In this document: positions 1 to 64,000 of the stretch, one piece after another
Layout of the letters: each line of letters begins with the position of its first letter
Numbering within the stretch: position 1 is the stretch's first letter
NCBI RefSeq assembly: GCF_000170755.1
Contig: NZ_ABCK01000015.1
Coordinates: forward strand, 1 to 64,000
Length of the DNA: 64,000 nt
DNA from: Lentisphaera araneosa HTCC2155
GTDB taxonomy: Bacteria; Verrucomicrobiota; Lentisphaeria; Lentisphaerales; Lentisphaeraceae
Reading direction: 5' to 3'
Program-made: the position numbers and the translations under genes
Notes under the pieces: generated by a model
Told to the model about the DNA's origin: nothing
The model's database searches: none
The model's input: the letters and a program-made list of their open reading frames with translations, nothing else

Positions 1-2
1 GT

Positions 3-434
3 AAAGCAGGCGAACATTATGTCACGTCAGAATTGCTTTTCAGAGGCTACAATGCCAGTATAATGAGCGTTGATGTGGGAATGGATATTATCGCGACCAA
101 GAATAACAAACTCTTATCACTGCAAGTTAAAACATCTAACTGGCACAAGCGTACAAACTCTTATGTATTTGATATGCGCACGGTGGCCTTGGAAAGAGAT
201 TACGCCGGAAATGTCTTTTATGTTTTTGTCATGCTGCATACCGACGGCACAAAGTCTGCACTTATTTTACCCACCGCCAAAATCGATGAGCTGATGCACA
301 GTAATGCGATAAAGGCAATTCAGAATAAGGAACGCTTCCGTGTAACACTCAAAATTCGTAAAGACCAGATCTATATAGGAACACTTGATAATCCTATTGA
401 TTATTTCTGGAATAACTGGGGCTGTATTAAGTAG
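3..434 (+). CDS. PD-(D/E)XK nuclease-like protein, 5' end outside window
   Basis: The frame is open to the left edge, so this is the C-terminal part of a longer protein; position 3 is only the first full codon. The visible start reads GEHYVTSELLFRGY, then GMDIIA and SLQVKTS. That D...QxK arrangement and the 'GE..V.SEL..RGY' opening resemble the restriction-endonuclease-like fold of DUF4365-type and intron-associated PD-(D/E)XK proteins; this is a motif judgement and no alignment was done. It is followed 21 bp later by a second nuclease-like gene on the same strand. Both lie on the element side of the integrase at 2089-3288, so it is probably element cargo. A defence or DNA-processing role is inference. 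Confidence 0.55.
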   Translation, partial: KAGEHYVTSELLFRGYNASIMSVDVGMDIIATKNNKLLSLQVKTSNWHKRTNSYVFDMRTVALERDYAGNVFYVFVMLHTDGTKSALILPTAKIDELMHSNAIKAIQNKERFRVTLKIRKDQIYIGTLDNPIDYFWNNWGCIK

Positions 435-455
435 ATTGAAGAGAGGGAAGTAACC

Positions 456-1379
456 ATGAATACAAAGAAAATATCATCATCGCAATTATCGAAAGCTAAT
501 AAGCTTCAGACACGCGAAGTCTTTGCACAGCTACTGGCGGCTGGTTTAACGACGCAAGTCGAAGGCAAGTGGCAACTAACAGATAATGGTAAAATACTAG
601 GTGGAGAAATTCGTAGTTCTAAGCAGTATGGCGATTATATTGTCTGGCCGGAGGACTTATTACAGAAATTGAATAGTGCGCCGGAGTCATCTGGACAGTC
701 ACCCACGACGGCCGCTCCAGGGAAATCCAAAACAACTTTGAGCTCAACTAAGATCGGTTCTCACTTCAGTTACTCCGCATCCAAGATCAATAAGATTCTG
801 GCGGAATTGGGCTGGATTGAGAAAGGCGTTAAGGGCTGGAAGATCACTGATGCTGGGCGACAGCACGGTGGTGTTGAACAGGAGCATTATCAATCAGGTA
901 TTCCCTATACACGCTGGCCTGAATCAATTCTTCAGGACTCCGTTCTAACGAAAACAGTTGAGAGCCTGAGTAATACAAGTATTGCGCCACCTCAAATCAA
1001 TGAGGATAAAGATACCACAGATGATTATCGCAAGAAATATCCAGCTAATATTCGAACTCATGATGGACACCGCGTGCGCTCACGTGGCGAGGCAATGATT
1101 GATAACTGGCTCTACATTTCCGGTATTGTTCACGCTTACGAACGCCGTCTACCAATCGAGGAAGATGTTCTTTGCGATTTCTATATTCCGCACGGTAAAG
1201 TTTATATCGAGTACTGGGGGCTCGAAGAACAAGAACGCTACGCTGCCCGCAAAAAGCAAAAACAGGAAATCTATGCCAAATACGGCTACAAACTCATCGA
1301 ACTCACCGATTCCGACATTGAGAGCCTCGACGACGTTCTCCCCCGTAAACTCCTCAAATTCGGTATCTCGACAGAATAG
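456..1379 (+). CDS. Winged-helix/nuclease-fold protein with two internal repeats (hypothetical)
   Basis: A 307-residue protein. Two repeats of about 55 residues (roughly 13-70 and 101-160) each hold a helix-turn-helix-like stretch followed by GxWxxTDxG and a WPE-type ending (VWPEDLL, RWPESIL). The C-terminal third (from about 200) has RVRSRGEAMIDNWLY, then CDFYIPHGKVYIEYWG and KYGYKLIELTDSDI. The E...D-x-E-Y-W pattern fits a very-short-patch-repair/DUF559-like PD-(D/E)XK nuclease. The architecture of two DNA-binding-like repeats plus a nuclease fold is what can be seen; specificity is unknown. A possible SD (GAGAGGGAAG) lies before the ATG. It follows the first nuclease-like gene closely and is probably co-transcribed with it and the next gene. 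Confidence 0.6.
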   Translation: MNTKKISSSQLSKANKLQTREVFAQLLAAGLTTQVEGKWQLTDNGKILGGEIRSSKQYGDYIVWPEDLLQKLNSAPESSGQSPTTAAPGKSKTTLSSTKIGSHFSYSASKINKILAELGWIEKGVKGWKITDAGRQHGGVEQEHYQSGIPYTRWPESILQDSVLTKTVESLSNTSIAPPQINEDKDTTDDYRKKYPANIRTHDGHRVRSRGEAMIDNWLYISGIVHAYERRLPIEEDVLCDFYIPHGKVYIEYWGLEEQERYAARKKQKQEIYAKYGYKLIELTDSDIESLDDVLPRKLLKFGISTE

Positions 1380-1381
1380 AT

Positions 1382-1828
1382 ATGAAAAACTTCCTAATAA
1401 TCCTAGTTATTGCTACGATTGCTTATGCTGTAAATCAGCAGAAGAGTTCTTCAAGTAAGCCTTCTTCGAATACTCAGCTTAATACTTCGTCTATTGAAGA
1501 TCAAAGGATTCAGAAGGCCTTTAGAAATCAGCAGAGTGATATTCAAGTTAAGGGCTCCGGCTCCGTGATTAAAGTATTACCCGATGATACCAAAGGCAGT
1601 AAACATCAGAAGTTCATTCTCAAGTTAGCCTCTGGTCAGACAGTACTCATTGCTCATAACATTGATTTGGCTCCGAGAATCAATTCTCTTCGCAAGGGTG
1701 ATATCGTGAGCTTTAATGGTGAATACGAATGGAATTCACAAGGGGGAGTGATTCATTGGACACATCACGATCCTCAACGCCGTCACGAAGATGGCTGGTT
1801 AAAGCATAAAGACAAAATATATAAATAA
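1382..1828 (+). CDS. DUF3465-type small exported protein
   Basis: A 148-residue protein starting 2 bp after the previous stop. The N-terminus is a short hydrophobic segment (FLIILVIATIAYAV), probably a signal anchor, followed by a Ser/Lys/Gln-rich linker. The globular part (about 45-148) has IQKAFRNQQSD, GSGSVIKVLPDD, FILKLASGQTVLIAHNIDLA and the ending THHDPQRRHEDGWLKH. That ending is characteristic of DUF3465, a family of small OB-fold-like proteins of unknown function. The spacing implies translational coupling to the upstream nuclease-fold gene. Its presence on a mobile element may be accidental. Confidence 0.7.
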   Translation: MKNFLIILVIATIAYAVNQQKSSSSKPSSNTQLNTSSIEDQRIQKAFRNQQSDIQVKGSGSVIKVLPDDTKGSKHQKFILKLASGQTVLIAHNIDLAPRINSLRKGDIVSFNGEYEWNSQGGVIHWTHHDPQRRHEDGWLKHKDKIYK

Positions 1829-1843
1829 AAGGAGATGACGATT

Positions 1844-1987
1844 ATGTCTAACAACGAATATGAAGAAGATCACGAATATCCGAAACAGGATGAAACTTGC
1901 CCTGATTGTGAGGGGACTGGTTTTCAAATTGGTGATGATGGAGAAGAATCATGTGATAACTGTGCTGGGTCAGGTGAAGTAGATTAA
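1844..1987 (+). CDS. 47-residue CxxCxGxG zinc-finger-like protein
   Basis: A very short gene with a good SD (AAAGGAGAT) about 8 bp before the ATG and only 15 bp after the preceding stop. The product is acidic and carries two CxxCxGxG motifs: CPDCEGTG at residues 19-26 and CDNCAGSG at 37-44. This is the repeat that forms the DnaJ cysteine-rich zinc-binding domain. One zinc ion could be bound by the pair. There is no J-domain. It appears to be the last gene of the run that begins at the left edge. Function is unknown; a zinc-binding accessory role is inference. Confidence 0.7.
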   Translation: MSNNEYEEDHEYPKQDETCPDCEGTGFQIGDDGEESCDNCAGSGEVD

Positions 1988-2088
1988 ATCGCTGGTAATC
2001 ATTTGTTCAGTCTAAAAATCTAGAAGATTCCATTTGTTATCAATGACTCATGAATCATACATGCACCATATTTTGTATGTCACCTAAA

Positions 2089-3288
2089 CTAATTTTTCTT
2101 TGAGAGAATTTCTTTTTTAAGCTCTTTCCAATTAGACTTATTCATGGATTCTACCAAAGCAAATAGTTCATTTATTTCAATTTTAGGGACTTCTTTATTT
2201 TTAGGCTCTAGCCACTTGCGGGCAGATTCTATATCAATATGTGTATAATGGCGCGTCATGGCTGGTGAACCATGCCCAACGATGGCCTGAACTACTGACA
2301 TCGGCACACCAGCTTTCGCACAGGTACTTACGAAAGTGTGACGGAGTGAATGGAACCCGACCTTCCCATCCCTTATTTTAAGGTCGATAAAAATGCGCTT
2401 CACTAAAGAACTGAGATTTGTTCTACTCTTCTGATATGATGCTGCCATCTCCGGCAAAACTAAGTCATTACTTAGTTTTTGTTGTTTTACCCATTGCAAG
2501 GCTTTTCTTAATTCCGGTAAAATAGGAACGTGAACTACTTTTTCAGATTTGGCTGTTTTCCATGGAGTGAAAATTATTTTTTCCCGCTTCAAATCTACAT
2601 CTGCCCATTTGAGTAAAGCGGCATCTTTTAATCTCATCCCCGTATAGATACCCAAATTCATTAAAACCCACACCTCCCCTTTGGGGTAACTTGTCAGCTT
2701 ATCGACTTCATCATCATTGAGTTCTCGCCACGATTCCTTCTTCAAACTCTTAGAAATAATTCCCTCAAAAGGATTCTTAGTCACACCACAATCTTTACTG
2801 ACTGTATCAAAATAGAGCTTCAAGAAATTTTTATACTTATTGTAGGTATTGGGTGACACCTTTAAAGATTCTAAAAACTCCTCTGCTACCTTGGGAGTTA
2901 ATTCATCCAAATAGATCAGCTCATCATACTCCGCTTCGACAAACCTCACAAATTTCTGTAGATGTTGTTTATAAGACGTTATTGTTGATTTACCACTATC
3001 CCGCCTTCGCTTTGACTTAAAGTATAAATCCCAGGCATCGTCTAAAGAAATACGTTCAGTAGAAATCAGGCCTTTCGCTTTTGCTATGAACTCTGCCGCC
3101 TCTGCTTCATTACTTGCCTTCTGTGGAGATAAGTACTTTTCTGCTTCTTTTGTCGCTATTGCCTTATTGGGGGTTTTTAAGGATACGACTTTCTTTTTTC
3201 CATTAACGGTAAAACGTAAGTAATAGATATTGCCACGCTTAAAAATATTCCCTAACCCCTTAGCTCTGGCCATCTTCTTCATCTCCAT
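2089..3288 (-). CDS. Tyrosine recombinase (phage-type integrase)
   Basis: A 399-residue integrase. The N-terminal part has an AP2-like segment (GNIFKRGNIYYLRF), the middle a SAM-like core-binding domain (about 85-180, DAWDLYFKSK...), and the C-terminal part the catalytic domain. Catalytic residues are visible: Arg in TGMRLKDA, the HSLRHTF box, His in GHGSP and the nucleophile Tyr in TRHYTH. The start could be the Met of MARAKG at 3273, which has GGAG at a good distance. It points away from the tRNA whose 3' end is at 3416, the usual layout for elements integrated at a tRNA 3' end. The element would therefore extend leftwards out of the window. Confidence 0.93.
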   Translation of the reverse strand: MEMKKMARAKGLGNIFKRGNIYYLRFTVNGKKKVVSLKTPNKAIATKEAEKYLSPQKASNEAEAAEFIAKAKGLISTERISLDDAWDLYFKSKRRRDSGKSTITSYKQHLQKFVRFVEAEYDELIYLDELTPKVAEEFLESLKVSPNTYNKYKNFLKLYFDTVSKDCGVTKNPFEGIISKSLKKESWRELNDDEVDKLTSYPKGEVWVLMNLGIYTGMRLKDAALLKWADVDLKREKIIFTPWKTAKSEKVVHVPILPELRKALQWVKQQKLSNDLVLPEMAASYQKSRTNLSSLVKRIFIDLKIRDGKVGFHSLRHTFVSTCAKAGVPMSVVQAIVGHGSPAMTRHYTHIDIESARKWLEPKNKEVPKIEINELFALVESMNKSNWKELKKEILSKKN

Positions 3289-3374
3289 TCATATCAGTTC
3301 ACATCTGATCATAAAGGTACATGACGAAAAAGCAAAGTGCTACAAAAGTGCTACAAAATTAGTTTTTTTAACAT

Positions 3375-3405
3375 AAAAAAAGCACTTACATTGCTGTAAG
3401 TGCTT
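3375..3405 (-). terminator. Rho-independent terminator of the CAU tRNA
   Basis: A perfect 11-bp stem (AAGCACTTACA / TGTAAGTGCTT) with a 4-base loop. Read on the minus strand, it is followed by a run of T and lies 11 bp past the tRNA 3' end. Confidence 0.85.
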
Positions 3406-3415
3406 GATTATCAAG

Positions 3416-3489
3416 TGGGCCCTGAGGGACTTGAACCCGCGACCGTCCGATTATGAGTCGGATGCTCTAACCAACTGAGCTAAGAGCCC
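3416..3489 (-). tRNA. tRNA with CAU anticodon (probably Ile2, possibly Met)
   Basis: A 74-base cloverleaf. The acceptor stem is GGGCTCT with AGGGCCC, the anticodon stem CCGA/TCGG with loop CTCATAA (anticodon CAT), and the T-arm is GGGTTCAAGTCCC-like. The discriminator is A and CCA is not encoded. The TTAGCTCAGTTGGTTAGAGC body and the GACTCATAATC loop region resemble bacterial tRNA-Ile2 (lysidine-modified CAU) more than initiator tRNA. Elongator Met cannot be excluded by eye. It probably serves as the attachment site for the integrase-bearing element to its left. Confidence 0.88.
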
Positions 3490-3691
3490 GAAAAACGAGT
3501 TGAACTATGCCACCAATGCATATGAATTCAAACATATTTGAATCATAAAAAGGAAAAATCCTTCTATAAAATGGCTCTTGATTTTTATTCCCCATTCTTC
3601 AATAGAATTTCTAATTGTTTTAGTCTGCTATGGGGCAAGAACTTAAAGTCATATTGAATGATATGTAAGGATCGTTTAAGCGAAGAATTAA

Positions 3692-3762
3692 AGAGGCTCC
3701 GCACCCTTTCCCGCAAGGTGTGGTGCTGCCACACAGGCTGTTCCAAAATGCTTGCGAGACAG
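3692..3762. repeat. Cluster of short palindromic modules
   Basis: Several G/C-rich hairpins lie head to tail in an otherwise AT-rich spacer, including GTGTGG-TGCTG-CCACAC (3718-3734). No reading frame is supported. The same kind of hairpin cluster recurs at many intergenic sites in this window. Confidence 0.5.
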
Positions 3763-3864
3763 ATAAAAAGATTTAATTTAAAACTATCTTTCCATATGTT
3801 ACGATTAAATATAACACTTTAAGTTTTTTTTCGACTCGTAAAACTCAGCACTCGCCAAATTAAA

Positions 3865-3890
3865 GCCGCAATGATTGCGGAGCTCCCAGC
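3865..3890 (+). repeat. REP-like hairpin, diverged copy
   Basis: CCGCAAT-G-ATTGCGG followed by AGCTCCCAG. It has the stem plus TCCCAG tail seen in the other REP-like copies at 3948, 10877 and 38888. It is an empty (uninterrupted) site. Confidence 0.6.
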
Positions 3891-3947
3891 TAAATCTTTT
3901 ATTTATTTGTGTTTATCTGTGGATGAATATTTACCCACTCTTATTAA

Positions 3948-3980
3948 TAGCGCATTGGAATGCGGGGCTCCCAGGCGCTA
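3948..3980 (+). repeat. REP-like hairpin, empty IS110 target
   Basis: CGCATTGGAATGCG hairpin followed by GGGCTCCCAGG, enclosed by an outer TAGCGC/GCGCTA inverted repeat. The GCTCC^CAGG tail is the sequence at which both IS110 copies in this window are inserted; here it is uninterrupted. Confidence 0.75.
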
Positions 3981-4000
3981 ACAAAACACCATTTACCTGA

Positions 4001-4528
4001 TACCTAAGCACGAAGTGCGCTACCTAAGCACGAAGTGCGCTACCTAAGCACGAAGTGCGCTACCTAAGCACGAAGTGCGCTACCTAAGCACGAAGTGCGC
4101 TACCTAAGCACGAAGTGCGCTACCTAAGCACGAAGTGCGCTACCTAAGCACGAAGTGCGCTACCTAAGCACGAAGTGCGCTACCTAAGCACGAAGTGCGC
4201 TACCTAAGCACGAAGTGCGCTACCTAAGCACGAAGTGCGCTACCTAAGCACGAAGTGCGCTACCTAAGCACGAAGTGCGCTACCTAAGCACGAAGTGCGC
4301 TACCTAAGCACGAAGTGCGCTACCTAAGCACGAAGTGCGCTACCTAAGCACGAAGTGCGCTACCTAAGCACGAAGTGCGCTACCTAAGCACGAAGTGCGC
4401 TACCTAAGCACGAAGTGCGCTACCTAAGCACGAAGTGCGCTACCTAAGCACGAAGTGCGCTACCTAAGCACGAAGTGCGCTACCTAAGCACGAAGTGCGC
4501 TACCTAAGCACGAAGTGCGCTACCTAAG
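4001..4528 (-). repeat. 26-copy perfect tandem array of a 20-bp palindromic unit
   Basis: The unit tacctaagcacgaagtgcgc occurs 26 times without a mismatch (4001-4520), plus an 8-base partial copy. Each unit contains GCAC-GAA-GTGC. On the minus strand it reads GCGCACTTCGTGC followed by TTAGGTA. It is the same 'word plus linker' found once each in mixed clusters near 36243, 50372 and 53541. No spacers separate the copies. It lies immediately past the 3' end of a sulfatase gene. Confidence 0.97.
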
Positions 4529-4560
4529 GCAACTTGTTGCCGCTACCTTGAGCGCAGCGA
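4521..4560 (-). repeat. Mixed palindromic modules flanking the array
   Basis: On the minus strand: a GATCGCTGCGCTC word, then GCGGCAACAAGTTGCC followed by TTAGGTA, leading directly into the 20-bp array. Both words recur elsewhere in the window. Confidence 0.7.
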
Positions 4561-5910
4561 TCAACCCTTTTTCTTTTTTACTTTGGGTTTAGGCGCTTTA
4601 AAAAGACTTTTTTGCTGGGCCATTTCATCGATCACTTGTTTTAAATTAGTAAAGATCGCCTGATCTTTTTCACTGGCAGAGTCAAATTTAACTTTTTCTT
4701 CCACAAAGTGTGCTGGAAATTTTTGGTAAATAATTTTTTTATTCTTGTCTAACAAAACTCCATGAGTCACGTTGCGAGCCCATTCACCGCCTTTGAAGTA
4801 CCAAATATAAATCAGTTTTTTCTCACGTGTTTCTTTACCAGAAAGAGTTGACCACAAGCTAACTCCATCCCCTGGATAATTATCGGGAAGCGGTGCACCA
4901 GTGATCTCACAAAGAGTGGGCATGATATCAGAGAACTCCACCAATTCAGTTTTTTGGACTTTGGGGGCGATTTTGCCGGGCCAGTTAACTATAAAAGGAA
5001 CTCTTGTTCCCTCGTCAAGAACCTTACCTTTTTTACCAATAACTTCGCGACCACTCCATTGAGTCCTGATCGGTGCTTCAGTACCATTATCACCAGTGAA
5101 AATCACAAGCGTATTTTCACGTAGGCCGAGGCTTTCCAACTTTGTAATAATTTTACCGACGATTTTATCTGCATACTGCACCATGTCGCGAAAATGAATT
5201 TTCTTCTGATCATTATCACCTGGTCCCTTATAGGTCTTTGAACCCGGTGATTTAGGATCCCAAGTTAATGAATCTGGCGTCGCATCAAAGGGACAATGGG
5301 TGAGAATCATCGGGTAATAAATAAAGAAGGGCTTATCCTTATTGGTCTCCATAAAATCACAAAGAAAGTCTGCGCAAACATCTGGTCCATACTCACCATT
5401 ACTATAATCCACTGCTTTGCCATTGATCTCTAATTGAGGGTTGGAAAAACGGCTATCAAAAGTCGTTCCCTCTTTCGCTTTTGGACGAAAATGCTGCCAT
5501 AAACAGGCTTGATCAAAACCAAAATGTTGGGGCGCATCTTTTTCTCTTCCCAGTTGCCACTTCCCCGCAATTGCCGTTGTGTAACCCGTTTTTTTGAGCT
5601 GGTGAGCAAAAGTCGTCTGAGATCGATCTAACACACCAAACTTCGTGAAATTACGTTTGTTATAAAGGCCGGTCATGATCTTTATGCGAGACGGAGTGCA
5701 GATGGGATTGGCAAAGCACTGTTCAAAGCGCATGCCTGTCTCTGCCAGCTTATCCAAGACAGGTGTTCTATAATCTTCACTTCCATTAGAACTAATGCAT
5801 TCATAGCCCATATCATCGGCCATAATTAAAACGATATTGGGTTTATTTTCCGCCGCCAAAAGCTTGAAACAAGCCATCGATAAAAAGAGTAAGATTGAAA
5901 ATTTGTTCAT
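4561..5910 (-). CDS. Secreted sulfatase (formylglycine-dependent)
   Basis: A 449-residue sulfatase that hydrolyses sulfate esters, probably from sulfated polysaccharides, outside the cytoplasm. Residues 1-20 are a signal peptide. The metal-binding start PNIVLIMADDMG is at 24-35. The activation motif C71-T-P-S-R75 means Cys is to be converted to formylglycine. A second signature, GYTTAIAGKWQLG, is at about 109-121, and FTGDNGTE provides further metal ligands. The C-terminus is lysine-rich. The maturase needed for formylglycine is not in the window. The gene stands alone: a palindrome lies 52-70 bp upstream and the 26-copy array directly downstream. Confidence 0.95.
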   Translation of the reverse strand: MNKFSILLFLSMACFKLLAAENKPNIVLIMADDMGYECISSNGSEDYRTPVLDKLAETGMRFEQCFANPICTPSRIKIMTGLYNKRNFTKFGVLDRSQTTFAHQLKKTGYTTAIAGKWQLGREKDAPQHFGFDQACLWQHFRPKAKEGTTFDSRFSNPQLEINGKAVDYSNGEYGPDVCADFLCDFMETNKDKPFFIYYPMILTHCPFDATPDSLTWDPKSPGSKTYKGPGDNDQKKIHFRDMVQYADKIVGKIITKLESLGLRENTLVIFTGDNGTEAPIRTQWSGREVIGKKGKVLDEGTRVPFIVNWPGKIAPKVQKTELVEFSDIMPTLCEITGAPLPDNYPGDGVSLWSTLSGKETREKKLIYIWYFKGGEWARNVTHGVLLDKNKKIIYQKFPAHFVEEKVKFDSASEKDQAIFTNLKQVIDEMAQQKSLFKAPKPKVKKKKG

Positions 5911-5961
5911 ATTTCCTCATTAATAATTTTTCTATTACTACACCAGACTTGTCGTAAAGGT

Positions 5962-5980
5962 TACTTCACCCAGTGAAGTA
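5962..5980. promoter_or_regulatory. Possible operator upstream of sulfatase
   Basis: A perfect inverted repeat, TACTTCAC-cca-GTGAAGTA, 52-70 bp before the sulfatase start. It could be a repressor site. No regulator is adjacent, so the role is inference. Confidence 0.4.
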
Positions 5981-6122
5981 TAACACATTTTTTAACCCCT
6001 TCGATTAGCTAAGGCCCCTTGGGAGATCGCATTCAAACTACTGCCGTAGGGGCGGATAATTATATCTGCCCGTATGATAATTCCCGGGCTTTTCTGAGTG
6101 CACTTACAACTAGAATACGAGA

Positions 6123-6910
6123 TTAATTAACGAATTTCTGAAACCATGCAGGTCGCCTTCGCTCCAATACTTCCAGATAGGTCTTTTCATTATATGGATT
6201 TCTCGTTTTCCAGCAGCGATACATGATACGAATCCATTTGTATGCCAAAGCTCTAAGTATAGTGAAATGAGGTATGTTAAGAGCTTTCTTATGATAATAA
6301 AATTCATGTGCCCATATTGACGATCTTATGGAATTATTTGCGAACTCCACAAAACTAAGTTGAGTGAACCTATCACATAAAAAACGTCTTCGGACAATAT
6401 TCATTTTTCCACTCTGAATTGTCACAGGAGCTATTTCACTGATTTTAAGAACCTCATTTACAGACTTAAATTTATCTCGATCGTCCCCAAAGAAAGCCAT
6501 AAGACGTGGGCCGATACTAGGGCCTGCTCCTGGGAAAGATTGAAACATTTCATAGTCTTCATTACTGCGATATGCTTGCTCAATTTTTTCGTCATAAGCT
6601 TTAATGACCTTATTTAAACTCCTGATTCTGTGGCAGAATTGTTGTATCTCAAATATGTAGTAATCCAACTCACCTTCATCATTAACAACAATTACGGAGG
6701 AGCGTAATATTTGAACTCTCTCTTTTGTTTTACTATGATTGGTACTGCGTTTGTTAAAGAATTTGGTAATGCCGATTTGATGAGCATTAATAACATCCTG
6801 CGGGCTTGGATATTTGTCTAAAAAGTCTAGAAACATATCTGCATATAAATGATTGCCCACGACTTTGAGGGCGTTTGGGTAATAAATCTTCAATAACGCA
6901 GTTAATTGAT
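6123..6910 (-). pseudogene. IS110 transposase, C-terminal part (disrupted)
   Basis: Encodes the Tnp_20 half of an IS110 (DEDD) transposase. PGAGPSIGPRLMAFFGD carries the catalytic-serine region, followed by SGKMNIVRRRFLCDRFTQL, nearly identical to residues of the intact copy at 37514-38761. The N-terminal half is at 8500-8971. If the 1583-bp IS and one TAGTTA copy are removed, the two parts join in frame into 419 residues (416 codons including stop in the intact copy). Disruption is therefore due only to the insertion, and it is probably recent. Confidence 0.9.
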
Positions 6911-6916
6911 TAGTTA

Positions 6917-8499
6917 GGCCTTACTGAATGACTCGCCTTTTGAGATACTCACCCTGGCTAATGAGACTTATAAAATTAAAAACATGGACGAATAGCTGCT
7001 TATAATATTGGCCAAAAAGTGATAAAAAGGCTAATGCCTTGTCCAAGTTCATCACCATGAATATTAAAGCAATAAGTGTTTCAGACGAAGCTTTAATTTT
7101 TGTGAAAATGCGATCGAGTTTATAGCGTCTTTTGGCTACGCCAAAACAACCTTCTACTTGGTTTCGTATAGCTTCATCTTGGCGTTGTATTTCCTTTTGT
7201 TCTTTACGTAATTTTTCATCTTTGGGAGGCCTTCCAAGGCTGGGGCCACTTATCCTTATCCCGTGTTTTTTACAATATGCTCGATTTTCTTTGGTTCGGT
7301 AGATTTTGTCCGCATGTGTTGATTCGGGATAATAACCGAATCGTTCTTTGTACTTTTCAATTTATGAAATCAGTTCGGTTCCTTCATTATAAGAGTCAAA
7401 ACTAATCGTATCGGTAAAGGTCCAGCCATCGACCACACTGACAGATATTTTAGCTCCGAATTCCGTATGAGCTCCCGCTTTCCCGCGAACTATGGGACGG
7501 ATATGTGGTTGATGAATGCTTACGATGCGATCATCTACACTTGTTACTTTGTTATCGTACATGTATTGCTGTTGCTGATAAAGTGTCCCGATCACCAGAA
7601 GTTCACGGTATAAACTAGGCTTCAATAGAGTAAGATCGGCATGTTTTTTGAGTTCATTTATACTGGCGAGATTCCTCCTTACGCAATGAAGTTGTCTGTT
7701 AATCACCTCTCGCCTTTTCTTTTTCGAAACACGTTTTTTTAGAACAATACTTAAAAAGCTTTTCCTGCCATCTTCACGATAAGTTCGAGGCTTAACTTTA
7801 TCTTCTTTGTTTGAGCGATGACACCAAAGGATATCGATTATTTCCTCCGTTTTTTCGCGGGCTTTATTTAGCAATCCTAGGTCTGTTGGGTAGTGAATAT
7901 CAGCAGGAACACAACTAGCGTCAACAATTAAAGAACCCTTATTTGATGGAGGATCATCGTCTGAATCATCATTAGAACCCTCTTCTTTTTTAAGTGTCGC
8001 TGCATGTAGGAGTTCGTCAATGTCTTTAATATCTTGAGCGCCAAAACGCTTTCGAAAATGTGTCATCATACTCGGATCAAAAGGTGCTTCCTGTTTATAT
8101 CTTTCAAAACCCAAGAAGTATTGAAGGTAGGGATTTTCAGAAATCATTTCCACCGTTTCTTCATCAGTTAAACTCAGCTTTACTTGAATGATAAGGGAAC
8201 CGAATGCAGTTCTTGCAGGAAGAGCTTTTGGCCCAGTATGACTGGTGAAATTTAGTGCATAGATTTCCTCTACATCTGTCCAAGGAATTATCGCTGCTAA
8301 CTTGACCCAGCGATTATTGATATTGAGTGTACCATCTAGAAAGTAAGGTAAATTGGCCATTTTGGGCTCTGAGCCCGTATTTTTATACATCTTATGCAAA
8401 CCTAATGACTGTTTTGAGGGGTTTTGTTTACATATAATATAGCATGATTCCTACTCATCTCATTGTCTGTGAGTAATATATGACTTAATCAGTGAGCCC
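6917..8499 (-). mobile_element. DUF772-type (IS5/IS1182-like) insertion sequence
   Basis: 1583 bp. Imperfect terminal inverted repeats are GGGCTCACTGA and GGCCTTACTGA. A 6-bp target duplication TAGTTA is at 6911-6916 and 8500-8505. The boundaries are confirmed because removing the element restores the IS110 transposase frame. It carries one transposase gene with an internal stop. Confidence 0.92.
6921..8399 (-). pseudogene. DUF772/DDE transposase with one in-frame stop
   Basis: The N-terminal part has FGSLIIQVKLSLTDEETV and YLQYFLGFERY (the DUF772 domain) and then LIVDASCVPADIHYPTDLG with the first catalytic Asp. At 7362-7364 the frame meets TAA, then continues in the same frame with IEKYKERFGYYPESTHADKIYRT, a typical DDE region, and ends at 6921 with YLKRRVIQ. 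A single nonsense change, perhaps CAA to TAA, therefore separates a 345-codon part from a 146-codon part. The element is probably no longer autonomous unless the stop is read through. The start could be the Met of MANLPYF at 8360. Confidence 0.85.
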
Positions 8500-8971
8500 T
8501 AGTTAAACGAGTTCTATCACCTACTAAATCACGCCTTTTTATATTAAGTCGCTTCAGTTTCCCCTTTGAAAAAGATGAGTCTACTTTTTGAACTTTATCA
8601 GGATGTTTTAAATACAGTTCAAGTAATGATTTAGTATCTGCTCGGTCACTTTTAGCACCACTCAAATGAAATGTTTTAGCAAACCTTGAAGCAGTCGTAG
8701 GATGAACCACATAGATATCAAACTCCGTGAATGATATTAATAAATTCATCAGTGCAGATTGGCAGCTCTCGATGACAATGGCAATGGAACCATTAACAGT
8801 TTCAAGTATGAGTGTATCAAAGAAGTTTTTGAGAGTAAGTAAATCACTACTGATAACTTTACATTCTTCTTCACAATCCTTAAGAATTCGTAGGTCATGC
8901 TTTTGATCCGCCCAGTCGATCGCAATAATAACTTGATATTCAGATGGATTTTTAGTTCTTGTATTATACAT
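8500..8971 (-). pseudogene. IS110 transposase, N-terminal part (disrupted)
   Basis: Encodes the RuvC-like DEDD domain: VIIAIDWADQKHDLRIL, VIESCQSALMN, SGAKSDRADTKSLLELYL. The start is the Met of MYNTRT at 8971, preceded by AGGAG. The in-frame upstream codons belong to the conserved leader and are not counted. It ends at the DUF772-type IS insertion. It is the partner of 6123-6910. By eye the protein is roughly two-thirds identical to the matching half of the copy at 37514. Confidence 0.9.
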
Positions 8972-9125
8972 TTTTACTCCTAGGGAATATATAGATTTAA
9001 AAAACAGCATGCGAAATTCCTATAGCATTCGTGCCTGAAGCTTTCTGAGTATTCGTCCCGCTGGTAAACATTCCCGGTCGAAATGCCCAGAAAGTCTTTA
9101 AAAGACAGGAGCGCCGATTCGTACC
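8972..9125 (-). ncRNA. Candidate bridge-RNA leader of IS110 (3' portion, cut by IS256)
   Basis: This non-coding leader matches the leader of the intact IS110 (37366-37513) with only a handful of differences. They are concentrated at CGGCGCTCC (TGGTGCTCC in the other copy) and at CAGGC (CCACC there). The stems CTTTCTG/CAGAAAG and GTCTTT/AAAGAC are kept. The 5' remainder lies beyond the IS256 insertion, at 10528-10624. IS110 elements are known to transcribe a guide RNA from the non-coding end next to the transposase; assigning it here is inference. Confidence 0.55.
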
Positions 9126-10519
9126 GGTAGTGTCCCAAATTTTCTGTAAATTCTGCTATTGCTCTACTTTAAGAGTTATGAATAGCTTCCGAGACTTCGC
9201 GAGAATGGGAACTTTCTCGTCGGAGCGAAATTGAGGAAGTTGTTTGTAACTCGGGGTAAAGAAGATGCAGAGTGGTGTTGTACCAAAACAACCCACAAGG
9301 AATTATTATGCACCACTCTACACAAGAAAACAGTAGCGTCTTATTAGAAATGATCCAACAAGTTACAGAAAACGGCGAAAGCGGAATGCTTGAAGCGATG
9401 AGAGTTTTATTAAATGAAGCGATGAAAGTGGAGAGAAGTAATTCTCTTGAAGCTGATCCATATGAACGTAATGAAAGTCGCTTGGGTTATGCTAATGGCT
9501 ATAAAAATAAAACTGTAAACACTCGACTTGGAGCAATGAAGCTTAATATCCCTCAAGTCAGAGGTGAAATTGATTTTTATCCAAGTTCTTTGGAGAAAGG
9601 CTTGCGAAGTGAACGAGCTTTAATGACAGCTATGGCAGAGAGTTATATTCAGGGGACATCGACTAGAAAGGTGACTAAACTTTTAGAGAAAATGTGTGGT
9701 CTATCTGTAAGTAAATCACAGGTATCCCGTGTGGTAACTGAGCTAGATGAGAGTTTAGAAAAGTGGCGCAACCGTCCTTTAGGTAAATATTCTTATCTTT
9801 TGGTGGATGCGAGATACGAGAAGGTTAGAGTAGATAAGACTGTTCGAGATTGTGCTTTACTTATTGCCTATGGAATAGATGAATCAGGAAAACGTTCAGT
9901 CCTCGGAACAAGTGTTTCTTTAAGTGAAGCGGAAGTTCATTGGAGGAACTTTTTTCTGTCATTGAATGCTCGAGGACTCCATGGCCTCAAGATGATTACC
10001 AGTGATAGTCATTCGGGCCTAAAAGCAGCGTTAAAGACTGTATTTGGTTCTATCCCATGGCAGAGATGTCAATTTCACTTACAGCAAAATGCTGGTGCTT
10101 ATGTCCCTAAGAAAGCTATGCGCTCAGAAGTAGCTCAAGATATTAGAGATATCTTTAATGCACCTTCAAAGCTTGAGGCTGAAAGGCTTTTAAAGCTTAC
10201 TTGCTTAAAGTATGAAGAAAAGGCTTCACATTTATCTGAATGGATGGAATCTGCACTTCCTGAAGGCTTTTCTGTATTCGATCTCGAGCGTTCTTGTTGG
10301 ACAAAACTGAGAACGACCAATATGGTTGAAAGACAGAATCGAGAAATTCTCAGGCGAACTAGAACCGTATCTATATTCCCAAATGAAGCTTCACTTCTTA
10401 GATTAGCATCCGCTATTCTTATGGAATTAGATGAAACCTGGATAGCTACAAAAAGAGTTTATCTATCTGTTTAACTAAAATTGGTCAACACCAATTTACA
10501 GAAACAACGGGACTCTATC
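9126..10519 (+). mobile_element. IS256-family insertion sequence
   Basis: 1394 bp. The terminal inverted repeats are imperfect: GGTAGTGTCCC at the left, GATAGAGTCCC at the right (reverse complement), each continuing into TTTCTGTAAATT. The 8-bp target duplication TTCGTACC is at 9118-9125 and 10520-10527. The uninterrupted target is visible in the leader of the other IS110 copy at 37360. It carries one intact transposase gene. Confidence 0.92.
9308..10474 (+). CDS. IS256-family (Mutator-type) transposase
   Basis: About 388 residues from the Met of MHHSTQ, which has AAGGA upstream; an earlier in-frame Met lies in the leader. Family signatures are SRLGYANGYKNKTVNTRLG, LNIPQVRGEIDFYPS, the DDE residues in LLVDARYEKVRVD and MITSDSHSGLKAAL, then WQRCQFHLQQNA. 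The C-terminus has LRTTNMVERQNREI with the last acidic residue. The length and frame are complete, so the element may be active. It is inserted in the leader of the IS110 copy, transcribed against it. Confidence 0.95.
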   Translation: MHHSTQENSSVLLEMIQQVTENGESGMLEAMRVLLNEAMKVERSNSLEADPYERNESRLGYANGYKNKTVNTRLGAMKLNIPQVRGEIDFYPSSLEKGLRSERALMTAMAESYIQGTSTRKVTKLLEKMCGLSVSKSQVSRVVTELDESLEKWRNRPLGKYSYLLVDARYEKVRVDKTVRDCALLIAYGIDESGKRSVLGTSVSLSEAEVHWRNFFLSLNARGLHGLKMITSDSHSGLKAALKTVFGSIPWQRCQFHLQQNAGAYVPKKAMRSEVAQDIRDIFNAPSKLEAERLLKLTCLKYEEKASHLSEWMESALPEGFSVFDLERSCWTKLRTTNMVERQNREILRRTRTVSIFPNEASLLRLASAILMELDETWIATKRVYLSV

Positions 10520-10624
10520 TTCGTACCGAGAATGATTAAATTTATATGTTCCTTTTTTAATTCTAAAATTTCTCCCCCAGACCCCCTCATTATATTTATC
10601 TATTTAATTACTTGGACTACTATA
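10520..10624 (-). ncRNA. 5' remainder of the IS110 leader
   Basis: The reverse complement of this stretch is almost identical to 37261-37365, the first 105 bp of the intact IS110 leader (one clear difference, TAGTCC versus TAGCCC). It contains an AT-rich part and the motif GGGGGTCTGGGGGAGAAA. It was separated from the rest of the leader by the IS256 insertion. Confidence 0.6.
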
Positions 10625-10626
10625 GG

Positions 10627-10646
10627 AGCACCGCATTCCAATGCGG
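10627..10646 (-). repeat. REP-like hairpin occupied by IS110
   Basis: The minus strand reads CCGCATTGGAATGCGG then TGCTCC, where the IS110 element begins. This is the left half of a REP-like target; the other half is at 6083-6088. Confidence 0.75.
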
Positions 10647-10876
10647 CATCATATTGCGGACTCCGCAAAGAGGATTTTTATAGAAGTGAAATTTAACCAC
10701 AGATTAACACAGATGTTTTTTAACTGACAAAATTAATCCCTGTACTTTTACGTACTCTTTAGTGCTTCGATATTTTTTATAATTAAAGAAGTAATACTAA
10801 GTGATTTAACCACAGAAAATCACAAAATAACACAGAAGAATTTTATCTATTTTAATTATTTAATTTAACCAAGCTT
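10647..10876. repeat. Spacer with AACCACAGATT-type repeats
   Basis: No gene is supported. Two phrases of the type TTAACCACAGATTAACACAG occur (10693-10715 and 10808-10837), and a hairpin TTGCGGAGTCCGCAA lies at 10654-10668. Similar phrases recur at 36318-36540 and 37085-37200. Confidence 0.55.
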
Positions 10877-10911
10877 AATACCGCATTGGAATGCGGGGCT
10901 CCCAGGGTATT
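10877..10911 (+). repeat. REP-like hairpin, empty IS110 target
   Basis: CCGCATTGGAATGCGG followed by GGCTCCCAGGG, enclosed by an outer AATACC/GGTATT inverted repeat. It is uninterrupted and represents the pre-insertion form of the sites occupied by IS110 at 6087-10624 and 37262-38797. Confidence 0.78.
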
Positions 10912-10960
10912 GCCATACCAGCGAGTTATTTTTCTCATTGTATAGCCTAATCAAGATACA

Positions 10961-10994
10961 AAAAAGCCGGAGTGCGACTGCTACTCCGGCTTTT
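10961..10994 (-). terminator. Terminator of the minus-strand sugar operon
   Basis: A 12-13-bp stem AAAAGCCGGAGT/ACTCCGGCTTTT with an 8-base loop, 16 bp past the stop of the last operon gene. T runs on both strands make it look bidirectional. Confidence 0.85.
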
Positions 10995-11009
10995 CTATGG
11001 CTTTCTAAC

Positions 11010-11924
11010 TTAAGCTTTCGCTGCGTACTTTTCGTTGAGTTTATTCATGAACTCAATGCAAGTTTCCGTAGCGCCCCAGGCGTCATCCCAGAAGCAAAGG
11101 TCATTTGTCCACCAGCCATCTGCTGGGTGATATTCGAGGATCGCCGGAACGATCTTATCGAAATCGAGAATACCGAGACCAAAAGGTGGGTGAGCAGATG
11201 TTTCGTCTTCGCCATTAGCATCTTGGTGACATTTGTTATCTGAATCAATCAAGTGAACGTGATTGATGCGTGGGCCAACCATTTTGAGGAACTCAGTTTG
11301 ACATTCGAAAACTTCTTTTTCACCATTCTGACGTGTACCCATAACACTCATAATTTGAGCGTGGCAAGTATCATAGAGGAAACCGAAGTTTGGCTTTTGA
11401 ATTGCATCGAGGATTTCAACGATTTCTGAAGGCTTATTGAAAGCGAAACCTGGCTCAGCTTCCCAAGTCACCGCAAGGTCGTATTCAGCTGCAATGTCGC
11501 AGCACTCATTCCAAGTATCCACAACGCGTTTTTTAGCTGTTGCATAATCAACCGTGTCAAAAATTATCGGTGGTTGAACTGTATCTACACGAATCGTTTT
11601 GATACCCATATCAACTGAGAATTCGCAGTTGCGTTTGAACTCAGCGACGTACTTTGAGTTATCGTCTGTATCCACGAGGTTTTCACCCCAGAGGTTTGCG
11701 GCAATACCGCTAATCTCGAGACCATAAGATTTAATTTTTTCGACCACTGCCTGACGTGATTCCTTTGTAGGGAGATCATCAGGATTGGGGTGTGGCGGGA
11801 ATGAACCCAATTCTAAAGCATCGTAACCGAGCTTTGATAATTTTTGGCATACGGTGTCAAAATCGACAGGCTTGTCTGCGTAAGGACCGATTGTGTAGGC
11901 CCAAGTTCCAATTGAGGTTTTCAT
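11010..11924 (-). CDS. Sugar phosphate isomerase/epimerase (TIM barrel)
   Basis: A 304-residue AP_endonuc_2/xylose-isomerase-like TIM-barrel protein. Opening KTSIGTWAYTIGPY, then LGYDALELG, AVTWEAEPGFAF (metal-binding Glu), GFLYDTCHAQIM (Asp/His) and INHVHLIDSDN (His). Such enzymes isomerise or epimerise sugars, inositols or keto-sugars with a divalent metal. The substrate cannot be read from sequence. It is the last gene of the operon, starting 1 bp from the ABM-domain gene and followed by a strong terminator. The operon's other TIM-barrel enzyme (17144-17983) is only distantly similar, suggesting two different isomerisation steps. Confidence 0.85.
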   Translation of the reverse strand: MKTSIGTWAYTIGPYADKPVDFDTVCQKLSKLGYDALELGSFPPHPNPDDLPTKESRQAVVEKIKSYGLEISGIAANLWGENLVDTDDNSKYVAEFKRNCEFSVDMGIKTIRVDTVQPPIIFDTVDYATAKKRVVDTWNECCDIAAEYDLAVTWEAEPGFAFNKPSEIVEILDAIQKPNFGFLYDTCHAQIMSVMGTRQNGEKEVFECQTEFLKMVGPRINHVHLIDSDNKCHQDANGEDETSAHPPFGLGILDFDKIVPAILEYHPADGWWTNDLCFWDDAWGATETCIEFMNKLNEKYAAKA

Positions 11925-11925
11925 T

Positions 11926-12219
11926 TCACTTCTCCTTTGTTATTGAATCGAGCTCTAAAGCTCGTTTATTTAAAATCATATCACCACAGCTGCTTTTAAA
12001 AGCTTTTAGGTGGGGAGCTTGGCGGTGCGCTTCTAAATCTTCTGCGCTTGCCCAGCTCTCTAGAACTGTGAATAATGAGCTATCATCCTTGGATTGATAA
12101 ACGGCGTATAAAACGCAGCCCTGCTCCACTTTTGATTCACTTTCCAGGCCAGCCATGACTTTAGCAAAAAACTCAATGCTTTCTTCAGCTACCTGAAATT
12201 CTATCCACTTAGTAATCAT
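11926..12219 (-). CDS. ABM-domain protein (quinol monooxygenase/LsrG-like)
   Basis: A 97-residue ferredoxin-like alpha/beta barrel (antibiotic biosynthesis monooxygenase domain): FFAKVMAGLESESKVEQGC, VLYAVYQSKDDSSLFTVLESWAS and HRQAPHLKAFKS, a typical ABM ending. In the E. coli AI-2 pathway the ABM protein LsrG isomerises phospho-DPD just before LsrF acts. An LsrF-like gene is in this operon, so an equivalent role is plausible but inferred. The start overlaps a 24-bp sequence that is duplicated at the 3' end of dhaK. The ancestral arrangement probably had the dhaK stop 1 bp before this ATG. Confidence 0.75.
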   Translation of the reverse strand: MITKWIEFQVAEESIEFFAKVMAGLESESKVEQGCVLYAVYQSKDDSSLFTVLESWASAEDLEAHRQAPHLKAFKSSCGDMILNKRALELDSITKEK

Positions 12220-12373
12220 TTTAAGCCTTTACATAATTCATGTTGTCGCACATTTTTATTGCTGTACAAACGTGTGCTTTTTATCTGCCCGTCCGGCAGG
12301 ACCTTGCTAGCCTTTGATCCGGCGACTGGTGCTTCGCACTTACTATACTTAATCATTTTAAGCCTTTACATAA
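12213..12373 (-). repeat. Hairpin cluster inserted at dhaK-ABM junction, flanked by 24-bp direct repeats
   Basis: The same 24 bases occur at 12213-12236 and 12350-12373; they hold the dhaK stop, the SD and the ABM start codon. Between them lie 113 bp with palindromes such as CTGCCCGTCCGGCAG and GTGCTTCGCAC. If one repeat and the insert are removed, dhaK and the ABM gene become directly adjacent, which is the likely ancestral state. Confidence 0.85.
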
Positions 12374-13353
12374 CCGGGGCTATCGGCCGGCATGTCGTAG
12401 TATTCTTTGAGCTCGTCATCTAAACGCATGAGAGTCACTGAAACACCCGCCATTTCCTGTGCAGTACAGAATTCGCCGAGCTCGGTTTCGTGAATGCTCA
12501 TACCCTTCGATTCAAGATATTTGTGCATGTGACGCATAACAATGAACATTTCCATTCTTGTTGTCGCTCCATAACCATTGACTAAAGCAATGATATCATC
12601 CCCTGACTGAAAAGGAAGATCGGCAATAATTGCATCACAAAGACGTTCGGCAGTGGCATCGGCAGTCATTAGATCCACTTGCTCAATACCGGCTTCACCA
12701 TGAATACCCATACCGAATTCCATGCGACCTTCAGGAAGTTCAAAAGTCTTGAGTCCCGTTTCTGGGAGGGTGCATTCGGAAGTCGAAACACCGAGTGAAC
12801 GACAGTTAAAAACAGCGCGCTCAATAAGTGCCTTGAGATCATCAAAACCCATACCGGCTTCTGCTGCTGCACCTGCAACGTGAATCACCAAATGATCCGC
12901 AGTTGTACCGCGACGTTCTTCGGCTTGATCCACTGGGAAGGCTGAGATCTCGTCATTAATGAGTACAGTTTCGACTTTATGGCCTTCGAGACGGGCAAAA
13001 TCTTGTCCCATATCGAAGTTCATCACATCACCAGCATAGTTATTATAAATCATAATAACGCCCTCACCTGAATCGGCGGCTTTGATTGCATCAAGAACTT
13101 TGTCGGGCGTTGGTGCGGTAAAGACTTGACCGTGGACCGAAGCGTCGGCCATGCCCTTGCCAATGAACTCGAGGAAGAGTGGCTCATGCCCTGCTCCGCC
13201 GCCAATGACAATGCCGACTTTTCCTTTGATGGGGGCATCGACTCGTGCACAAACGTGGGGCGCAATACGCTTCACTTTTGATTTATTCGTCAAGCAAAAG
13301 CCATCGATGAGTTCAACGGCTAAATTATCGGGATTATTAATAAGTTTACGCAT
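12358..13353 (-). CDS. dhaK: Dihydroxyacetone kinase subunit DhaK-like
   Basis: A 331-residue protein matching the substrate-binding K subunit: MRKLINNPDNL, IVIGGGAGHEPLF, YNNYAGDVMNF and GMGIHGEAG, whose His covalently binds the ketone of dihydroxyacetone. The start at 13353 is chosen because it has AAGGAGG 7 bp upstream and follows the DhaL stop by 1 bp; a longer in-frame start would overlap dhaL. With DhaL it forms a kinase for dihydroxyacetone or a related ketose such as erythrulose. No DhaM or PTS gene is nearby, so ATP is the likely donor. In this operon it may supply the phosphorylated substrate of the LsrF-like or aldolase step. Confidence 0.9.
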   Translation of the reverse strand: MRKLINNPDNLAVELIDGFCLTNKSKVKRIAPHVCARVDAPIKGKVGIVIGGGAGHEPLFLEFIGKGMADASVHGQVFTAPTPDKVLDAIKAADSGEGVIMIYNNYAGDVMNFDMGQDFARLEGHKVETVLINDEISAFPVDQAEERRGTTADHLVIHVAGAAAEAGMGFDDLKALIERAVFNCRSLGVSTSECTLPETGLKTFELPEGRMEFGMGIHGEAGIEQVDLMTADATAERLCDAIIADLPFQSGDDIIALVNGYGATTRMEMFIVMRHMHKYLESKGMSIHETELGEFCTAQEMAGVSVTLMRLDDELKEYYDMPADSPGYVKA

Positions 13354-13354
13354 C

Positions 13355-13996
13355 TTAAGCCTCCTTAGTTGCTTGTTCGGCAAAGCACTTGATGATCAGT
13401 GTCACGGAAGTGGCTCCAGCATCTTGGTGGCCAAGACCTCTTTCGCCTGCATAGCGTGAACGGCCTTTATTGGCCACGAGTGTTTTGGTTACTTCGATGC
13501 CCTCAAGTGCCGCTTGGTGCATTTTATTGAGTGCGACACCGAGTGATTCGCCCGCTTGAGAACTGGCTTTTAAGGCACGAATCCCTGGCGCGAGTGCATC
13601 GATAAGTGTTTTATCACCTTCGGCTGATTTACCTATCTTCATCACACGCGCTAAACCACTTTCAAACGACTCCACTAAGTGAGATAGGGTAACTTCTTCT
13701 GAGCCCTGAGTCGTCATTCCCATGCCGAGAAACATGCTGGAAAAGATAGGACCGGACGCTCCACCCATAGTGGAAACCATGCCCATTGCGTAAGCCGCAA
13801 AGAGTTTGTCGACTTGCTGGGGTTTTTCGGTATCAATTTTTATCTGTGCCGCTTTGACGCCGCGACGAATAGTTGTGCCGTGATCACCATCGCCAACGAC
13901 GGAATCCAGTTCGCAGAGGAACATGGCGTTATCGCAAATGACTTCCGTCACATTGCCGAGAATGGCGTAGATATCTTCTAATTTAAATGTTTCCAT
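13355..13996 (-). CDS. dhaL: Dihydroxyacetone kinase subunit DhaL-like
   Basis: A 213-residue nucleotide-binding L subunit. CELDSVVGDGDHGTTI gives the Asp/His cluster that binds Mg-nucleotide, then TMGGASGPIFSSMFLGMG, GDKTLIDALAPG and RSRYAGERGLGHQDAGATS. All these are diagnostic of DhaL. Length is normal. It lies directly before dhaK and is translationally coupled to it. The separate K and L genes resemble the bacterial PTS-type gene order, but no PTS component is present in the window. Confidence 0.92.
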   Translation of the reverse strand: METFKLEDIYAILGNVTEVICDNAMFLCELDSVVGDGDHGTTIRRGVKAAQIKIDTEKPQQVDKLFAAYAMGMVSTMGGASGPIFSSMFLGMGMTTQGSEEVTLSHLVESFESGLARVMKIGKSAEGDKTLIDALAPGIRALKASSQAGESLGVALNKMHQAALEGIEVTKTLVANKGRSRYAGERGLGHQDAGATSVTLIIKCFAEQATKEA

Positions 13997-14041
13997 AATC
14001 AGTCCTTAAAAAATTCGAGTTTATTAGATTAAACAGCATAG

Positions 14042-14175
14042 AGGGTATGATGCTTCGCATACGAAGGGGACGCTGTCCCCCTCGAGCTCCCTTGCAAGGG
14101 TCTTCGCCAGACGGGCAACAAATTATTTGCCCGTACGGCAGTACCTTGACCAGGCGCTTAGGGGCTTTGCCTCTT
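14042..14175. repeat. Hairpin cluster between LsrF-like gene and dhaL
   Basis: Four or more palindromes in 130 bp, including GGGGACGCTGTCCCC, CCCTTGCAAGGG and CGGGCAACAAATTATTTGCCCG (the last 22 bases in total, 14115-14136, with arms CGGGCAA/TTGCCCG). There is no gene. Similar clusters lie in the neighbouring gaps at 12237-12349 and 15102-15175. Confidence 0.7.
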
Positions 14176-14193
14176 TATCTACTTAATCCTAAA

Positions 14194-15066
14194 TTATTTT
14201 GCGAGGTCCTGATAAAGTTCGAATGCTTCGGCAGGTGTACTGTCGTCATGAACAACGGCTTTTACTGCTTGCATCATGGCGAGTGGAGCTTCTGATTGGA
14301 AAACATTACGTCCCATATCAACACCGGCTGCACCACACTGAATAGCTTTGTAGCACAAGTCGAGTGCTTCGAGTTCAGGAAGCTTCTTACCGCCAGCAAT
14401 AACGACTGGTACTGGACAAGCTGCTACAACTTTTTCGAAACCTTCTGTGTAATAAGTCTTTACAATGCTCGCACCATTTTCTGCGCAAACACGTGAAGCC
14501 ATACCGAAGTAACGCGCATCGCGAGCCATGTCTTTACCAACTGCAGTCACACCCATAACTGGGATGCCGTATTTGTTACCGATATCAACGAGGCGACTGA
14601 AGTTGGCGATAGTAATTGCCTCAGTAGCTTTGTCGCCAATTGCGAGCATCGCAGCCATTGCCGAGACATTCATGCGAATGGCTTCTTCTTCAGCAATCAA
14701 GACATTGTGGTTCATTTCTGTTAAAATCGTCGTACCCGTATCAGTACGCAAACACACTGGTGTTTCGCAGTCTGCAGGAATGGAACTACGGATCATACCG
14801 CGAGTACCCATGAGGCAATCTGCATGTTCTGCAAGTGGGGCAATATTGAGGTCAATACGCTCGAGACCAGAAGTTGGTCCCATGAGGAAACCGTGGTCAA
14901 AAGCAAGCATCACTGTGCGGCCTGATTTTCTATTAAAAACACGTGAGAGACGATTTTTAAGTCCCCAGTCGCCGTTATTTAAACCTTTGAGATGAAAACC
15001 ATCTGTTTTTGCTGGTGTATTGAGTCCGAAGCTGCTTCCGTCTCTGATGTCGTCTAGATCTGCCAT
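14194..15066 (-). CDS. LsrF-like class I aldolase/thiolase
   Basis: A 290-residue DhnA/FbaB-type TIM barrel. The start MADLDDIRDGSSFG, the segments TVMLAFDHGFLMGPTSGLER and IAPLAEHADCLMGTRG, KTYYTEGFEKVVAACPVP (Schiff-base Lys) and VIAGGKKLPELEAL closely follow E. coli LsrF from memory. LsrF transfers an acetyl group from 3-hydroxy-5-phosphonooxypentane-2,4-dione to CoA, giving acetyl-CoA and dihydroxyacetone phosphate in AI-2 breakdown. LsrA-D, LsrB, LsrK and LsrR are absent here, so the true substrate may be another phosphorylated diketone or ketose. Kinase function may come from DhaK/DhaL. Confidence 0.85.
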   Translation of the reverse strand: MADLDDIRDGSSFGLNTPAKTDGFHLKGLNNGDWGLKNRLSRVFNRKSGRTVMLAFDHGFLMGPTSGLERIDLNIAPLAEHADCLMGTRGMIRSSIPADCETPVCLRTDTGTTILTEMNHNVLIAEEEAIRMNVSAMAAMLAIGDKATEAITIANFSRLVDIGNKYGIPVMGVTAVGKDMARDARYFGMASRVCAENGASIVKTYYTEGFEKVVAACPVPVVIAGGKKLPELEALDLCYKAIQCGAAGVDMGRNVFQSEAPLAMMQAVKAVVHDDSTPAEAFELYQDLAK

Positions 15067-15101
15067 GATATGTATTCCTTGTTTTTTTATTTTAAATTTA
15101 A

Positions 15102-15175
15102 GTGCCGAGCAGGAGCTCGGCGTTCCCGGGGTACTCCCCTTCGGGCTTGAGGTTTGAGTCCGCCTATTGGCAAGA
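15102..15175. repeat. Hairpin cluster between LsrF-like gene and aldolase/dehydrogenase gene
   Basis: GCCGAGC-AGGA-GCTCGGC followed by GTTCCCGGGG, then GGGGTACTCCCC and further short palindromes. The first hairpin has the same plan (7-bp stem, xGGA loop, TCCC tail) as the REP-like copies at 38888 and 38939. Confidence 0.65.
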
Positions 15176-15176
15176 C

Positions 15177-17141
15177 TTAGATTATTCGATCGTTACCACC
15201 ATCAACGGGAACTTGTGCTCCAGTTGTTTTACTGAAGAGTGGTCCCACCATGGCGGTACACATTTCAGCAATGTTGGCTGATTTGATTTCTGTTTTGAGT
15301 AGGTTGCGAGTTTTGTATTCCTCAATCGTCATGCCGTAGCGCTCTGCTGAACGAGCCAAGGCTTCTGGCGTCCACAGATCCGTATCGAAAACTGCATCGG
15401 GATGAATGACGTTGACGCGAATACCATTTGGTGCTAACTCAAGTGAGAGTACGCGGGCTAATTGAGTTAAACCTGCTTTGGAAACTGAGTAAGCAGCTGC
15501 GCCTGGTCCAGGTGCCCCCACATTGCGTGATCCCACAAAGAGTACTGCGGGTTCAATACCGAGTTTTAAGTAAGGTGCGGCATATTTCACGAGCAATTGA
15601 TTCGCCGTGAGGTTGATACGAAGTGTGGCATCCCATTTATTGGAATCAAGATCTTCGACGTATTCACCCGCAGTAAAAATACCTGCGTTGCAAATAATGA
15701 GATCGAGACCGCCAAAAGTGGCCACAGTTTTTTCCACAACCGCTTTGAGTTGATCTTCCTTACCAATATCACAAACGAGGCCAAGTGAACTTGCACTCGT
15801 GAATGACTCAATACTTGGTGAAATATCAATGCCGACAACCAAAGCACCATGACTCATGAGGTCTTCGGCACATTTACGGCCAATACCTGCTGCGGCACCC
15901 GTTACGATGGCAACTTGACCCTGAAGCATGGGTTTAGAACCACCCTTTTTGAGTTTGCGTTGCTCGAGTTCCCAGTACTCAATCTCGAAGAGATCTTTTT
16001 CGCTTACGGGACTCCAACCACCAAGTGCTTCCGCATCTTGAATGCCATTGGCTGTGTGGCCGGCAATATCGCTAATCTGACCCGCTTCTTTAGTATTGAC
16101 GCCAAAACTCAAGATACCTTGACCTTTCCAGACGCCCCAACGAGGTGCTGGATCTAAGATGGTGTGTTCTGCACCCGCATTGCGAGCAAAGTAAGCTTCG
16201 TGATCAGCTTTAAAGCTTTCAAGTGCCTGCGTTGAATCATCACCAATAATCACTGGTGTACGCTTGGTGCGAATACTATGATCAGGAGTGAGTGTTCCAC
16301 GTGTCGCAATTGAATTCACATCTGAACGATTTGAGAAACCGACCGCTTCTTTAGATTGATTAACTTTTATGGTCACAGCTGAACCGCGTAGATCGGAAAC
16401 TGTTTTTCTAATTTTTGCTAATTCGAGTAAGTTGAGCTCGCCAGCAGATGACTCCTGTCGAGCCTCTTGACGCTTTTCTAAAATAAGCTTTTCCGCTTTA
16501 TCCACGGCTTCGATATGCAACTCGTAAGATTCCTTTGCGTCATCCGCAAAAGTAAAGAGTCCGTGCCCAATGAGAATCACACCCTTTTTACCTTCGAGAA
16601 GTCCATCTTTAACGACCTTATCGAATTGTTTAGCTAGATCAAAACCTGGCATAACATAGGGAAGTATAAGGAGTTCGGGGAATAAATCCTCGAGTTGATC
16701 TCTATAATCATCGCTATTAGAGACAACAACAATCGCATCAGCGTGACTGTGATCCACATACTTAAAGGGGATACAGGCATGCACTAAAGTTTCGATTGAA
16801 CCATTTGGTGCAGCTGGATCAAGCAAAGCTAAACGCAATTGCTTCACCATTTCCACATCACTGAGTTCAGGCATGGCCGCGAGCTGTAAACATTCTTTCT
16901 GACGTTCAGGTGAAAAACCGGCTTTCTCGATTGTCTTGAGATCCCAGCCACTGCCTTTGATATAGAGCACTTCGACTTCATTGCCAAAAATATCTTTTTG
17001 AGTGGATTTCACCGAGGTATTACCCCCTCCGTGAAGTACGAGATCTTCGCTTTGCCCAAGAAGGCGCGAAGTATAGACTCGCATAGCTAGGTCATCATCG
17101 GCAAACTTTGCAGCTTCTTGATCGTTCCAAAGACTTTTCAT
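15177..17141 (-). CDS. Bifunctional aldolase/short-chain dehydrogenase
   Basis: A 654-residue fusion. The N-terminal class II aldolase domain (about 1-390) has SEDLVLHGGGNTSVK, LYIKGSGWDLKTIE and YVDHSHADAIVV with metal-binding His. The C-terminal SDR domain (about 405-654) has the nucleotide-binding VAIVTGAAAGIGRKCAE, ICNAGIF, and the catalytic Y-x3-K in AAYSVSKAGL. The layout matches YuxG/RhaD-ADH proteins, which cleave a ketose 1-phosphate such as rhamnulose-1-P and reduce or oxidise the resulting aldehyde. It is slightly shorter than typical members. It lies 2 bp from the isomerase gene upstream, so co-transcription is clear. The substrate is unproven. Confidence 0.9.
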   Translation of the reverse strand: MKSLWNDQEAAKFADDDLAMRVYTSRLLGQSEDLVLHGGGNTSVKSTQKDIFGNEVEVLYIKGSGWDLKTIEKAGFSPERQKECLQLAAMPELSDVEMVKQLRLALLDPAAPNGSIETLVHACIPFKYVDHSHADAIVVVSNSDDYRDQLEDLFPELLILPYVMPGFDLAKQFDKVVKDGLLEGKKGVILIGHGLFTFADDAKESYELHIEAVDKAEKLILEKRQEARQESSAGELNLLELAKIRKTVSDLRGSAVTIKVNQSKEAVGFSNRSDVNSIATRGTLTPDHSIRTKRTPVIIGDDSTQALESFKADHEAYFARNAGAEHTILDPAPRWGVWKGQGILSFGVNTKEAGQISDIAGHTANGIQDAEALGGWSPVSEKDLFEIEYWELEQRKLKKGGSKPMLQGQVAIVTGAAAGIGRKCAEDLMSHGALVVGIDISPSIESFTSASSLGLVCDIGKEDQLKAVVEKTVATFGGLDLIICNAGIFTAGEYVEDLDSNKWDATLRINLTANQLLVKYAAPYLKLGIEPAVLFVGSRNVGAPGPGAAAYSVSKAGLTQLARVLSLELAPNGIRVNVIHPDAVFDTDLWTPEALARSAERYGMTIEEYKTRNLLKTEIKSANIAEMCTAMVGPLFSKTTGAQVPVDGGNDRII

Positions 17142-17143
17142 AT

Positions 17144-17983
17144 TTATCCTTTGCTAATAGGCTCTAGAACCTTCTTGGTGTACTCACCACATTCTAGAGT
17201 CACTTGATCCGGTTCATTTACAGAACGCTCACATTCATCTTCCACAATGATCCAACCTTCGTAATTCGTATCAACGAGATCTTGTGTAAGAGTTTTGAAA
17301 TCAATGATACCCTCGCCCATGAGTGCCCAAGACTTATCCTCGTGCATATCTTTGTAGTGAACGTGATTGATGATTGCACGGTGGTCGCGCATCATTTGCA
17401 CTGGATCCATACCAGTGTAAGCCATGTGGCCAACATCAGGCGTCCAGCCTAAAACTTTTGCGTCGAGCATAGGAAGAAGACGGTCGTAATCCGACTGAGT
17501 ACGCCAGATTGAAGCTTCAGGTGAATTCGGGTGATAAGAACACTTAATGCCCTTGGCAACTGCACGACGAGAAATTTCGTTGATGCAAGAAATGAGGTTA
17601 TCTTGACGCTCAATGAGATCTTTTTCATCACGTGTTGTGGGCATCTGACAAAGCATCATGACGGCATTTGGGAAAAATTCAGCGAGGAAGTCAATGAGCT
17701 TATCAGCTGCTTCTCTTTCTGCAGCAGTTTCCTCTGGGCTGAGCCAATCATCGAGAAGTACAACTGAAGAAAGTTCGATGTCCGCAGCATTCATTTCGTC
17801 TTGGAGTACTTTTCCATCATAGGAACTGTACATAAATTTGTCGATGGGCTCGAAACCTTCGAAACCTGCCTGACCACAAATCTTTGCCATGTGACCAATT
17901 TTATCCGTATAAGGCTCATCTGGGTTGATACAACCAGCCATAACCCATGCGTAATGTTCGCTTGCTATTTTTATCTTGCTCAT
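17144..17983 (-). CDS. Sugar phosphate isomerase/epimerase (TIM barrel)
   Basis: A 279-residue AP_endonuc_2-type barrel. Signature stretches are AGFEGFEPIDKF, AKGIKCSYHPNSPEAS, VLGWTPDVGHMAYTGMD (Asp/His), NHVHYKDMHED and GWIIVEDECERS (metal-binding Glu). It resembles IolE/IolI-like isomerases or dehydratases acting on inosose or keto-sugars. An SD AAGGAAATAAATT precedes the ATG. It sits between the hydrolase and the aldolase/dehydrogenase gene with gaps of 2-3 bp and so belongs to the same transcript. Confidence 0.85.
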   Translation of the reverse strand: MSKIKIASEHYAWVMAGCINPDEPYTDKIGHMAKICGQAGFEGFEPIDKFMYSSYDGKVLQDEMNAADIELSSVVLLDDWLSPEETAAEREAADKLIDFLAEFFPNAVMMLCQMPTTRDEKDLIERQDNLISCINEISRRAVAKGIKCSYHPNSPEASIWRTQSDYDRLLPMLDAKVLGWTPDVGHMAYTGMDPVQMMRDHRAIINHVHYKDMHEDKSWALMGEGIIDFKTLTQDLVDTNYEGWIIVEDECERSVNEPDQVTLECGEYTKKVLEPISKG

Positions 17984-17986
17984 AAT

Positions 17987-18790
17987 TTATTTCCTTATTA
18001 ATGAATGTTTTAACATAAATTCTGTTGTGTCACGATTGAAGTCTTCGAGGACTTCCCAGTGGTGTGCGTGACCTGTACCTGGATAAATTTTCAGTTCTGA
18101 GCCCTCAATAAGCTGATTAAGCTGCTGAGAAAATTTAACCGGTGTAAAAATATCTTGATCACCTACTGTGATAAGTGTGGGAAATTGGCTGAGAGCCGAA
18201 ACTCGATCGACGGCATCGTGCCCCATGCAAGCATCTGCTTGTGCCAAGAAAGCGTGAAGCTCCATGTAGTTTTCATGGGCCGTTTCCTGTCCTTCCACAA
18301 GTGCCTCCTGGCATTCAGGTATAGTAAAGAAAGGCGGGGCAAAAATCCAAAGCTGAAGAAGCTTCATGAAATCTGCGGGATTCGCAATCTTTCTCATATC
18401 TTTAAAGTGGTCGAAAACCTGTAAAGCATAAGGGTCACATTTGGCCCAGCTACTAATAATCACTAATGATTGGATCAACTCTGGGTGAGCTAGAGCTAAC
18501 TCCTGAGCAATGATGCCGCCCATAGAAATACCAGCAACATGACATTTACCTAAGTTTAATTCTTTTATTAAAGCCGCTGTATCATCTGCCATCATGCGGC
18601 TAGTGTAAGGACCTTCTGGTTTGGGCGAATCACCCGCACCGCGATTATCCACGATGATACATTTAAAATGTTTCTCATACTCAAGTACGTGATCTTCCCA
18701 AAAAGCACCACGAGCGCTGAGCCCCATTATTAAGACTAATGGCTCACCTTCGCCACGGATTTCATAGGCTAATTTCACATCGTTACTCAT
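17987..18790 (-). CDS. Alpha/beta hydrolase (enol-lactonase-like)
   Basis: A 267-residue alpha/beta hydrolase with oxyanion stretch LVLIMGLSARGAFW, IVDNRGAGDSPKP, nucleophile elbow AGISMGGIIAQ (Ser about 96), Asp in VGDQDIFTP and His in GTGHAHHWE. The pattern resembles 3-oxoadipate enol-lactonase (PcaD)-type hydrolases, so a lactone or ester substrate is reasonable. It is the first gene of the minus-strand operon, 169 bp from the divergent PAS-AraC regulator, whose promoter gap contains two inverted repeats. Confidence 0.88.
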   Translation of the reverse strand: MSNDVKLAYEIRGEGEPLVLIMGLSARGAFWEDHVLEYEKHFKCIIVDNRGAGDSPKPEGPYTSRMMADDTAALIKELNLGKCHVAGISMGGIIAQELALAHPELIQSLVIISSWAKCDPYALQVFDHFKDMRKIANPADFMKLLQLWIFAPPFFTIPECQEALVEGQETAHENYMELHAFLAQADACMGHDAVDRVSALSQFPTLITVGDQDIFTPVKFSQQLNQLIEGSELKIYPGTGHAHHWEVLEDFNRDTTEFMLKHSLIRK

Positions 18791-18856
18791 TTCTTTTATT
18801 CTCCTAATTTTAGAACTTGATTAAGTTTAAATTCAGGATGGCAAAAGAGATATAAT

Positions 18857-18918
18857 ACGATTTCCAATTTTTATAACAAAATCGTCAAACTACATATTTA
18901 AGGCTTGTTATGTAACAA
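18857..18918. promoter_or_regulatory. Two inverted repeats in the divergent promoter gap
   Basis: ACGATTT (18857-18863) pairs with AAATCGT (18879-18885), and TTGTTA-TG-TAACAA lies at 18905-18918. A further TAACAA half-site occurs inside the first repeat. They lie between the hydrolase operon and the AraC-type gene and are candidates for AraC binding. Their role is inferred from position only. Confidence 0.5.
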
Positions 18919-18959
18919 ATTAGGCAATATATATAAGAGCATAAACAAAGGAATAAATT

Positions 18960-19700
18960 ATGAACAATAATATTGTTTACCTAGAAGGTTTTTATAATGA
19001 AAACGACTGCCAAACCCCGAGTAATCTATTAACTGACCAGATGGATTCCTTTTATTTCGTCAAGGATTTAAAAGGTATTTTTGTCTGTGTCGACAAAAGT
19101 CTTCTCAAGCACTTTCACATGCAATCAAGCAGCGACATCATTGGCAAGTCCGATTTCGATGTTCAACGTCATGACTTGGCCACTAAACATAGAGAAGATG
19201 ACCAAATCATTATAGAAAGTGGACAAACTTTCCCGAGTAAAATTGAACTCGTTGGCGACGGCAAAGGCAATGTTAAATGGTTTCAAACAACCAAGGCTCC
19301 CCTATACAATAGAAAAGGCGAGATCATTGGCGTCGAGGGTCTATCTCGCGATATTAAGATGACAAAAGAAAGTATTGAGCCCTATAGTGAATTTAAAAAT
19401 ACGATTACTTATCTTCAGAAAAACTTTAAAGGTTCAGTAAACATCAAAGAACTTGCTTATCAAAACGCTATGAGTGTGAGTACCTTTGAGCGCAAATTCA
19501 AAAAACACTTTGCTTGCAGCCCCAGTCAGTTCATCAAAAAATTGCGTATTGATCACGCCTGTGACTTACTTAATTTAAACTACGATATAGCCGAAATTGC
19601 CCTCAAGTGCGGCTTCTGTGACCAGAGCTACTTCAGTAAAGAATTCAAAAAAGTCATGAAGATGACTCCAAGACAATTTAAGGTCAACTGTAAGAATTAG
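18960..19700 (+). CDS. PAS-AraC family transcriptional regulator
   Basis: A 246-residue regulator. The PAS sensor domain (about 25-135) has FYFVKDLKGIFVCVDKS, DIIGKSDFDV and the PAC-like end EIIGVEGLSRDI. The C-terminal AraC/XylS HTH domain (about 145-246) has VNIKELAYQNAMSVSTFERKFK and IAEIALKCGFCDQSYFSKEFKK. An SD AAAGGAATAAATT precedes the ATG. It is divergent from the eight-gene sugar operon and just upstream of the intradiol dioxygenase gene; it probably regulates one or both in response to a small ligand bound by PAS. Confidence 0.92.
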   Translation: MNNNIVYLEGFYNENDCQTPSNLLTDQMDSFYFVKDLKGIFVCVDKSLLKHFHMQSSSDIIGKSDFDVQRHDLATKHREDDQIIIESGQTFPSKIELVGDGKGNVKWFQTTKAPLYNRKGEIIGVEGLSRDIKMTKESIEPYSEFKNTITYLQKNFKGSVNIKELAYQNAMSVSTFERKFKKHFACSPSQFIKKLRIDHACDLLNLNYDIAEIALKCGFCDQSYFSKEFKKVMKMTPRQFKVNCKN

Positions 19701-19752
19701 TTTTTTTCTTGCGATATAGAGACATATAGTTAAACAAAAAAGAGAGTAACTT

Positions 19753-20376
19753 ATGTCGAACCGTCGTCGTTTTATGAAAATGGCTTCCCTCGGAAGCCTA
19801 TTTGCTTTTGGTGCTAAAGCTCAACAAATCCCTAGTCCTACACAAATTGAGGGCCCCTTTTATCCCACCTACGAACAAAAAGATAAAGACTTTGACCTGA
19901 CTAAATTTAAAGGAAGTCAACAATCTGCCAAGGGAACTATTATTGAAGTTTTTGGTCGCGTTCTCGACCTCCAAGGCAAGCCCATTGAAAATGCCACAGT
20001 CGATCTTTGGCAAGCTAATGCCGCAGGGCGCTACCGTCACCCCCACGATGATAATAACGCACCTTTAGACCCCAATTTTCAGGGTTGGTCGATTGTTCCC
20101 AGCGGAAAAAAGGGTGAATTTAAGTTCAAAACCATCCTACCAGGCGCCTACCCGATTGGCAAAAAGCGTTTGCGACCACCGCACATTCACTTCAAGGTCT
20201 CAAAAAAGGATTATCACGAGCTCACGACTCAGATGTATTTCCCCGGGCAAGACTTAAATAAGAAAGACAACTTATTGCAAAGGCTCAGCAAAAAAGAACA
20301 AGACTTATTGATTGCTAAAAAGATTGAAGGAAAGATTCCACGCTACGAGTTCAGCATCTACCTGAAAGAAGTGTAG
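19753..20376 (+). CDS. Exported intradiol ring-cleavage dioxygenase-like protein
   Basis: A 207-residue protein with a twin-arginine signal (SNRRRFMKMASLGSLFAFGAKA). The dioxygenase fold follows: IEGPFYP, GRVLDLQGKPIENATVDLWQ, Fe-ligand Tyr in AGRYRHPHD and PGAYPIG, Fe-ligand His pair in RPPHIHFKV, then LTTQMYFPGQ. All four Fe(III) ligands of catechol/protocatechuate dioxygenases are present, so it may cleave catecholic aromatics outside the cytoplasm. It lies 52 bp behind the PAS-AraC gene. A link with the enol-lactonase-like hydrolase across the promoter is possible but unproven. Confidence 0.88.
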   Translation: MSNRRRFMKMASLGSLFAFGAKAQQIPSPTQIEGPFYPTYEQKDKDFDLTKFKGSQQSAKGTIIEVFGRVLDLQGKPIENATVDLWQANAAGRYRHPHDDNNAPLDPNFQGWSIVPSGKKGEFKFKTILPGAYPIGKKRLRPPHIHFKVSKKDYHELTTQMYFPGQDLNKKDNLLQRLSKKEQDLLIAKKIEGKIPRYEFSIYLKEV

Positions 20377-20422
20377 GTCATTTGAAGGGGGGTATGAAAG
20401 GGGAGATTCAATTTTCTTTCTG

Positions 20423-20494
20423 CTACCCGACCTGGACTTGAACCAAGAATGAGAGGATCAAAACCTCCTGTGTTACCAATTACACCATCGGGTA
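20423..20494 (-). tRNA. tRNA-Gln (UUG), copy 3 of the transcript
   Basis: A 72-base cloverleaf with acceptor TACCCGA/TCGGGTA, anticodon loop TTTTGAT (anticodon TTG) and discriminator G. It is identical to the copies at 20510 and 20595. CCA is not encoded. Confidence 0.93.
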
Positions 20495-20509
20495 ATAAAG
20501 AAAAGTAAG

Positions 20510-20581
20510 CTACCCGACCTGGACTTGAACCAAGAATGAGAGGATCAAAACCTCCTGTGTTACCAATTACACCATCGGGTA
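20510..20581 (-). tRNA. tRNA-Gln (UUG), copy 2
   Basis: Identical to its neighbours. The spacers between copies are 15 and 13 bp, so the three are probably one transcript read leftwards. Confidence 0.93.
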
Positions 20582-20594
20582 AAAATTTGTACAG

Positions 20595-20666
20595 CTACCC
20601 GACCTGGACTTGAACCAAGAATGAGAGGATCAAAACCTCCTGTGTTACCAATTACACCATCGGGTA
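20595..20666 (-). tRNA. tRNA-Gln (UUG), copy 1
   Basis: First of the three identical copies in transcription order, with the same anticodon loop TTTTGAT and acceptor stem. Confidence 0.93.
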
Positions 20667-20803
20667 TGCTGAACGGATTGAAACATAATCAAGGTCAAAA
20701 ATATTTCCACTGGATAACAAGCAAAATTTTCACTTTTCTTAAGGATAAAAACAAATCTTAGATTAGATTGCACAAATTAATAATTTTTTACGGTAGCCCT
20801 CAC

Positions 20804-21532
20804 ATGTCTTTCAGCTTATTTGTTAACGGCGAAACTGACTCCATCATCATTGAAAGCAGCGATTCTACTTTCCAGAGTTCTTCGCACGAGGCTTTATCTC
20901 AGATGCTTGGCAGTGCTAGTTTTTCGGTCAAAGAAGCCGATCGAGGCTTCCAATTTGAAATCCAAGATAGCGAAGCCCAGCTGGAAGACGAAGTAATTAA
21001 AGCAAACTCAACTACCGCTCTCCCGAGTGGTCGCGAGCTGAAAATTGGCACACTCACAATCATTGCTTCAATCAACTCCACACGTGCTGAAGTTTCGGGT
21101 AAAGAAGATGTAAAATCGTGGACTGCTCGCTCCTTGATTGCTTTAATCATTCTTTTTGAAATACTCTTCATTACTGTGCTTCCCTCAACTTTCACTGGCG
21201 AAGAAAATTTCCAACGCGAGTACCTATTGGAAGAAATAAGCGAAGAACTCGACATACTTCGCAGACGTGTTCAAAGTGACCTGAAAGGGCACAGTAAAAA
21301 AAGCTCTATGAAAAGTGGCATACTAAAAGATATTAAAGAGGCATTAGATGGCATCGCCAACGATCTACGTCTCAACCCCAAGGCTTTTAGCTTAACAGAT
21401 CTCGAGAGCACAAGCCAAAACCTAGCTGCCTGCAATAAGCTACTCAACCGCCTGAGTTACTCACCAGTAGTTAACGAGGGAAACATTAGCATTAACAAAC
21501 AAGCCCTACTGGACCAAGCCTTCACTGAATGA
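20804..21532 (+). CDS. Membrane-anchored protein with N-terminal beta-rich domain (hypothetical)
   Basis: About 242 residues from the ATG of MSFSLFVNG; an upstream TTG start in frame is less likely. The N-terminal 100 residues are beta-rich, with GRELKIGTLTI as in FHA-like or similar sandwich domains, but the family is not recognised. One membrane segment follows (SLIALIILFEILFITVLPS, about 106-124), then a charged helical region likely to form a coiled coil (EEISEELDILRRRVQSDL). Its stop overlaps the start of the lytic transglycosylase gene by 4 bp, so it may work with it at the cell wall; that is inference from linkage. Confidence 0.7.
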   Translation: MSFSLFVNGETDSIIIESSDSTFQSSSHEALSQMLGSASFSVKEADRGFQFEIQDSEAQLEDEVIKANSTTALPSGRELKIGTLTIIASINSTRAEVSGKEDVKSWTARSLIALIILFEILFITVLPSTFTGEENFQREYLLEEISEELDILRRRVQSDLKGHSKKSSMKSGILKDIKEALDGIANDLRLNPKAFSLTDLESTSQNLAACNKLLNRLSYSPVVNEGNISINKQALLDQAFTE

Positions 21533-22068
21533 GAAAAATCATTTTTATTAGCTTGATTATCAGCTTAAGTATCGTCGCCTACCTCAACCGAAACCGTAGC
21601 AGCGACCTCTACGACAAAACGATTCACAAGGCTTCTCAAAGACATCAAGTCCCCTTTTCTTTAATCAAAGCCGTTATTCGCAAAGAAAGTAGCTTTGTCG
21701 CTCGCCAAAAAGGTGCCGCAGGCGAATACGGCCTCATGCAAATTATGCCTATTGCCGCCGATGAATGGGCCCGTCTAAGCAAAAGGCAAAAATTAAAATA
21801 CTACGATATCCTACTCGACCCAGAGATTAATATCGATATAGGAACCTACCTCTTATCAGTTAATCTCAAGCGATGGAGAAAGTACGACGACGCGACTGCT
21901 TTAGCCCTAGCAGAATACAACGCAGGCTTAGGCAATGTTCGCAAGGAAAACTGGGCGCCAGAAAAATATGACGAAAAAGTATTGGAAAGAATCACTTTTC
22001 CCATGACGAAAAAATATGTAAGTGATATACTTCTATATAGAACTGAATATTTGGAGCAAGACCAATGA
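21529..22068 (+). CDS. Lytic transglycosylase (SLT domain)
   Basis: A 179-residue protein: N-terminal signal anchor (IIFISLIISLSIVAYL), then the SLT domain with HQVPFSLIKAVIRKESSF (catalytic Glu in KES), GEYGLMQIMP and ALAEYNAGLGNV, the three classic goose-type lysozyme/Slt70 motifs. It cleaves peptidoglycan glycan strands with formation of anhydro-muramic ends, in the periplasm. It is short and consists of little more than the catalytic domain. It overlaps both neighbours by 4 bp (ATGA), showing translational coupling. Confidence 0.93.
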   Translation: MRKIIFISLIISLSIVAYLNRNRSSDLYDKTIHKASQRHQVPFSLIKAVIRKESSFVARQKGAAGEYGLMQIMPIAADEWARLSKRQKLKYYDILLDPEINIDIGTYLLSVNLKRWRKYDDATALALAEYNAGLGNVRKENWAPEKYDEKVLERITFPMTKKYVSDILLYRTEYLEQDQ

Positions 22069-22895
22069 GCGAAAAAGAAGCTCTCTTAAAACTTTTAGAA
22101 GACGAAGATCCGAAAATTGCGACCATCGCAATTGGCAAGCTCCTGCAGTATGGACCTGACATTTTCCCCGCCTTACGTGGCTTACAGGAGTCGGCAAACC
22201 CCCTACTTCGCAAACGCGTCCACCAAATCGAGGCTATTCTAGAGAAGAAAATCAATTTTTCCCATTTCATTGAACGCATCGAAAAGGACGAAATTCTGAT
22301 TTGGGAAGACCTCATCTACCTCAACTCGATCTATTACCCCGACCTCAAACCCTCTGAGCTACAAAGTTCAATGGAGGAAGCGTACAAAAATCTGAGCGCC
22401 GCGGAGTTCAATACTAAGGCCTTGTGTAATTACATGAAGGACAAAAACTATTACGTCCCCAAAAACGACATTCTCGATTCTGGCATTAACCTTATCAGTA
22501 GCGTGCTTATCAATGGTGAAGGCAGCCCACTCATGCTTTGCATCATTTCCCAACTCTGGGGAACGCGTTTTTCATGGCCTTTTCAAATTGTCCTCCACAA
22601 GGGACATCATTGCCTCATTGACAAAAACAAGATGCTGATTGAACCCGCCAATAATTGGAAGTGTTCTTTGATTGATGAAAAAATCAAAGCTCACCCCTGC
22701 ACAGAAAAAGGGCTTATCTTGACTGTCATTGCGAACCTTTACTTATCCGCTTTAGTTGAAGGTCAACTCAAGATCCTCCATACTCTATCGACTCTCATGT
22801 CAAAAATCAGCAAGACCGAACTCGCTGACTTCCCTTTCCCCATTGGTAAAGAAAATGAAAACACTTTAAGCACAAACCAAAATGAATCCTGCTGA
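22065..22895 (+). CDS. SirB1-like transglutaminase-core protein
   Basis: A 276-residue protein. The N-terminal helices look HEAT-like (EDPKIATIAIGKLLQYGPDIFPALRG). A Transglut_core2 region follows (about 90-200): YLNSIYYPDL, ALCNYMKDKNYYVPKNDI, INLISSVLINGEGSPLMLCIISQLW and FQIVLHKGHHCLI, similar to the SirB1/YchA family. The usual catalytic Cys position of transglutaminases appears replaced (GEGSPLMLC), as is common in SirB1 proteins. Function is unknown. It overlaps the transglycosylase before it by 4 bp and trpC after it by 14 bp. Confidence 0.75.
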   Translation: MSEKEALLKLLEDEDPKIATIAIGKLLQYGPDIFPALRGLQESANPLLRKRVHQIEAILEKKINFSHFIERIEKDEILIWEDLIYLNSIYYPDLKPSELQSSMEEAYKNLSAAEFNTKALCNYMKDKNYYVPKNDILDSGINLISSVLINGEGSPLMLCIISQLWGTRFSWPFQIVLHKGHHCLIDKNKMLIEPANNWKCSLIDEKIKAHPCTEKGLILTVIANLYLSALVEGQLKILHTLSTLMSKISKTELADFPFPIGKENENTLSTNQNESC

Positions 22896-23664
22896 CATCC
22901 TCAAAAAAATCATTGCTACAAAACATATCGAAATCAAAAACCAAGAGAGTCAAAGAGACGCCCTTAAAAAAGCAGCTTACGAAGCTGGCCCGACTACAAA
23001 AGACTTTGCTCAAGCGCTGCAAGTCAACAGTGGCCTTGCCGTCATTGCCGAAGTTAAGAAAGCCTCACCTTCTGCAGGAGTGATCTCTGCCGATTTCGAT
23101 CCCGTCAAAACAGCAAAAAACTATCAAACACTTGGAGCTGCAGCGATTTCAGTCTTAACTGACAAGGATTACTTTCAGGGTTCGATTGATTACCTCAAGC
23201 AAATTCGCCAAGAAGTCGAATTGCCACTGCTGCGCAAAGATTTCATTATTGATGAATTACAAATTCACGAAGCTCGCGTCGCGGGCGCCGACACCTTTTT
23301 ATTGATTGCCGCAGTTTTGACTGAGGATGAGATGCGCAACTTCCTTGCTATCGGTAGAGAATTTGCCATGGAAGCCCTTGTGGAAATCCACGATGAAGAA
23401 GAAGCTCACAAAGCCTTAGCGGCGGGCGCAAAGATTATCGGGGTCAACAATCGCGACCTCCGCAACTTCACAACTGACTTAAGCCTCACCGGTAAACTCG
23501 CTAAATTTATACCAGAAGATAAAATTCTTGTTGGCGAGAGTGGCATAAAAACTGGAAAAGATAGTCGCCAACTCCTAGATTGTGGCTGTTCCGCAATTTT
23601 AGTCGGCGAATCACTCATGCGAGATCCGCAAAAATTTAAAGAACTCCAAGCAGGCCAAGCTTAA
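22882..23664 (+). CDS. trpC: Indole-3-glycerol phosphate synthase
   Basis: A 260-residue TIM barrel that closes the indole ring of CdRP in tryptophan synthesis. Signatures: VIAEVKKASPSAGVI (phosphate/CdRP binding and catalytic Lys), AISVLTDKDYFQGS, PLLRKDFIIDELQIHEARVAGAD (catalytic Lys, Glu), ALVEIHDEEEA, IIGVNNRDLRNF and LVGESGI. Length is normal and all key residues are present. No other trp gene is in the window. It overlaps the SirB1-like gene by 14 bp and is followed 27 bp later by the debranching enzyme. Confidence 0.96.
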   Translation: MNPADILKKIIATKHIEIKNQESQRDALKKAAYEAGPTTKDFAQALQVNSGLAVIAEVKKASPSAGVISADFDPVKTAKNYQTLGAAAISVLTDKDYFQGSIDYLKQIRQEVELPLLRKDFIIDELQIHEARVAGADTFLLIAAVLTEDEMRNFLAIGREFAMEALVEIHDEEEAHKALAAGAKIIGVNNRDLRNFTTDLSLTGKLAKFIPEDKILVGESGIKTGKDSRQLLDCGCSAILVGESLMRDPQKFKELQAGQA

Positions 23665-23691
23665 AAACACAATAATTTCGAGGGTAGAAAA

Positions 23692-26600
23692 ATGTCACAA
23701 GCTAAGTTATCTAGCTCACCAAGCACAGGCGATCATTTAGTTAAGTTTTCGGGGGATTTACAAAAATTCACATTACAAAGCAGCGTTCCTGGAAAAGCTT
23801 TTCTCCGCACCAATCTTAATCAATCCGCAATTAGAAACGAGCAAGTCATTCGTCATATAGAAAATGACGAAACTGAATTTGACCTCGGCTGGAATGATTA
23901 CCCCATGAATGACGAAGGCAATGGAAATTTCGCCCTCACCCTTCCTCTTAGTGAAGCTGGGCATTTTAGAGCGAAAGCTTATTTAAAACTCGACGATGGT
24001 GAACTCTTGTGGCAAGATGGCCCCGATATTGTACTCAATATTGAGCCCAACAGCAGCCGTTATGCCAATTCAATTTACTGTGCTTTCCCTCGCCAGTTCG
24101 GCAAAAATAAAACTCTCTTAAACGCCCCTTCTCACGACGAGCTTAAAACACTCGATGAAGAAGGCTACACAGTTATTCCTCCCTCCGGAAAATTCAGTGA
24201 TCTCATCTGCGAACTCGACCATATTTTTGATGACTTGGGCTGCAATATCTTGCACCTGCTCCCAATCAACCCCACTCCAACAAGTTACGCTCGCATGGGA
24301 CGCTATGGTTCGCCCTACGCCGCCCTCGATTTCACTGCGGTTAATCCTGAACTCTGCAACTTCAATCTCAAAACCACGCCAGTTCAACAGTTCTGCGAAC
24401 TCGCCGATGCCGTTCACCAAAAACAGGGACGCATCATTATCGACATCGCCATCAACCACACGGGCTGGGCTTCGAAAATTCACGAAACCAATCCGGAATG
24501 GGTACGTCGTCACGATAATGGCGACATCTATCAACCTGGTGCTTGGGGCACGGTTTGGGAAGACCTCACTGAACTCAATCACAAAGACACTGAGCTTTGG
24601 GTTTATTTAGCCGACGTCTTCCTCACTTGGTGTGAACGTGGTGTCGATGGCTTCCGTTGCGATGCAGGTTATATGATCCCTGAACCCGCGTGGAAATACA
24701 TTGCGGCTAAAGTCCGTGAACAGTATCCCGAAACAATCTTTTTATTAGAAGGTTTAGGCGGCCCCTGGGAAACGACCGAGAATATGCTCAATCACTGCAA
24801 CCTCAACTGGGCTTATTCTGAGTTATTCCAAAACTATAGCAAGGACCAAGTCAGCGCCTACATGAAGTACTCCATTGACTTTAGTCAAAAATATGGCCCC
24901 ATGGTTCATTACGCAGAAACCCACGATAATGCACGTCTCGCAGACACTTCACCACTTTGGGCTAAATCACGCACCACATTATCAGCTCTACTTTCTCATA
25001 ACGGATGCTTTGGTTTCACTAACGGTGTCGAATGGCTCGCTACAGAAAAAGTAAATGTTCACGGAGCTAGTGGACTCAATTGGGGCGCTGACGAAAACTT
25101 AATTAGCGAGATTAAAGAACTCAATGAGCTCTTACTCACTCACCCAGCTTTCTTCGAAAATTCTCTGATCAAAGAAATCCCCTTACAGAACTCCTCTTTA
25201 CTTGCTTATGAAAGACGTTCAAAAGACGGGTCAAGCCCCCTCCTCATTCTCATTAACTTGGATATGGAACACGGCCATCAGCTCGAATTAGAGACTCCCT
25301 TTTCTTGCCCTGACCTACTGATTGGCAGTAAGCAAATTGATAGTCAAAATTTAAACTTCCAAGTCGAGCCTGGAGAAATCCTTTGCCTCGGTACAGAAAG
25401 TGACAAAATTGCTTCAGCTGATAAAAAGAAACAAATTCATCATGCCCAACGTGTGATTGCGAACCTCGCCTATAAAACAAATAAATTTGATTTATGTAAT
25501 AACTTAGAGGCTCAGAGTCAAACGCTACTTGCTGGCCCGATGAATTGGCTCAATGAACAAAACATCATCCCTACAACTTGGGAATTCCCCTTCGACCTTA
25601 AACGCCAAGTTCCTTGTCCGGTAAATTCGTCCCTGCTCTTCAAAGCCCCTCACAATTTTAATATCTTTGTCTTTGGACGTAAACATGACTCCTTCCTAGC
25701 TCACGATGGTCAGCACTACATTTTGCTTCTTCCTCTTGAAGATCAAGGAAAGATTTCCTACGAACCCCTTAACTTAGAGATCAATACTCCAGAAGGGATT
25801 CAAAAACACCAATCAACTCTGCTGCGATTAACAACTATCGATCAGCCCTACACCGACAAATACCCTGTTGAAGATTGCAACAAGGTGATTTTAGACACCA
25901 ATGGTAAAGGCGCTATGATGAGACTCAACACGGGCATCTCCAATATTTGGACTCGTTACGATGCGCTTCTCGCTGCCAACTTAAGTCCTGACTACCCAGA
26001 AAACCGTCACATCATGTGGAGACGCAACCGTATTTACGTAGACTGTCATCACGCCACCTATGAGCTTAGCGAAAAATTTCTCACTGAAATTCGCGGCAAT
26101 GGACGCAATCGAAAACTCATCTACGAACTTCCCCTCGGCCATCACCGCTGCTTAATCCTGAGTGTACAAGCCTTTATGCTCCCCGGAGAAAATGCTACCA
26201 CCTTTATAATCACAAGAGAAAAGAGCTCGCTCAAAGAAGCATCGCAGACCAGTGTCAAAATCTATATCCGCCTCGACCTCGAAGATCGCGACTTCCATTC
26301 GGATACAAAAGCGGGTGCAGGACTCGAAGGACTCTGGGCAAGCAAAGTGAAGTCCACGAAACGCGAATTACAGTTTAGCCCCGCCAATGACCGTCAACTC
26401 CGCATCACCAGCTCTAATGGTAAATTCATGCGTGAAGACGAATGGTCCTACAACCAATACCAAAGAAATGAAGCTCTGCGTGGACTCGAAAGTCATTGCG
26501 ACCTTTATAGCCCCGGCTTCTTCCTCTTAGATCTCAAACCTGGTGATTCCTGTACGCTTCTCGGCCAAGTAATCCGCAATAAAAAACAAGCGGTAATTAA

Positions 26601-27831
26601 AATTACGGACATCCCCTTCCCAGAAGAAAAAGCACTTAACTCATATATTGATCAACTTCGTGAAGCGGTTGGCCATTACGTCGTAGCACGAGATGGCATG
26701 AAAACCGTCATCGCTGGCTACCCTTGGTTCTTAGACTGGGGTCGCGACACACTAATTTGCTGCCGTGGACTCATTAGTGCTGGTTTTGGCAAAGACGTTG
26801 TAAAAATCCTCCAACGCTTTGCTAGCTTTGAAGAAGCGGGAACACTGCCCAACTCCATTCATGGTGCTGATGCCGCTAACCGCGACACGAGTGACGCCCC
26901 TCTTTGGTTCTTTGTTGCCTGTGATGACTATATAAATGAGTCAGGTGATGAGAAGGTTCTCAAGCTCGATTGTAATGGCCGTTCAATCCTCCAAATCATG
27001 GAGTCAATTGCGACAAACTATATTGCTGGCGCTCCCAATGGCATTAAAGTTGACCCCGAATCACTCCTCGTTTATAGCCCCTCACATTTCACTTGGATGG
27101 ACACCAACTACCCAGCTGGCACACCACGAGAAGGTTACCCCGTAGAGATTCAAGTTTTTTGGATTAAAGCCCTCAACATTCTTCATAAATACACTAAGCA
27201 AGACAAATGGAAAGAACTTGCCGACAAAGCTCTCGCTTCATTCATTCAGTATTTTTGGGATGAGCAACGTGGCTTTTTATCCGATTGCCTGCATTGCAAA
27301 ACTTATCACCCGGCGGCACAATCACCTGCCGATGACGCCTTACGCTCGAATCAACTCTTTGCGATCACCCTCGATGTTATTCAAGACATAGAAATGCAAA
27401 AAGCTATTTTTGAATCTTCTTCTTGCCTCTTAATTCCAGGCGCTATCAGAAGTTTAGCTGATCGTAAAAACGAATTCCCACTCCCAGTCTACTCCAATTA
27501 TGGTAAACTCCTTAACAATCCTGAAAACCCTTATTTCCATCATTATGAAGGTGATGAAGATACACGCAGAAAACCTGCTTATCACAATGGCACGGCTTGG
27601 AACTGGCCTTTCCCTTCTTACCCAGAAGCAATGTTAAAGATTTATGGCGAAGAAGCTATACCAACAGTTAAGTCCTTACTTTACAGCTCGAGAATACTCT
27701 TTAACACAGGTGCTGTCGAACAAATCCCTGAAGTCATGGATGGCTCTGCCCCCCACACACCACGTGGTTGCGATGCCCAAGCCTGGTCGGTAACAGAGCT
27801 CATAAGAGTTTTACAAAAATGTGAGAAATAA
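23692..27831 (+). CDS. Two-domain glycogen debranching enzyme
   Basis: A 1379-residue enzyme with the eukaryote-type layout. The N-terminal half carries a GH13 alpha-amylase/4-alpha-glucanotransferase domain: LLPINPTPTSYARMGRYGSPYA, IDIAINHTGWASKIHETNPEW in two stretches, nucleophile Asp about 323 in DGFRCDAG, acid/base Glu about 353 in LLEGLGG and ETHDNAR about 407. The C-terminal part is a GH133 amylo-alpha-1,6-glucosidase: GYPWFLDWGRDTLICCRGL (about 1009-1027), LPNSIHGADAANRDTSD and YPVEIQVFW. It would both transfer maltosyl units and hydrolyse the branch point. No other glycogen gene is adjacent. An SD (GAGGGTAGAAA) lies before the start. Confidence 0.93.
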   Translation: MSQAKLSSSPSTGDHLVKFSGDLQKFTLQSSVPGKAFLRTNLNQSAIRNEQVIRHIENDETEFDLGWNDYPMNDEGNGNFALTLPLSEAGHFRAKAYLKLDDGELLWQDGPDIVLNIEPNSSRYANSIYCAFPRQFGKNKTLLNAPSHDELKTLDEEGYTVIPPSGKFSDLICELDHIFDDLGCNILHLLPINPTPTSYARMGRYGSPYAALDFTAVNPELCNFNLKTTPVQQFCELADAVHQKQGRIIIDIAINHTGWASKIHETNPEWVRRHDNGDIYQPGAWGTVWEDLTELNHKDTELWVYLADVFLTWCERGVDGFRCDAGYMIPEPAWKYIAAKVREQYPETIFLLEGLGGPWETTENMLNHCNLNWAYSELFQNYSKDQVSAYMKYSIDFSQKYGPMVHYAETHDNARLADTSPLWAKSRTTLSALLSHNGCFGFTNGVEWLATEKVNVHGASGLNWGADENLISEIKELNELLLTHPAFFENSLIKEIPLQNSSLLAYERRSKDGSSPLLILINLDMEHGHQLELETPFSCPDLLIGSKQIDSQNLNFQVEPGEILCLGTESDKIASADKKKQIHHAQRVIANLAYKTNKFDLCNNLEAQSQTLLAGPMNWLNEQNIIPTTWEFPFDLKRQVPCPVNSSLLFKAPHNFNIFVFGRKHDSFLAHDGQHYILLLPLEDQGKISYEPLNLEINTPEGIQKHQSTLLRLTTIDQPYTDKYPVEDCNKVILDTNGKGAMMRLNTGISNIWTRYDALLAANLSPDYPENRHIMWRRNRIYVDCHHATYELSEKFLTEIRGNGRNRKLIYELPLGHHRCLILSVQAFMLPGENATTFIITREKSSLKEASQTSVKIYIRLDLEDRDFHSDTKAGAGLEGLWASKVKSTKRELQFSPANDRQLRITSSNGKFMREDEWSYNQYQRNEALRGLESHCDLYSPGFFLLDLKPGDSCTLLGQVIRNKKQAVIKITDIPFPEEKALNSYIDQLREAVGHYVVARDGMKTVIAGYPWFLDWGRDTLICCRGLISAGFGKDVVKILQRFASFEEAGTLPNSIHGADAANRDTSDAPLWFFVACDDYINESGDEKVLKLDCNGRSILQIMESIATNYIAGAPNGIKVDPESLLVYSPSHFTWMDTNYPAGTPREGYPVEIQVFWIKALNILHKYTKQDKWKELADKALASFIQYFWDEQRGFLSDCLHCKTYHPAAQSPADDALRSNQLFAITLDVIQDIEMQKAIFESSSCLLIPGAIRSLADRKNEFPLPVYSNYGKLLNNPENPYFHHYEGDEDTRRKPAYHNGTAWNWPFPSYPEAMLKIYGEEAIPTVKSLLYSSRILFNTGAVEQIPEVMDGSAPHTPRGCDAQAWSVTELIRVLQKCEK

Positions 27832-27953
27832 GCTAAATTAACTAAATATTGTTTTTTTATCACTTTTTTTTCCCTTCTTTTCCTTGCTCAATTAAACTTT
27901 ACTTGAGTATGGAAGTATATTAATTTGAGAATTTCCAGAAAAGTAAAACTTTT

Positions 27954-27981
27954 TTGACTTGTGTGAAAGATGTGCTTTAAT
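27954..27981 (+). promoter_or_regulatory. Possible sigma-70 promoter
   Basis: TTGACT and TTTAAT with a 16-bp gap, 48 bp before the start of the small membrane protein gene. The preceding gap is strongly AT-rich. Confidence 0.4.
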
Positions 27982-28028
27982 GGGTGCGATTAAGACTATG
28001 TAGATTAATGATTATGGAGCATATAAAT

Positions 28029-28442
28029 ATGTCTGAAAATAAAGAAAAGAATACAGCTAGAAAACCAAAAGCCTTAGATTATTTCAAAGCGGTAGTATTA
28101 TCTGCCATAGTTGTTGTAGTTGTATTTTATAGTCACGAAGAACTTCAAGTTAAATACGATGCCATTCTTCCTGACATCTACCCTAACGAAAATGTCGTCG
28201 GCACATGGAATAGCGACAAAGATGCAAGCAGTGTTAATTTTGACGCCAATGGTGCCGCTAAAATCAAAAATAAAAAAATGATTTACATCAAAACCACTCC
28301 AGACAACTTCACACTTTTTCAGTTTGGTCGTGATAAAATGGGTAATCGTACAGGACTCATTGCACACAAAGTCAAACTACTAGGAGATACAAAATTAGAG
28401 ATGGGACGTGACTCATACTCCAAACTTGTTGCTCAAAAATAA
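28029..28442 (+). CDS. Small membrane-anchored protein (hypothetical)
   Basis: About 137 residues from the ATG of MSENKEKN, chosen for its GGAG SD; a longer frame upstream lacks one. Lys-rich N-terminus, one membrane segment (AVVLSAIVVVVVFYS), then a beta-rich external domain with VVGTWNSDKDASSVNFDANGA, the pattern of lipocalin-like or 'GTW' stress-type domains, and a Lys-rich stretch. The family is not recognised. It stands alone between its own promoter-like sequence and a strong terminator. Confidence 0.7.
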   Translation: MSENKEKNTARKPKALDYFKAVVLSAIVVVVVFYSHEELQVKYDAILPDIYPNENVVGTWNSDKDASSVNFDANGAAKIKNKKMIYIKTTPDNFTLFQFGRDKMGNRTGLIAHKVKLLGDTKLEMGRDSYSKLVAQK

Positions 28443-28450
28443 TTTCCATA

Positions 28451-28475
28451 AGCCCGCTCAATGCGGGCTTTTTTA
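28451..28475 (+). terminator. Rho-independent terminator
   Basis: AGCCCGC-TCAAT-GCGGGCT followed by TTTTTT, 9 bp past the preceding stop. A second weaker hairpin, GTCCG-CTTTATT-CGGAC then TTTCTT, follows at 28488-28508. Confidence 0.9.
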
Positions 28476-28619
28476 TTGCCTATAAGAGTCCGCTTTATTC
28501 GGACTTTCTTGTTGCTAGACATTACCAATTGTATTATTTTAATTTTTTTCTTCTATAAGTGTTGAGATCTCCCTTCCGTATTTTAGTTCATATGAAACAT
28601 GACTAAAAAAGGAAACACC

Positions 28620-31600
28620 GTGAAACAATTCAAATACAGCCCCTTCCTAGCTTGCATTGCCCTTGTCAATGCCTCTTTATTTGCTGCCCCTCAAAAAAGC
28701 AATATCAAATCCTTTACTCGTAAATCGATGGACAAAGAAAAGGCTTATAATAGTCCTGCTTATGTCAAGCATCGCGAAGGTTCACTCTCATTAGACAAGC
28801 GTTTCCAACACAACCTTTTTGCATCACCTCCCTATATCGAATATGTAACTGCACTAAGTGCTGATGTTGATGGCACCCTCTACATCTCCCAAGACCCTAA
28901 CGGCAGCCTCGGTCACTACGCAGGACTCGGCAATGTCGTAAGCGCCAAAGATACCACTGGTGATGGCAAAGCCGACAAATTTGTTGAATATATCCCAAAA
29001 ATCGAAAGTGCACGCGGTGGCCATATTGTGGCCGGCACCTACTACTTACTTCACCCTCCATACCTAACTTCTTTCCAAGACACTACTGGTGACGGCAAAG
29101 CGGACAAAAGAACTCTCTTAGCCGATGGCTGGGGTGGTGGCATCGAACACCCACGAGGTGCCGATCACACCACAAATGGCGTACGCATGGGTATCGATGG
29201 CTGGCTTTATGTTTCAGTCGGTGACTTTGGTATCAAAGATTCTAAAACTGCTGCGGGAGATACCTTCCGCTTTCATGGTGGCGGTGTCGCACGTATTCGT
29301 CCTGACGGAAGCGAAATCGAAATGTATGTCGAAAATACCCGTAACCAATTCGCCGTAGCAATTTCTCCTACACTCGAGCTCTTCACTCGCGATAACACCA
29401 ATGATGGTAAGGGTTGGAACCTGCGTGTGCACCACCAAGTTCCCGAATCTGATTTTGGTTACCCAAAACTCTACCAAAACTTCCCCGATGAACACATCGC
29501 TTCGCTCGGTGATTATGGTGGCGGTTCAGGTATGGGCGTGCTCTTCCTCGATGAACCCGGCTTCCCAAAAGACCTTAATAACAAGCTCTATACTTGTGAC
29601 TGGACCACGGGTAAAGTTTTTTCTTTCGACATGAAGCCTAAAGATGCCACTTATGAAGTGAAACAAAACATCTTCACTCCCCTTACCCGTGCGACAGATA
29701 TTGAAGTTGATGGCCAGTCACAACTCTACTTCTCCGACTGGGTGGGTGCTGGCTTTGCCTTTGCTGGTAATGATAAACCCGTGAGTCGCATTTTTACGGC
29801 TAAACTTAAAGATTATAAAGCGCCTAAAACACCCAATTTAAAAACAGCGAGTGATGCAGAATTAATTAAACACCTCTCTGGTGAGAGTTCTACTATTCGA
29901 CTTCATGCTCAGCAATACCTCTTGCAAAAGAAATTATCTCCTCAAACAATTGCTCAACTCACAACTGAATGCTTAAATAAAAAGCTTTCAGTCAATGCTC
30001 GTACTGCTATTCTCTTCACTCTGAAGCAAGCTTTAGGCGAAGCGAGTCACGATACCTGTAAAAAACTTCTCGCGGATCCAAGCATGCGTGAAATGGCCTT
30101 AAAAGCTCTCACTGATCGCAAAACTCAAATGACTACAGTCACACCTGAACTCATCACTCCTTACCTTAAGGATGCTAATCCAAAAGTCCGACTTCAAGCC
30201 TTCATTAGCTTACGTCGTCTCAATAAATTCAGCACTTCAGCAAGCAATGCGATTATTGATGCCGCTGTTCAATCTTGGAAAGTAGATAGCGTCGGTAAAC
30301 TTGGTACAATGGCTTTGCCTCACCTCGCTTCACGTACCCTTGCAGGACTTGGTCAAAATCATCCTCAAGCTTGGAAGCACTACCTCGAACGTTTTAAATC
30401 TGGCGATTACAAAACTCAGAAAACCCTTTCTTACGCACTGAAAACCATACATGACCCAAAACTCATTGATCTCATGATTGCGGAACTCGCTAATGATCAA
30501 TACAATGATGCGAGTCGTTTACTTGTACTCGATATCCTAGCGCGTCTTTCTCAAAAGGAAGCCGAATGGGATTTAGTTGCTTGGTGGGGCACTCGTCCAA
30601 CAGACCACGGCCCCTATTACGAGGGTAAAACTTGGGAACAAACGCCAAAAATTATCAAGGCAATTGAAAAGAACTTTGGAAAATTCCAAGCCTCTTCGCA
30701 AGTTGATGTTATTGCCCAGCTCAACCTCAACCAAATCAACACCTCGCAACTTAAGCTAGAAGGCGTCGATATCCTCTTCTCTGCACTTGATGCAACCAAT
30801 CCAAGCCCACAACATATTGCCACCCTACAAACTGCTGCGATGGATAGCAAAACCGCTTGGCCCACACGTATTAAAGCTGCACAAAAACTGGGTACTTTTA
30901 GTCAATGGATAGATGCAGGTGCCATTCGCTACGTCAAAAAGGGAAAAGGTCGTAAAGCTCCAAAAGAAAGAGTTGTTAACGAGAAAAAAGTAAAATCTTC
31001 GCAAGAAATAAGAATGGTCGCTACTAAAGCCCTCCTCACTTCCATCTCAAAATTTCAGAAAGATATCGCTACACTCGACAAAAAAGATCCAGCCTATTTA
31101 GCTGCTAACGCCTTAGCCCATGATTACTGGACCTTCCCCTCAGAACATAACGATTTTGCAGAAATCGCAAAACTCGCCAATGAACTCGACGATGATGCTG
31201 CCGCTCTAGCTTGGAAGAAAATTTTCTTTGCCTTCTACAAAAACATTGGCAAGAAAATTGTCGCAAATCAAAAAATTATCGATAGCGAGATCGGACTTCA
31301 TAATCCGGGTTATTACCAAGCGATTGCCGACCTCTATTTACTCGATGAGAAATATAAAACTCGCGCCAAGGCCAACCTCAATTGGGATTATGCAGGGACA
31401 CGTAAATCAGCAAAAACTGTTATGGACATGCACACCGCTGTTGCGGAAGTCGCAAAAGACCCCAAGAAATCTGCACCACTTGTGAGTGCCGGCTTAGAGG
31501 GAGCAGCCAAATATGCCATGACGAATAAAGGCGATGTGGCTCTCGGCGCCAAGTTGTTTAATAAAAATAACTGCATTGCCTGTCACGCCGTCAATAATAC

Positions 31601-31943
31601 CGGCATCCAAAAAGGTCCCTATATGGGTACTGCAGGCAGCCAATTCCAACGTCAGTTCTTGATTGAATCTATCCTCAATCCACCGGCCGCTATTGCTCAA
31701 GGCTTCCCTACTTATGAGATCATCCCCAAAGGCAATAAGCCATCACATATAGGTTTTCTAGTAGAAGAAGATAATACCTACTACCACTTAATGAATGCTG
31801 CTGGTCTTACGGAGAAGGTAACCAAAGAGCACATGGCCGATAAGAAAATTATTAAGATGTCGCAAATGCCTCCTGGCTTAGTCTTCAATCTTAACCTTCA
31901 CGAATTCACTTCACTCGTTGATTACCTCGATTCAATGAAATAA
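28620..31943 (+). CDS. Giant secreted propeller/HEAT/haem protein (PVC membrane-bound dehydrogenase type)
   Basis: About 1107 residues. The GTG start at 28620 is preferred for its AAGGAAA SD and the signal peptide it exposes (FKYSPFLACIALVNASLFAA); an ATG lies at 28599. Residues to about 400 form a sugar-dehydrogenase-like beta-propeller with Asp-rich DTTGDGKADKF repeats (twice) and PRGADHTTNGVRMGIDGWLY. The middle (about 400-800) is helical HEAT-like (NPKVRLQAFISLRRL). The C-terminal domain carries one c-type haem site, CIACH, at about residue 984, with a distal Met likely in SQMPPG. Such fusions are abundant in planctomycetes and Lentisphaera. An oxidoreductase role is inferred. Confidence 0.88.
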   Translation: MKQFKYSPFLACIALVNASLFAAPQKSNIKSFTRKSMDKEKAYNSPAYVKHREGSLSLDKRFQHNLFASPPYIEYVTALSADVDGTLYISQDPNGSLGHYAGLGNVVSAKDTTGDGKADKFVEYIPKIESARGGHIVAGTYYLLHPPYLTSFQDTTGDGKADKRTLLADGWGGGIEHPRGADHTTNGVRMGIDGWLYVSVGDFGIKDSKTAAGDTFRFHGGGVARIRPDGSEIEMYVENTRNQFAVAISPTLELFTRDNTNDGKGWNLRVHHQVPESDFGYPKLYQNFPDEHIASLGDYGGGSGMGVLFLDEPGFPKDLNNKLYTCDWTTGKVFSFDMKPKDATYEVKQNIFTPLTRATDIEVDGQSQLYFSDWVGAGFAFAGNDKPVSRIFTAKLKDYKAPKTPNLKTASDAELIKHLSGESSTIRLHAQQYLLQKKLSPQTIAQLTTECLNKKLSVNARTAILFTLKQALGEASHDTCKKLLADPSMREMALKALTDRKTQMTTVTPELITPYLKDANPKVRLQAFISLRRLNKFSTSASNAIIDAAVQSWKVDSVGKLGTMALPHLASRTLAGLGQNHPQAWKHYLERFKSGDYKTQKTLSYALKTIHDPKLIDLMIAELANDQYNDASRLLVLDILARLSQKEAEWDLVAWWGTRPTDHGPYYEGKTWEQTPKIIKAIEKNFGKFQASSQVDVIAQLNLNQINTSQLKLEGVDILFSALDATNPSPQHIATLQTAAMDSKTAWPTRIKAAQKLGTFSQWIDAGAIRYVKKGKGRKAPKERVVNEKKVKSSQEIRMVATKALLTSISKFQKDIATLDKKDPAYLAANALAHDYWTFPSEHNDFAEIAKLANELDDDAAALAWKKIFFAFYKNIGKKIVANQKIIDSEIGLHNPGYYQAIADLYLLDEKYKTRAKANLNWDYAGTRKSAKTVMDMHTAVAEVAKDPKKSAPLVSAGLEGAAKYAMTNKGDVALGAKLFNKNNCIACHAVNNTGIQKGPYMGTAGSQFQRQFLIESILNPPAAIAQGFPTYEIIPKGNKPSHIGFLVEEDNTYYHLMNAAGLTEKVTKEHMADKKIIKMSQMPPGLVFNLNLHEFTSLVDYLDSMK

Positions 31944-31958
31944 GCAATTCACCTAAAG

Positions 31959-31994
31959 AAAAAGGCCAGCTTCGTCGAAGCTGGCCTTTTTTGT
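31959..31994. terminator. Bidirectional terminator
   Basis: AAAGGCCAGCTTCG/TCGAAGCTGGCCTTT is an uninterrupted inverted repeat, with T runs on both strands, between two convergent genes. Confidence 0.9.
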
Positions 31995-32012
31995 GATCAT
32001 TTAAAATGACTC

Positions 32013-32459
32013 TTAGCTCAATGCCGCCTTCACTAGACCCGAAAGCTTACCGCCATTGACCAAGTAGCCCGCACCCTCGACCTGAGACTTAACGCTAGCA
32101 ATTGTACGGCCCATATTCTTCATCGACTTATCTTCCAAGTCATTCACAACCTGCTCAATGATTGACTTCATTTCTTCTTCATCCATTTCTTTGGGCAAGT
32201 AAGTTGCAACGATTTCTAAGCGCGCTTTAAGCTCCGCAACTTGTTCGGCATTGCCCGCTTTCTTAAAAGCGTCGAGTGACTCATGCATTTCTTTTTGAAT
32301 TTTTTGAATGATGGCGGTGATTTGCGCATCACTTGCTTCAATCTTTTCATTGATTTCTTTATTTTTGATTGCACCGCGAATTTCCGTTACCACAGCTTTC
32401 TTGGTGGCATCTTTATTTTTCATGGATTCTTTAAAGTCATTCATCAAGCGAGTTTTCAT
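32013..32459 (-). CDS. YqeY-like GatB/Asn-tRNA amidotransferase-domain protein
   Basis: A 148-residue helical protein of the YqeY family: MKTRLMNDFKESMKNKDATK, VVTEIRGAIKNKEIN, AELKARLEIVATYLPKEMDEEE, and the C-terminal AGYLVNGGKLSGLVKAAL, matching the tRNA-binding tail domain of GatB. The family may modulate tRNA amidation; its function is not settled. A good SD (AGGAGCCCCC) precedes the start. It lies downstream of a DedA/VTT-type membrane gene on the same strand and ends at a bidirectional terminator. Confidence 0.9.
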   Translation of the reverse strand: MKTRLMNDFKESMKNKDATKKAVVTEIRGAIKNKEINEKIEASDAQITAIIQKIQKEMHESLDAFKKAGNAEQVAELKARLEIVATYLPKEMDEEEMKSIIEQVVNDLEDKSMKNMGRTIASVKSQVEGAGYLVNGGKLSGLVKAALS

Positions 32460-32552
32460 GGGGGCTCCTAAGTTAAATTGAATCCTTCACGCTACTCGCA
32501 AAAAGCTGCTTTAAAAGCACCCGCGGATGACTAATTTTGCGAAGTAAGCAAA

Positions 32553-33269
32553 TTACTCTGCTGCTGCCTCGATATTCACCATCTTGCGCAGAGCCTTTTT
32601 CGAGACATGACCAATGATCGCCAAACTCGCGATTGTCGCAATAATCCCTAGAGTAAAAAGGGAACGATCCGCACCCTGACTTAAGTCGAGCGTCGATAAC
32701 TGCGAGCCCGCAATCGTCACTAAAATAACGCGTGGGGCAAGCCCCAACGCCGACCCACAAAGAAACTCTAATTTATTCACTTTACCTGCGGCCAAGAGCA
32801 CATTCGTACCCGCAAAAGGCATCACTGGTGAGAGGCGAATTAAAATCACCATAGATAAAGTCTTAAGACCATGACTCTTTAAAAGTTCTCTGTAAATCAT
32901 GTTGGCTCGAGGTTTTTTCTCTAACAAACTTAAAAGTTCGTCATCTAAGAGACGACTAAAGAGCACATAGGACACTAGCGATGCCGAGGTAATCGTGGTC
33001 AAGGCATAAGCAGGCCCCACAAAAGAACCAAATAAGATCCCCGCCACTAAAGAAACCGCGTGAGTCGGAATTAAGGAACAGCCTGTAAGCACCAAGCCGA
33101 GAATAAAAAAGATTAATAGTGAGAATGAACTATCTCGCAAAGGATCTAACCATTGTGAGCCCGTGGCACTCAGCACAATGGCTCCGACGCCTGGCCCGAC
33201 TACCGAAAAGAGTAAAATGGGTCCAAAGTTACCCAAATCTCTAATAAAATTTCGTATTTTTATAATCAT
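32553..33269 (-). CDS. TVP38/TMEM64-family (VTT domain) membrane protein
   Basis: A 238-residue integral membrane protein with about 5-6 membrane segments. Family motifs are AVSLVAGILFGSFVGPAYALTT, the LSRL-type RLLDDEL loop, VILIRLSPVMPFAGTNVLLAAG (diagnostic R-x-S/P-x-x-P-F loop) and ALGLAPRVILVTIAGSQL. VTT proteins act in lipid scrambling or membrane homeostasis. It is probably co-transcribed with yqeY 93 bp downstream. Length is typical. Confidence 0.9.
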   Translation of the reverse strand: MIIKIRNFIRDLGNFGPILLFSVVGPGVGAIVLSATGSQWLDPLRDSSFSLLIFFILGLVLTGCSLIPTHAVSLVAGILFGSFVGPAYALTTITSASLVSYVLFSRLLDDELLSLLEKKPRANMIYRELLKSHGLKTLSMVILIRLSPVMPFAGTNVLLAAGKVNKLEFLCGSALGLAPRVILVTIAGSQLSTLDLSQGADRSLFTLGIIATIASLAIIGHVSKKALRKMVNIEAAAE

Positions 33270-33424
33270 TTATCGCTGCATTTTCCATTGATTTAAACGT
33301 CCCATCCCAATGCTTGGAATTTATCGATTTCATATATACTCCACTTAAATCAGAATAAAAACCAAAGATACAAAATATTGATTAGCTAGACTTTACGAGA
33401 AAGTAGCAAACGATACTACCCCTG

Positions 33425-34405
33425 CTAAGACGAGTAAGTACTCCCCTCAATATATTTGCCTTTGAGATAAACTTGATAAGCCGCTTCTTCGCGTTCAAGC
33501 ACGCGCTTAGTGATCCAATCCCCCGACTTGCGCCCTAGCTTATTAATCTGCAGGCTCACGGTACGCAGTTCACTTGCCAGCATCGAGCTGACACTCGAGC
33601 CATCGAAACCCGACAGAGAAAAATCTTCTGGAATCTTGTAGGAGTTTTTGAGTGCCTGAAACATAAAGACACTGGCAATTATATCATTCATCGCAACAAT
33701 TTGCTTTTTGCCTTTCTTGGTAAAATTCGTTAATAAATGACGATCAATTTCGTCTAAAGAGTTGAGTTGAATAAATTCATAATCTGCAATCGATAGTTCC
33801 TCACAAGCATTCAAAAAACCTTGACGCCTCTCAGTAGTAATTTCATTCTCCGAATACATCTCTAGGAAGACCGGACGACTGGTTTTAACTAAACTCTTTT
33901 TCACTAGCTCATTCATTGCCTCTTTATTGTTAAAGGTAATAAAATCATTTTCTTCTGGTGAACGGTTGAGTACTAAAAAAGGAATATTGTTTTCTTTCAG
34001 GTATTGCTCAGTCGACTTGGGAACTTGGCAGAAAGCGAAAATGACTGCATCCGCCTGGCCACTCTTTTTACTAGAGAATAAATCCTTTGTCTTATTGCTC
34101 GTTTCGCAAATTATATTGAGCTGATTCTCGGGCACACCCGCCTTAATGCCATCGATTAATTCTGGTACTGAATACACCAAGGGTAAAGAAGGGTCATTAA
34201 GTTGCCCCAAGACCAGTTTAATATTTAAAATTGCCCGACTCTTCTGCTTTTTTATCGCACGCTTGGTATAACCTAAGCGATTCGCTATTTCAATAATATT
34301 GCTACTGCGCTCATCACTAATCAGTGAAGAACTATTGAGCACGCGAGAAACCGTACTCGCAGAAACCCCTGCTTCTTTTGCAATATCATAAATAGTTACC
34401 GACAT
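33425..34405 (-). CDS. LacI-family transcriptional regulator
   Basis: A 326-residue repressor. The HTH is at residues 3-22 (TIYDIAKEAGVSASTVSRVL), then the hinge helix and a periplasmic-binding-protein-like sensor domain (about 60-326) with KGKKQIVAMNDIIAS and FSLSGFDGSSVSSM. The target and ligand are unknown. It is not adjacent to a sugar operon; the neighbours are a VTT membrane gene and a repeat-filled gap, so it may act in trans. Confidence 0.93.
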   Translation of the reverse strand: MSVTIYDIAKEAGVSASTVSRVLNSSSLISDERSSNIIEIANRLGYTKRAIKKQKSRAILNIKLVLGQLNDPSLPLVYSVPELIDGIKAGVPENQLNIICETSNKTKDLFSSKKSGQADAVIFAFCQVPKSTEQYLKENNIPFLVLNRSPEENDFITFNNKEAMNELVKKSLVKTSRPVFLEMYSENEITTERRQGFLNACEELSIADYEFIQLNSLDEIDRHLLTNFTKKGKKQIVAMNDIIASVFMFQALKNSYKIPEDFSLSGFDGSSVSSMLASELRTVSLQINKLGRKSGDWITKRVLEREEAAYQVYLKGKYIEGSTYSS

Positions 34406-34570
34406 AAACTCACCTGCTGATTAATTCTTTCTCCTACAATAACGAGATTTTTACATGCAACAAATGCCAATGCAACTTTTCTCGTTCTAGCTCCTCAAGT
34501 ATCAGTCCTTTTAACTTTTGTATCATTGCACGCTCAGACCAATGGCGCTTGCAAATGATAAAAAGATTAA

Positions 34571-34662
34571 ACCTAAGCGCCAGCGCAACCTAAGGCAACT
34601 TGTGCCTATCTCCTGAAACCTAAACGAGTGCAGCGAGTACTACCTAAGCACGTAGTGCACCT
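34571..34662 (-). repeat. Mixed palindromic module cluster
   Basis: Read on the minus strand: GCACTACGTGC then TTAGGTA; GTACTCGCTGCACTCG then TTTAGG; GCACAAGTTGCC then TTAGGTT; GCGCTGGCGC then TTAGG. Each word is a near palindrome followed by the same TTAGG linker. It lies just past the sufE-like gene's stop. Confidence 0.8.
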
Positions 34663-34664
34663 TC

Positions 34665-35108
34665 CTAAATAGCGTAATCCTGAATACCTTGTCCCGCAAG
34701 TGCAGAGAAAGTCGCACAGTAAAGCATGATTTGCTTGTGCAGGCTACTGAGTCCATTGCGACGATTCATCGATAAATGTTCACTCAAGCCCGCAGTCTCC
34801 AAGAAACTCGCGTCAAGACTCATCGCTTCGGCAGGAGTTAAACCAGAGTAAACTGAAGCAAACACTACCCCGAGACCTTTGGGAATAGCTGCGTCACTAT
34901 CAGCCGAAAATATCACCTTGCCGTCCTTGAGCTCCGGAACTAACCAGAGCTGAGAGGTACAGCCAGAAATTTTAAATTTATCTACACGTTTGTCTTCTGC
35001 CAAATCACCTGCTTGTCGCCCGTATTTGATTAACCAAGTGAAGCGATCGTCAATATCTTCAATTTTGCCCAAATCTGCAATGATTTTATCTTTGTCTTCT
35101 ATAGCCAT
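34665..35108 (-). CDS. SufE-family sulfur acceptor protein
   Basis: A 147-residue SufE/CsdE-type protein: RFTWLIKYGRQAG, then KISGCTSQLWLVPEL with the persulfide-carrying Cys50, LGVVFASVYSGLTPAEAM, and LSEHLSMNRRNGLSSL. SufE accepts sulfur from a SufS-type cysteine desulfurase and passes it to the Fe-S scaffold. No other suf gene is in the window. Length is normal for the family. The 3' end runs directly into a palindromic module cluster. Confidence 0.93.
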   Translation of the reverse strand: MAIEDKDKIIADLGKIEDIDDRFTWLIKYGRQAGDLAEDKRVDKFKISGCTSQLWLVPELKDGKVIFSADSDAAIPKGLGVVFASVYSGLTPAEAMSLDASFLETAGLSEHLSMNRRNGLSSLHKQIMLYCATFSALAGQGIQDYAI

Positions 35109-35293
35109 TGTTTTCTCAAAAGTTTGCTTATTAATTCGCGCTAAGATAGCAGAGCTTCATATCTGAGCAATCGCAAAAACTAAGATTATTCTTGTCCCAT
35201 TTATCTTCACTCCAAAAAAGCGGAAATTAAACTCAAAAAAGAACTTTTTACGATTTGCTTTTTTTTCATGTTGTTGCAAATTCAAGGCCACAT

Positions 35294-35367
<74 letters not shown>

Positions 35368-35370
35368 CTA

Positions 35371-35407
35371 AAAGCCTCAGTAATTCACTTTACTGAGGCT
35401 TTTTTTT
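35371..35407 (+). terminator. Terminator of tRNA-Arg (UCU)
   Basis: AGCCTCAGTAA/TTACTGAGGCT with a 6-base loop, followed by seven T. An almost identical hairpin follows the other tRNA-Arg at 40382. Confidence 0.92.
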
Positions 35408-35435
35408 GATTTTCCCCTTCCATCTGCATCGCGAT

Positions 35436-35545
35436 CTTTCAGTGCAGAGTCTTGCAGCGAATGAAATGAACGACCTTTCAGCGTAGTGGTCTTGCAGTGA
35501 GCTTTTGAATGATCTTTGAGCGCAGCAATCTTTTTATCCGCAATT
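35436..35545 (+). repeat. Second-type module cluster (GATCT words)
   Basis: Successive words beginning AGCG or AGTG and ending in [G/A]TCTT: GCGAATGAAATGAACGACC, GCGTAGTGGTCTT, GTGAGCTTTTGAATGATCT and GCGCAGCAATCTT, then a TTTTATCCGCAATTGCC tail as at 38873. There is no gene. Confidence 0.65.
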
Positions 35546-35557
35546 GCCGAACGTTAA

Positions 35558-36076
35558 CTATTGCTTTTCGTATACTTTCGTATCGACTGCAAAGCTATTT
35601 AATTTAAAGTTGACCTTGTCTGTAAAGACCGAGAACTCTAGCTTAATCTCATGATCAATAAAAACATTTTTGAACACATCTTTATTTTCACCTATCGTTT
35701 TAATTGACTTGATCGTATAATTATCCTTTGTCATGAGGATCGTTTTTATGGGTTTGGGGACATCAGGGTAAACGCCACAGGAGTGTTGATTATTCACCCA
35801 TTTTTTCATTCCTTCATCTGTCACCATTTTATCAAAAAAATAAATTTTAGAATCGAGATTAATTTTATCCTTTTTCTTATCTATGTGTATTCTTAATATA
35901 GATTTCTTCTCTTTAAACAAATAAAAAAGCAAGGTACTCCTAGGTCCAATATCACCATAACGCACTTCGATTTTCTTCGCTTGTTTCACATCCAACTCAA
36001 TTATAACCTGCTGTTCTGCAAAACAACTTATAGAAAAGCACAATAAAAAGAGTTTTAATAGTAGGAGAACATTCAT
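35558..36076 (-). CDS. Secreted protein (hypothetical)
   Basis: A 172-residue product from the ATG of MNVLLLLKLF, which begins a clear signal peptide (LLLLKLFLLCFSISCFA). The longer frame upstream has no SD and runs through repeat sequence. The mature part is beta-rich and Lys-rich: VIIELDVKQAKKIEVRYGDIG, SILRIHIDKKKDKINL and FVIDHEIKLEFSVF-like strands. No family is recognised. Flanked on both sides by module clusters, it is likely a single-gene unit. Confidence 0.65.
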   Translation of the reverse strand: MNVLLLLKLFLLCFSISCFAEQQVIIELDVKQAKKIEVRYGDIGPRSTLLFYLFKEKKSILRIHIDKKKDKINLDSKIYFFDKMVTDEGMKKWVNNQHSCGVYPDVPKPIKTILMTKDNYTIKSIKTIGENKDVFKNVFIDHEIKLEFSVFTDKVNFKLNSFAVDTKVYEKQ

Positions 36077-36205
36077 TATATATAAAATTTCCTTTAGAAT
36101 TAAAAAATTATTCCTCGAGCATAAAGACGTACGAAAATGAAGTTTCTTACAAGAAACTAAAAAATTAATTAAACAATTAAGAATCCAAGATAAAACACCT
36201 CTCAT

Positions 36206-36312
36206 ATCTGCCTTAGAGGGCGGCAACAAGTTACCTTGGGTTGCGCACTTCGTGCTTAGGTTGCACTCGCTACGCTCGTTTAGGGGGCGCCTGCGGCTTA
36301 GGTTACAGGCTT
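36206..36312 (+). repeat. Mixed palindromic module cluster
   Basis: GCGGCAACAAGTTACC-TTGGGTT, GCGCACTTCGTGC-TTAGGTT (the word amplified at 4001), GCACTCGCTACGCTCG-TTTAGGGG, GCGCCTGCGGC-TTAGGTT, ACAGGC-TTAAGG. Word plus linker order is clear; there is no gene. Confidence 0.82.
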
Positions 36313-36317
36313 AAGGT

Positions 36318-36545
36318 CATTAACCACGGATTAAACAGATGGGGCAGATTTATTTTTGGGAACGATTCCATAGTTAGACAAATCCACAGTTGGGGATAAA
36401 GAACAAAAGACAGCGAACCACGGAAAGCACAGAAAAACATGGAAGGAGAGCAATTTTTAATGGAAGGTCAAGGGAAGTTTAACCACAAATCCAACAGATA
36501 AAACAGATCTTTTTTTGTGCTTTTTTGTGGTTCAAATTACTTCAG
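36318..36545 (+). repeat. AACCACAGATT-type dispersed repeats
   Basis: Repeated phrases of the form TTAACCACGGATTAAACAGA, AACCACGGAAAGCACAG and TTAACCACAAATCCAACAG, alternating with AT-rich sequence. Similar phrases lie at 10693-10840 and 37088-37205. No gene is supported. Confidence 0.55.
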
Positions 36546-36559
36546 ATTTCAACTGATAA

Positions 36560-36625
36560 CTGCAGGCTCGTCGAGCCGATCTGTAGCTAATGGAATGAGC
36601 GATCTTTCAGTACAGCGGTCTAACT
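36560..36625 (+). repeat. Second-type module cluster (GATCT words)
   Basis: GCTCGTCGAGC hairpin, CGATCTGTAGC, TAATGGAATGAGCGATCTTT, CAGTACAGCGGTCT. This is the same vocabulary as 35436-35545 and 38815-38880. Confidence 0.6.
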
Positions 36626-36628
36626 CTC

Positions 36629-36829
36629 TTATTCCTCGACTAAATTCGAGAGGTCATCTAACCAAGACTTATCGTGTTCAACGGAATCTTGAACTGAACC
36701 ATCCAAATCAATGCGAACTTCCTGATGACAATCTTTACAGGTGGCGTGATAGAATTTCGCTTGATTCTTGCTATCGGTAATGGGTGTGAGATGTTCGAGG
36801 TTTTTGCTTTGGCAATGGGGGCAATTCAT
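36629..36829 (-). CDS. Small zinc-ribbon protein
   Basis: A 66-residue protein with CPHC at residues 3-6 and CKDC at 31-34, the spacing of a zinc ribbon, and an acidic C-terminus (DKSWLDDLSNLVEE). SD AAAGGAAAGAAC lies before the ATG. No known partner is adjacent. Similar small CPxC/CxxC proteins are common in this phylum; the function is unknown. It is flanked by repeat clusters on both sides. Confidence 0.7.
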   Translation of the reverse strand: MNCPHCQSKNLEHLTPITDSKNQAKFYHATCKDCHQEVRIDLDGSVQDSVEHDKSWLDDLSNLVEE

Positions 36830-36923
36830 GTTCTTTCCTTTTTCGTTTCTCCAAACTGCTTCACCCTTTCAGTTTCATCAAGTATTTCCTGTACTCTTTT
36901 CATTATTAGATCATCAATTTACT

Positions 36924-37052
36924 AAGGAGGTTGCGCCTGCGGCTTGGGTGGCGCTCGTCCCGAGCTTAGGGAGCGGCAACAAGTTGCCTTGGGTTGCACT
37001 CGCTGCGCTCGTTTAGGTTGCGCTGACGCTTAGGTGGCAGGGAGCGCTGTGC
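36924..37052 (+). repeat. Mixed palindromic module cluster
   Basis: GCGCCTGCGGC-TTGGGTG, GCGCTCGTCCCGAGC-TTAGGGA, GCGGCAACAAGTTGCC-TTGGGTT, GCACTCGCTGCGCTCG-TTTAGGTT, GCGCTGACGC-TTAGGTG. All five words recur in other clusters, in different orders. Confidence 0.82.
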
Positions 37053-37240
37053 GATAATTTTTAATTGAAATCAAGATCAAGGGAAATTTAACCCCAGATT
37101 GAGCAGATCAAACAGATCTTTTCCGTGCTATTTTGTGATTTTTTGTGGTTCTAATTACTTCAGGTTTTTCCTTTCCATCTGTCCTATATGTTTGATCTGT
37201 GGTTAAATTACTTTAGGTGGTCGGAAGCAGGTGATAGGTT
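37053..37240 (+). repeat. Spacer with AACCCCAGATT-type repeats
   Basis: Contains TTAACCCCAGATTGAGCAGA and GATCTGTGGTTAAATTACTT phrases, partly in opposite orientation. No gene is supported. Confidence 0.45.
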
Positions 37241-37261
37241 CCGCATTGAATGCGGTACTCC
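37241..37261 (+). repeat. REP-like hairpin occupied by IS110
   Basis: CCGCATTGAATGCGG then TACTCC, immediately followed by the IS110 left end CTATAGTAG... (core CC at 37260-37261). The other half of the target, CCCAGG, is at 38796-38801. Confidence 0.78.
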
Positions 37262-37513
37262 TATAGTAGCCCAAGTAATTAAATAGATAAATATAATGAG
37301 GGGGTCTGGGGGAGAAATTTTAGAATTAAAAAAGGAACATATAAATTTAATCATTCTCGGTACGAATTGGTGCTCCTGTCTTTAAAAAGACTTTCTGGGC
37401 ATTTCGACCGGGAATGTTTTTCAGCGGGACGAATACTCAGAAAGCTTCCACCACGAATGCTATAGGAATTTCGCATGCTGTTTTTTAAATCTATATATTC
37501 CCTAGGAGTAAAA
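37262..37513 (+). ncRNA. Candidate bridge-RNA leader of IS110
   Basis: Non-coding, and nearly identical to the leader of the other copy (about five short differences in 252 bp), whereas the proteins differ at roughly a third of N-terminal residues. Stems GTCTTT/AAAGAC (37378-37391) and CTTTCTG/CAGAAAG (37391-37397, 37438-37444) are visible. GGTGCTCC (37369-37376) resembles the target up to its CC core, and CTATAG (37460-37465) repeats the element's own left end. Both are what target and donor guides would look like. The RNA itself is inferred. Confidence 0.6.
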
Positions 37514-38761
37514 ATGTATAATGTGACTCATAAAAAACCATCTGATTACGCGGTAATTGTAGCAATTGACTGGGCTGATGAAAAGCATAATTTCAGAATT
37601 CTTCGAGATAATCATGAAGAAACAAAAGTTATTAGTAATGATTTGTTTGAGATTCAAGATTTCTTTTGGAGCCTTCAAGGTAATTCTATAGCCGTCGTTA
37701 TAGAAAGCTGCCAAAGTGCATTGATGAACCTACTGCTGTCCATGAGTAATTTAGATGTATACACGGTTCATCCCACGACTTCATCTAAATTTTCAAAGAC
37801 TTTCCATGTCAGCGGTGCAAAAAGCGATCGTTCCGATACCAAGGCTTTACTTGAATTATATTTAAAGCATCCGAATAAAGTTAATAAAGCTGACTCTTCC
37901 TTCTCAAAGGGAAGTCTGAAAAAGTTAAATCTTCGCAGAAGAAATTTAGTGGATGATCGAACAAGTTTAACTAATCAATTAACTGCGTTGCTTAAAATTT
38001 ATTATCCACAAGCCCTTAAAGTAGTTGGCAACCATCTGTACGCAGAAATATTTATGGAATTCCTAGATAAGTATCCAAGTCCGCAGTCGATTCTTAATGC
38101 CCATCAAATTGGGATCACGAAATTTTTTAATAAGAGAAGTACCAGTAGTAAAAAAACAAAAGAAAGAGTTAAAGCCTTACGTAGTTCTATTGTTGTTGTA
38201 CACGATGAAGATGAGTTAGACTGCTATGTATTCGAAGCTCGACAATTCTGTGTGCGAATCAAAAGCTTGAATGAAGTTATTAAAGCTTATGAGAAAAAGA
38301 TTTTGAAGATCTATACAGAACATGAGGACTATGAACTATTTCATTCCTTTCCAGGAGCAGGACCAAGTATTGGACCTCGACTCATGGCTTTCTTTGGAGA
38401 TGATAGAGAACGTTTTCAATCAGTAGAAGAAGTCTTAAAGACTAGTGAAGTAGCACCTGTAACAATTCAGAGTGGAAAGATGAATATTGTGAGAAGGAGG
38501 TTTTTGTGTGATAGATTCACTCAGCTTAGCTTTGTGGAATTTGCTAACAATTCAATCCGATCATCTATCTGGGCTCATGAATTTTATTATCACAAAAAAG
38601 CTCTCAATATGCCTCATTTTTGCATCTTAAGAGCTTTAGCATACAAATGGATAAGAATTATGTACCGATGCTGGAAAACGAGGACTAACTACTGTGAAAA
38701 AACCTATTTGCAGGTTTTAGAAAAAAGAAAACCAGCGTGTTATCAAAAAGTTATGAATTAA
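37514..38761 (+). CDS. IS110-family transposase (DEDD recombinase)
   Basis: A 415-residue transposase. The start MYNVTH at 37514 has AGGAG 5 bp upstream; the in-frame codons before it lie in the conserved leader. The N-terminal RuvC-like DEDD domain has VIVAIDWADEKHNF (Asp19), VIESCQSALMN and SGAKSDRSDTKALLEL. A coiled-coil spacer follows. The C-terminal Tnp_20 domain has FPGAGPSIGPRLMAFFGD with the putative catalytic Ser at about 284, then SGKMNIVRRRFLCDRFTQLSF in two stretches. It is complete and presumably active; family members act with a guide RNA from the leader. Confidence 0.95.
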   Translation: MYNVTHKKPSDYAVIVAIDWADEKHNFRILRDNHEETKVISNDLFEIQDFFWSLQGNSIAVVIESCQSALMNLLLSMSNLDVYTVHPTTSSKFSKTFHVSGAKSDRSDTKALLELYLKHPNKVNKADSSFSKGSLKKLNLRRRNLVDDRTSLTNQLTALLKIYYPQALKVVGNHLYAEIFMEFLDKYPSPQSILNAHQIGITKFFNKRSTSSKKTKERVKALRSSIVVVHDEDELDCYVFEARQFCVRIKSLNEVIKAYEKKILKIYTEHEDYELFHSFPGAGPSIGPRLMAFFGDDRERFQSVEEVLKTSEVAPVTIQSGKMNIVRRRFLCDRFTQLSFVEFANNSIRSSIWAHEFYYHKKALNMPHFCILRALAYKWIRIMYRCWKTRTNYCEKTYLQVLEKRKPACYQKVMN

Positions 38762-38814
38762 GACAAAAACCTACTTGCAAGTGCACTCAGAAAAGCCCAG
38801 GTTTTAACTGATGT

Positions 38815-38880
38815 CTGCAGGGCGAAGACCGATCTGCAGCGAATGAAATGAGCGGTCTTGTAGCGGAGCGGTTTTTTATC
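38815..38880 (+). repeat. Second-type module cluster (GATCT words)
   Basis: GGGCGAAGACCGATCTGC, GCGAATGAAATGAGCGGTCT, AGCGGAGCGG then TTTTTTATCCGC. Matches 35436-35545 word for word in parts. Confidence 0.65.
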
Positions 38881-38966
38881 CGCAATTGCCAAGCTGGAGC
38901 TTGGCGGTCCCAAGTGGAGCGGTTTTTTATACGCAATTGCCAAGCTGGAGCTTGGCGGTCCCAAGT
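38865..38966 (+). repeat. 51-bp tandem duplication carrying a REP-like hairpin
   Basis: Two near-identical 51-bp units (38865-38915, 38916-38966; one clear difference, ATCCG versus ATACG). Each holds GCCAAGC-TGGA-GCTTGGC followed by GGTCCCAA, the stem-plus-TCCCA layout of the REP-like family with different stem bases. An incomplete third unit starts at 38967. Confidence 0.8.
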
Positions 38967-39057
38967 GGAGCGTTCTTTCAGCGAAGCTGATCTTTACCAC
39001 TTGAAAAAAGCTACTTTTTGCTTTACTTAAGGCAAATAATTTTCGGAGCAATAAATC

Positions 39058-40206
39058 ATGGCTACTTTTCACGTACCCCTCAAAAAAACTGTGGATGATT
39101 CCTACGACATCCAAATTGGTTTCAACCTCTTTTCTACTTTGATTGAAGACCTCAAAAATGGTCTCTTCCCCAAGGCTAATAAACTTGCCCTCATCACGGA
39201 TTCAAATGTTCTTCCCCTTTATGCGAGCAACTTGATTCTCGCTATCAAAGAAGAAGGCTTTACAGTCGAGCTCTTTAGCATGCCTGCGGGTGAACATTCT
39301 AAGACCCGTGAAACTAAGATTCGCCTTGAAAACGAAATGCTTGACAAGGGCTTTGGGCGTGACTCCGCAGTGATTGCCCTCGGTGGCGGTGTCGTTTCAG
39401 ATTTGGCCGGTTTCTTAGCCGGAACTTTTGGACGTGGCATTCCCTTTGCGAACTATTCTACCACCCTACTTTCAGCTGCCGATGCTTCGGTGGGCGGAAA
39501 AACGGCTGTGGACACCCCCCATGCCACCAACCTCATTGGCCTCTTTAATCAACCCGTTAAAGTTTATATTGATATTGCGACTTGGAGTACTCTTCCCGAT
39601 CGCGAAGTCCGCGCCGGACTCGCTGAAACGATTAAGCATGCTTGCCTCGCCGATGCCGAATTCTTTGCTTGGCTCGAAGCTAATATCACCAAGATTGCTT
39701 CTGCGGAAGACGCAAAACTCGATGCCGAGGCCTGCGAATTCATTGCCGAAGCCAACTGCCGCATCAAATATGATGTTGTAAGTCGCGATGAAAAAGAAGC
39801 TAACTTACGCCAAGTCCTCAATTTAGGTCACACCGCAGGACGCGCGATGGAAACCCTCTTTGAGTATCAGCTTTTACATGGCGAATGCGTTGCCGTGGGC
39901 CTCTCGATCCAGGCACTTCTCGCCAACAAGCTCGAACTCATTTCTGATGAAGATCACCGTCGCGTTGATGCGCTCATTGCTCTCTGTGGTCTACCCACCG
40001 AAGTCCCCGAAGAGATCTCGACTGAGGAACTCGTGGAAAAAATGTATACCGATAAAAAAGTACGCTCGGGTCAAATTCGCTTTGTCCTCATGGATGGCAT
40101 TGGTGCAATGAAGACTTTTGAGAATGGTTCCTACACCAAGGCCCTTGCAGATGACTTCCTCATCAGCACCATCAACGAATATCGCACTCGTCAATCAGCC
40201 GAATAA
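39058..40206 (+). CDS. aroB: 3-dehydroquinate synthase
   Basis: A 382-residue enzyme of the shikimate pathway converting DAHP to 3-dehydroquinate with NAD and a divalent metal. Signatures: LITDSNVLPLYASN, MPAGEHSKT, ALGGGVVSDLAGFLAGTFGRG, NYSTTLLSAADASVGGKTAVD, NLIGLFNQP, then metal-binding RAGLAETIKHACL (Glu), NLGHTAGRAME (His) and LLHGECVAVG (His). All key residues are present and the length is normal. SD TCGGAGCAATAA before the ATG. It is not linked to other aro genes here; it follows a module-filled gap and is followed by a tRNA. Confidence 0.96.
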   Translation: MATFHVPLKKTVDDSYDIQIGFNLFSTLIEDLKNGLFPKANKLALITDSNVLPLYASNLILAIKEEGFTVELFSMPAGEHSKTRETKIRLENEMLDKGFGRDSAVIALGGGVVSDLAGFLAGTFGRGIPFANYSTTLLSAADASVGGKTAVDTPHATNLIGLFNQPVKVYIDIATWSTLPDREVRAGLAETIKHACLADAEFFAWLEANITKIASAEDAKLDAEACEFIAEANCRIKYDVVSRDEKEANLRQVLNLGHTAGRAMETLFEYQLLHGECVAVGLSIQALLANKLELISDEDHRRVDALIALCGLPTEVPEEISTEELVEKMYTDKKVRSGQIRFVLMDGIGAMKTFENGSYTKALADDFLISTINEYRTRQSAE

Positions 40207-40304
40207 ACTTCCCATACTTAATCAAGGACTTTTGTTCACCGTGGTGATTGAAAGCCTATGAGTGAAGATTAGATTCAAATTCAGTTCAAACTGTTCTAAA
40301 ACTT

Positions 40305-40378
40305 GCTCCCGTAGCTCAGCTGGATAGAGCGTTGGTCTCCGAAGCCAAAAGTCGGCAGTTCGAATCTGCCCGGGAGCA
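40305..40378 (+). tRNA. tRNA-Arg (CCG)
   Basis: A 74-base cloverleaf with acceptor GCTCCCG/CGGGAGC, anticodon stem TTGGT/GCCAA with loop CTCCGAA (anticodon CCG) and discriminator A. Confidence 0.92.
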
Positions 40379-40381
40379 CTA

Positions 40382-40415
40382 AGAGCCTCAGTAATTATTT
40401 TACTGAGGCTCTTTC
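40382..40415 (+). terminator. Terminator of tRNA-Arg (CCG)
   Basis: AGAGCCTCAGTAA/TTACTGAGGCTCT then TTTCC. It shares GCCTCAGTAA/TTACTGAGGC with the terminator of the other tRNA-Arg at 35371. Confidence 0.88.
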
Positions 40416-40672
40416 CATTTTGATCTTTCCCAGTCTAACGACAGATCAATGACAAATCACCCTAAATTCAGTCGGTGTAATAACAGCTCCTAAATGATGC
40501 ACAGAGATCATATAGTGAGCTTGCACACGATATTATAAGCCAGAATTTTCCAAAAAAATTAGACAAATCAAACAAATTTATTACACAAAAAGCTTATACC
40601 TAAAAATATTAATGAATCATCCAAGGGGTAAAATATGAGTGCTTGATAATTAAACCCACAAAGGCTGCGGCT
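40416..40672. other. Spacer with no recognised feature
   Basis: About 260 bp of AT-rich sequence between a tRNA terminator and a Dabb-domain gene. No hairpin cluster, repeat or clear promoter was found. Confidence 0.5.
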
Positions 40673-40969
40673 ATGTTTGTTCACACAGTATTATTCACTT
40701 TACAAAAAGATTTATCCATAGAGAAACAAAAAGAGTTCGTTTCGGAAGTCAGTAAACTCATGACGATTACACCTGCCGTCTTATACACGCTAGGAACTCC
40801 CGCAGATACTGAGCGTGCCGTTATCTCAAAGGATTATGATTATAAGCTTACGGCGGTATTTGATTCCAAGAAAGACCACGATAATTACCAAGTCGTACAG
40901 ATCCATGACGACTTTAGAAAAATCGTCAAAAACTATGTCGCTAAAGTTGTAATTTTTGACGCCGATTAA
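40673..40969 (+). CDS. Dabb-domain (stress-responsive A/B barrel) protein
   Basis: A 98-residue dimeric alpha/beta-barrel type protein. MFVHTVLFTLQKDLSIEKQKEF opens the domain as in Dabb proteins, with YDYKLTAVFDSKKDHDNYQV in the middle and IHDDFRKIVKNYVAKVVIFD at the end. The ATG at 40673 is preferred over an upstream TTG because the domain begins there. Role unknown. It converges on the MaoC-type gene with a 14-bp gap. Confidence 0.82.
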   Translation: MFVHTVLFTLQKDLSIEKQKEFVSEVSKLMTITPAVLYTLGTPADTERAVISKDYDYKLTAVFDSKKDHDNYQVVQIHDDFRKIVKNYVAKVVIFDAD

Positions 40970-40983
40970 AGGTCGACTGAAGT

Positions 40984-41808
40984 TTAAGAAAGGCGTCCAA
41001 GAATGACCGGACGGGGATTACCGCAGTAATAGAGATTGAAATCTAAGTCCTTTTGCATGAGCTCCACATAACCTCCTGTAAAGACGGGACCCTTAAAGGC
41101 GAGCTCTAGAGAAGTAGCTTCTTTGTTGAGTAGTGGCAAAGCTCGCGCAGACACCCACATCCCGTGGGCAATGGAGCCTTTGAGCCCAAATAGCCAGGCA
41201 CTAGGGCTTGAGATATGGATGGGGTTAAAATCTCCGCACATCCGTGCATATTGTCGACCGATATTTCCCGGAATAGCAAAGCTCCCTACAGGATTTGCGT
41301 AATCTAACTTATTCAGTACGGGCTCTTGTGATTCTTTTGCCTCGGGAAATGATCCACGACGTAAAAAAGTAGCAGTGCAAGACCAGCGAATTTTACCCCC
41401 CTGCTCCAAAATGGAGATAGCATCAAATTCAAAGCCTTGGGGAGTCAGTTGACTCTGTCCGCTACGGCAAATGAGTTCGCAGGGACTAAGGGGATCAATA
41501 GCGTCGATTAAATTTATTTGACTCCGCAAGTGGAGCAAACCCATGGCAGGTATGGGAAGGCTCGTGAGTAATTGTAAATGCAAAGGCCCACACAGTACAT
41601 AAGGAAAGCAAAGAGGTACTTGATCACTAACAGCATACGCGCAGAGATTCTGGTAATCATGAAGTTTTGCTAAATCTATACAGTCTAGCGCTAATCGCAA
41701 CTCTACTTCAGGCAGTGGCGCATGGGCATGAAACTTGGGACGATGCATTAATAAACGCATGCTATTTTTTAAAACAGAAGGTTTTTCAGTAAAAGTCTGT
41801 TGAATCAC
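40984..41808 (-). CDS. MaoC-like hotdog-fold protein
   Basis: A 274-residue protein. The C-terminal part (about 190-274) is a MaoC dehydratase/R-hydratase hotdog domain: YARMCGDFNPIHISSPSAWLFG carries the catalytic Asp/His pair, then KGSIAHGMWVSARAL. The N-terminal part may be a degenerate first hotdog (LPIPAMGLLHLRSQINLIDAI). Two-hotdog proteins of this kind act on enoyl thioesters. The first 97 residues and the upstream DNA are duplicated at 43742-44105, beyond the acyltransferase gene. SD AGGAGAAGC before the ATG. Confidence 0.85.
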   Translation of the reverse strand: MIQQTFTEKPSVLKNSMRLLMHRPKFHAHAPLPEVELRLALDCIDLAKLHDYQNLCAYAVSDQVPLCFPYVLCGPLHLQLLTSLPIPAMGLLHLRSQINLIDAIDPLSPCELICRSGQSQLTPQGFEFDAISILEQGGKIRWSCTATFLRRGSFPEAKESQEPVLNKLDYANPVGSFAIPGNIGRQYARMCGDFNPIHISSPSAWLFGLKGSIAHGMWVSARALPLLNKEATSLELAFKGPVFTGGYVELMQKDLDFNLYYCGNPRPVILGRLS

Positions 41809-41871
41809 GAGCTTCTCCTAATTAATTGCCTAATATAGGGGCCCAATTCCGCGGAGAGTAATTATTTAATT

Positions 41872-41962
41872 GAGCACCTTCGACTTAGGGAGCGGTAATA
41901 CGTTGCCTTAGGTAGCGCTAACGCTTGTCTTGTGCTCGTTTCGAACTTAGGTTTCAGCAGGG
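41872..41962 (+). repeat. Mixed palindromic module cluster
   Basis: GCACCTTCGAC-TTAGGGA, GCGGTAATACGTTGCC-TTAGGTA, GCGCTAACGC-TTGTCTT, GTGCTCGTTTCGAAC-TTAGGTT. Words are slightly worn versions of those at 36206 and 36924. Confidence 0.75.
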
Positions 41963-42073
41963 GCTAGTGATGGCAAACTGATAACAGAATTTTTCTAATT
42001 GTCTTTATTTGTTCAGCGGAGCTGCCTTTGCGCGAAGTAGTCTAATCTCTGCCAATTCCTACAATTAAAAAGC

Positions 42074-43243
42074 TCATATTACATTGGGCTTAAAGCCTTG
42101 TGGAACATATCTTGATCTAAGTTTAAGAAAAGGTTTTTCAATAATCACTGTAGCTAAGTAACCTACTAAAATCGAAAGTCCTATATAGAAGGCAGCTTGG
42201 ATTAAAAGAACAATTTCAGGAAGTGTACTAATATTTGAAATAGCTATTTGTATCGGCTCATAAAAAGGTTTAAAAAGTTTTGGCAAAAAGAAATGCCATA
42301 GATAGATATTATAAGACCAACATCCTATATGAGCTAAAGCTTTTGCTGCATAAGTAGATTCAAAAGAACCAAAACCATGACAAATAACTCGAGATAATAT
42401 TAATCCGTACCCCAAGGTTAGAAGTGCAAAACCTAACGTAAACATAAAGGGGGTATTTCTACCCCAGAACATCGACGGAATCACACATAAAAAAGCCAAG
42501 CTAAATAGAGTGAGTTGATGCTTAGCCAATAAAGTTTTCATTTTTTCTTTATTATTGCGATAAAAGTACTGTATAACGACCCCTGCTAATAAACTATCAA
42601 AACGAAAGTGAGATAGCATAAAATGGTTCTTTAAATCATCTACGTTATAGCTATGTATGAATCTATTTGCAATAATCATAATAATGATAATGCTCATAAC
42701 GATAGGCAGGGCTTTAAGGTTTTTATTAACTTTACCAGAAAAATGGTAGATGGCTAAAATCAAGAAGGGTAAAATGGTGTAAAAATGTTCTTCAATTGTC
42801 AATGACCAAGTAGGTCCATTAGTGCCTATATCGAAATAATTCTGCAAATACAAAACATGAACGATCACCTGAGTCAATTGCTCACTAAAATCTCCCTCTC
42901 TAATCCAATTCGTTGCACCAAACAGTGCCAAAACAACAATTAGTAAATAATACGAAGGCCAAATTTTCAAACCTCTTCTTAACAAAAAGCGCTTGATATT
43001 AATTTTTTTAAATTGCTCAAGTTCAGATAAAAGAAGGCCTCCAATTAAAAAACCACTCAAGACAAAAAATAAATCGACCCCAGACCAACCAAGCCCTCTT
43101 ATTTTCCAAAAGATAAAACCTGACACTCCTGTAAGCTCAGGTATATTGGGAATACTATCAATACTCACATGATGTATTAATACAATCATAATACAAATAC
43201 CTCTGAGTATATCTAGAGATAAAACTCTTTTATTCATTTTCAT
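42074..43243 (-). CDS. Acyltransferase 3 (OafA/YrhL-type) membrane protein
   Basis: A 389-residue protein with about 10 membrane segments. The acyltransferase-3 signature opens it: LSLDILRGICIMIVLIHHVS with the catalytic His, WSGVDLFFVLSGFLIGGLLL, then NGPTWSLTIEEHFYTILPF (the conserved Glu region) and SHFRFDSLLAGV. Such proteins O-acetylate sugars of surface polysaccharides or lipids. It is markedly AT-rich. It lies between the complete and the truncated copies of the MaoC-type gene, so the surrounding DNA has been rearranged. Confidence 0.93.
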   Translation of the reverse strand: MKMNKRVLSLDILRGICIMIVLIHHVSIDSIPNIPELTGVSGFIFWKIRGLGWSGVDLFFVLSGFLIGGLLLSELEQFKKINIKRFLLRRGLKIWPSYYLLIVVLALFGATNWIREGDFSEQLTQVIVHVLYLQNYFDIGTNGPTWSLTIEEHFYTILPFLILAIYHFSGKVNKNLKALPIVMSIIIIMIIANRFIHSYNVDDLKNHFMLSHFRFDSLLAGVVIQYFYRNNKEKMKTLLAKHQLTLFSLAFLCVIPSMFWGRNTPFMFTLGFALLTLGYGLILSRVICHGFGSFESTYAAKALAHIGCWSYNIYLWHFFLPKLFKPFYEPIQIAISNISTLPEIVLLIQAAFYIGLSILVGYLATVIIEKPFLKLRSRYVPQGFKPNVI

Positions 43244-43489
43244 TATTTACTCGCTTCACATTTTTATTGTCACCGGAGCTATAGCACAAACTAAACATTT
43301 TATATCACATAAGTTATATCTAATTAAAAATGAGGGGTTTAAAACTTTCATATAAGCATATTTTTTTCCTCTTAAAGATGTGTACCAAAATAAAATTTAC
43401 TTATTTCGCACACATCATTAGATCTACTTGATCTAAAAAAACTTACAGCAAGTTCTTCCAGCGTAGCGTTCTGATTCTGATAACTACAC

Positions 43490-43615
43490 TGATCAAATTA
43501 TCAAGAAAAATAGATGATACGTTGGCTTTTGTGTCTTTCGAAATTACACTGCAGCTTGCGAGCCCTATTCCTCTTTCCCCGTCTTGGGGGAAAGAGGAAT
43601 AGGGCTCGCATTTCT
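43490..43615. repeat. Dispersed element with 24-bp perfect hairpin, copy A
   Basis: A leader of about 65 bp (ATCAAGAAAAATA...TTGGCTTTT...GCAGC) is followed by a 24-bp perfect stem (43557-43580 with 43587-43610) whose arms start TGCGAGCCCTATTCCT. The loop is GTCTTG. A second copy with the same leader but changed hairpin contents is at 47876-48010. No gene is present. Confidence 0.85.
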
Positions 43616-43667
43616 CTTTAGAGGCAATGATATATTTTGTGATTAAAGTTTTTCAAGGCTGCCAACT

Positions 43668-43722
43668 GCAAAGCGAAGCCGATCTGTAGTGAGCTTGCGA
43701 ACGATCTGCTGGTCAATGAGTC
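43668..43722 (+). repeat. Second-type module cluster (GATCT words)
   Basis: AGCGAAGCCGATCTGT, AGTGAGCTTGCGAACGATCT. Same vocabulary as 35436 and 38815. Confidence 0.55.
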
Positions 43723-43741
43723 TGGCTTCTGCAAACTGACC

Positions 43742-44105
43742 AATTTATTTGACTCCGCAAGTGGAGCAAACCCATGGCTGGTATGGGATGGCTCGTGAGT
43801 AATTGTAAATGCAAAGGCCCGCAAAGTACATAAGGAAAGCAAAGAGGTACTTGATCACTAACAGCATACGTGCAGAGCTTCTGGTAATCATGAAGTTCTG
43901 CTAAATCTATACAGTCTAGCGCTAATCGCAACTCTACTTCAGGCAGTGGCGCATGGGCATGAAACTTAGGGCGATGCATTAATAAACGCATGCTATTTTT
44001 TAAAACAGAAGGTCTGTCAGTAAAAGTCTGCTGAATCACGCGATTCTCCTAATTAATTGTCTAAATGTAGGGGCTTAAATCTGCTGAGAGTAATTATTTA
44101 GGCTA
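43742..44105 (-). pseudogene. Truncated duplicate of the MaoC-like gene
   Basis: Residues 1-97 (MIQQTFTDRPSVLKNSMRLL to LHLRSQIN) are almost identical to the start of 40984-41808, and the similarity continues through the upstream SD and about 65 bp of promoter-side DNA. After QIN the frame enters unrelated repeat sequence. The MaoC hotdog with its catalytic residues is missing. The matched blocks are about 41511-41880 and 43742-44105, same orientation. It is probably a non-functional remnant of a segmental duplication. Confidence 0.85.
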
Positions 44106-44195
44106 GTACTACGCTTAGTTTGCAATCGCTTAAGGAACATTTATTCCGAGATTAGGTTTCATTTAACAGGTCGCTACACTCTGATAATGAGTGCC

Positions 44196-44363
44196 CTAGT
44201 AGCCTGTCGGGCTTCTCTCCGTTAGACTGCAAAACAGCTTAATCCCACCGAGTTCCTGCCCGAAAATCGTTAAATAAGTCCAATATTCGTCTCATTTCGT
44301 ACTAAAACCGTCTTTATTCACTCCGTTTTTCCTTAGGAAGCTCAAAGTCCGACAGACTGCTAG
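44196..44363. mobile_element. Possible MITE-like element
   Basis: 168 bp with imperfect terminal inverted repeats: CTAGTAGCCTGTCGGGCTT at the left and CTAGCAGTCTGTCGGACTT (reverse complement) at the right, 16 of 19 positions equal. There is no coding capacity. Both ends carry CTAG. No matching full-length transposon is in the window. Confidence 0.6.
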
Positions 44364-44441
44364 CTATAGAGCGAAAATAGAGCTGGCCTCAATTTTATAT
44401 TTATTAATATTATCATACGGCCTTATACTGGATTAATTTTC

Positions 44442-45035
44442 TTAGAATTTATGACTTGTTAAGTCTTGCCTATTTTTTATAACTAATAAAGCACATATGA
44501 TCACTATTAATGCAACAGTCTCTAGTGCTTTAAGAATATTAGTAAAATTAATTGTATAGGTTTGTTCATTGAATTTTGCGGCGTAAATCATCGTAAATTT
44601 CCCCACACAAAATGAAATAAGCAGAAAAAGTCCCGTAGTAAACATCCTTGTGTAGCGCAAGAGTTCATCTCTTTTTTTGTAAAGCTTTAAACAAAGCACA
44701 ATGAGGCAAACACTCATAATAGTAATAAAAAGCAGCAGAACTAATAATTTATATTTACCAAGCTCGAGGCTATTAATAATTTTTGCGACTACTTCGTTGA
44801 ATAAAACATGTAAGTCTAGTTGTTTATTAATTCCCAAAACAAAGATTAAATTAGTACTTAAAATATAAAGGCTTTTGTCGTATTTTTTATTAAGTGATTT
44901 TAAATAAATAATAAATTTAATGTTTAGAATAAGTGCAATAAAATAAAGTAAGGTGATCAACCAACTCCATAGGTCTTGGTCACTCACTTGTAGCTCCCAT
45001 TTTAATTGAAAATTGGCAAGCATGAACTCATTCAT
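44442..45035 (-). CDS. Four-helix membrane protein (hypothetical)
   Basis: A 197-residue integral membrane protein with about four segments (about 24-48, 95-118, 130-150, 165-187). The first loop contains FVLGINKQLDLHVLFNEVVAK, a short motif seen in uncharacterised bacterial membrane proteins. No enzyme motif is visible. Strongly AT-rich. It is divergent from the photolyase-type gene pair at 45232; whether it is related to light responses is unknown. Confidence 0.7.
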   Translation of the reverse strand: MNEFMLANFQLKWELQVSDQDLWSWLITLLYFIALILNIKFIIYLKSLNKKYDKSLYILSTNLIFVLGINKQLDLHVLFNEVVAKIINSLELGKYKLLVLLLFITIMSVCLIVLCLKLYKKRDELLRYTRMFTTGLFLLISFCVGKFTMIYAAKFNEQTYTINFTNILKALETVALIVIICALLVIKNRQDLTSHKF

Positions 45036-45231
45036 TATCTTTCCTTAGCTTCGAGTTAGAACGACACAGCACTATAGGGTGTGAAATCATAAGAAAATAA
45101 TTTTTTAAAATAGGCGCTCTATAAAATAAATTATCTTTAAAAGATGGCCTAAGTTATTCCGCCTTCAAAATACTAAACTTAGTTTGTTTTTAAGCATAAT
45201 TAACACAGTTTTTTATAAAACATGGAAGTTA

Positions 45232-46329
45232 ATGAAAACCTTTACCACATCTTATGAACGCATTCTATCTTTAGTGGATAATTATAAGCCCGATTTATAT
45301 GCGAAAACGAGAAACTTTCTCGACGGGACAGTTTCATGCTTATCTCCTTACATCTCGCGTGGTGTGATTAGTACTCGCACTGTATATGATTCTTTAATTA
45401 AGCGTGGCTATAATTTGGAGAAAATCGAAAAGTTTGTTCAAGAGCTGGCTTGGCGAGATTATTGGCAGAGTCAATGGAAGTTTTATGGTATTAAAATTAA
45501 TAAAGATCTACGGCATACACAGCAGGCTTTTCATAATCATGGCATGCCTCATTGCTTAGTTAAAGGCCAATGCAGTATACAAATGTTTAACACGGCAATT
45601 AAGCAACTTAATTCAACTGGCTACCTGCATAATCACATGCGTATGTATTTAGCAATGAGTATTTGTAATATTGGAAGCTACCACTGGCATAAGCCTGCCC
45701 AATGGATGTATTATAATTTGATTGATGGTGATTGGGCTTCGAATGCTTTGAGTTGGCAATGGGTAGCGGGCTGTTTAAATAGCAAGAAGTATATTGCTAA
45801 TCAAGAAAATATAAATAAGTATTGTGGAAGTTCAGAAGTGAGGACTTTTTTGGACAAGCCTTATGATCAATTATCAAAAGTTCAATCACTGGACGAATTC
45901 GATAACTCTGTTGAACTAGAACTCAAATGGCGGGTTCCACAACAAGCCAATCCCAATGAGCTAGTTCTTGATGATTGCCTCATTTACAATTACTATAACC
46001 TTGATCCCCAATGGCGAAAAGAGCAATTGGCTAATCGTATTTTACTTCTCGAACCCCAAATTTTTGATCAGTACCCGATTTCTCCTAGAGTAATGGATTT
46101 CTTTTTAAAGCTTAGCAAGAATATCCCTAACTTAATTTTATTCACAGGTAGTTTCGCAGAGTTACGAGCGCTATGTAGAGGAAAGATTTTTTATCGCCAG
46201 CACCCCTTAAATCAATATAGTGGCACGGAAGATTCACAGCCAAAACTGTGTAATATCCAAGGTGATTTCTCATCCTTTTTCAAGTATTGGAAACTATGTA
46301 AAAAAGCTCTAATAAATGAAAGAAATTAA
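45232..46329 (+). CDS. Photolyase FAD-binding-domain protein lacking the N-terminal antenna domain
   Basis: About 365 residues from the ATG of [12 protein letters not shown]; an earlier frame start adds 16 residues. It starts directly at the region before the photolyase FAD domain: [52 protein letters not shown] and [19 protein letters not shown] are the classical FAD/DNA-binding motifs. The N-terminal alpha/beta antenna-binding domain is absent, and a C-terminal extension of about 140 residues replaces it, with a Rossmann-like [17 protein letters not shown]. It overlaps the next photolyase gene by 14 bp. It may be a partner or a reordered cryptochrome; function unproven. Confidence 0.85.
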
Positions 46330-47761
46330 TGTAGTTTGGCTAAAGCGTGACTTGCGTTTGAATGATCATGCTTGCTTAGCTGCCGCAGAAGCATCTAAGC
46401 TCCCCTATTTGATTATATATTGTTTTGAACCGCGCCTAATTAATGCCCCCGATGTTTCGGAGAATCATTTAAATTTTATTTACTTATCGCTCCTGGAAAT
46501 GCAAAAGAAACTTGAACCATTTAATCGTCCTCTCTACATCTTACATGCCAGTTCTGTAGAAGCTTTCGCATACATTCAAAAGAATTACCAAATTAAGAAC
46601 ATCTTTGCCCACCAAGAGCATGGTACGACTCGCACATGGAAACGTGATCGTCAAATTATTGACTTTTGTTGGCAAGAAAAAATTGAATTGCTGGAAGCTG
46701 AACATAGCGGAATTAAACGTGGTATTCAAAATCGTGACAAGTGGGACAAAGCCTGGTTTTCTTGGCACTCTGCCAACATTATACGAAATAGTTACAGCAA
46801 AGGTCATTTTACTTTTGATCAAGATTTGTTTCCTGCTGTATTTTATTTTAAATATCATTCAAAACCCTACTCCAAAAATCTGCAAAACCCTGGAGAAGAT
46901 ACAGCTCATCGCTATCTGACAAGTTTTTTGGCTGATCGCGGCAAAGATTACCATAGATTTATTTCTAAGCCTAGTAAAAGTCGAAAATCCTGTGGCCGTT
47001 TATCACCCTACTTGGCCTGGGGAAATATAAGTTCGCGACAAGTCTATCAATTTATTAAAGAATCACCTAAATACAAAGATAATAAACGAGCATATTCGGG
47101 TCTATTAACTCGAATTAAATGGCGAAGTCATTTTATCCAAAAATTCGAAGTAGAATGCTCATATGAGTATCTTTACCTCAACAAAGGCTATGAGTTATTG
47201 TCACTTAATTTTAATGCAGAACACATAAGGGCCTGGGAAAAGGGAAAAACGGGTTACCCACTGGTCGATGCCTGTATGCGTTGTTTACATGCTACGGGAT
47301 GGATAAATTTTCGTATGCGCGCCATGCTCACAAGCTTTTTTTGTCATCATTTAGCTCAAGATTGGCGTGATGGTGTTTATCATTTAGCTAAGTTATTTTT
47401 AGATTATGAACCGGGTATTCACTTCCCTCAATTTCAGATGCAGGCAGGAACTACTGGAATCAATACAGTTCGTATCTATAACCCGATCAAGCAATCGATG
47501 GATAATGATCCCCATGGTGAGTTTATTCGCCAGTGGGTTCCGGAACTCAAAGAACTCAATAACAATGAAATTCATGAGCCATGGAAAATCGAACTGATGG
47601 AAGCTAAAATGAAGGGGTACGCAAATCTTCATTTATATCCTGATCCAATTATTGATATTAAAGAGACTTATCGCTTAGCGAGAGATCGTATTTGGGGCTT
47701 GCGGACCAATCCACTTGTAAAACAAGAAAAAATAAGAATTCTAAAAACTCACACCCGGTAG
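46316..47761 (+). CDS. Deoxyribodipyrimidine photolyase / cryptochrome family protein
   Basis: A 481-residue full-length photolyase-type flavoprotein. The N-terminal antenna domain opens with [18 protein letters not shown] and carries [15 protein letters not shown]. The C-terminal FAD domain has [57 protein letters not shown] in parts, [19 protein letters not shown] and RIYNPIKQS. It repairs UV-induced pyrimidine dimers with blue light, or acts as a light sensor. Its start overlaps the stop of the preceding photolyase-type gene, indicating translational coupling. Confidence 0.92.
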
Positions 47762-47875
47762 TTAAACAAATACCTGCTTAAGTAATACTTTGGATTAAAC
47801 AATTATATATAAGAAAATCTTATAGCATTGCCTCAATCGTAAGGTTTCATTTCTATCAAGGTGCAAAAAAGTTTT
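47762..47875. other. Short AT-rich spacer
   Basis: Nothing recognised between the photolyase stop and the following hairpin element. Confidence 0.4.
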
Positions 47876-48010
47876 CCAAATCATCAAGAAAAATAAACAA
47901 TGCCTTGGCTTTTATGCCTTTCCAAATTACAATGCAGCATGCGAGCCCTAATTTATCTTTCCCCGTCTGGGGGGAAAGTCATTGAGCCGACTGTTTAGGG
48001 CTCGCATCTT
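47876..48010. repeat. Dispersed element with nested hairpin, copy B
   Basis: The leader matches copy A (ATCATCAAGAAAAATA, TTGGCTTTTATG, AAATTACAATGCAGC). The outer arms TGCGAGCCCTAA and TTAGGGCTCGCA are kept. Inside is CTTTCCCC-GTCTGG-GGGGAAAG, but the right arm has about 17 extra bases (TCATTGAGCCGACTG...), so the long stem of copy A is broken into two. Confidence 0.8.
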
Positions 48011-48178
48011 TACTTATTATGATAAGTTTTGAGCATATATTTGCTTAATGAGTAGTAATAAGTAAACTTTAGAGCCAGTGATGATAGGCTATTCACATTT
48101 AGTGAGGCAATTTTGAAGCTGACAACTTCAAGGGCCGCCAACAGATGAATAAAAACTTTAAAAGATAGTTCTGAGGAA

Positions 48179-48484
48179 TTAACTGCCTGTCTTATCAATC
48201 CACTTTTCCCTTAGGGCTTTCTCTAAATCAATATCATAGAGGTCCGCATTGATAATTGCGAGAGCCATAATATCAACCAACTCCTGTGTCATGCGGTCCT
48301 TGGCTTCTGCTGCGTTTAATTTCTTAGTAGAAATACCCTGTTCAATAAGTCTCGCTTCCGCAAATTGCCCAATTTCTTTGACTAAGTTGAGTGCTGCAAA
48401 TTCTTTGTCTACACTGACCTTAAATTTATCGGCATACCAATCTGCATTCCGGCAGATTTCCTTGATTAGTTCTTGTACGGTCAT
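48179..48484 (-). CDS. MazG-like nucleotide pyrophosphohydrolase
   Basis: A 101-residue all-alpha protein. AALNLVKEIGQFAEARL and DRMTQELVDIMALAIINADLYDI give the E-x(n)-E...E-x-x-D metal site of MazG-type NTP pyrophosphohydrolases, followed by LEKALREKWIDK. Such enzymes remove non-canonical or excess NTPs. Stand-alone gene; the N-terminus TVQELIKEICRNADWYADKF is family-like. Context offers no clue. Confidence 0.8.
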   Translation of the reverse strand: MTVQELIKEICRNADWYADKFKVSVDKEFAALNLVKEIGQFAEARLIEQGISTKKLNAAEAKDRMTQELVDIMALAIINADLYDIDLEKALREKWIDKTGS

Positions 48485-48799
48485 TTTTCTCTCAACTTAA
48501 AAAGAATTTTAAAAGCTCTCTTAGACTTAGTGACTAGCTTATTGAGCAAGATAAAATATTATCATTTATAAAAAACATATCCATAGCACTTAGTAAAATA
48601 ATTTCTGTAAATATGATTTTTCGCAAAACCTCAACTCAATGATCAAATTTATATATATTTAAAAGCAATACTAGGATTTAAATAAGAAATGATCAAACCA
48701 TCCTACATGAAAAACTTGCTTCCGCTTACTTACTGAGCTTATAGTTAAAACACTAAGGATTATGAACCCTAATAAGCAAAGAGAAATAGAGTAAAGTCA
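48485..48799. other. AT-rich spacer
   Basis: About 315 bp between two divergent genes. No hairpin cluster or repeat is seen. It probably contains both promoters, but no convincing motif pair was found. Confidence 0.4.
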
Positions 48800-49960
48800 A
48801 TGAATATAAAGACAAATCATAATGCTTTACCACCGTATGATAATGAGTCTATTATCAACACCTTAGCTATGGTTGCTATGAGTACTGAAAATGCTGTAAT
48901 TGTAACTGATGCTACAGGTCATATTGAGTGGGTGAACGAGGGTTTCACTCGGATAACTGAATATCAATTATATGAGATCATAGGAAAAAAACCTGGTGAT
49001 TTTTTACAAGGAGAGAAATCAAGCCTCCAAACTCGTGAAAATATCCGAAAAGCTTTAATAGAACAAAAGCCCATTACAGTAGAAATTTTAAATTACTCAA
49101 AATCTGGACGTGAATATTGGTTAAATATGAATATCCAACCAATTTTTGACAAAAATAACATCTTGCAAAAATTCATTGCAATAGAACTCGATGTAACCGT
49201 GCAAAAAAAAATTGAGATTAAAATAAAAAAATTAAATCAAGAACTTACAGATGCCTTAGAATCAAAAAATAAAATTTTCTCTATAATTTCACATGATCTC
49301 AGAGCACCTTTTAATAGCTTAATAGGCCTGATGGAAATTTTTATTAATGATGATGTGCAATACTCCCAAAAGGACATGAAAAGTATTTTAAGAGAGATCT
49401 ATGAAAGTAGTAAATTGACTTTCAATCTATTAGAAAATCTACTCAATTGGTCAAGAAGTCAAAATGGAACAATTACATGTCACCCAAGCTTCTGTAACCT
49501 ATCTCAAATATTAAATGAAGTTCAAATTATACTTCAACTCAACTTCCATAAAAAAGAGATTGAACTTGAAATTGATTGTAATAAAGATATAAATGCTTTT
49601 TTTGACCGAGAGATGATTATTTCAGTACTACAAAATTTACTTTCCAACGCGATTAAATTTTCTAATCGTAAGTCTAAAGTAGTGATTAATGTTAACCCCA
49701 CAAAAAATCATATGCTACAAATTTGTATCATTGATTCGGGCCTTGGAATTGATAAAAATCAGCTAGAAAACATTTTTAAAATAAAAGGAATCAAAAAGAA
49801 TTTCGGTACTGAAGGCGAAGAAGGATCAGGCTTAGGTCTATTACTCTGTAAAGATTTTATTGATTTAAATAATGGCGTAATGGAATGCACTTCTAAGTTG
49901 GGTCATGGTACATGTTTCACAATTTATTTACCTTTAAATGAAAACTTATGTAATAATTGA
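48800..49960 (+). CDS. PAS-domain sensor histidine kinase
   Basis: A 386-residue soluble kinase. The PAS domain (about 22-140) has AVIVTDATGHIEWVNEGFTRIT and EYWLNMNIQPIFD as in LOV/PAS folds; the LOV-type photoactive Cys (GRNCRFLQ) is not present, the stretch reading GKKPGDFLQGEKS. The HisKA box FSIISHDLRAPFNSL (His about 166) and HATPase_c motifs LLSNAIKFS, DSGLGIDKNQLENIF and EGSGLGLLLCKDFI follow. No response regulator is adjacent and there is no membrane segment, so the signal is cytoplasmic. Confidence 0.93.
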   Translation: MNIKTNHNALPPYDNESIINTLAMVAMSTENAVIVTDATGHIEWVNEGFTRITEYQLYEIIGKKPGDFLQGEKSSLQTRENIRKALIEQKPITVEILNYSKSGREYWLNMNIQPIFDKNNILQKFIAIELDVTVQKKIEIKIKKLNQELTDALESKNKIFSIISHDLRAPFNSLIGLMEIFINDDVQYSQKDMKSILREIYESSKLTFNLLENLLNWSRSQNGTITCHPSFCNLSQILNEVQIILQLNFHKKEIELEIDCNKDINAFFDREMIISVLQNLLSNAIKFSNRKSKVVINVNPTKNHMLQICIIDSGLGIDKNQLENIFKIKGIKKNFGTEGEEGSGLGLLLCKDFIDLNNGVMECTSKLGHGTCFTIYLPLNENLCNN

Positions 49961-50112
49961 ATCTAAATATTGATGAAATAATTTTCATACGAAAATGACT
50001 GTCAAATAGAGCATTTTTTAAAAATATTTCATAAAAACTTTTTTTTATGAACTTAAGTGAGTTTATTTAGTCTGTGGTTTTTCCACTTAATTAATCAAAC
50101 GAGGAGTTTAAA

Positions 50113-50247
50113 ATGAAAAAACTTTTAATCTTAGGTGTTTTATTGTTTGCAGCCGTTGGTTGTAATAGCTGTGGCCACGATGGCGATCATTCCCATGCCG
50201 ATGGCAAAGAATGTTGTGGCAAAGATGGTAAGTGCTGCAAAAAATAA
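50113..50247 (+). CDS. Small Cys/His-rich lipoprotein
   Basis: 44 residues with a strong SD (GAGGAG). Lipoprotein signal MKKLLILGVLLFAAVGC, with lipidated Cys17, then NSCGHDGDHSHADGKECCG and KDGKCCKK: six Cys and three His in a 28-residue mature peptide. A metal-binding role at the cell envelope is likely but inferred. A terminator follows 22 bp after the stop, so it is its own transcription unit. Confidence 0.8.
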   Translation: MKKLLILGVLLFAAVGCNSCGHDGDHSHADGKECCGKDGKCCKK

Positions 50248-50268
50248 GCAGAACATATCGATCGATTT

Positions 50269-50298
50269 AAAGCGGGACTTCGATCTCGCTTTTTTTTT
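50269..50298 (+). terminator. Terminator after the Cys/His lipoprotein
   Basis: AAAGCGGGA-cttcga-TCTCGCTTT (one G-T pair) followed by a run of T. Confidence 0.88.
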
Positions 50299-50312
50299 GT
50301 GCGCAAAAGAAT

Positions 50313-50474
50313 TGCGCTGACGCTTGGCTTGCGGCAACAACTTGCCTTAGGGAGCGGAGAGGAGCTCCTCGCGTGGCGCACTACGTGCTTAGGAAGCGCT
50401 GACGCTTAGGATGCACTCGCTGTGCTCGTTTAGATTGGGGTAACGCTTGGGTTGCGGCAACGAGTTGCCTTAGA
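50313..50474 (+). repeat. Mixed palindromic module cluster (eight words)
   Basis: GCGCTGACGC-TTGGCTT, GCGGCAACAACTTGCC-TTAGGGA, GCGGAGAGGAGCTCCTCGC, GCACTACGTGC-TTAGGAA, GCGCTGACGC-TTAGGAT, GCACTCGCTGTGCTCG-TTTAGATT, GGGGTAACGC-TTGGGTT, GCGGCAACGAGTTGCC-TTAG. The longest mixed array in the window. Confidence 0.85.
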
Positions 50475-50593
50475 TGAAAGGTGAGAAGTACCTTAAAAAA
50501 GATGGCCGATAATCTACAGAAAAAGATGCAAAAAAAACTTTTATCTCGAGCAAAGATTCAGTATCGTATTTATAGAAAGAGATGAGACGAAAA

Positions 50594-51001
50594 ATGAATG
50601 AAATAGACTTCAATAAATTGTTTAATGATAGCTATGAATATATTCAAAATCATTCTGATGAATTCTATGATTGTTTTTATCAACACTTCATTGAAAGTTC
50701 TCCGAAAATAGGAGAAAAATTCACCGGCGTGAATTTAGAAAATCAAAAACTCATGCTTCAACAAGCCATCTCGCATACGATTGGGTTTTTCGTCACCAAG
50801 ACTGCGAGTCCCTATATACTTAATATTGCGAAGCAACATCAAAATTTAGGTGTAAGTGATGAGATGTATGAACTCTTTATGACTTCACTAATTTTTACCT
50901 TGGAGAAACAATACCCTCATTATACGGCTGAATGTGGCTTAGCGTGGAGAATCTTTATGTCCCCAGCCTTAGAACTGATGAAACATATAAATGATGTTTA
51001 A
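50594..51001 (+). CDS. Globin-family haem protein
   Basis: A 135-residue single-domain globin (from the ATG of MNEIDFN; a start 12 bp upstream is also possible). NHSDEFYDCFYQHFIESSP covers helices A-B, KFTGVNLENQKLMLQQAISHTIGF C-E in two parts, and LNIAKQHQNLGVSDEMYELF gives the proximal His about 82 in the F helix. WRIFMSPALELM closes helix H. It is related to bacterial flavohaemoglobin-type globins without a reductase domain. Oxygen, NO or redox signalling are possible roles. No partner reductase is adjacent. Confidence 0.83.
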   Translation: MNEIDFNKLFNDSYEYIQNHSDEFYDCFYQHFIESSPKIGEKFTGVNLENQKLMLQQAISHTIGFFVTKTASPYILNIAKQHQNLGVSDEMYELFMTSLIFTLEKQYPHYTAECGLAWRIFMSPALELMKHINDV

Positions 51002-51134
51002 AAGGTAGATCTAAGCTCCCTCATACAAAGCGTAGATATATTAAAAATAGATGTAAAAAAGCGACTAGACCTTGCTCCCTAAATAAACTTGTAAGTTATT
51101 AACTATTATAAACTTGAATTAAGGGAATAGAAAA

Positions 51135-51560
51135 ATGAAAAATTATAACCAATATCCTAAGAAGTATGTCGCCTATGAAGTCAATCGCATTTCCTGTGAT
51201 TTTGAAACTGAAGAGGATTTCTTGGAAACACTCAATGAACTGGATAAGCAGGGACTCGATCAAACTAAATTCTATATTCTGCATGGGCCCGATGGCATCA
51301 AAGCTTTTGATCCTACTGGGCTTGAACATGGCTTCTTATCAATGCTATCTCGAAAAATTCATCGCTTAGCAAGTGAAGCCGAAGAGCGTGTTCTCGACGA
51401 ACTCACTGATGATCTTAACAATGGCATGATCCATCTCAGTGTCCCAGCTAAAAAACTAAATGTTCGTGACCTAGTTCATCATATCATGGATGATCATCAT
51501 GGCAAACACACCCAGTATAGCGGCCGTTTTTGTGTCGAGCATTACGCTAAGGCACAATAA
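51135..51560 (+). CDS. Hypothetical protein
   Basis: A 141-residue soluble, acidic protein with SD AGGGAATAG. Features: an N-terminal DFETEEDFLETLNELDKQGLD region, FYILHGPDGIKAFDP, then a predicted amphipathic helix LSRKIHRLASEAEERVLDEL and a C-terminal HHIMDDHHGKHTQYSG with a His-rich stretch. No domain is recognised. Similar GPDGIxAFDP proteins with a 'distance-from-glycine-zipper' region occur as stress-associated proteins, but that link is weak. Confidence 0.65.
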   Translation: MKNYNQYPKKYVAYEVNRISCDFETEEDFLETLNELDKQGLDQTKFYILHGPDGIKAFDPTGLEHGFLSMLSRKIHRLASEAEERVLDELTDDLNNGMIHLSVPAKKLNVRDLVHHIMDDHHGKHTQYSGRFCVEHYAKAQ

Positions 51561-51576
51561 GAGAAAGACATAAGTA

Positions 51577-53460
51577 GTGCGTGACCGAAAACCCAGTGTT
51601 TATGAGTTTGTTGATGATTTTAAGTTAATATAAAAATTCAAAATATGGTTATACGTGTCGTGCAGTCATAGTATTATCATTTTTTTAAGGCCTAGGCGTC
51701 AGAACAAAGGCTTTTTTTCTATTTATTCACTAAGTCAAGGCAGGAGAAAGTACGCCGTGAATGGCGTTTTTATTATTATGAAGAGCTTTAAGCGCTTTTT
51801 CTTTTTCTACGTAGGACTTTGATTTCTCTGGCCATGATGATAGCACCAAGATGATGGATATTACTGGCACTTATCGCCATAGCGGCATAACGTTCGAAAT
51901 TAGGAGTACCCTTATCAGGGCATCGGTCAAAACCATGACTTTCAAGAGCGTTAATAGCTGATTCAACTGCGGGGTGTTGTTTGCGAGCGACGACAAAGGC
52001 CTCCTTACTTTCACGCTCTTGAGCAGCTTTATTTCGGCGACCTTTTACAGGGAGGTGAGCTCTTACCTCTAATGCTTCAATGCGGGAGTGATTATTTTGA
52101 CCATCCTTATCTACCTTTGAATAAAAACCCTTATCAAAACTCATCGATGTCAGCCCAGGGTACAGCTCCTTACTTTTACGAACCATTTCAACCGCCACGT
52201 CTTTATCCTGCTCGCCCTTCATGATCCTATGGTCGAGAATAAAGCCAAACTGATCTTCAACTACACATACCTTCACGCCAAGTTCCTGACGAATCCCAGC
52301 TTTTCCTTTGCATATCCATTCTGTGTGAGGTTCAAAAATCGAATACACCTTTTCATCGGGTGAAATAGTCTCTCCATTAAGAACTCTACGACTTATTTGC
52401 TTAATGAATAAGTCCGTGTAATCCATGTTTAACTGAAGCTTGGGACACTCTTCATCTAAAGAATTCTGGAGAGTTCTTGCTTTGAGTAAATGAGCTCGAG
52501 CCACACTAAGGTAATCCTTAATTATCTCCTCTATTTCTAAGCGACGTTTTTCCTTTCGCTCTTCTTTCTTCGAGTTAGAGTGACGCATCTTGCTCAGTTT
52601 ATTATAAAGGCTATGGAATTTCTTTTGCTGGCTTTTTACTTCACGCCAGCCAGTGATTTTCAAAGATGAAGCCAATTTGCCTCCGATGCTCAATACTTTG
52701 CGTACAGAATCTTTTAATAGATTCAAATCAGTGGGGAAATGAACATTCGTTTCAAAAACAAAAGAATCGCAACGACTATGTAATTCTCGTTCTTCTGGGA
52801 AAAGTAATTCATGGCTGAAAGCAACTACGAGTTTACTAATTTTATTGGCAATTTCTTTTGTAAAAAGGCTAACGTTATCGTGTATTGTTTGGCGTCCTGT
52901 AACTATGTCGACATCACAAAAAAGATCAACTCCACAGATCTCCCGAATTTTGTGATGATAATCATAGCAACTTTTGAGCTTGTCATAATCCCAATTACAG
53001 CTCAAACGCAAAGTGCCTAAAACAAAAATAACCCAGAGATCCATTCCTTTACGTCCATCATTCCAGGATGTTCCTTTAGGAACTAATTCAGACAAAACAT
53101 CTTGGATTTCTTTGAGTAAAACTTTGTTTCGATAAATTTCTTGTAAACCACGAAGAGTTTTGGTTATTTCATCACGGCAGTATGTGTCGAGTCTCACTTG
53201 TTCAATTGGCGTGACTCCGAGAAGTGGGTTTTCTCCTAATTCTGCTTGTGTACTTGTAAAATTACGCATGCTATATGACACCTTGGATTCTTTTATTTTA
53301 TCTGTATCCTATTGGATAAATAGTAGTTTATGATGAAGTACTATACATTTAAACAAAAGTTTTATAGGGTACTTTAATACTGTTTTCTAGAAAAACTCAC
53401 AACTTATTTTCCTTATAAATTATTATACTTAAAAGACTTAGGTTCATTTCGGTCAGGCAC
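51577..53460 (-). mobile_element. ISNCY-type insertion sequence
   Basis: 1884 bp. The terminal inverted repeats are GTGCGTGACCGAAA and GTGCCTGACCGAAA. The 6-bp target duplication TAAGTA is at 51571-51576 and 53461-53466. The right flank continues directly as a palindromic module (GCGCTGACGC-TTAGG), so the element is inserted at the edge of a module cluster. One intact transposase gene is carried. Confidence 0.9.
51788..53269 (-). CDS. ISNCY-family transposase
   Basis: About 493 residues from the ATG of MRNFTSTQ; a GTG in frame lies 12 bp upstream. NPLLGVTPIEQVRLDTYCRD, MDLWVIFVLGTLRLSCNWDYD and VDIVTGRQTIHDNVSLF are typical of the N-terminal part of this family. The catalytic DDE-like core includes SRCDSFVFETNVHFPTDLNLL, GVKVCVVEDQFGFILDHRIM and LTSMSFDKGFYSKVDKDG, with the ending GFDRCPDKGTPNFERYAAMA. 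It appears full-length and may be active. Confidence 0.85.
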   Translation of the reverse strand: MRNFTSTQAELGENPLLGVTPIEQVRLDTYCRDEITKTLRGLQEIYRNKVLLKEIQDVLSELVPKGTSWNDGRKGMDLWVIFVLGTLRLSCNWDYDKLKSCYDYHHKIREICGVDLFCDVDIVTGRQTIHDNVSLFTKEIANKISKLVVAFSHELLFPEERELHSRCDSFVFETNVHFPTDLNLLKDSVRKVLSIGGKLASSLKITGWREVKSQQKKFHSLYNKLSKMRHSNSKKEERKEKRRLEIEEIIKDYLSVARAHLLKARTLQNSLDEECPKLQLNMDYTDLFIKQISRRVLNGETISPDEKVYSIFEPHTEWICKGKAGIRQELGVKVCVVEDQFGFILDHRIMKGEQDKDVAVEMVRKSKELYPGLTSMSFDKGFYSKVDKDGQNNHSRIEALEVRAHLPVKGRRNKAAQERESKEAFVVARKQHPAVESAINALESHGFDRCPDKGTPNFERYAAMAISASNIHHLGAIIMAREIKVLRRKRKSA

Positions 53461-53461
53461 T

Positions 53462-53583
53462 AAGTAGCGCTGACGCTTAGGTTGCGGCAACAAGTTGCCT
53501 TAGGGGGCGGGGTAAAACTCCTTGGGTGCGCACTACGTGCTTAGGTAGCGCTGACGTTTGAGTTGCACTCGCTGGGCTCGTTT
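53462..53583 (+). repeat. Mixed palindromic module cluster
   Basis: GCGCTGACGC-TTAGGTT, GCGGCAACAAGTTGCC-TTAGGGG, GCGGGGTAAAACTCC-TTGGGT, GCGCACTACGTGC-TTAGGTA, GCGCTGACGT-TTGAGTT, GCACTCGCTGGGCTCG-TTTAGGGG. Confidence 0.84.
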
Positions 53584-53663
53584 AGGGGGACGCTTTAATT
53601 TTTAGAGGCCGTCATTGGCTACTAGGGGGACGCTTTAATTTTTAGAGGCCGTCATTGGCTACT
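53584..53663 (-). repeat. 40-bp tandem duplication at the pseudopilin 3' end
   Basis: Two identical 40-bp units (53584-53623, 53624-53663). The right one includes the last codons and stop of the pseudopilin gene; the left one is an untranslated copy next to the module cluster. Confidence 0.9.
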
Positions 53664-54316
53664 GTATAGTGTCCCATGGTATCTTGTCCTGGTATAATCC
53701 GAGTGAATTGCGTGTGACCATCTGCATAGAGAAGATTCCAGCGATAGTCTCCCATATCGGTGTGATTGTAAAATTCTCCAAGCTGTGCACGTCCAGCTTG
53801 TGCTACCACCCAAAGTCCGCCGTGTTCACCCATGGTGATAAATTTAACTGGATCAATAATTTCTTGATGACGTATGGCATTTTTAGGCTGAGATTTCACC
53901 CATTGAAGTGTATTATTTCTAAAATAGGAACTGCCATATTCATTGTAGCGATTGAGGCTATCTTTTTCGGATACACATTGAGCAAAAGGAGCTTCGGCGG
54001 TATCAGAAGGATTTCCCAAGTAGGAATTTAACCAACGTTCACTCGCAAGAGGTGCAGGACTCAGTGTCCCCGTTTTTCCCGACCATAAATTACCACCAGT
54101 CCCCCCGTAAGATCCACTTGTTCCCGTTGGTGGAAACCAGTCGTCATTATCATCGGCAAACATGATTAAAACGGAACCGTGGGTTTTTAAATTATTTAAG
54201 CAACTTGCTCGGCGACTGCTTTCTCTCGCATTGCTCAAAGCTGGAAGGAGTAAGGATCCTAGTATTCCAATAATGGCAACTACGACCAAGAGCTCGATTA
54301 GTGTAAACTTTTTCAT
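53642..54316 (-). CDS. Prepilin-type (type II secretion pseudopilin-like) protein, H-X9-DG type
   Basis: A 224-residue protein with a class III prepilin leader: [20 protein letters not shown], cleaved before the Phe with Glu at +5, then [23 protein letters not shown]. The C-terminus carries the H-X9-DG motif, [16 protein letters not shown], typical of the large planctomycete/Lentisphaera DUF1559-like pseudopilin family. Probably exported by a type II/IV pilus-like system and displayed on the surface. SD weak. The 3' end of the gene is part of a 40-bp tandem duplication. Confidence 0.93.
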
Positions 54317-54468
54317 GGGACATGCTCGCTTTTATCGTTCATTTCCAATTACTTCGTTATAAAGATATACACTTTTGACAATTATTTGAATTTTATTAAG
54401 ATTTTTATTAATTTCCTATTCCAGAGGTCTTTAACTCTTCAAAAAACTGCACCCACTTATAAATTAGC

Positions 54469-55575
54469 TCATAGGATCTCGATTTCTTTTTGTTCCTTGC
54501 GATCACGATGATGGGGTGGTGGATGAGGAGGACGAAAATCTGAGTCACCACGTTGACCCGGTGGTCCTTGACGGCGATCGTCCCCCTGCTCTCGTCCGCC
54601 GCGTCCTTGACCGCGTCCCTCTTGATTTTCACGACCTTGATCGCGACCTTCTTGGCCACCGCGACGCTCTTGTTGATTCCCCTGACCATTATTGCGCCCT
54701 CCTCGACGATCGAGAAAACTGTCATCGGGTGTACCCTTCCAAAAACGCGAAACAAAAGGAAAACTCTTGGTTATTACATAATAGTAAGTCCCTTTGGGGT
54801 AATCTGGTGTAACACCAAAACGACCATTGCATTCATCTAAGTCTCCACTGTCCTCGACATATTCATAATCATTGGCATAGGTACCATCATAACGGCCTGA
54901 GGGCCCATCTGAGGGACGCTTACCTTTTTTGAGTTGATAAGATGATTTTAACTTAGTGAGACCTGAACGAGAATTCTTAGCACTCCTATAACCATATTCA
55001 CTATAAATGGGAAAACCATCGGCAGCGTAACCTACGAGTGCCATACGTTGACGAGTGGTTTTTTGCTGAGTTTTAATAAAATCTGTTGGTGTTCCATGGT
55101 AATGATAAAGCCCTGAGTGATCGACGTGACCATAATTATTGTCAAGACCTAGAAGCCGTTTTCCACGACTACTAATAGCCTCTTCTACCCAATCTCGATT
55201 ATTGTTCCAATACTCGGCTGTTGAAGGTCGAAAGGGAACGCCGTTAAGAGCGACGCCAAAAGAATTCGGGTTGGATTGTGTTGGCTGATCATTTGTTTTG
55301 GGGCTCACTGGTACTCGGTAAGATTTGGATGTTTCCTGCATGGAGTTCGGCCCACGGCTATTGACTGAATGATCCGGAATACTATTGGTCTCGATATAGA
55401 CATAGGATTGGTCTTTTTTAATCGTCACTCTATTTTTGATTTTGCCTGACGACGCAGCTAAGATCAGGCGGCCAAAGGATTCTTCCTTTTGTTCTTGGTA
55501 TTCTACATGACCATTCTCGTGAGCCATCGCTAAACTAAAGGTAAACAGAAATGGCAGGTAAATAAATTTTTTCAT
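54469..55575 (-). CDS. YHYH-domain secreted protein with RG/Q-rich tail
   Basis: About 368 residues. The start is the ATG of MKKFIYLPFLFTFSLAMA (signal peptide), preceded by GAGG; a frame upstream adds 10 residues. The YHYH domain includes YGHVDHSGLYHYHGTP, LVGYAADGFPIYSEYGY, YVEDSGDLDECNGRFGVTP and GTYYYVITKSFPF, matching PF14240-type proteins. The last about 80 residues are low complexity (DRRGGRNNGQGNQQERRG, then RG/EG/QG repeats and PPHPPPHHRDRK). His and charged residues suggest metal or polymer binding; function unknown. It is downstream-neighbour to the pseudopilin gene on the same strand. Confidence 0.88.
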   Translation of the reverse strand: MKKFIYLPFLFTFSLAMAHENGHVEYQEQKEESFGRLILAASSGKIKNRVTIKKDQSYVYIETNSIPDHSVNSRGPNSMQETSKSYRVPVSPKTNDQPTQSNPNSFGVALNGVPFRPSTAEYWNNNRDWVEEAISSRGKRLLGLDNNYGHVDHSGLYHYHGTPTDFIKTQQKTTRQRMALVGYAADGFPIYSEYGYRSAKNSRSGLTKLKSSYQLKKGKRPSDGPSGRYDGTYANDYEYVEDSGDLDECNGRFGVTPDYPKGTYYYVITKSFPFVSRFWKGTPDDSFLDRRGGRNNGQGNQQERRGGQEGRDQGRENQEGRGQGRGGREQGDDRRQGPPGQRGDSDFRPPHPPPHHRDRKEQKEIEIL

Positions 55576-55853
55576 AAAGTCCTCGTTGTTATTGCTTATA
55601 CTCACTCAATCGTTTTAATATTTGCAAAGCTTTCACTTAGTTTAGAAATAAGCGGAGTTTTACTCAAGGGCTAAGGTTCAAATAATAATCAAGTTCACCA
55701 CAAAAAGAACCTTCATGTGGAGTCGAGTCGTGGTTCTTTTACTCTCGACAAGAAAAGAAGCGGATATCTAGTTTTTTCGTGCTTAACACACTTTCAAAAG
55801 TTCTAGCCCCCGTTAGATTCAAAGATAATATAAACACAAGCAAGAGATCTATT

Positions 55854-56576
55854 ATGGGAAGAACATTCGAAAACCGCAAGCACTCAATGGCCAAAACTGG
55901 TGCAATGAAAATTAAACTTTATACGAAATTTGGTAAAGAAATTTATGTTTGCGCCAAAAACACCAGCTCTGATCCCGATAATAACCCTATACTCCGTCGT
56001 TTGATTGATAAAGCTAAGAAAAGCTCTGTTCCTTCTCACGTCATTGAAAATGCTCTCAAAAAAGCCAAAGGTGGTGGTGGCGAAGACTACCAACCTGCGC
56101 GTTACGAAGGTTATGGTCCTGGTGGCTGCATGGTCATTGTCGATTGCCTCACAGATAATAATAACCGTACGATCTCAGAAGTTCGCAACTGCTTTACTAA
56201 GTGTGACTGTAAACTCGGCGGCCCTGGTTCAGTGGCTCACATGTTTGAACACCAAGCCATTTTCGTTTTCCCCGGTGATGACGATGAAGTTGTCTTAGAA
56301 ACCTTAATGATGGCTGATATTGACGTGACAGACATTACAGTTGAAGATGGCATGCTCACTGTATTTGCACCTCATACTGAGTTCTACAAAATCAAAACTG
56401 CTTTAACTGAAGAAACTCCAGAGATCAAATTCGAAGTTGAAGAAATCACTTATGAACCTCAAAACATGCACGCTGTTGCAACTGCTGACGCAGCACGTTT
56501 CGAGAAATTTATCAATATGCTCGACGATTGTGATGACGTTCAAGAAGTCTACCACAACGCAGAAGTAGAAAGCTAA
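55854..56576 (+). CDS. YebC/PmpR-family translation/DNA-binding protein
   Basis: A 240-residue YebC-type protein. The start [19 protein letters not shown] at 55854 is the family start; a longer frame upstream is spurious. Then [22 protein letters not shown] in two parts, [47 protein letters not shown] and the C-terminal [13 protein letters not shown]. YebC proteins act as transcriptional regulators or relieve ribosome stalling at polyproline. A terminator follows. Confidence 0.94.
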
Positions 56577-56596
56577 GATCTTTCTCTTTCAAACTT

Positions 56597-56634
56597 AAAA
56601 AGGCTTTATAGAAAATTCTATAAAGCCTTTTTTA
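56597..56634. terminator. Bidirectional terminator
   Basis: AAAAAGGCTTTATAGAA/TTCTATAAAGCCTTTTT, an almost uninterrupted inverted repeat, between yebC and the convergent fabI. Confidence 0.92.
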
Positions 56635-56683
56635 TTTCTATGGAATTTCGTTAAGTTGATAAAACCATAACTAAGCCAAGTGA

Positions 56684-57487
56684 CTAACGCATGCAGTCGT
56701 TAATCACATCACGATCAAAGTAATTGATGCTCATGCCCGCATCTACAACAATTGTTTGAGCATTGATTCCGCTGGAGCGAGGGCTCAGTAAAAAGAGTGC
56801 TGTATCGGCGGCTTCTTTTGTTTGTAGAGCTTTTTTGCGAGGGATCACTTTTTCGGCAAAGAGATAAGAGTTGATGTAGTTAGGAATTCCTGCAGATGCA
56901 GAAGTCTTCAATAGTGAGGCACCTACGGCATTAACACGAATATTAGTATCTTCACTCAAAGACTTTGCGAGGAAGGCAACAGATGAATCGAGAGCGGCTT
57001 TCACCGGTCCCATGTAACCGTAGTTTTCAGAGGCCATACGCGTTGTGGAAATTGAGACTGTGACGATTGCCGCGTCTTCGTTGAACTGTTCTTTCAGTGC
57101 TTTTGTCATGGCGAGCAAAGAAAAGCAAGAGATATCCACTGCCTGTAAAAAGTCTTTTCTCACTGTTGAGTGGAAAGGCTGAAGGCCTTCTGAATAATTG
57201 GCAAATGCAATGGAGTGAACAAAACCGTCAAGGCCATTGGGAGCGAGAGTTTTTATTTGCTCTGCAGCAGCGTCAATTTGCTCTTGATATTCCACATCAC
57301 AAATAATGATTTCTCTATCTTTTAATAAGCGGGCTGAGAGTTCTTCTTTACGCTTTTCTGAACGAACGATGTAAATAACTTTGGCACCTTCTTGTTCCAG
57401 TCCCGAAGCAATTCCCCAGGCAACTGACTTTTTGTTAGCGACACCGAGAACCACAAAGGTTTTTTCTTCGAGATTTAGAAATGACAT
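56684..57487 (-). CDS. fabI: Enoyl-[acyl-carrier-protein] reductase (NADH)
   Basis: A 267-residue SDR-fold enzyme reducing trans-2-enoyl-ACP in fatty acid synthesis. Cofactor-binding [52 protein letters not shown] with the FabI-type Tyr-x6-Lys pair, and [19 protein letters not shown]. The end [15 protein letters not shown] is typical. 1 bp separates it from the tcdA gene upstream, so the two are one transcript. Confidence 0.94.
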
Positions 57488-57488
57488 T

Positions 57489-58280
57489 TTACTTTTCCTT
57501 AGTTTTCTTTAAAATTCCTGCAACCGCACGTTCTGACATCATAAAGCCAATCACCCCAGTAATAAAAGTAGCCGTCCCATAACCGCTTCGGCAATCCAGA
57601 TTTCTGGACTCACCTTCTTCCACTTCACCTACTTCACAGGCTTCTGGTAAGACGGGTAGTTCTTGCGTGTATACTGCTTCAACTTTGAACTTTTTCTTTT
57701 CGTAACGGGTAAATCCATACTCGTTGCGAAGTTTCTTGCGCACTCGCGCTAAGAGCGGATCATATTTTGTGCGTGATAAATCTTCCACTTCGATCCGGGA
57801 AGGATCTAAACGACCACCTGCAGACCCCGATACAACAAGTCCAATTTTGCGTTTTCTACATTCCGCAATAAGGTGGCATTTTGGGCTCAAGCTATCGATG
57901 GCGTCAACGACATAATCAAAATCGTGGGTGAATATATCGTCAGCATTATCTTTTGTATAGAAATCGCGAACGGCGTGAACTTGGCATTCTGGATTAATAA
58001 GAGCAATGCGTTCTTTGAGAATATCGACTTTAGCTTTACCAGCCATGCCAGTCATCGCTTGTAACTGGCGATTAGAATTGGAAAAGCAAACATCATCCCA
58101 ATCCACGAGAGTTAATTGTCCAATACCTGTACGGGCTAAAGCTTCTACAGCCCAACAGCCCACACCGCCAACTCCAACAACTAAAACATGCGCTTTTCGC
58201 ACAGCTTCTGCACCTGCTTTACCATACAAGCGTTGGATCCCGCTAAAACGGTGCTCAAATGAACCTATTTCAAGTTCCAT
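57489..58280 (-). CDS. tcdA: tRNA threonylcarbamoyladenosine dehydratase (TcdA/CsdL-like)
   Basis: A 263-residue E1-like ThiF-fold enzyme that cyclises t6A37 in tRNA using [23 protein letters not shown] opens it, then [21 protein letters not shown] (ATP-binding), [30 protein letters not shown], and the family-specific [19 protein letters not shown] and [20 protein letters not shown]. The usual CsdA/CsdE genes are not adjacent; a SufE homologue is at 34665. Confidence 0.92.
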
Positions 58281-58379
58281 AAATCTTCCAATAAAAAAAT
58301 TCTGTCATCTCAAATAGAATGACTCTAATGGCGACAAAATAAGCTCATTTACGAAAGTTCCAATTCCATCTGAGCACAA

Positions 58380-58412
58380 AAAAAGTGCTCAATAAATGAG
58401 CACTTTTAAAGC
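58380..58412 (-). terminator. Terminator after the exported thioredoxin gene
   Basis: AAAAAGTGCTCA-ATAAA-TGAGCACTTTT with T runs on both strands, 15 bp past the thioredoxin stop. Confidence 0.88.
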
Positions 58413-58426
58413 GAGCGGAATTAAGT

Positions 58427-58807
58427 TTATTTCATGGCAGCTTCAATATCTTTCCCAATACTTTTTGCATCGCGTCCTTCGACAACTTTTACCACTTTAC
58501 CATCTTTATATAAAACCACATGTGGAATATATTTAATATCTTTTGAGGCTTTAGGGGCTTTATCCACATCCACTTTTACTATAGTAGCTTTGCCTTTGTA
58601 TTTTTCAGCCAATTTGGTGATTTCAGGACTTAACTTTTTGCAAGGTCCGCACCAAGTCGCGTGGAAGTCAACTAAAACAATGCCTTCTTTTTTGATCACG
58701 TTTTTATCAAAGTCTTTATCTGTTACATCAATAATGTTCTTATCTGCAGCACTGAGGCCAAGGCTTAAAAGTAATGCACATGCGATTAAAATTGTCTTGA
58801 GTTTCAT
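58427..58807 (-). CDS. Exported thioredoxin-fold protein
   Basis: A 126-residue protein from the ATG of MKLKTILIAC (SD AAGGATAAG); the longer frame lacks an SD. Signal peptide KLKTILIACALLLSLGLSAA, then a thioredoxin domain with VLVDFHATWCGPCKKLSPE (active-site CGPC) and TIVKVDVDKAPKASKDIKYIPHVVLYKDG, including the cis-Pro (YIPH). Expected to act in extracytoplasmic disulfide reduction, with an unidentified electron donor. Confidence 0.92.
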   Translation of the reverse strand: MKLKTILIACALLLSLGLSAADKNIIDVTDKDFDKNVIKKEGIVLVDFHATWCGPCKKLSPEITKLAEKYKGKATIVKVDVDKAPKASKDIKYIPHVVLYKDGKVVKVVEGRDAKSIGKDIEAAMK

Positions 58808-58975
58808 CTGTCTTATCCTTATTTGTTTTTTGTTGTTCCTACTGCTATTTCTAATTTTTGAGCTAATCATTACATACTTTTCTAAAAAAAGATCCATTTT
58901 TTTTATTCTGACTTCATAAATCCTCTTTTCTCGTGCTTAAGTAAGCGATCAATCAATTTCCAAAGAAGGACTCAA

Positions 58976-60007
58976 ATGAAAATTCGCATTGGCATTATTG
59001 GCGCTGGAGAAAACACTCGCCTTAAACACATCCCTGGCTTTCAAGCCCTAGAAGATGTGGAAATCATAGCCGTCTCTAATCGTAGTCTTGATTCCGCACA
59101 AAAAGTCTGTGCACAATTTAATATCCCCCATGCCTATGATGATTGGACACAAGTAATCCATCACCCTGAAGTCGATGCGATTATGATTGGAACTTGGCCC
59201 AACATGCATGCCAAATTAACTCTCGAAGCTCTCAAAGCCGGCAAACATGTTCTTTGCGAGGCTCGCATGGCGCGGAACTTAGATGAAGCTCAGGCAATGC
59301 TTGATGAAGCGCGTTTGCGCCCCTCGCAAAGAACTCAAATTGTCCCTGCTCCCTTTAGCTTCAAATACGATGCTGAACTCACAAAACTTATTCAGGATAA
59401 TTATTTTGGCGATATACTTGCCGTGAATGGTCGTTTTAATTTCAATACTTTCTATGACAAAAACGCTCCCATGCACTGGAGAGAAAATCGTGAGATCTCT
59501 GGTGATAATATCATGCTCATGGGAATCCTCTACGAGAGTATGTCGCGTTGGCTCGGCCCTGCCAAGTCGCTCTTGGCTTCTGGCAAAGTATTTAGTGATC
59601 GCAAATTTTATGAGGGCAAAGAAGTCAAAGTGAAAATCCCCGAGCACCTCAATATTTTGGCCGAACTCGAAAATGGTGCGGAAGCTCATTTGCAGTTTTC
59701 CTCGGTAAGCGCTCTTGAAGATACACCACAATCCGTGTGGATTTTTGGTTCGGAAGCTAGTGCCCATCTCGACTTCAAAAAGGATAAACTCTTTCTCGGG
59801 AAAAAGGGTGACACTGAACTTCATGAGCATCAGTTTACTCCCCCCAAAAACGCTGTATGGCGTGTGGAAGAAGAATTCATCAATGCGATTCGCGGTTTAG
59901 AAGAAGTAAAATTAACTTCATTCGAAACGGCAATTGATTACATGAAATTTACGGATGCAGTTCAACGCAGCCTGCAAAACCATAAAAGAATTAATTTAGT
60001 TAAATAG
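58976..60007 (+). CDS. Gfo/Idh/MocA-family oxidoreductase
   Basis: A 343-residue NAD(P)-dependent sugar-type oxidoreductase. Rossmann start IRIGIIGAGENTRLKHIPGF, IMIGTWPNMHAKLTLEALKAGKHVLCEARMARN in two stretches (the conserved 'EKP' is here EAR), then the C-terminal substrate domain with FSFKYDAELTKLI and a NIMLMGILYESMSRWLG helix. EKP to EAR changes the usual catalytic Lys region, so catalysis should not be assumed. It lies 9 bp before a D-2-hydroxyacid dehydrogenase gene, forming a two-gene unit. Confidence 0.9.
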   Translation: MKIRIGIIGAGENTRLKHIPGFQALEDVEIIAVSNRSLDSAQKVCAQFNIPHAYDDWTQVIHHPEVDAIMIGTWPNMHAKLTLEALKAGKHVLCEARMARNLDEAQAMLDEARLRPSQRTQIVPAPFSFKYDAELTKLIQDNYFGDILAVNGRFNFNTFYDKNAPMHWRENREISGDNIMLMGILYESMSRWLGPAKSLLASGKVFSDRKFYEGKEVKVKIPEHLNILAELENGAEAHLQFSSVSALEDTPQSVWIFGSEASAHLDFKKDKLFLGKKGDTELHEHQFTPPKNAVWRVEEEFINAIRGLEEVKLTSFETAIDYMKFTDAVQRSLQNHKRINLVK

Positions 60008-60016
60008 GACTTATAC

Positions 60017-60964
60017 ATGAAAACGATTATTCTCGACGCTTTTACTGCCAACCCCGGTGATTTAAACTGGGATGCAATAGATCAAATTACTGAACTCGTG
60101 CAATACCCTAGAACCGCTCCCAATGAATTACTCGAACGCATCCAAGGAGCCGAAGCCCTCTTGACCAACAAAGTAATTATTTCTTCAGAAACTATGGATC
60201 AGGTTCCAAGTTTAAAATATATTGGTGTCCTCGCCACTGGAACCAATGTGGTTGATCTTGAAGCCGCAACAGCTCGCGGTATCACTGTGACAAATATCCC
60301 TGCCTACTCAACTCCCTTTGTCGCACAACATAGCTTTGCTCTCATCCTCAATATTTTTAATAAAGTGGCTCAGCATTCGGAATCGGCTAAAGCTGGTGCA
60401 TGGGCCGATTGCCAAGACTTTTCTTATACACATGGCGTGCTTAATGAGCTTCAAGGAAAAACTTTGGGAATTATTGGGCTTGGTTCCATCGGCAAAAAAG
60501 TTGCGGAGATCGCAAAAGCTTTTGGCATGAAAATTGTTGCGCTCAAATCTGCGCGCCCCGCAAAAGATCCGATCGAGCGTTTAGAGTTTAATGATTTCTT
60601 CTCCCAGAGTGATATCATTAGTCTTCATTGCCCATTGAGCCCAGAGAGCCAGGAAATTATCAATGCTAAATCACTCGCCTTAATGAAAAAGTCCGCCGTA
60701 ATTATTAATACGGGTCGTGGTCCACTCATCAATGAGGCCGATTTAGCACAAGCACTTAATGAAGGTCAAATTGCCGCTGCGGGACTCGATGTTTTAAGTT
60801 CTGAGCCCCCTGCCGCAGACAACCCCCTACTCTCTGCAAAGAACTGCTTTATCACGCCACATATTGCTTGGGCAGCTCAAGAATGCCGCGAGCGCCTCAT
60901 TCAAATTGCGGCCGATAACATCAAAGCCTTCTTATCAGGAGAAGTTTTAAACAAAGTCAATTAA
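60017..60964 (+). CDS. D-2-hydroxyacid dehydrogenase (glycerate dehydrogenase-like)
   Basis: A 315-residue NAD-dependent enzyme. The substrate domain has LKYIGVLATGTNVVDLEAA, the cofactor domain LGIIGLGSIGKKVAEIAKAFGM, then HCPLSPESQEIINAKSLALMK, INTGRGPLINEADLAQAL (Arg), AGLDVLSSEPP (Glu) and FITPHIAWAAQE (catalytic His). The pattern fits glycerate/hydroxypyruvate reductases. Together with the preceding oxidoreductase it may process a sugar acid. Its stop is 1 bp from the end of the convergent sulfatase gene. Confidence 0.92.
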   Translation: MKTIILDAFTANPGDLNWDAIDQITELVQYPRTAPNELLERIQGAEALLTNKVIISSETMDQVPSLKYIGVLATGTNVVDLEAATARGITVTNIPAYSTPFVAQHSFALILNIFNKVAQHSESAKAGAWADCQDFSYTHGVLNELQGKTLGIIGLGSIGKKVAEIAKAFGMKIVALKSARPAKDPIERLEFNDFFSQSDIISLHCPLSPESQEIINAKSLALMKKSAVIINTGRGPLINEADLAQALNEGQIAAAGLDVLSSEPPAADNPLLSAKNCFITPHIAWAAQECRERLIQIAADNIKAFLSGEVLNKVN

Positions 60965-60965
60965 A

Positions 60966-62570
60966 CTACTTAATACCGTCAACTTTGACATTTTTATCCA
61001 CTTTCCTTGGGAGTTTTGCAGAGAGCTCTGCAAAACCCTTAGGTAGGAAAGGAGTTTCACCAGTGTTCTTCTGGGCTTCACCTGGAGTGCTTCTGCCTTC
61101 ATCTATATACTTCTGCATTTGAACGGTGAGGCGATCGACAATATGCGGGTATTTAGCATAAAGGTTCACGGTTTCAGCTGGGTCGGATTTCAAGTTATAG
61201 AGCTGAATAACGGGTAGCCCCTGAGCCGACGCCATTTCAGGTGTAAGGTCACTCTTAGGCCATCCGCCTGAACCCGCACAAAAAATCAATTTCCAATCAC
61301 CTTGGCGAATCGCATAAGACCCATTGATTGAATGATGCACAGTCGCGGGACGTTTAAAGTCATAAGGCCTATTTATAAGCAAGGGTAAAGTAGAATAGGA
61401 ATCCTCTCCTGCATTCTCTGGTAATTTCACTTCGAGGATATCCGCCAAAGTCGCCAACATGTCTGTGGTGCAAATAGTTTGTTCTGAAACAGACCCCGCT
61501 TGCACTCCGCCATTTGGCCAAGTGACGATATAGGGAACGCGATGACCACCTTCAAAAATATCGGCCTTGCGACCGCGAAATCCATTACTCGGAAAATGTC
61601 CGGCATTATTAATTTCTACGATATCCGCCCGAGGAGAAATTCCGTTATCTGCAGTAAAAACAAGAAGTGTGTTATCAAAGATATTATTATCTTTTAAAGT
61701 TTTGATAAGCTCCCCCATGTGGGAATCTATCTGCAAGATAAAGTCAGCGTACTCATTGACACCACTCTTTCCCTGAAATTTTTTAATGGGAAGGATCGGT
61801 GTATGCGGAGATGGCAGAGGTAAATACAGAAAGAATGGTTTGTCTGATTTTGCGTTTTTCGCAATAAATTGATTGGCTCGACGAAAAAAGTTTGGGGTCA
61901 CATCCTCGATATCAAAATCGGCCGACATGGGTCCCCCACGCCAGAGACGTTTACCTTCTTCGCCTTTTCTTTCGCTAATATCCAAGTTTGTGACGCGACC
62001 GTTTTCCACATAAACATAAGGCGGGATATCTAAGGAACTCGGAATAGAATAGTAATAGTCAAAGCCATGAACATCAGGACCATTTTCCACTCCTTTAGCA
62101 TAGTCAATTTTTGTCCCAGGAGTATACCCCCAATACAAGGGATCAATTTTTACACTATCGGGGTGAAAACTAAAGTCCCAGCCCAAATGCCACTTACCGA
62201 TCATGCCCGTATGATAGCCCTGACCTTTCAAGAGTGAGGCTAGAGTCATGCGACCTGGTTTAATGAGAGATGGTGAGGTGCCGCCAATCACGCTCTTTTT
62301 CAGATGCGTGCGCCAAGCATAGCGCCCCGTAAGAATTCCGTATCGCGTTGGAGTACACACTGAAGAATTGGTATGGGTATCAGTAAACATCATGCCATTT
62401 TTTGCCAAGGCATCTATCTGCGGCGTATGAATTTTTGACGAAGGATTAAAACAGCTCACATCGCCCTGCCCCATGTCATCCATGAGTACATAAATTATAT
62501 GAGGTTTCTCCATAGCCTGGAGACCAAGGATGAAAAATAGATAGGCGATTAAAAACTCACTTTTTTGCAT
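60966..62570 (-). CDS. Secreted sulfatase (formylglycine-dependent)
   Basis: A 534-residue sulfatase. Signal peptide FLIAYLFFILGLQAM, then HIIYVLMDDMGQGDV with metal-binding Asp, and the modification motif C72-T-P-T-R76, a Thr variant of the usual CxPSR that is accepted by maturases. GYHTGMIGKWHLGWDF gives the second signature, and VFTADNGISPRAD further metal ligands. WKLIFCAGSGGWPKS and NLKSDPAETVNLY near the C-terminus are typical of polysaccharide sulfatases. It overlaps the PQQ-propeller gene upstream by 14 bp, so both are translated from one message. Confidence 0.95.
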   Translation of the reverse strand: MQKSEFLIAYLFFILGLQAMEKPHIIYVLMDDMGQGDVSCFNPSSKIHTPQIDALAKNGMMFTDTHTNSSVCTPTRYGILTGRYAWRTHLKKSVIGGTSPSLIKPGRMTLASLLKGQGYHTGMIGKWHLGWDFSFHPDSVKIDPLYWGYTPGTKIDYAKGVENGPDVHGFDYYYSIPSSLDIPPYVYVENGRVTNLDISERKGEEGKRLWRGGPMSADFDIEDVTPNFFRRANQFIAKNAKSDKPFFLYLPLPSPHTPILPIKKFQGKSGVNEYADFILQIDSHMGELIKTLKDNNIFDNTLLVFTADNGISPRADIVEINNAGHFPSNGFRGRKADIFEGGHRVPYIVTWPNGGVQAGSVSEQTICTTDMLATLADILEVKLPENAGEDSYSTLPLLINRPYDFKRPATVHHSINGSYAIRQGDWKLIFCAGSGGWPKSDLTPEMASAQGLPVIQLYNLKSDPAETVNLYAKYPHIVDRLTVQMQKYIDEGRSTPGEAQKNTGETPFLPKGFAELSAKLPRKVDKNVKVDGIK

Positions 62571-64000
62571 TAACTTCTTCCTTATTTTCGATGCAGATAA
62601 TTTCTTTCATTGTACGAGCAAAGAGTTTCCCTTGGGAATAGGTAAAGGAACTTAAAGTCCAAGTTCTTCCCGCTTCTCCTAAATCATTTATAGCGACCAA
62701 GGCTTTTCCTTTTTCTAAAGTTTTTGTCGTATCAATCACATAAACGGTCCCTGTAACAACAGGGAAGATGAGGTGCTTGCCAACAAGAATGGGACTTGCG
62801 GATTGCATGTGCCCAAAGCCTGCTGTGTTATGTCCTTTATGACCGACCGCAAAGCCTTTTTGATTAATAGGAATATTTTTCACTTCCTTAATTGAATTTT
62901 TGAATTGATCTTCGGATCTGGAATTCTTTCCTGGAATAACTTGAGCTGGCAATTCAAGGTACTCAACTGAACCGGTGCGGACATTAATTTTTCCCAAATG
63001 AGCTGAGGCATGTGCTAAAAAATAATGATCATCTCCCACAAGGATATTTGTTGAATATGTTGCGGGTTTATTTTTTTTGCTTTGTAAATCGGTTTCCTTT
63101 GAAGGCTCATCACTTTTATGAAGAATGACATTTTTAAGAAAATTAACTTTTTTAAAGATACTGCCATCTTTTGTGTTCAAAGTGTAGTGGTACTCCCCGG
63201 CAAAAAGCGGAATAAATTCACTATTCCAATGAAGATTTGTCTGAACAAAATGAGCAAAATCTTTCGTCCAAATTGCTTCACCCTCACGCCCTTTTTCTAA
63301 GCTCATCAAAGTTAAACCTGCGGGTCCTTCCACTGGAGCGTGTGGCCCTCCACGTACTTCTACGAGGGCTCGCTCACCATTTTTCAATGTATTGACAAGC
63401 GGATTACTGTGAACTGTAATTCCATGTTTATCGCGCCACAGAATTTCCCCAGTGTTTTTATCTATCCCGTGAATATAGGTCCAAAATTCGCGATTTTGAC
63501 TGAACTCTTTTTTCTTCTTCAAATCCTTTTTTCCAAGAGACGTGTATTCCTCTTTTTTATTCGCCATTTCCACATAGAGAATCGCATCGCCTTCAATACG
63601 GGGTTCGGCCTGACGATTCGTGTGCATATAGCGCGGCTTGAAAGAACGTCGCCAAATCTCTTTGCCATCTAAATCAAAGCAAGCCATTTGACCACAGCGA
63701 TTAAAAAACCACACTTTTTCTCCATCACATAAAGGAGAAAAAACAGTGCCATCAGAAAAACCACTTGATAATTGAATCGTCACTAAACCTGGAAGCTCTT
63801 TTTGCCAAAGTATTTCACCTGTCTTGCCATCTAGACATAAAGCTATCACATCTTTCACCGCCATTTTTTGATCTTCTGATTCAATCGCTTTATGCATGGT
63901 AGTAAAGAGTTTATCTCCCCAAACAATGACCGCTGATTGCCCTGCTTCAGCAAGTGCCCTACGCCATTTAATATTTTCATTGCGCACTAGGCTCCACTTA
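62557..64000 (-). CDS. PQQ-like beta-propeller protein, 5' end outside window
   Basis: The frame is still open at the right edge (codons before a GTG at 63987 read KWSLV), so the true start is outside. The visible 480 residues hold repeated propeller blades with the GKxGxxxW pattern: LDGKTGEILWQKELPG, FDLDGKEIWRRSF, DKNTGEILWRDKHG, and VIDTTKTLEKGKALV. PQQ-type propellers of this kind occur beside sulfatases in planctomycetes and Lentisphaera as secreted proteins of unknown role. A catalytic PQQ dehydrogenase site is not obvious. Confidence 0.87.
   Translation of the reverse strand, partial: KWSLVRNENIKWRRALAEAGQSAVIVWGDKLFTTMHKAIESEDQKMAVKDVIALCLDGKTGEILWQKELPGLVTIQLSSGFSDGTVFSPLCDGEKVWFFNRCGQMACFDLDGKEIWRRSFKPRYMHTNRQAEPRIEGDAILYVEMANKKEEYTSLGKKDLKKKKEFSQNREFWTYIHGIDKNTGEILWRDKHGITVHSNPLVNTLKNGERALVEVRGGPHAPVEGPAGLTLMSLEKGREGEAIWTKDFAHFVQTNLHWNSEFIPLFAGEYHYTLNTKDGSIFKKVNFLKNVILHKSDEPSKETDLQSKKNKPATYSTNILVGDDHYFLAHASAHLGKINVRTGSVEYLELPAQVIPGKNSRSEDQFKNSIKEVKNIPINQKGFAVGHKGHNTAGFGHMQSASPILVGKHLIFPVVTGTVYVIDTTKTLEKGKALVAINDLGEAGRTWTLSSFTYSQGKLFARTMKEIICIENKEEVNAKK

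Follow-up and report, generated by a model that had tools for sequence, protein, structure and literature searches.

A 113-bp insert between 24-bp direct repeats at the dhaK–ABM junction of Lentisphaera araneosa HTCC2155

The dhaK–ABM junction and its relatives

The window, the 64,000-nucleotide stretch of DNA analysed here (genome G000), carries on its minus strand genes for a DeoC/LacD aldolase, a dhaL-like (Dak2) protein, DhaK (Dak1 domain; 12358..13383; Pfam PF02733, E 2.7e-106), a 97-residue ABM-domain protein (11926..12219; Pfam PF03992, E 4e-16) and a TIM-barrel isomerase, in that order. Between dhaK and ABM, a 24-bp sequence, TAATCATTTTAAGCCTTTACATAA on the forward strand, is found at both 12213-12236 and 12350-12373 with 24/24 identity, enclosing 113 bp, exactly as a preliminary description of this DNA had claimed. 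Read on the minus strand, the repeat is TTATGTAAAGGCTTAAAATGATTA and contains the dhaK stop codon TAA, one base and the ABM ATG, together with the SD sequence AAAGG, which is the content that had been ascribed to it. The copy that adjoins dhaK and is transcriptionally first (12350..12373, minus strand) comprises the native dhaK tail and stop and a duplicated ABM start. The copy adjoining ABM (12213..12236, minus strand) comprises a duplicated dhaK tail, the SD at 12226-12230 and the native ABM start at 12217-12219; with SD and start both present, ABM retains its own ribosome site, also as described earlier. Both genes are whole despite the insert between them.

Tandem arrays and tRNA genes aside, the window has no exact direct repeat of at least 15 bp within 1200 bp other than the 24-bp pair. 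The window was shuffled 20 times by a first-order procedure; at spacings of up to 700 bp, the longest repeats measured 11-15 bp, and the 24-bp repeat is therefore not attributed to chance. A 46-codon open frame (12216..12356, minus strand) starts at the duplicated ATG, crosses the insert and closes with a TGA stop that overlaps the ABM start (ATGA). A stop-free frame is likewise present in approximately 13% of shuffled inserts, such that this frame is not significant alone; by its position it could retain translational coupling between dhaK and ABM, which is offered as a remark rather than a claim.

A compact dhaK–ABM junction with one copy of the repeat is observed in five relatives (G001–G005), two of which, G001 and G002, belong to the same genus as G000. 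In these two congeners dhaK and ABM are neighbours, in three family members a dhaK-like end precedes ABM, and at all five junctions the stop and the ATG are 0-2 bases apart or overlapping. The junction in the closest relative, G002 (97% dhaK identity to G000), is GGCTACGTAAAGGCTTAAAATGATTACAAAG; that in G000 is GGTTATGTAAAGGCTTAAAATGATTA, the insert, TTATGTAAAGGCTTAAAATGATTA and then CTAAG. BLAST of G000 against G002 returns two blocks of similarity, which share 23 bp at the empty site in G002 and lie 114 bp apart in G000. Because five relatives keep the compact single-copy junction, the insertion is considered real, and the alignments identify it as an insertion with a 24-bp target duplication that arose in the G000 lineage. 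The proposal that removing the insert and one repeat copy restores a compact operon junction is thus matched by the orthologous, insert-free junctions of all five relatives. The identity of the two copies (24/24), set against a DNA divergence of 16-19% between G000 and G002 in the dhaK operon, suggests that the insertion is fairly young.

The insert and hairpin-repeat family M

Family M, defined by iterative profile search, consists of gene-free repeats of ~125-165 bp (~160 bp, or ~127 bp without the middle arm) that have inverted ends and are dispersed over intergenic sites across the genus. The family consensus is GATTACCCATAAAGCGGGGCAAAGCCCCTTAGTCGCCTGGTCAAGG...GGGTAA; its outer ends are CACGATTA and TAATCGTG. 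Comparison of the two flanking sequences of each of 43 near-full copies in 2.45 Mb, with the copy ends as anchors, reveals direct repeats of 8-12 bp around 12 of the 43 (for example ATAGATAAT, GTAAAAAACAT, AAACTTATTA and CTAAAATAAAT), as against 1% in mispaired-flank controls, and duplications of at least 13 bp around none of the 43. These sequence features make M a MITE-like element whose target duplication, AT-rich and 8-12 bp long, is ordinary, and the 24-bp duplication at the 113-bp insert, which lies outside this range, is an exception to the family norm. The earlier claim that hairpin clusters generally move with long duplications does not hold for M. RNAalifold analysis of 25 M sequences gives almost no covariation term, and no conserved RNA structure is claimed for the family as a result. 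A second M copy is present in the same operon, between the dhaL-like and DeoC/LacD aldolase genes (14029..14188, minus strand), with a copy at the same site in G001 and none in G002. Its central arm seems inverted with respect to the consensus, and an opposite-strand M match is observed at 14095-14176.

The 113-bp insert (12237..12349, minus strand) matches positions 3-90 of the M model in an nhmmer search (E 4.4e-7), starting from the insert edge and then departing, such that it covers the left half of the family. The insert has the ends AGTATAG... and ...CATGAA. Of the inverted ends of M, only GATTA, itself host sequence, is found on the left and nothing on the right, and the M right end is not recognisable at the right edge of the insert. 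Since that end is missing, the insert is read as a partial element. Many intergenic repeats of the genus match fragments of it, and its nearest pieces lie in G001, where one cluster aligns with it at 91% over 44 nt. On the combined evidence of the nhmmer match, the alignment and the partial G001 match, the insert is hairpin-repeat material of a kind spread across the genus, and appears as a partial, divergent piece related to M.

A close copy or donor of the insert is absent from the assembled G000 genome, a donor search among family genomes yields only partial matches (24/33 in G001), and the exact insert pattern does not occur in GTDB contigs. With the nearest pieces lying in G001, the donor possibly came from outside the assembled G000 genome. 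The fold of the insert is fairly complete and closed by a GTCGC/GCGAC stem. The hairpins attributed to it in the preliminary description are a fair characterization, of modest strength: the folding z-score is -1.5 on the mRNA strand and -0.4 on the other. No Rfam family matches the insert above the gathering threshold, and the 113 bp contain no DDE transposase.

Long repeats at other loci and the origin of the duplication

A screen for unique exact repeats of at least 17 bp, with spacings of no more than 900 bp, covered 2.45 Mb of sequence from three genomes, a sample biased towards loci resembling M or Acido-Lenti-1. Besides the window case, host-derived long repeats around hairpin clusters are observed in this sample at only two loci, both in G001. 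At locus C (L097 4645/5029), a 353-bp cluster is surrounded by a 31-bp repeat whose right copy forms the conserved 3' terminus of a gene, stop codon included. At locus D (L102 8867/9570), the repeat is 20 bp exact, or 28 bp with one mismatch, and surrounds a cluster of ~683 bp that ends in the M terminus GGGTAATCGTG; the repeat covers half of a terminator hairpin, of which the 3' half and T-run are duplicated around the cluster (L102 8830-9640). Flanking gene order at both loci differs in relatives. The repeat lengths differ among the three loci (24, 28 with one mismatch, and 31 bp), a spread that counts in favour of the repair or template-switch reading given below. The search for flanking repeats of 15-30 bp at other clusters, suggested previously as a check, does not support a general rule: none are found at the other hairpin clusters of the window, and elsewhere, among 71 loci with a relationship to M or the locus C cluster, an automatic scan returns a long flanking host repeat at one alone, locus C itself, the 683-bp cluster of locus D having been picked up by a separate scan. 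Two further candidates were rejected, one (L100 17057/17308, 20 bp) since the repeated stretch is a module of a repeat family and the other (C1 72406/72532) as a coding tandem array. A third (G000 C1 196178/196277), with 24 bp around 75 bp, resembles an imperfect tandem unit. The window clusters at 35450-38970, 41830-41940, 50314-50480 and 53460-53662 are composed of short palindromes and TTAGG-like spacers, and window positions 3861-4640 hold a tandem array of 20-bp units with TACCTAAGCACGAAGTGCGC, several hundred bp in length and itself a cluster-type hairpin module.

The left joint of the insert is informative with regard to mechanism. Here the M end CACGATTA and the host sequence AATGATTA, the conserved ABM start codon region, are joined as AATGATTAAGTATAG, and the AGTATAG past the joint continues M-like sequence. 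At 1.8 kb from the insert, the second M copy of the operon starts with GATTAAGTAGATAAAG; the joint between host and insert is ATGATTAAGTATAGTAAG. The outer CAC of M is absent at the joint, and the common GATTA belongs to the host sequence and is conserved in G001, G002, G004 and G005. A joint within the common GATTA, the absence of the outer M bases, the missing right end and the odd length together fit microhomology copying or repair better than a transposase cut, and an insertion by repair or template switching at microhomology is tentatively favoured over clean transposition. The host 3' end ...ATGATTA would anneal through the common GATTA to an M terminus (GATTAAGTA...), ~113 nt would be copied, and the copying would then return to the host template 24 nt upstream; a staggered break filled in with captured DNA would be an equivalent route. 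The event would have been retained because the duplicated stretch, with stop, SD and start, keeps dhaK and ABM intact, whereas shorter duplications at this junction would have harmed one gene. Since an insertion at a 1-bp junction could survive only by copying stop, SD and start, the 24-bp length would partly reflect selection, and we infer that a rare long event would be the survivor. Weighing against copying or repair, the donor template is absent from the assembled genome and from the family matches. In addition, the GATTA overlap could be a coincidence, at about 1 in 1000, and the fairly complete fold with its closing stem, as in a whole element, might count against a partial copy.

The long repeats at loci C and D could be equally compatible with a long-stagger transposase, in which case a mobile hairpin element would have generated the 24 bp as a genuine long target-site duplication. 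This alternative is possible, at a lower probability than copying or repair. The repeats at C (31 bp) and D (28 bp, one mismatch) are likewise host-derived, and duplications of 16-28 bp are known for the IS1202 group of insertion sequences (PMC10132070). Nevertheless, the 113-bp unit has no second copy, the 43 M copies reach at most 12 bp, and the insert lacks 5'-TGT inverted repeats at its ends. Nor did the 2.45 Mb yield a transposase gene flanked by long direct repeats (17-60 bp); within one such pair lies a group II intron reverse transcriptase. That Lentisphaera has a separate long-stagger route, which would place whole hairpin clusters with duplications of 24-31 bp beside the 8-12-bp transposition of M, is more doubtful still. 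Ordinary M transposition is the least likely of the three mechanisms and is judged improbable: an 11-13-bp duplication (TAAAGGCTTAAAA) would have grown to 24 bp because the element ends TGATTA and TTATG match the adjoining host by chance. The 8-12-bp duplications of M and the similarity of the left insert edge to an M end agree with it; however, two coincidental extensions of 5-6 bp are required, other M targets lack M-end-like bases past the duplication, and the right insert edge does not resemble an M end. A two-step history, in which a tandem 24-bp duplication was later split by an insertion between the copies, is compatible with all sequences compared and is very unlikely, as none of the relatives compared has the tandem duplication and the second insertion would be expected to leave an 8-12-bp duplication inside. 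An artefact of the single draft assembly (81 contigs) is the least probable explanation of all, given an insert that is unique in the assembly and family-related, and two intact genes.

Whether it entered by the favoured copying or repair or otherwise, the insert provides a clean before-and-after case in which a hairpin repeat enters an operon that remains unbroken, with the empty site kept in relatives. Family M now has defined ends and a defined target duplication, with which its transposase can be sought. The locus also carries a caution, in that a striking single duplication in a tight gene junction may be selected and need not be a family rule.

Comparison with known systems

Similar to the IS1202 group, the insert has a long target duplication, its 24 bp falling within the range of that group. 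It differs in having no transposase and no 24-26-bp terminal inverted repeats and in being only 113 bp long, and no IS1202-like element is found in the sampled genomes.

The genus repeats resemble REP/REPIN sequences with their RAYT in forming clustered intergenic hairpins. Matches to Y1 transposases (IS200/RAYT-type, PF01797) number 16 in G000, 17 in G001 and 6 in G002 across the whole genomes, and these enzymes are possible movers of REP-like hairpins. Transposition of the IS200/IS605 Y1 type is not known to leave a target duplication. REPINs insert in this manner, whereas the insert described here is accompanied by 24 bp.

The Acido-Lenti-1 RNA (Rfam RF01687; PMC2864571) is found inside some clusters of the genus with the same ATAAAAA-flanked hairpin module (locus L014), in contrast to the 113-bp insert with its lack of an Rfam match. 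At L014 1442-1487 and in many clusters of G000, G001 and G002, this RNA lies within a larger hairpin cluster. Similar clusters are bounded by the inverted ends TGTGTGAAAAA/TTTTTCACACA, and these ends suggest that the RNA belongs to a mobile element.

MITE-like bacterial palindromic repeats are gene-free miniature elements with terminal inverted repeats. A parent transposon of M was not identified in the sampled genomes. M shares with these repeats its lack of genes, its size of 125-165 bp, its inverted ends, its intergenic location and its AT-rich 8-12-bp duplications; the 113-bp insert differs from them in that it is partial and divergent and its duplication measures 24 bp.
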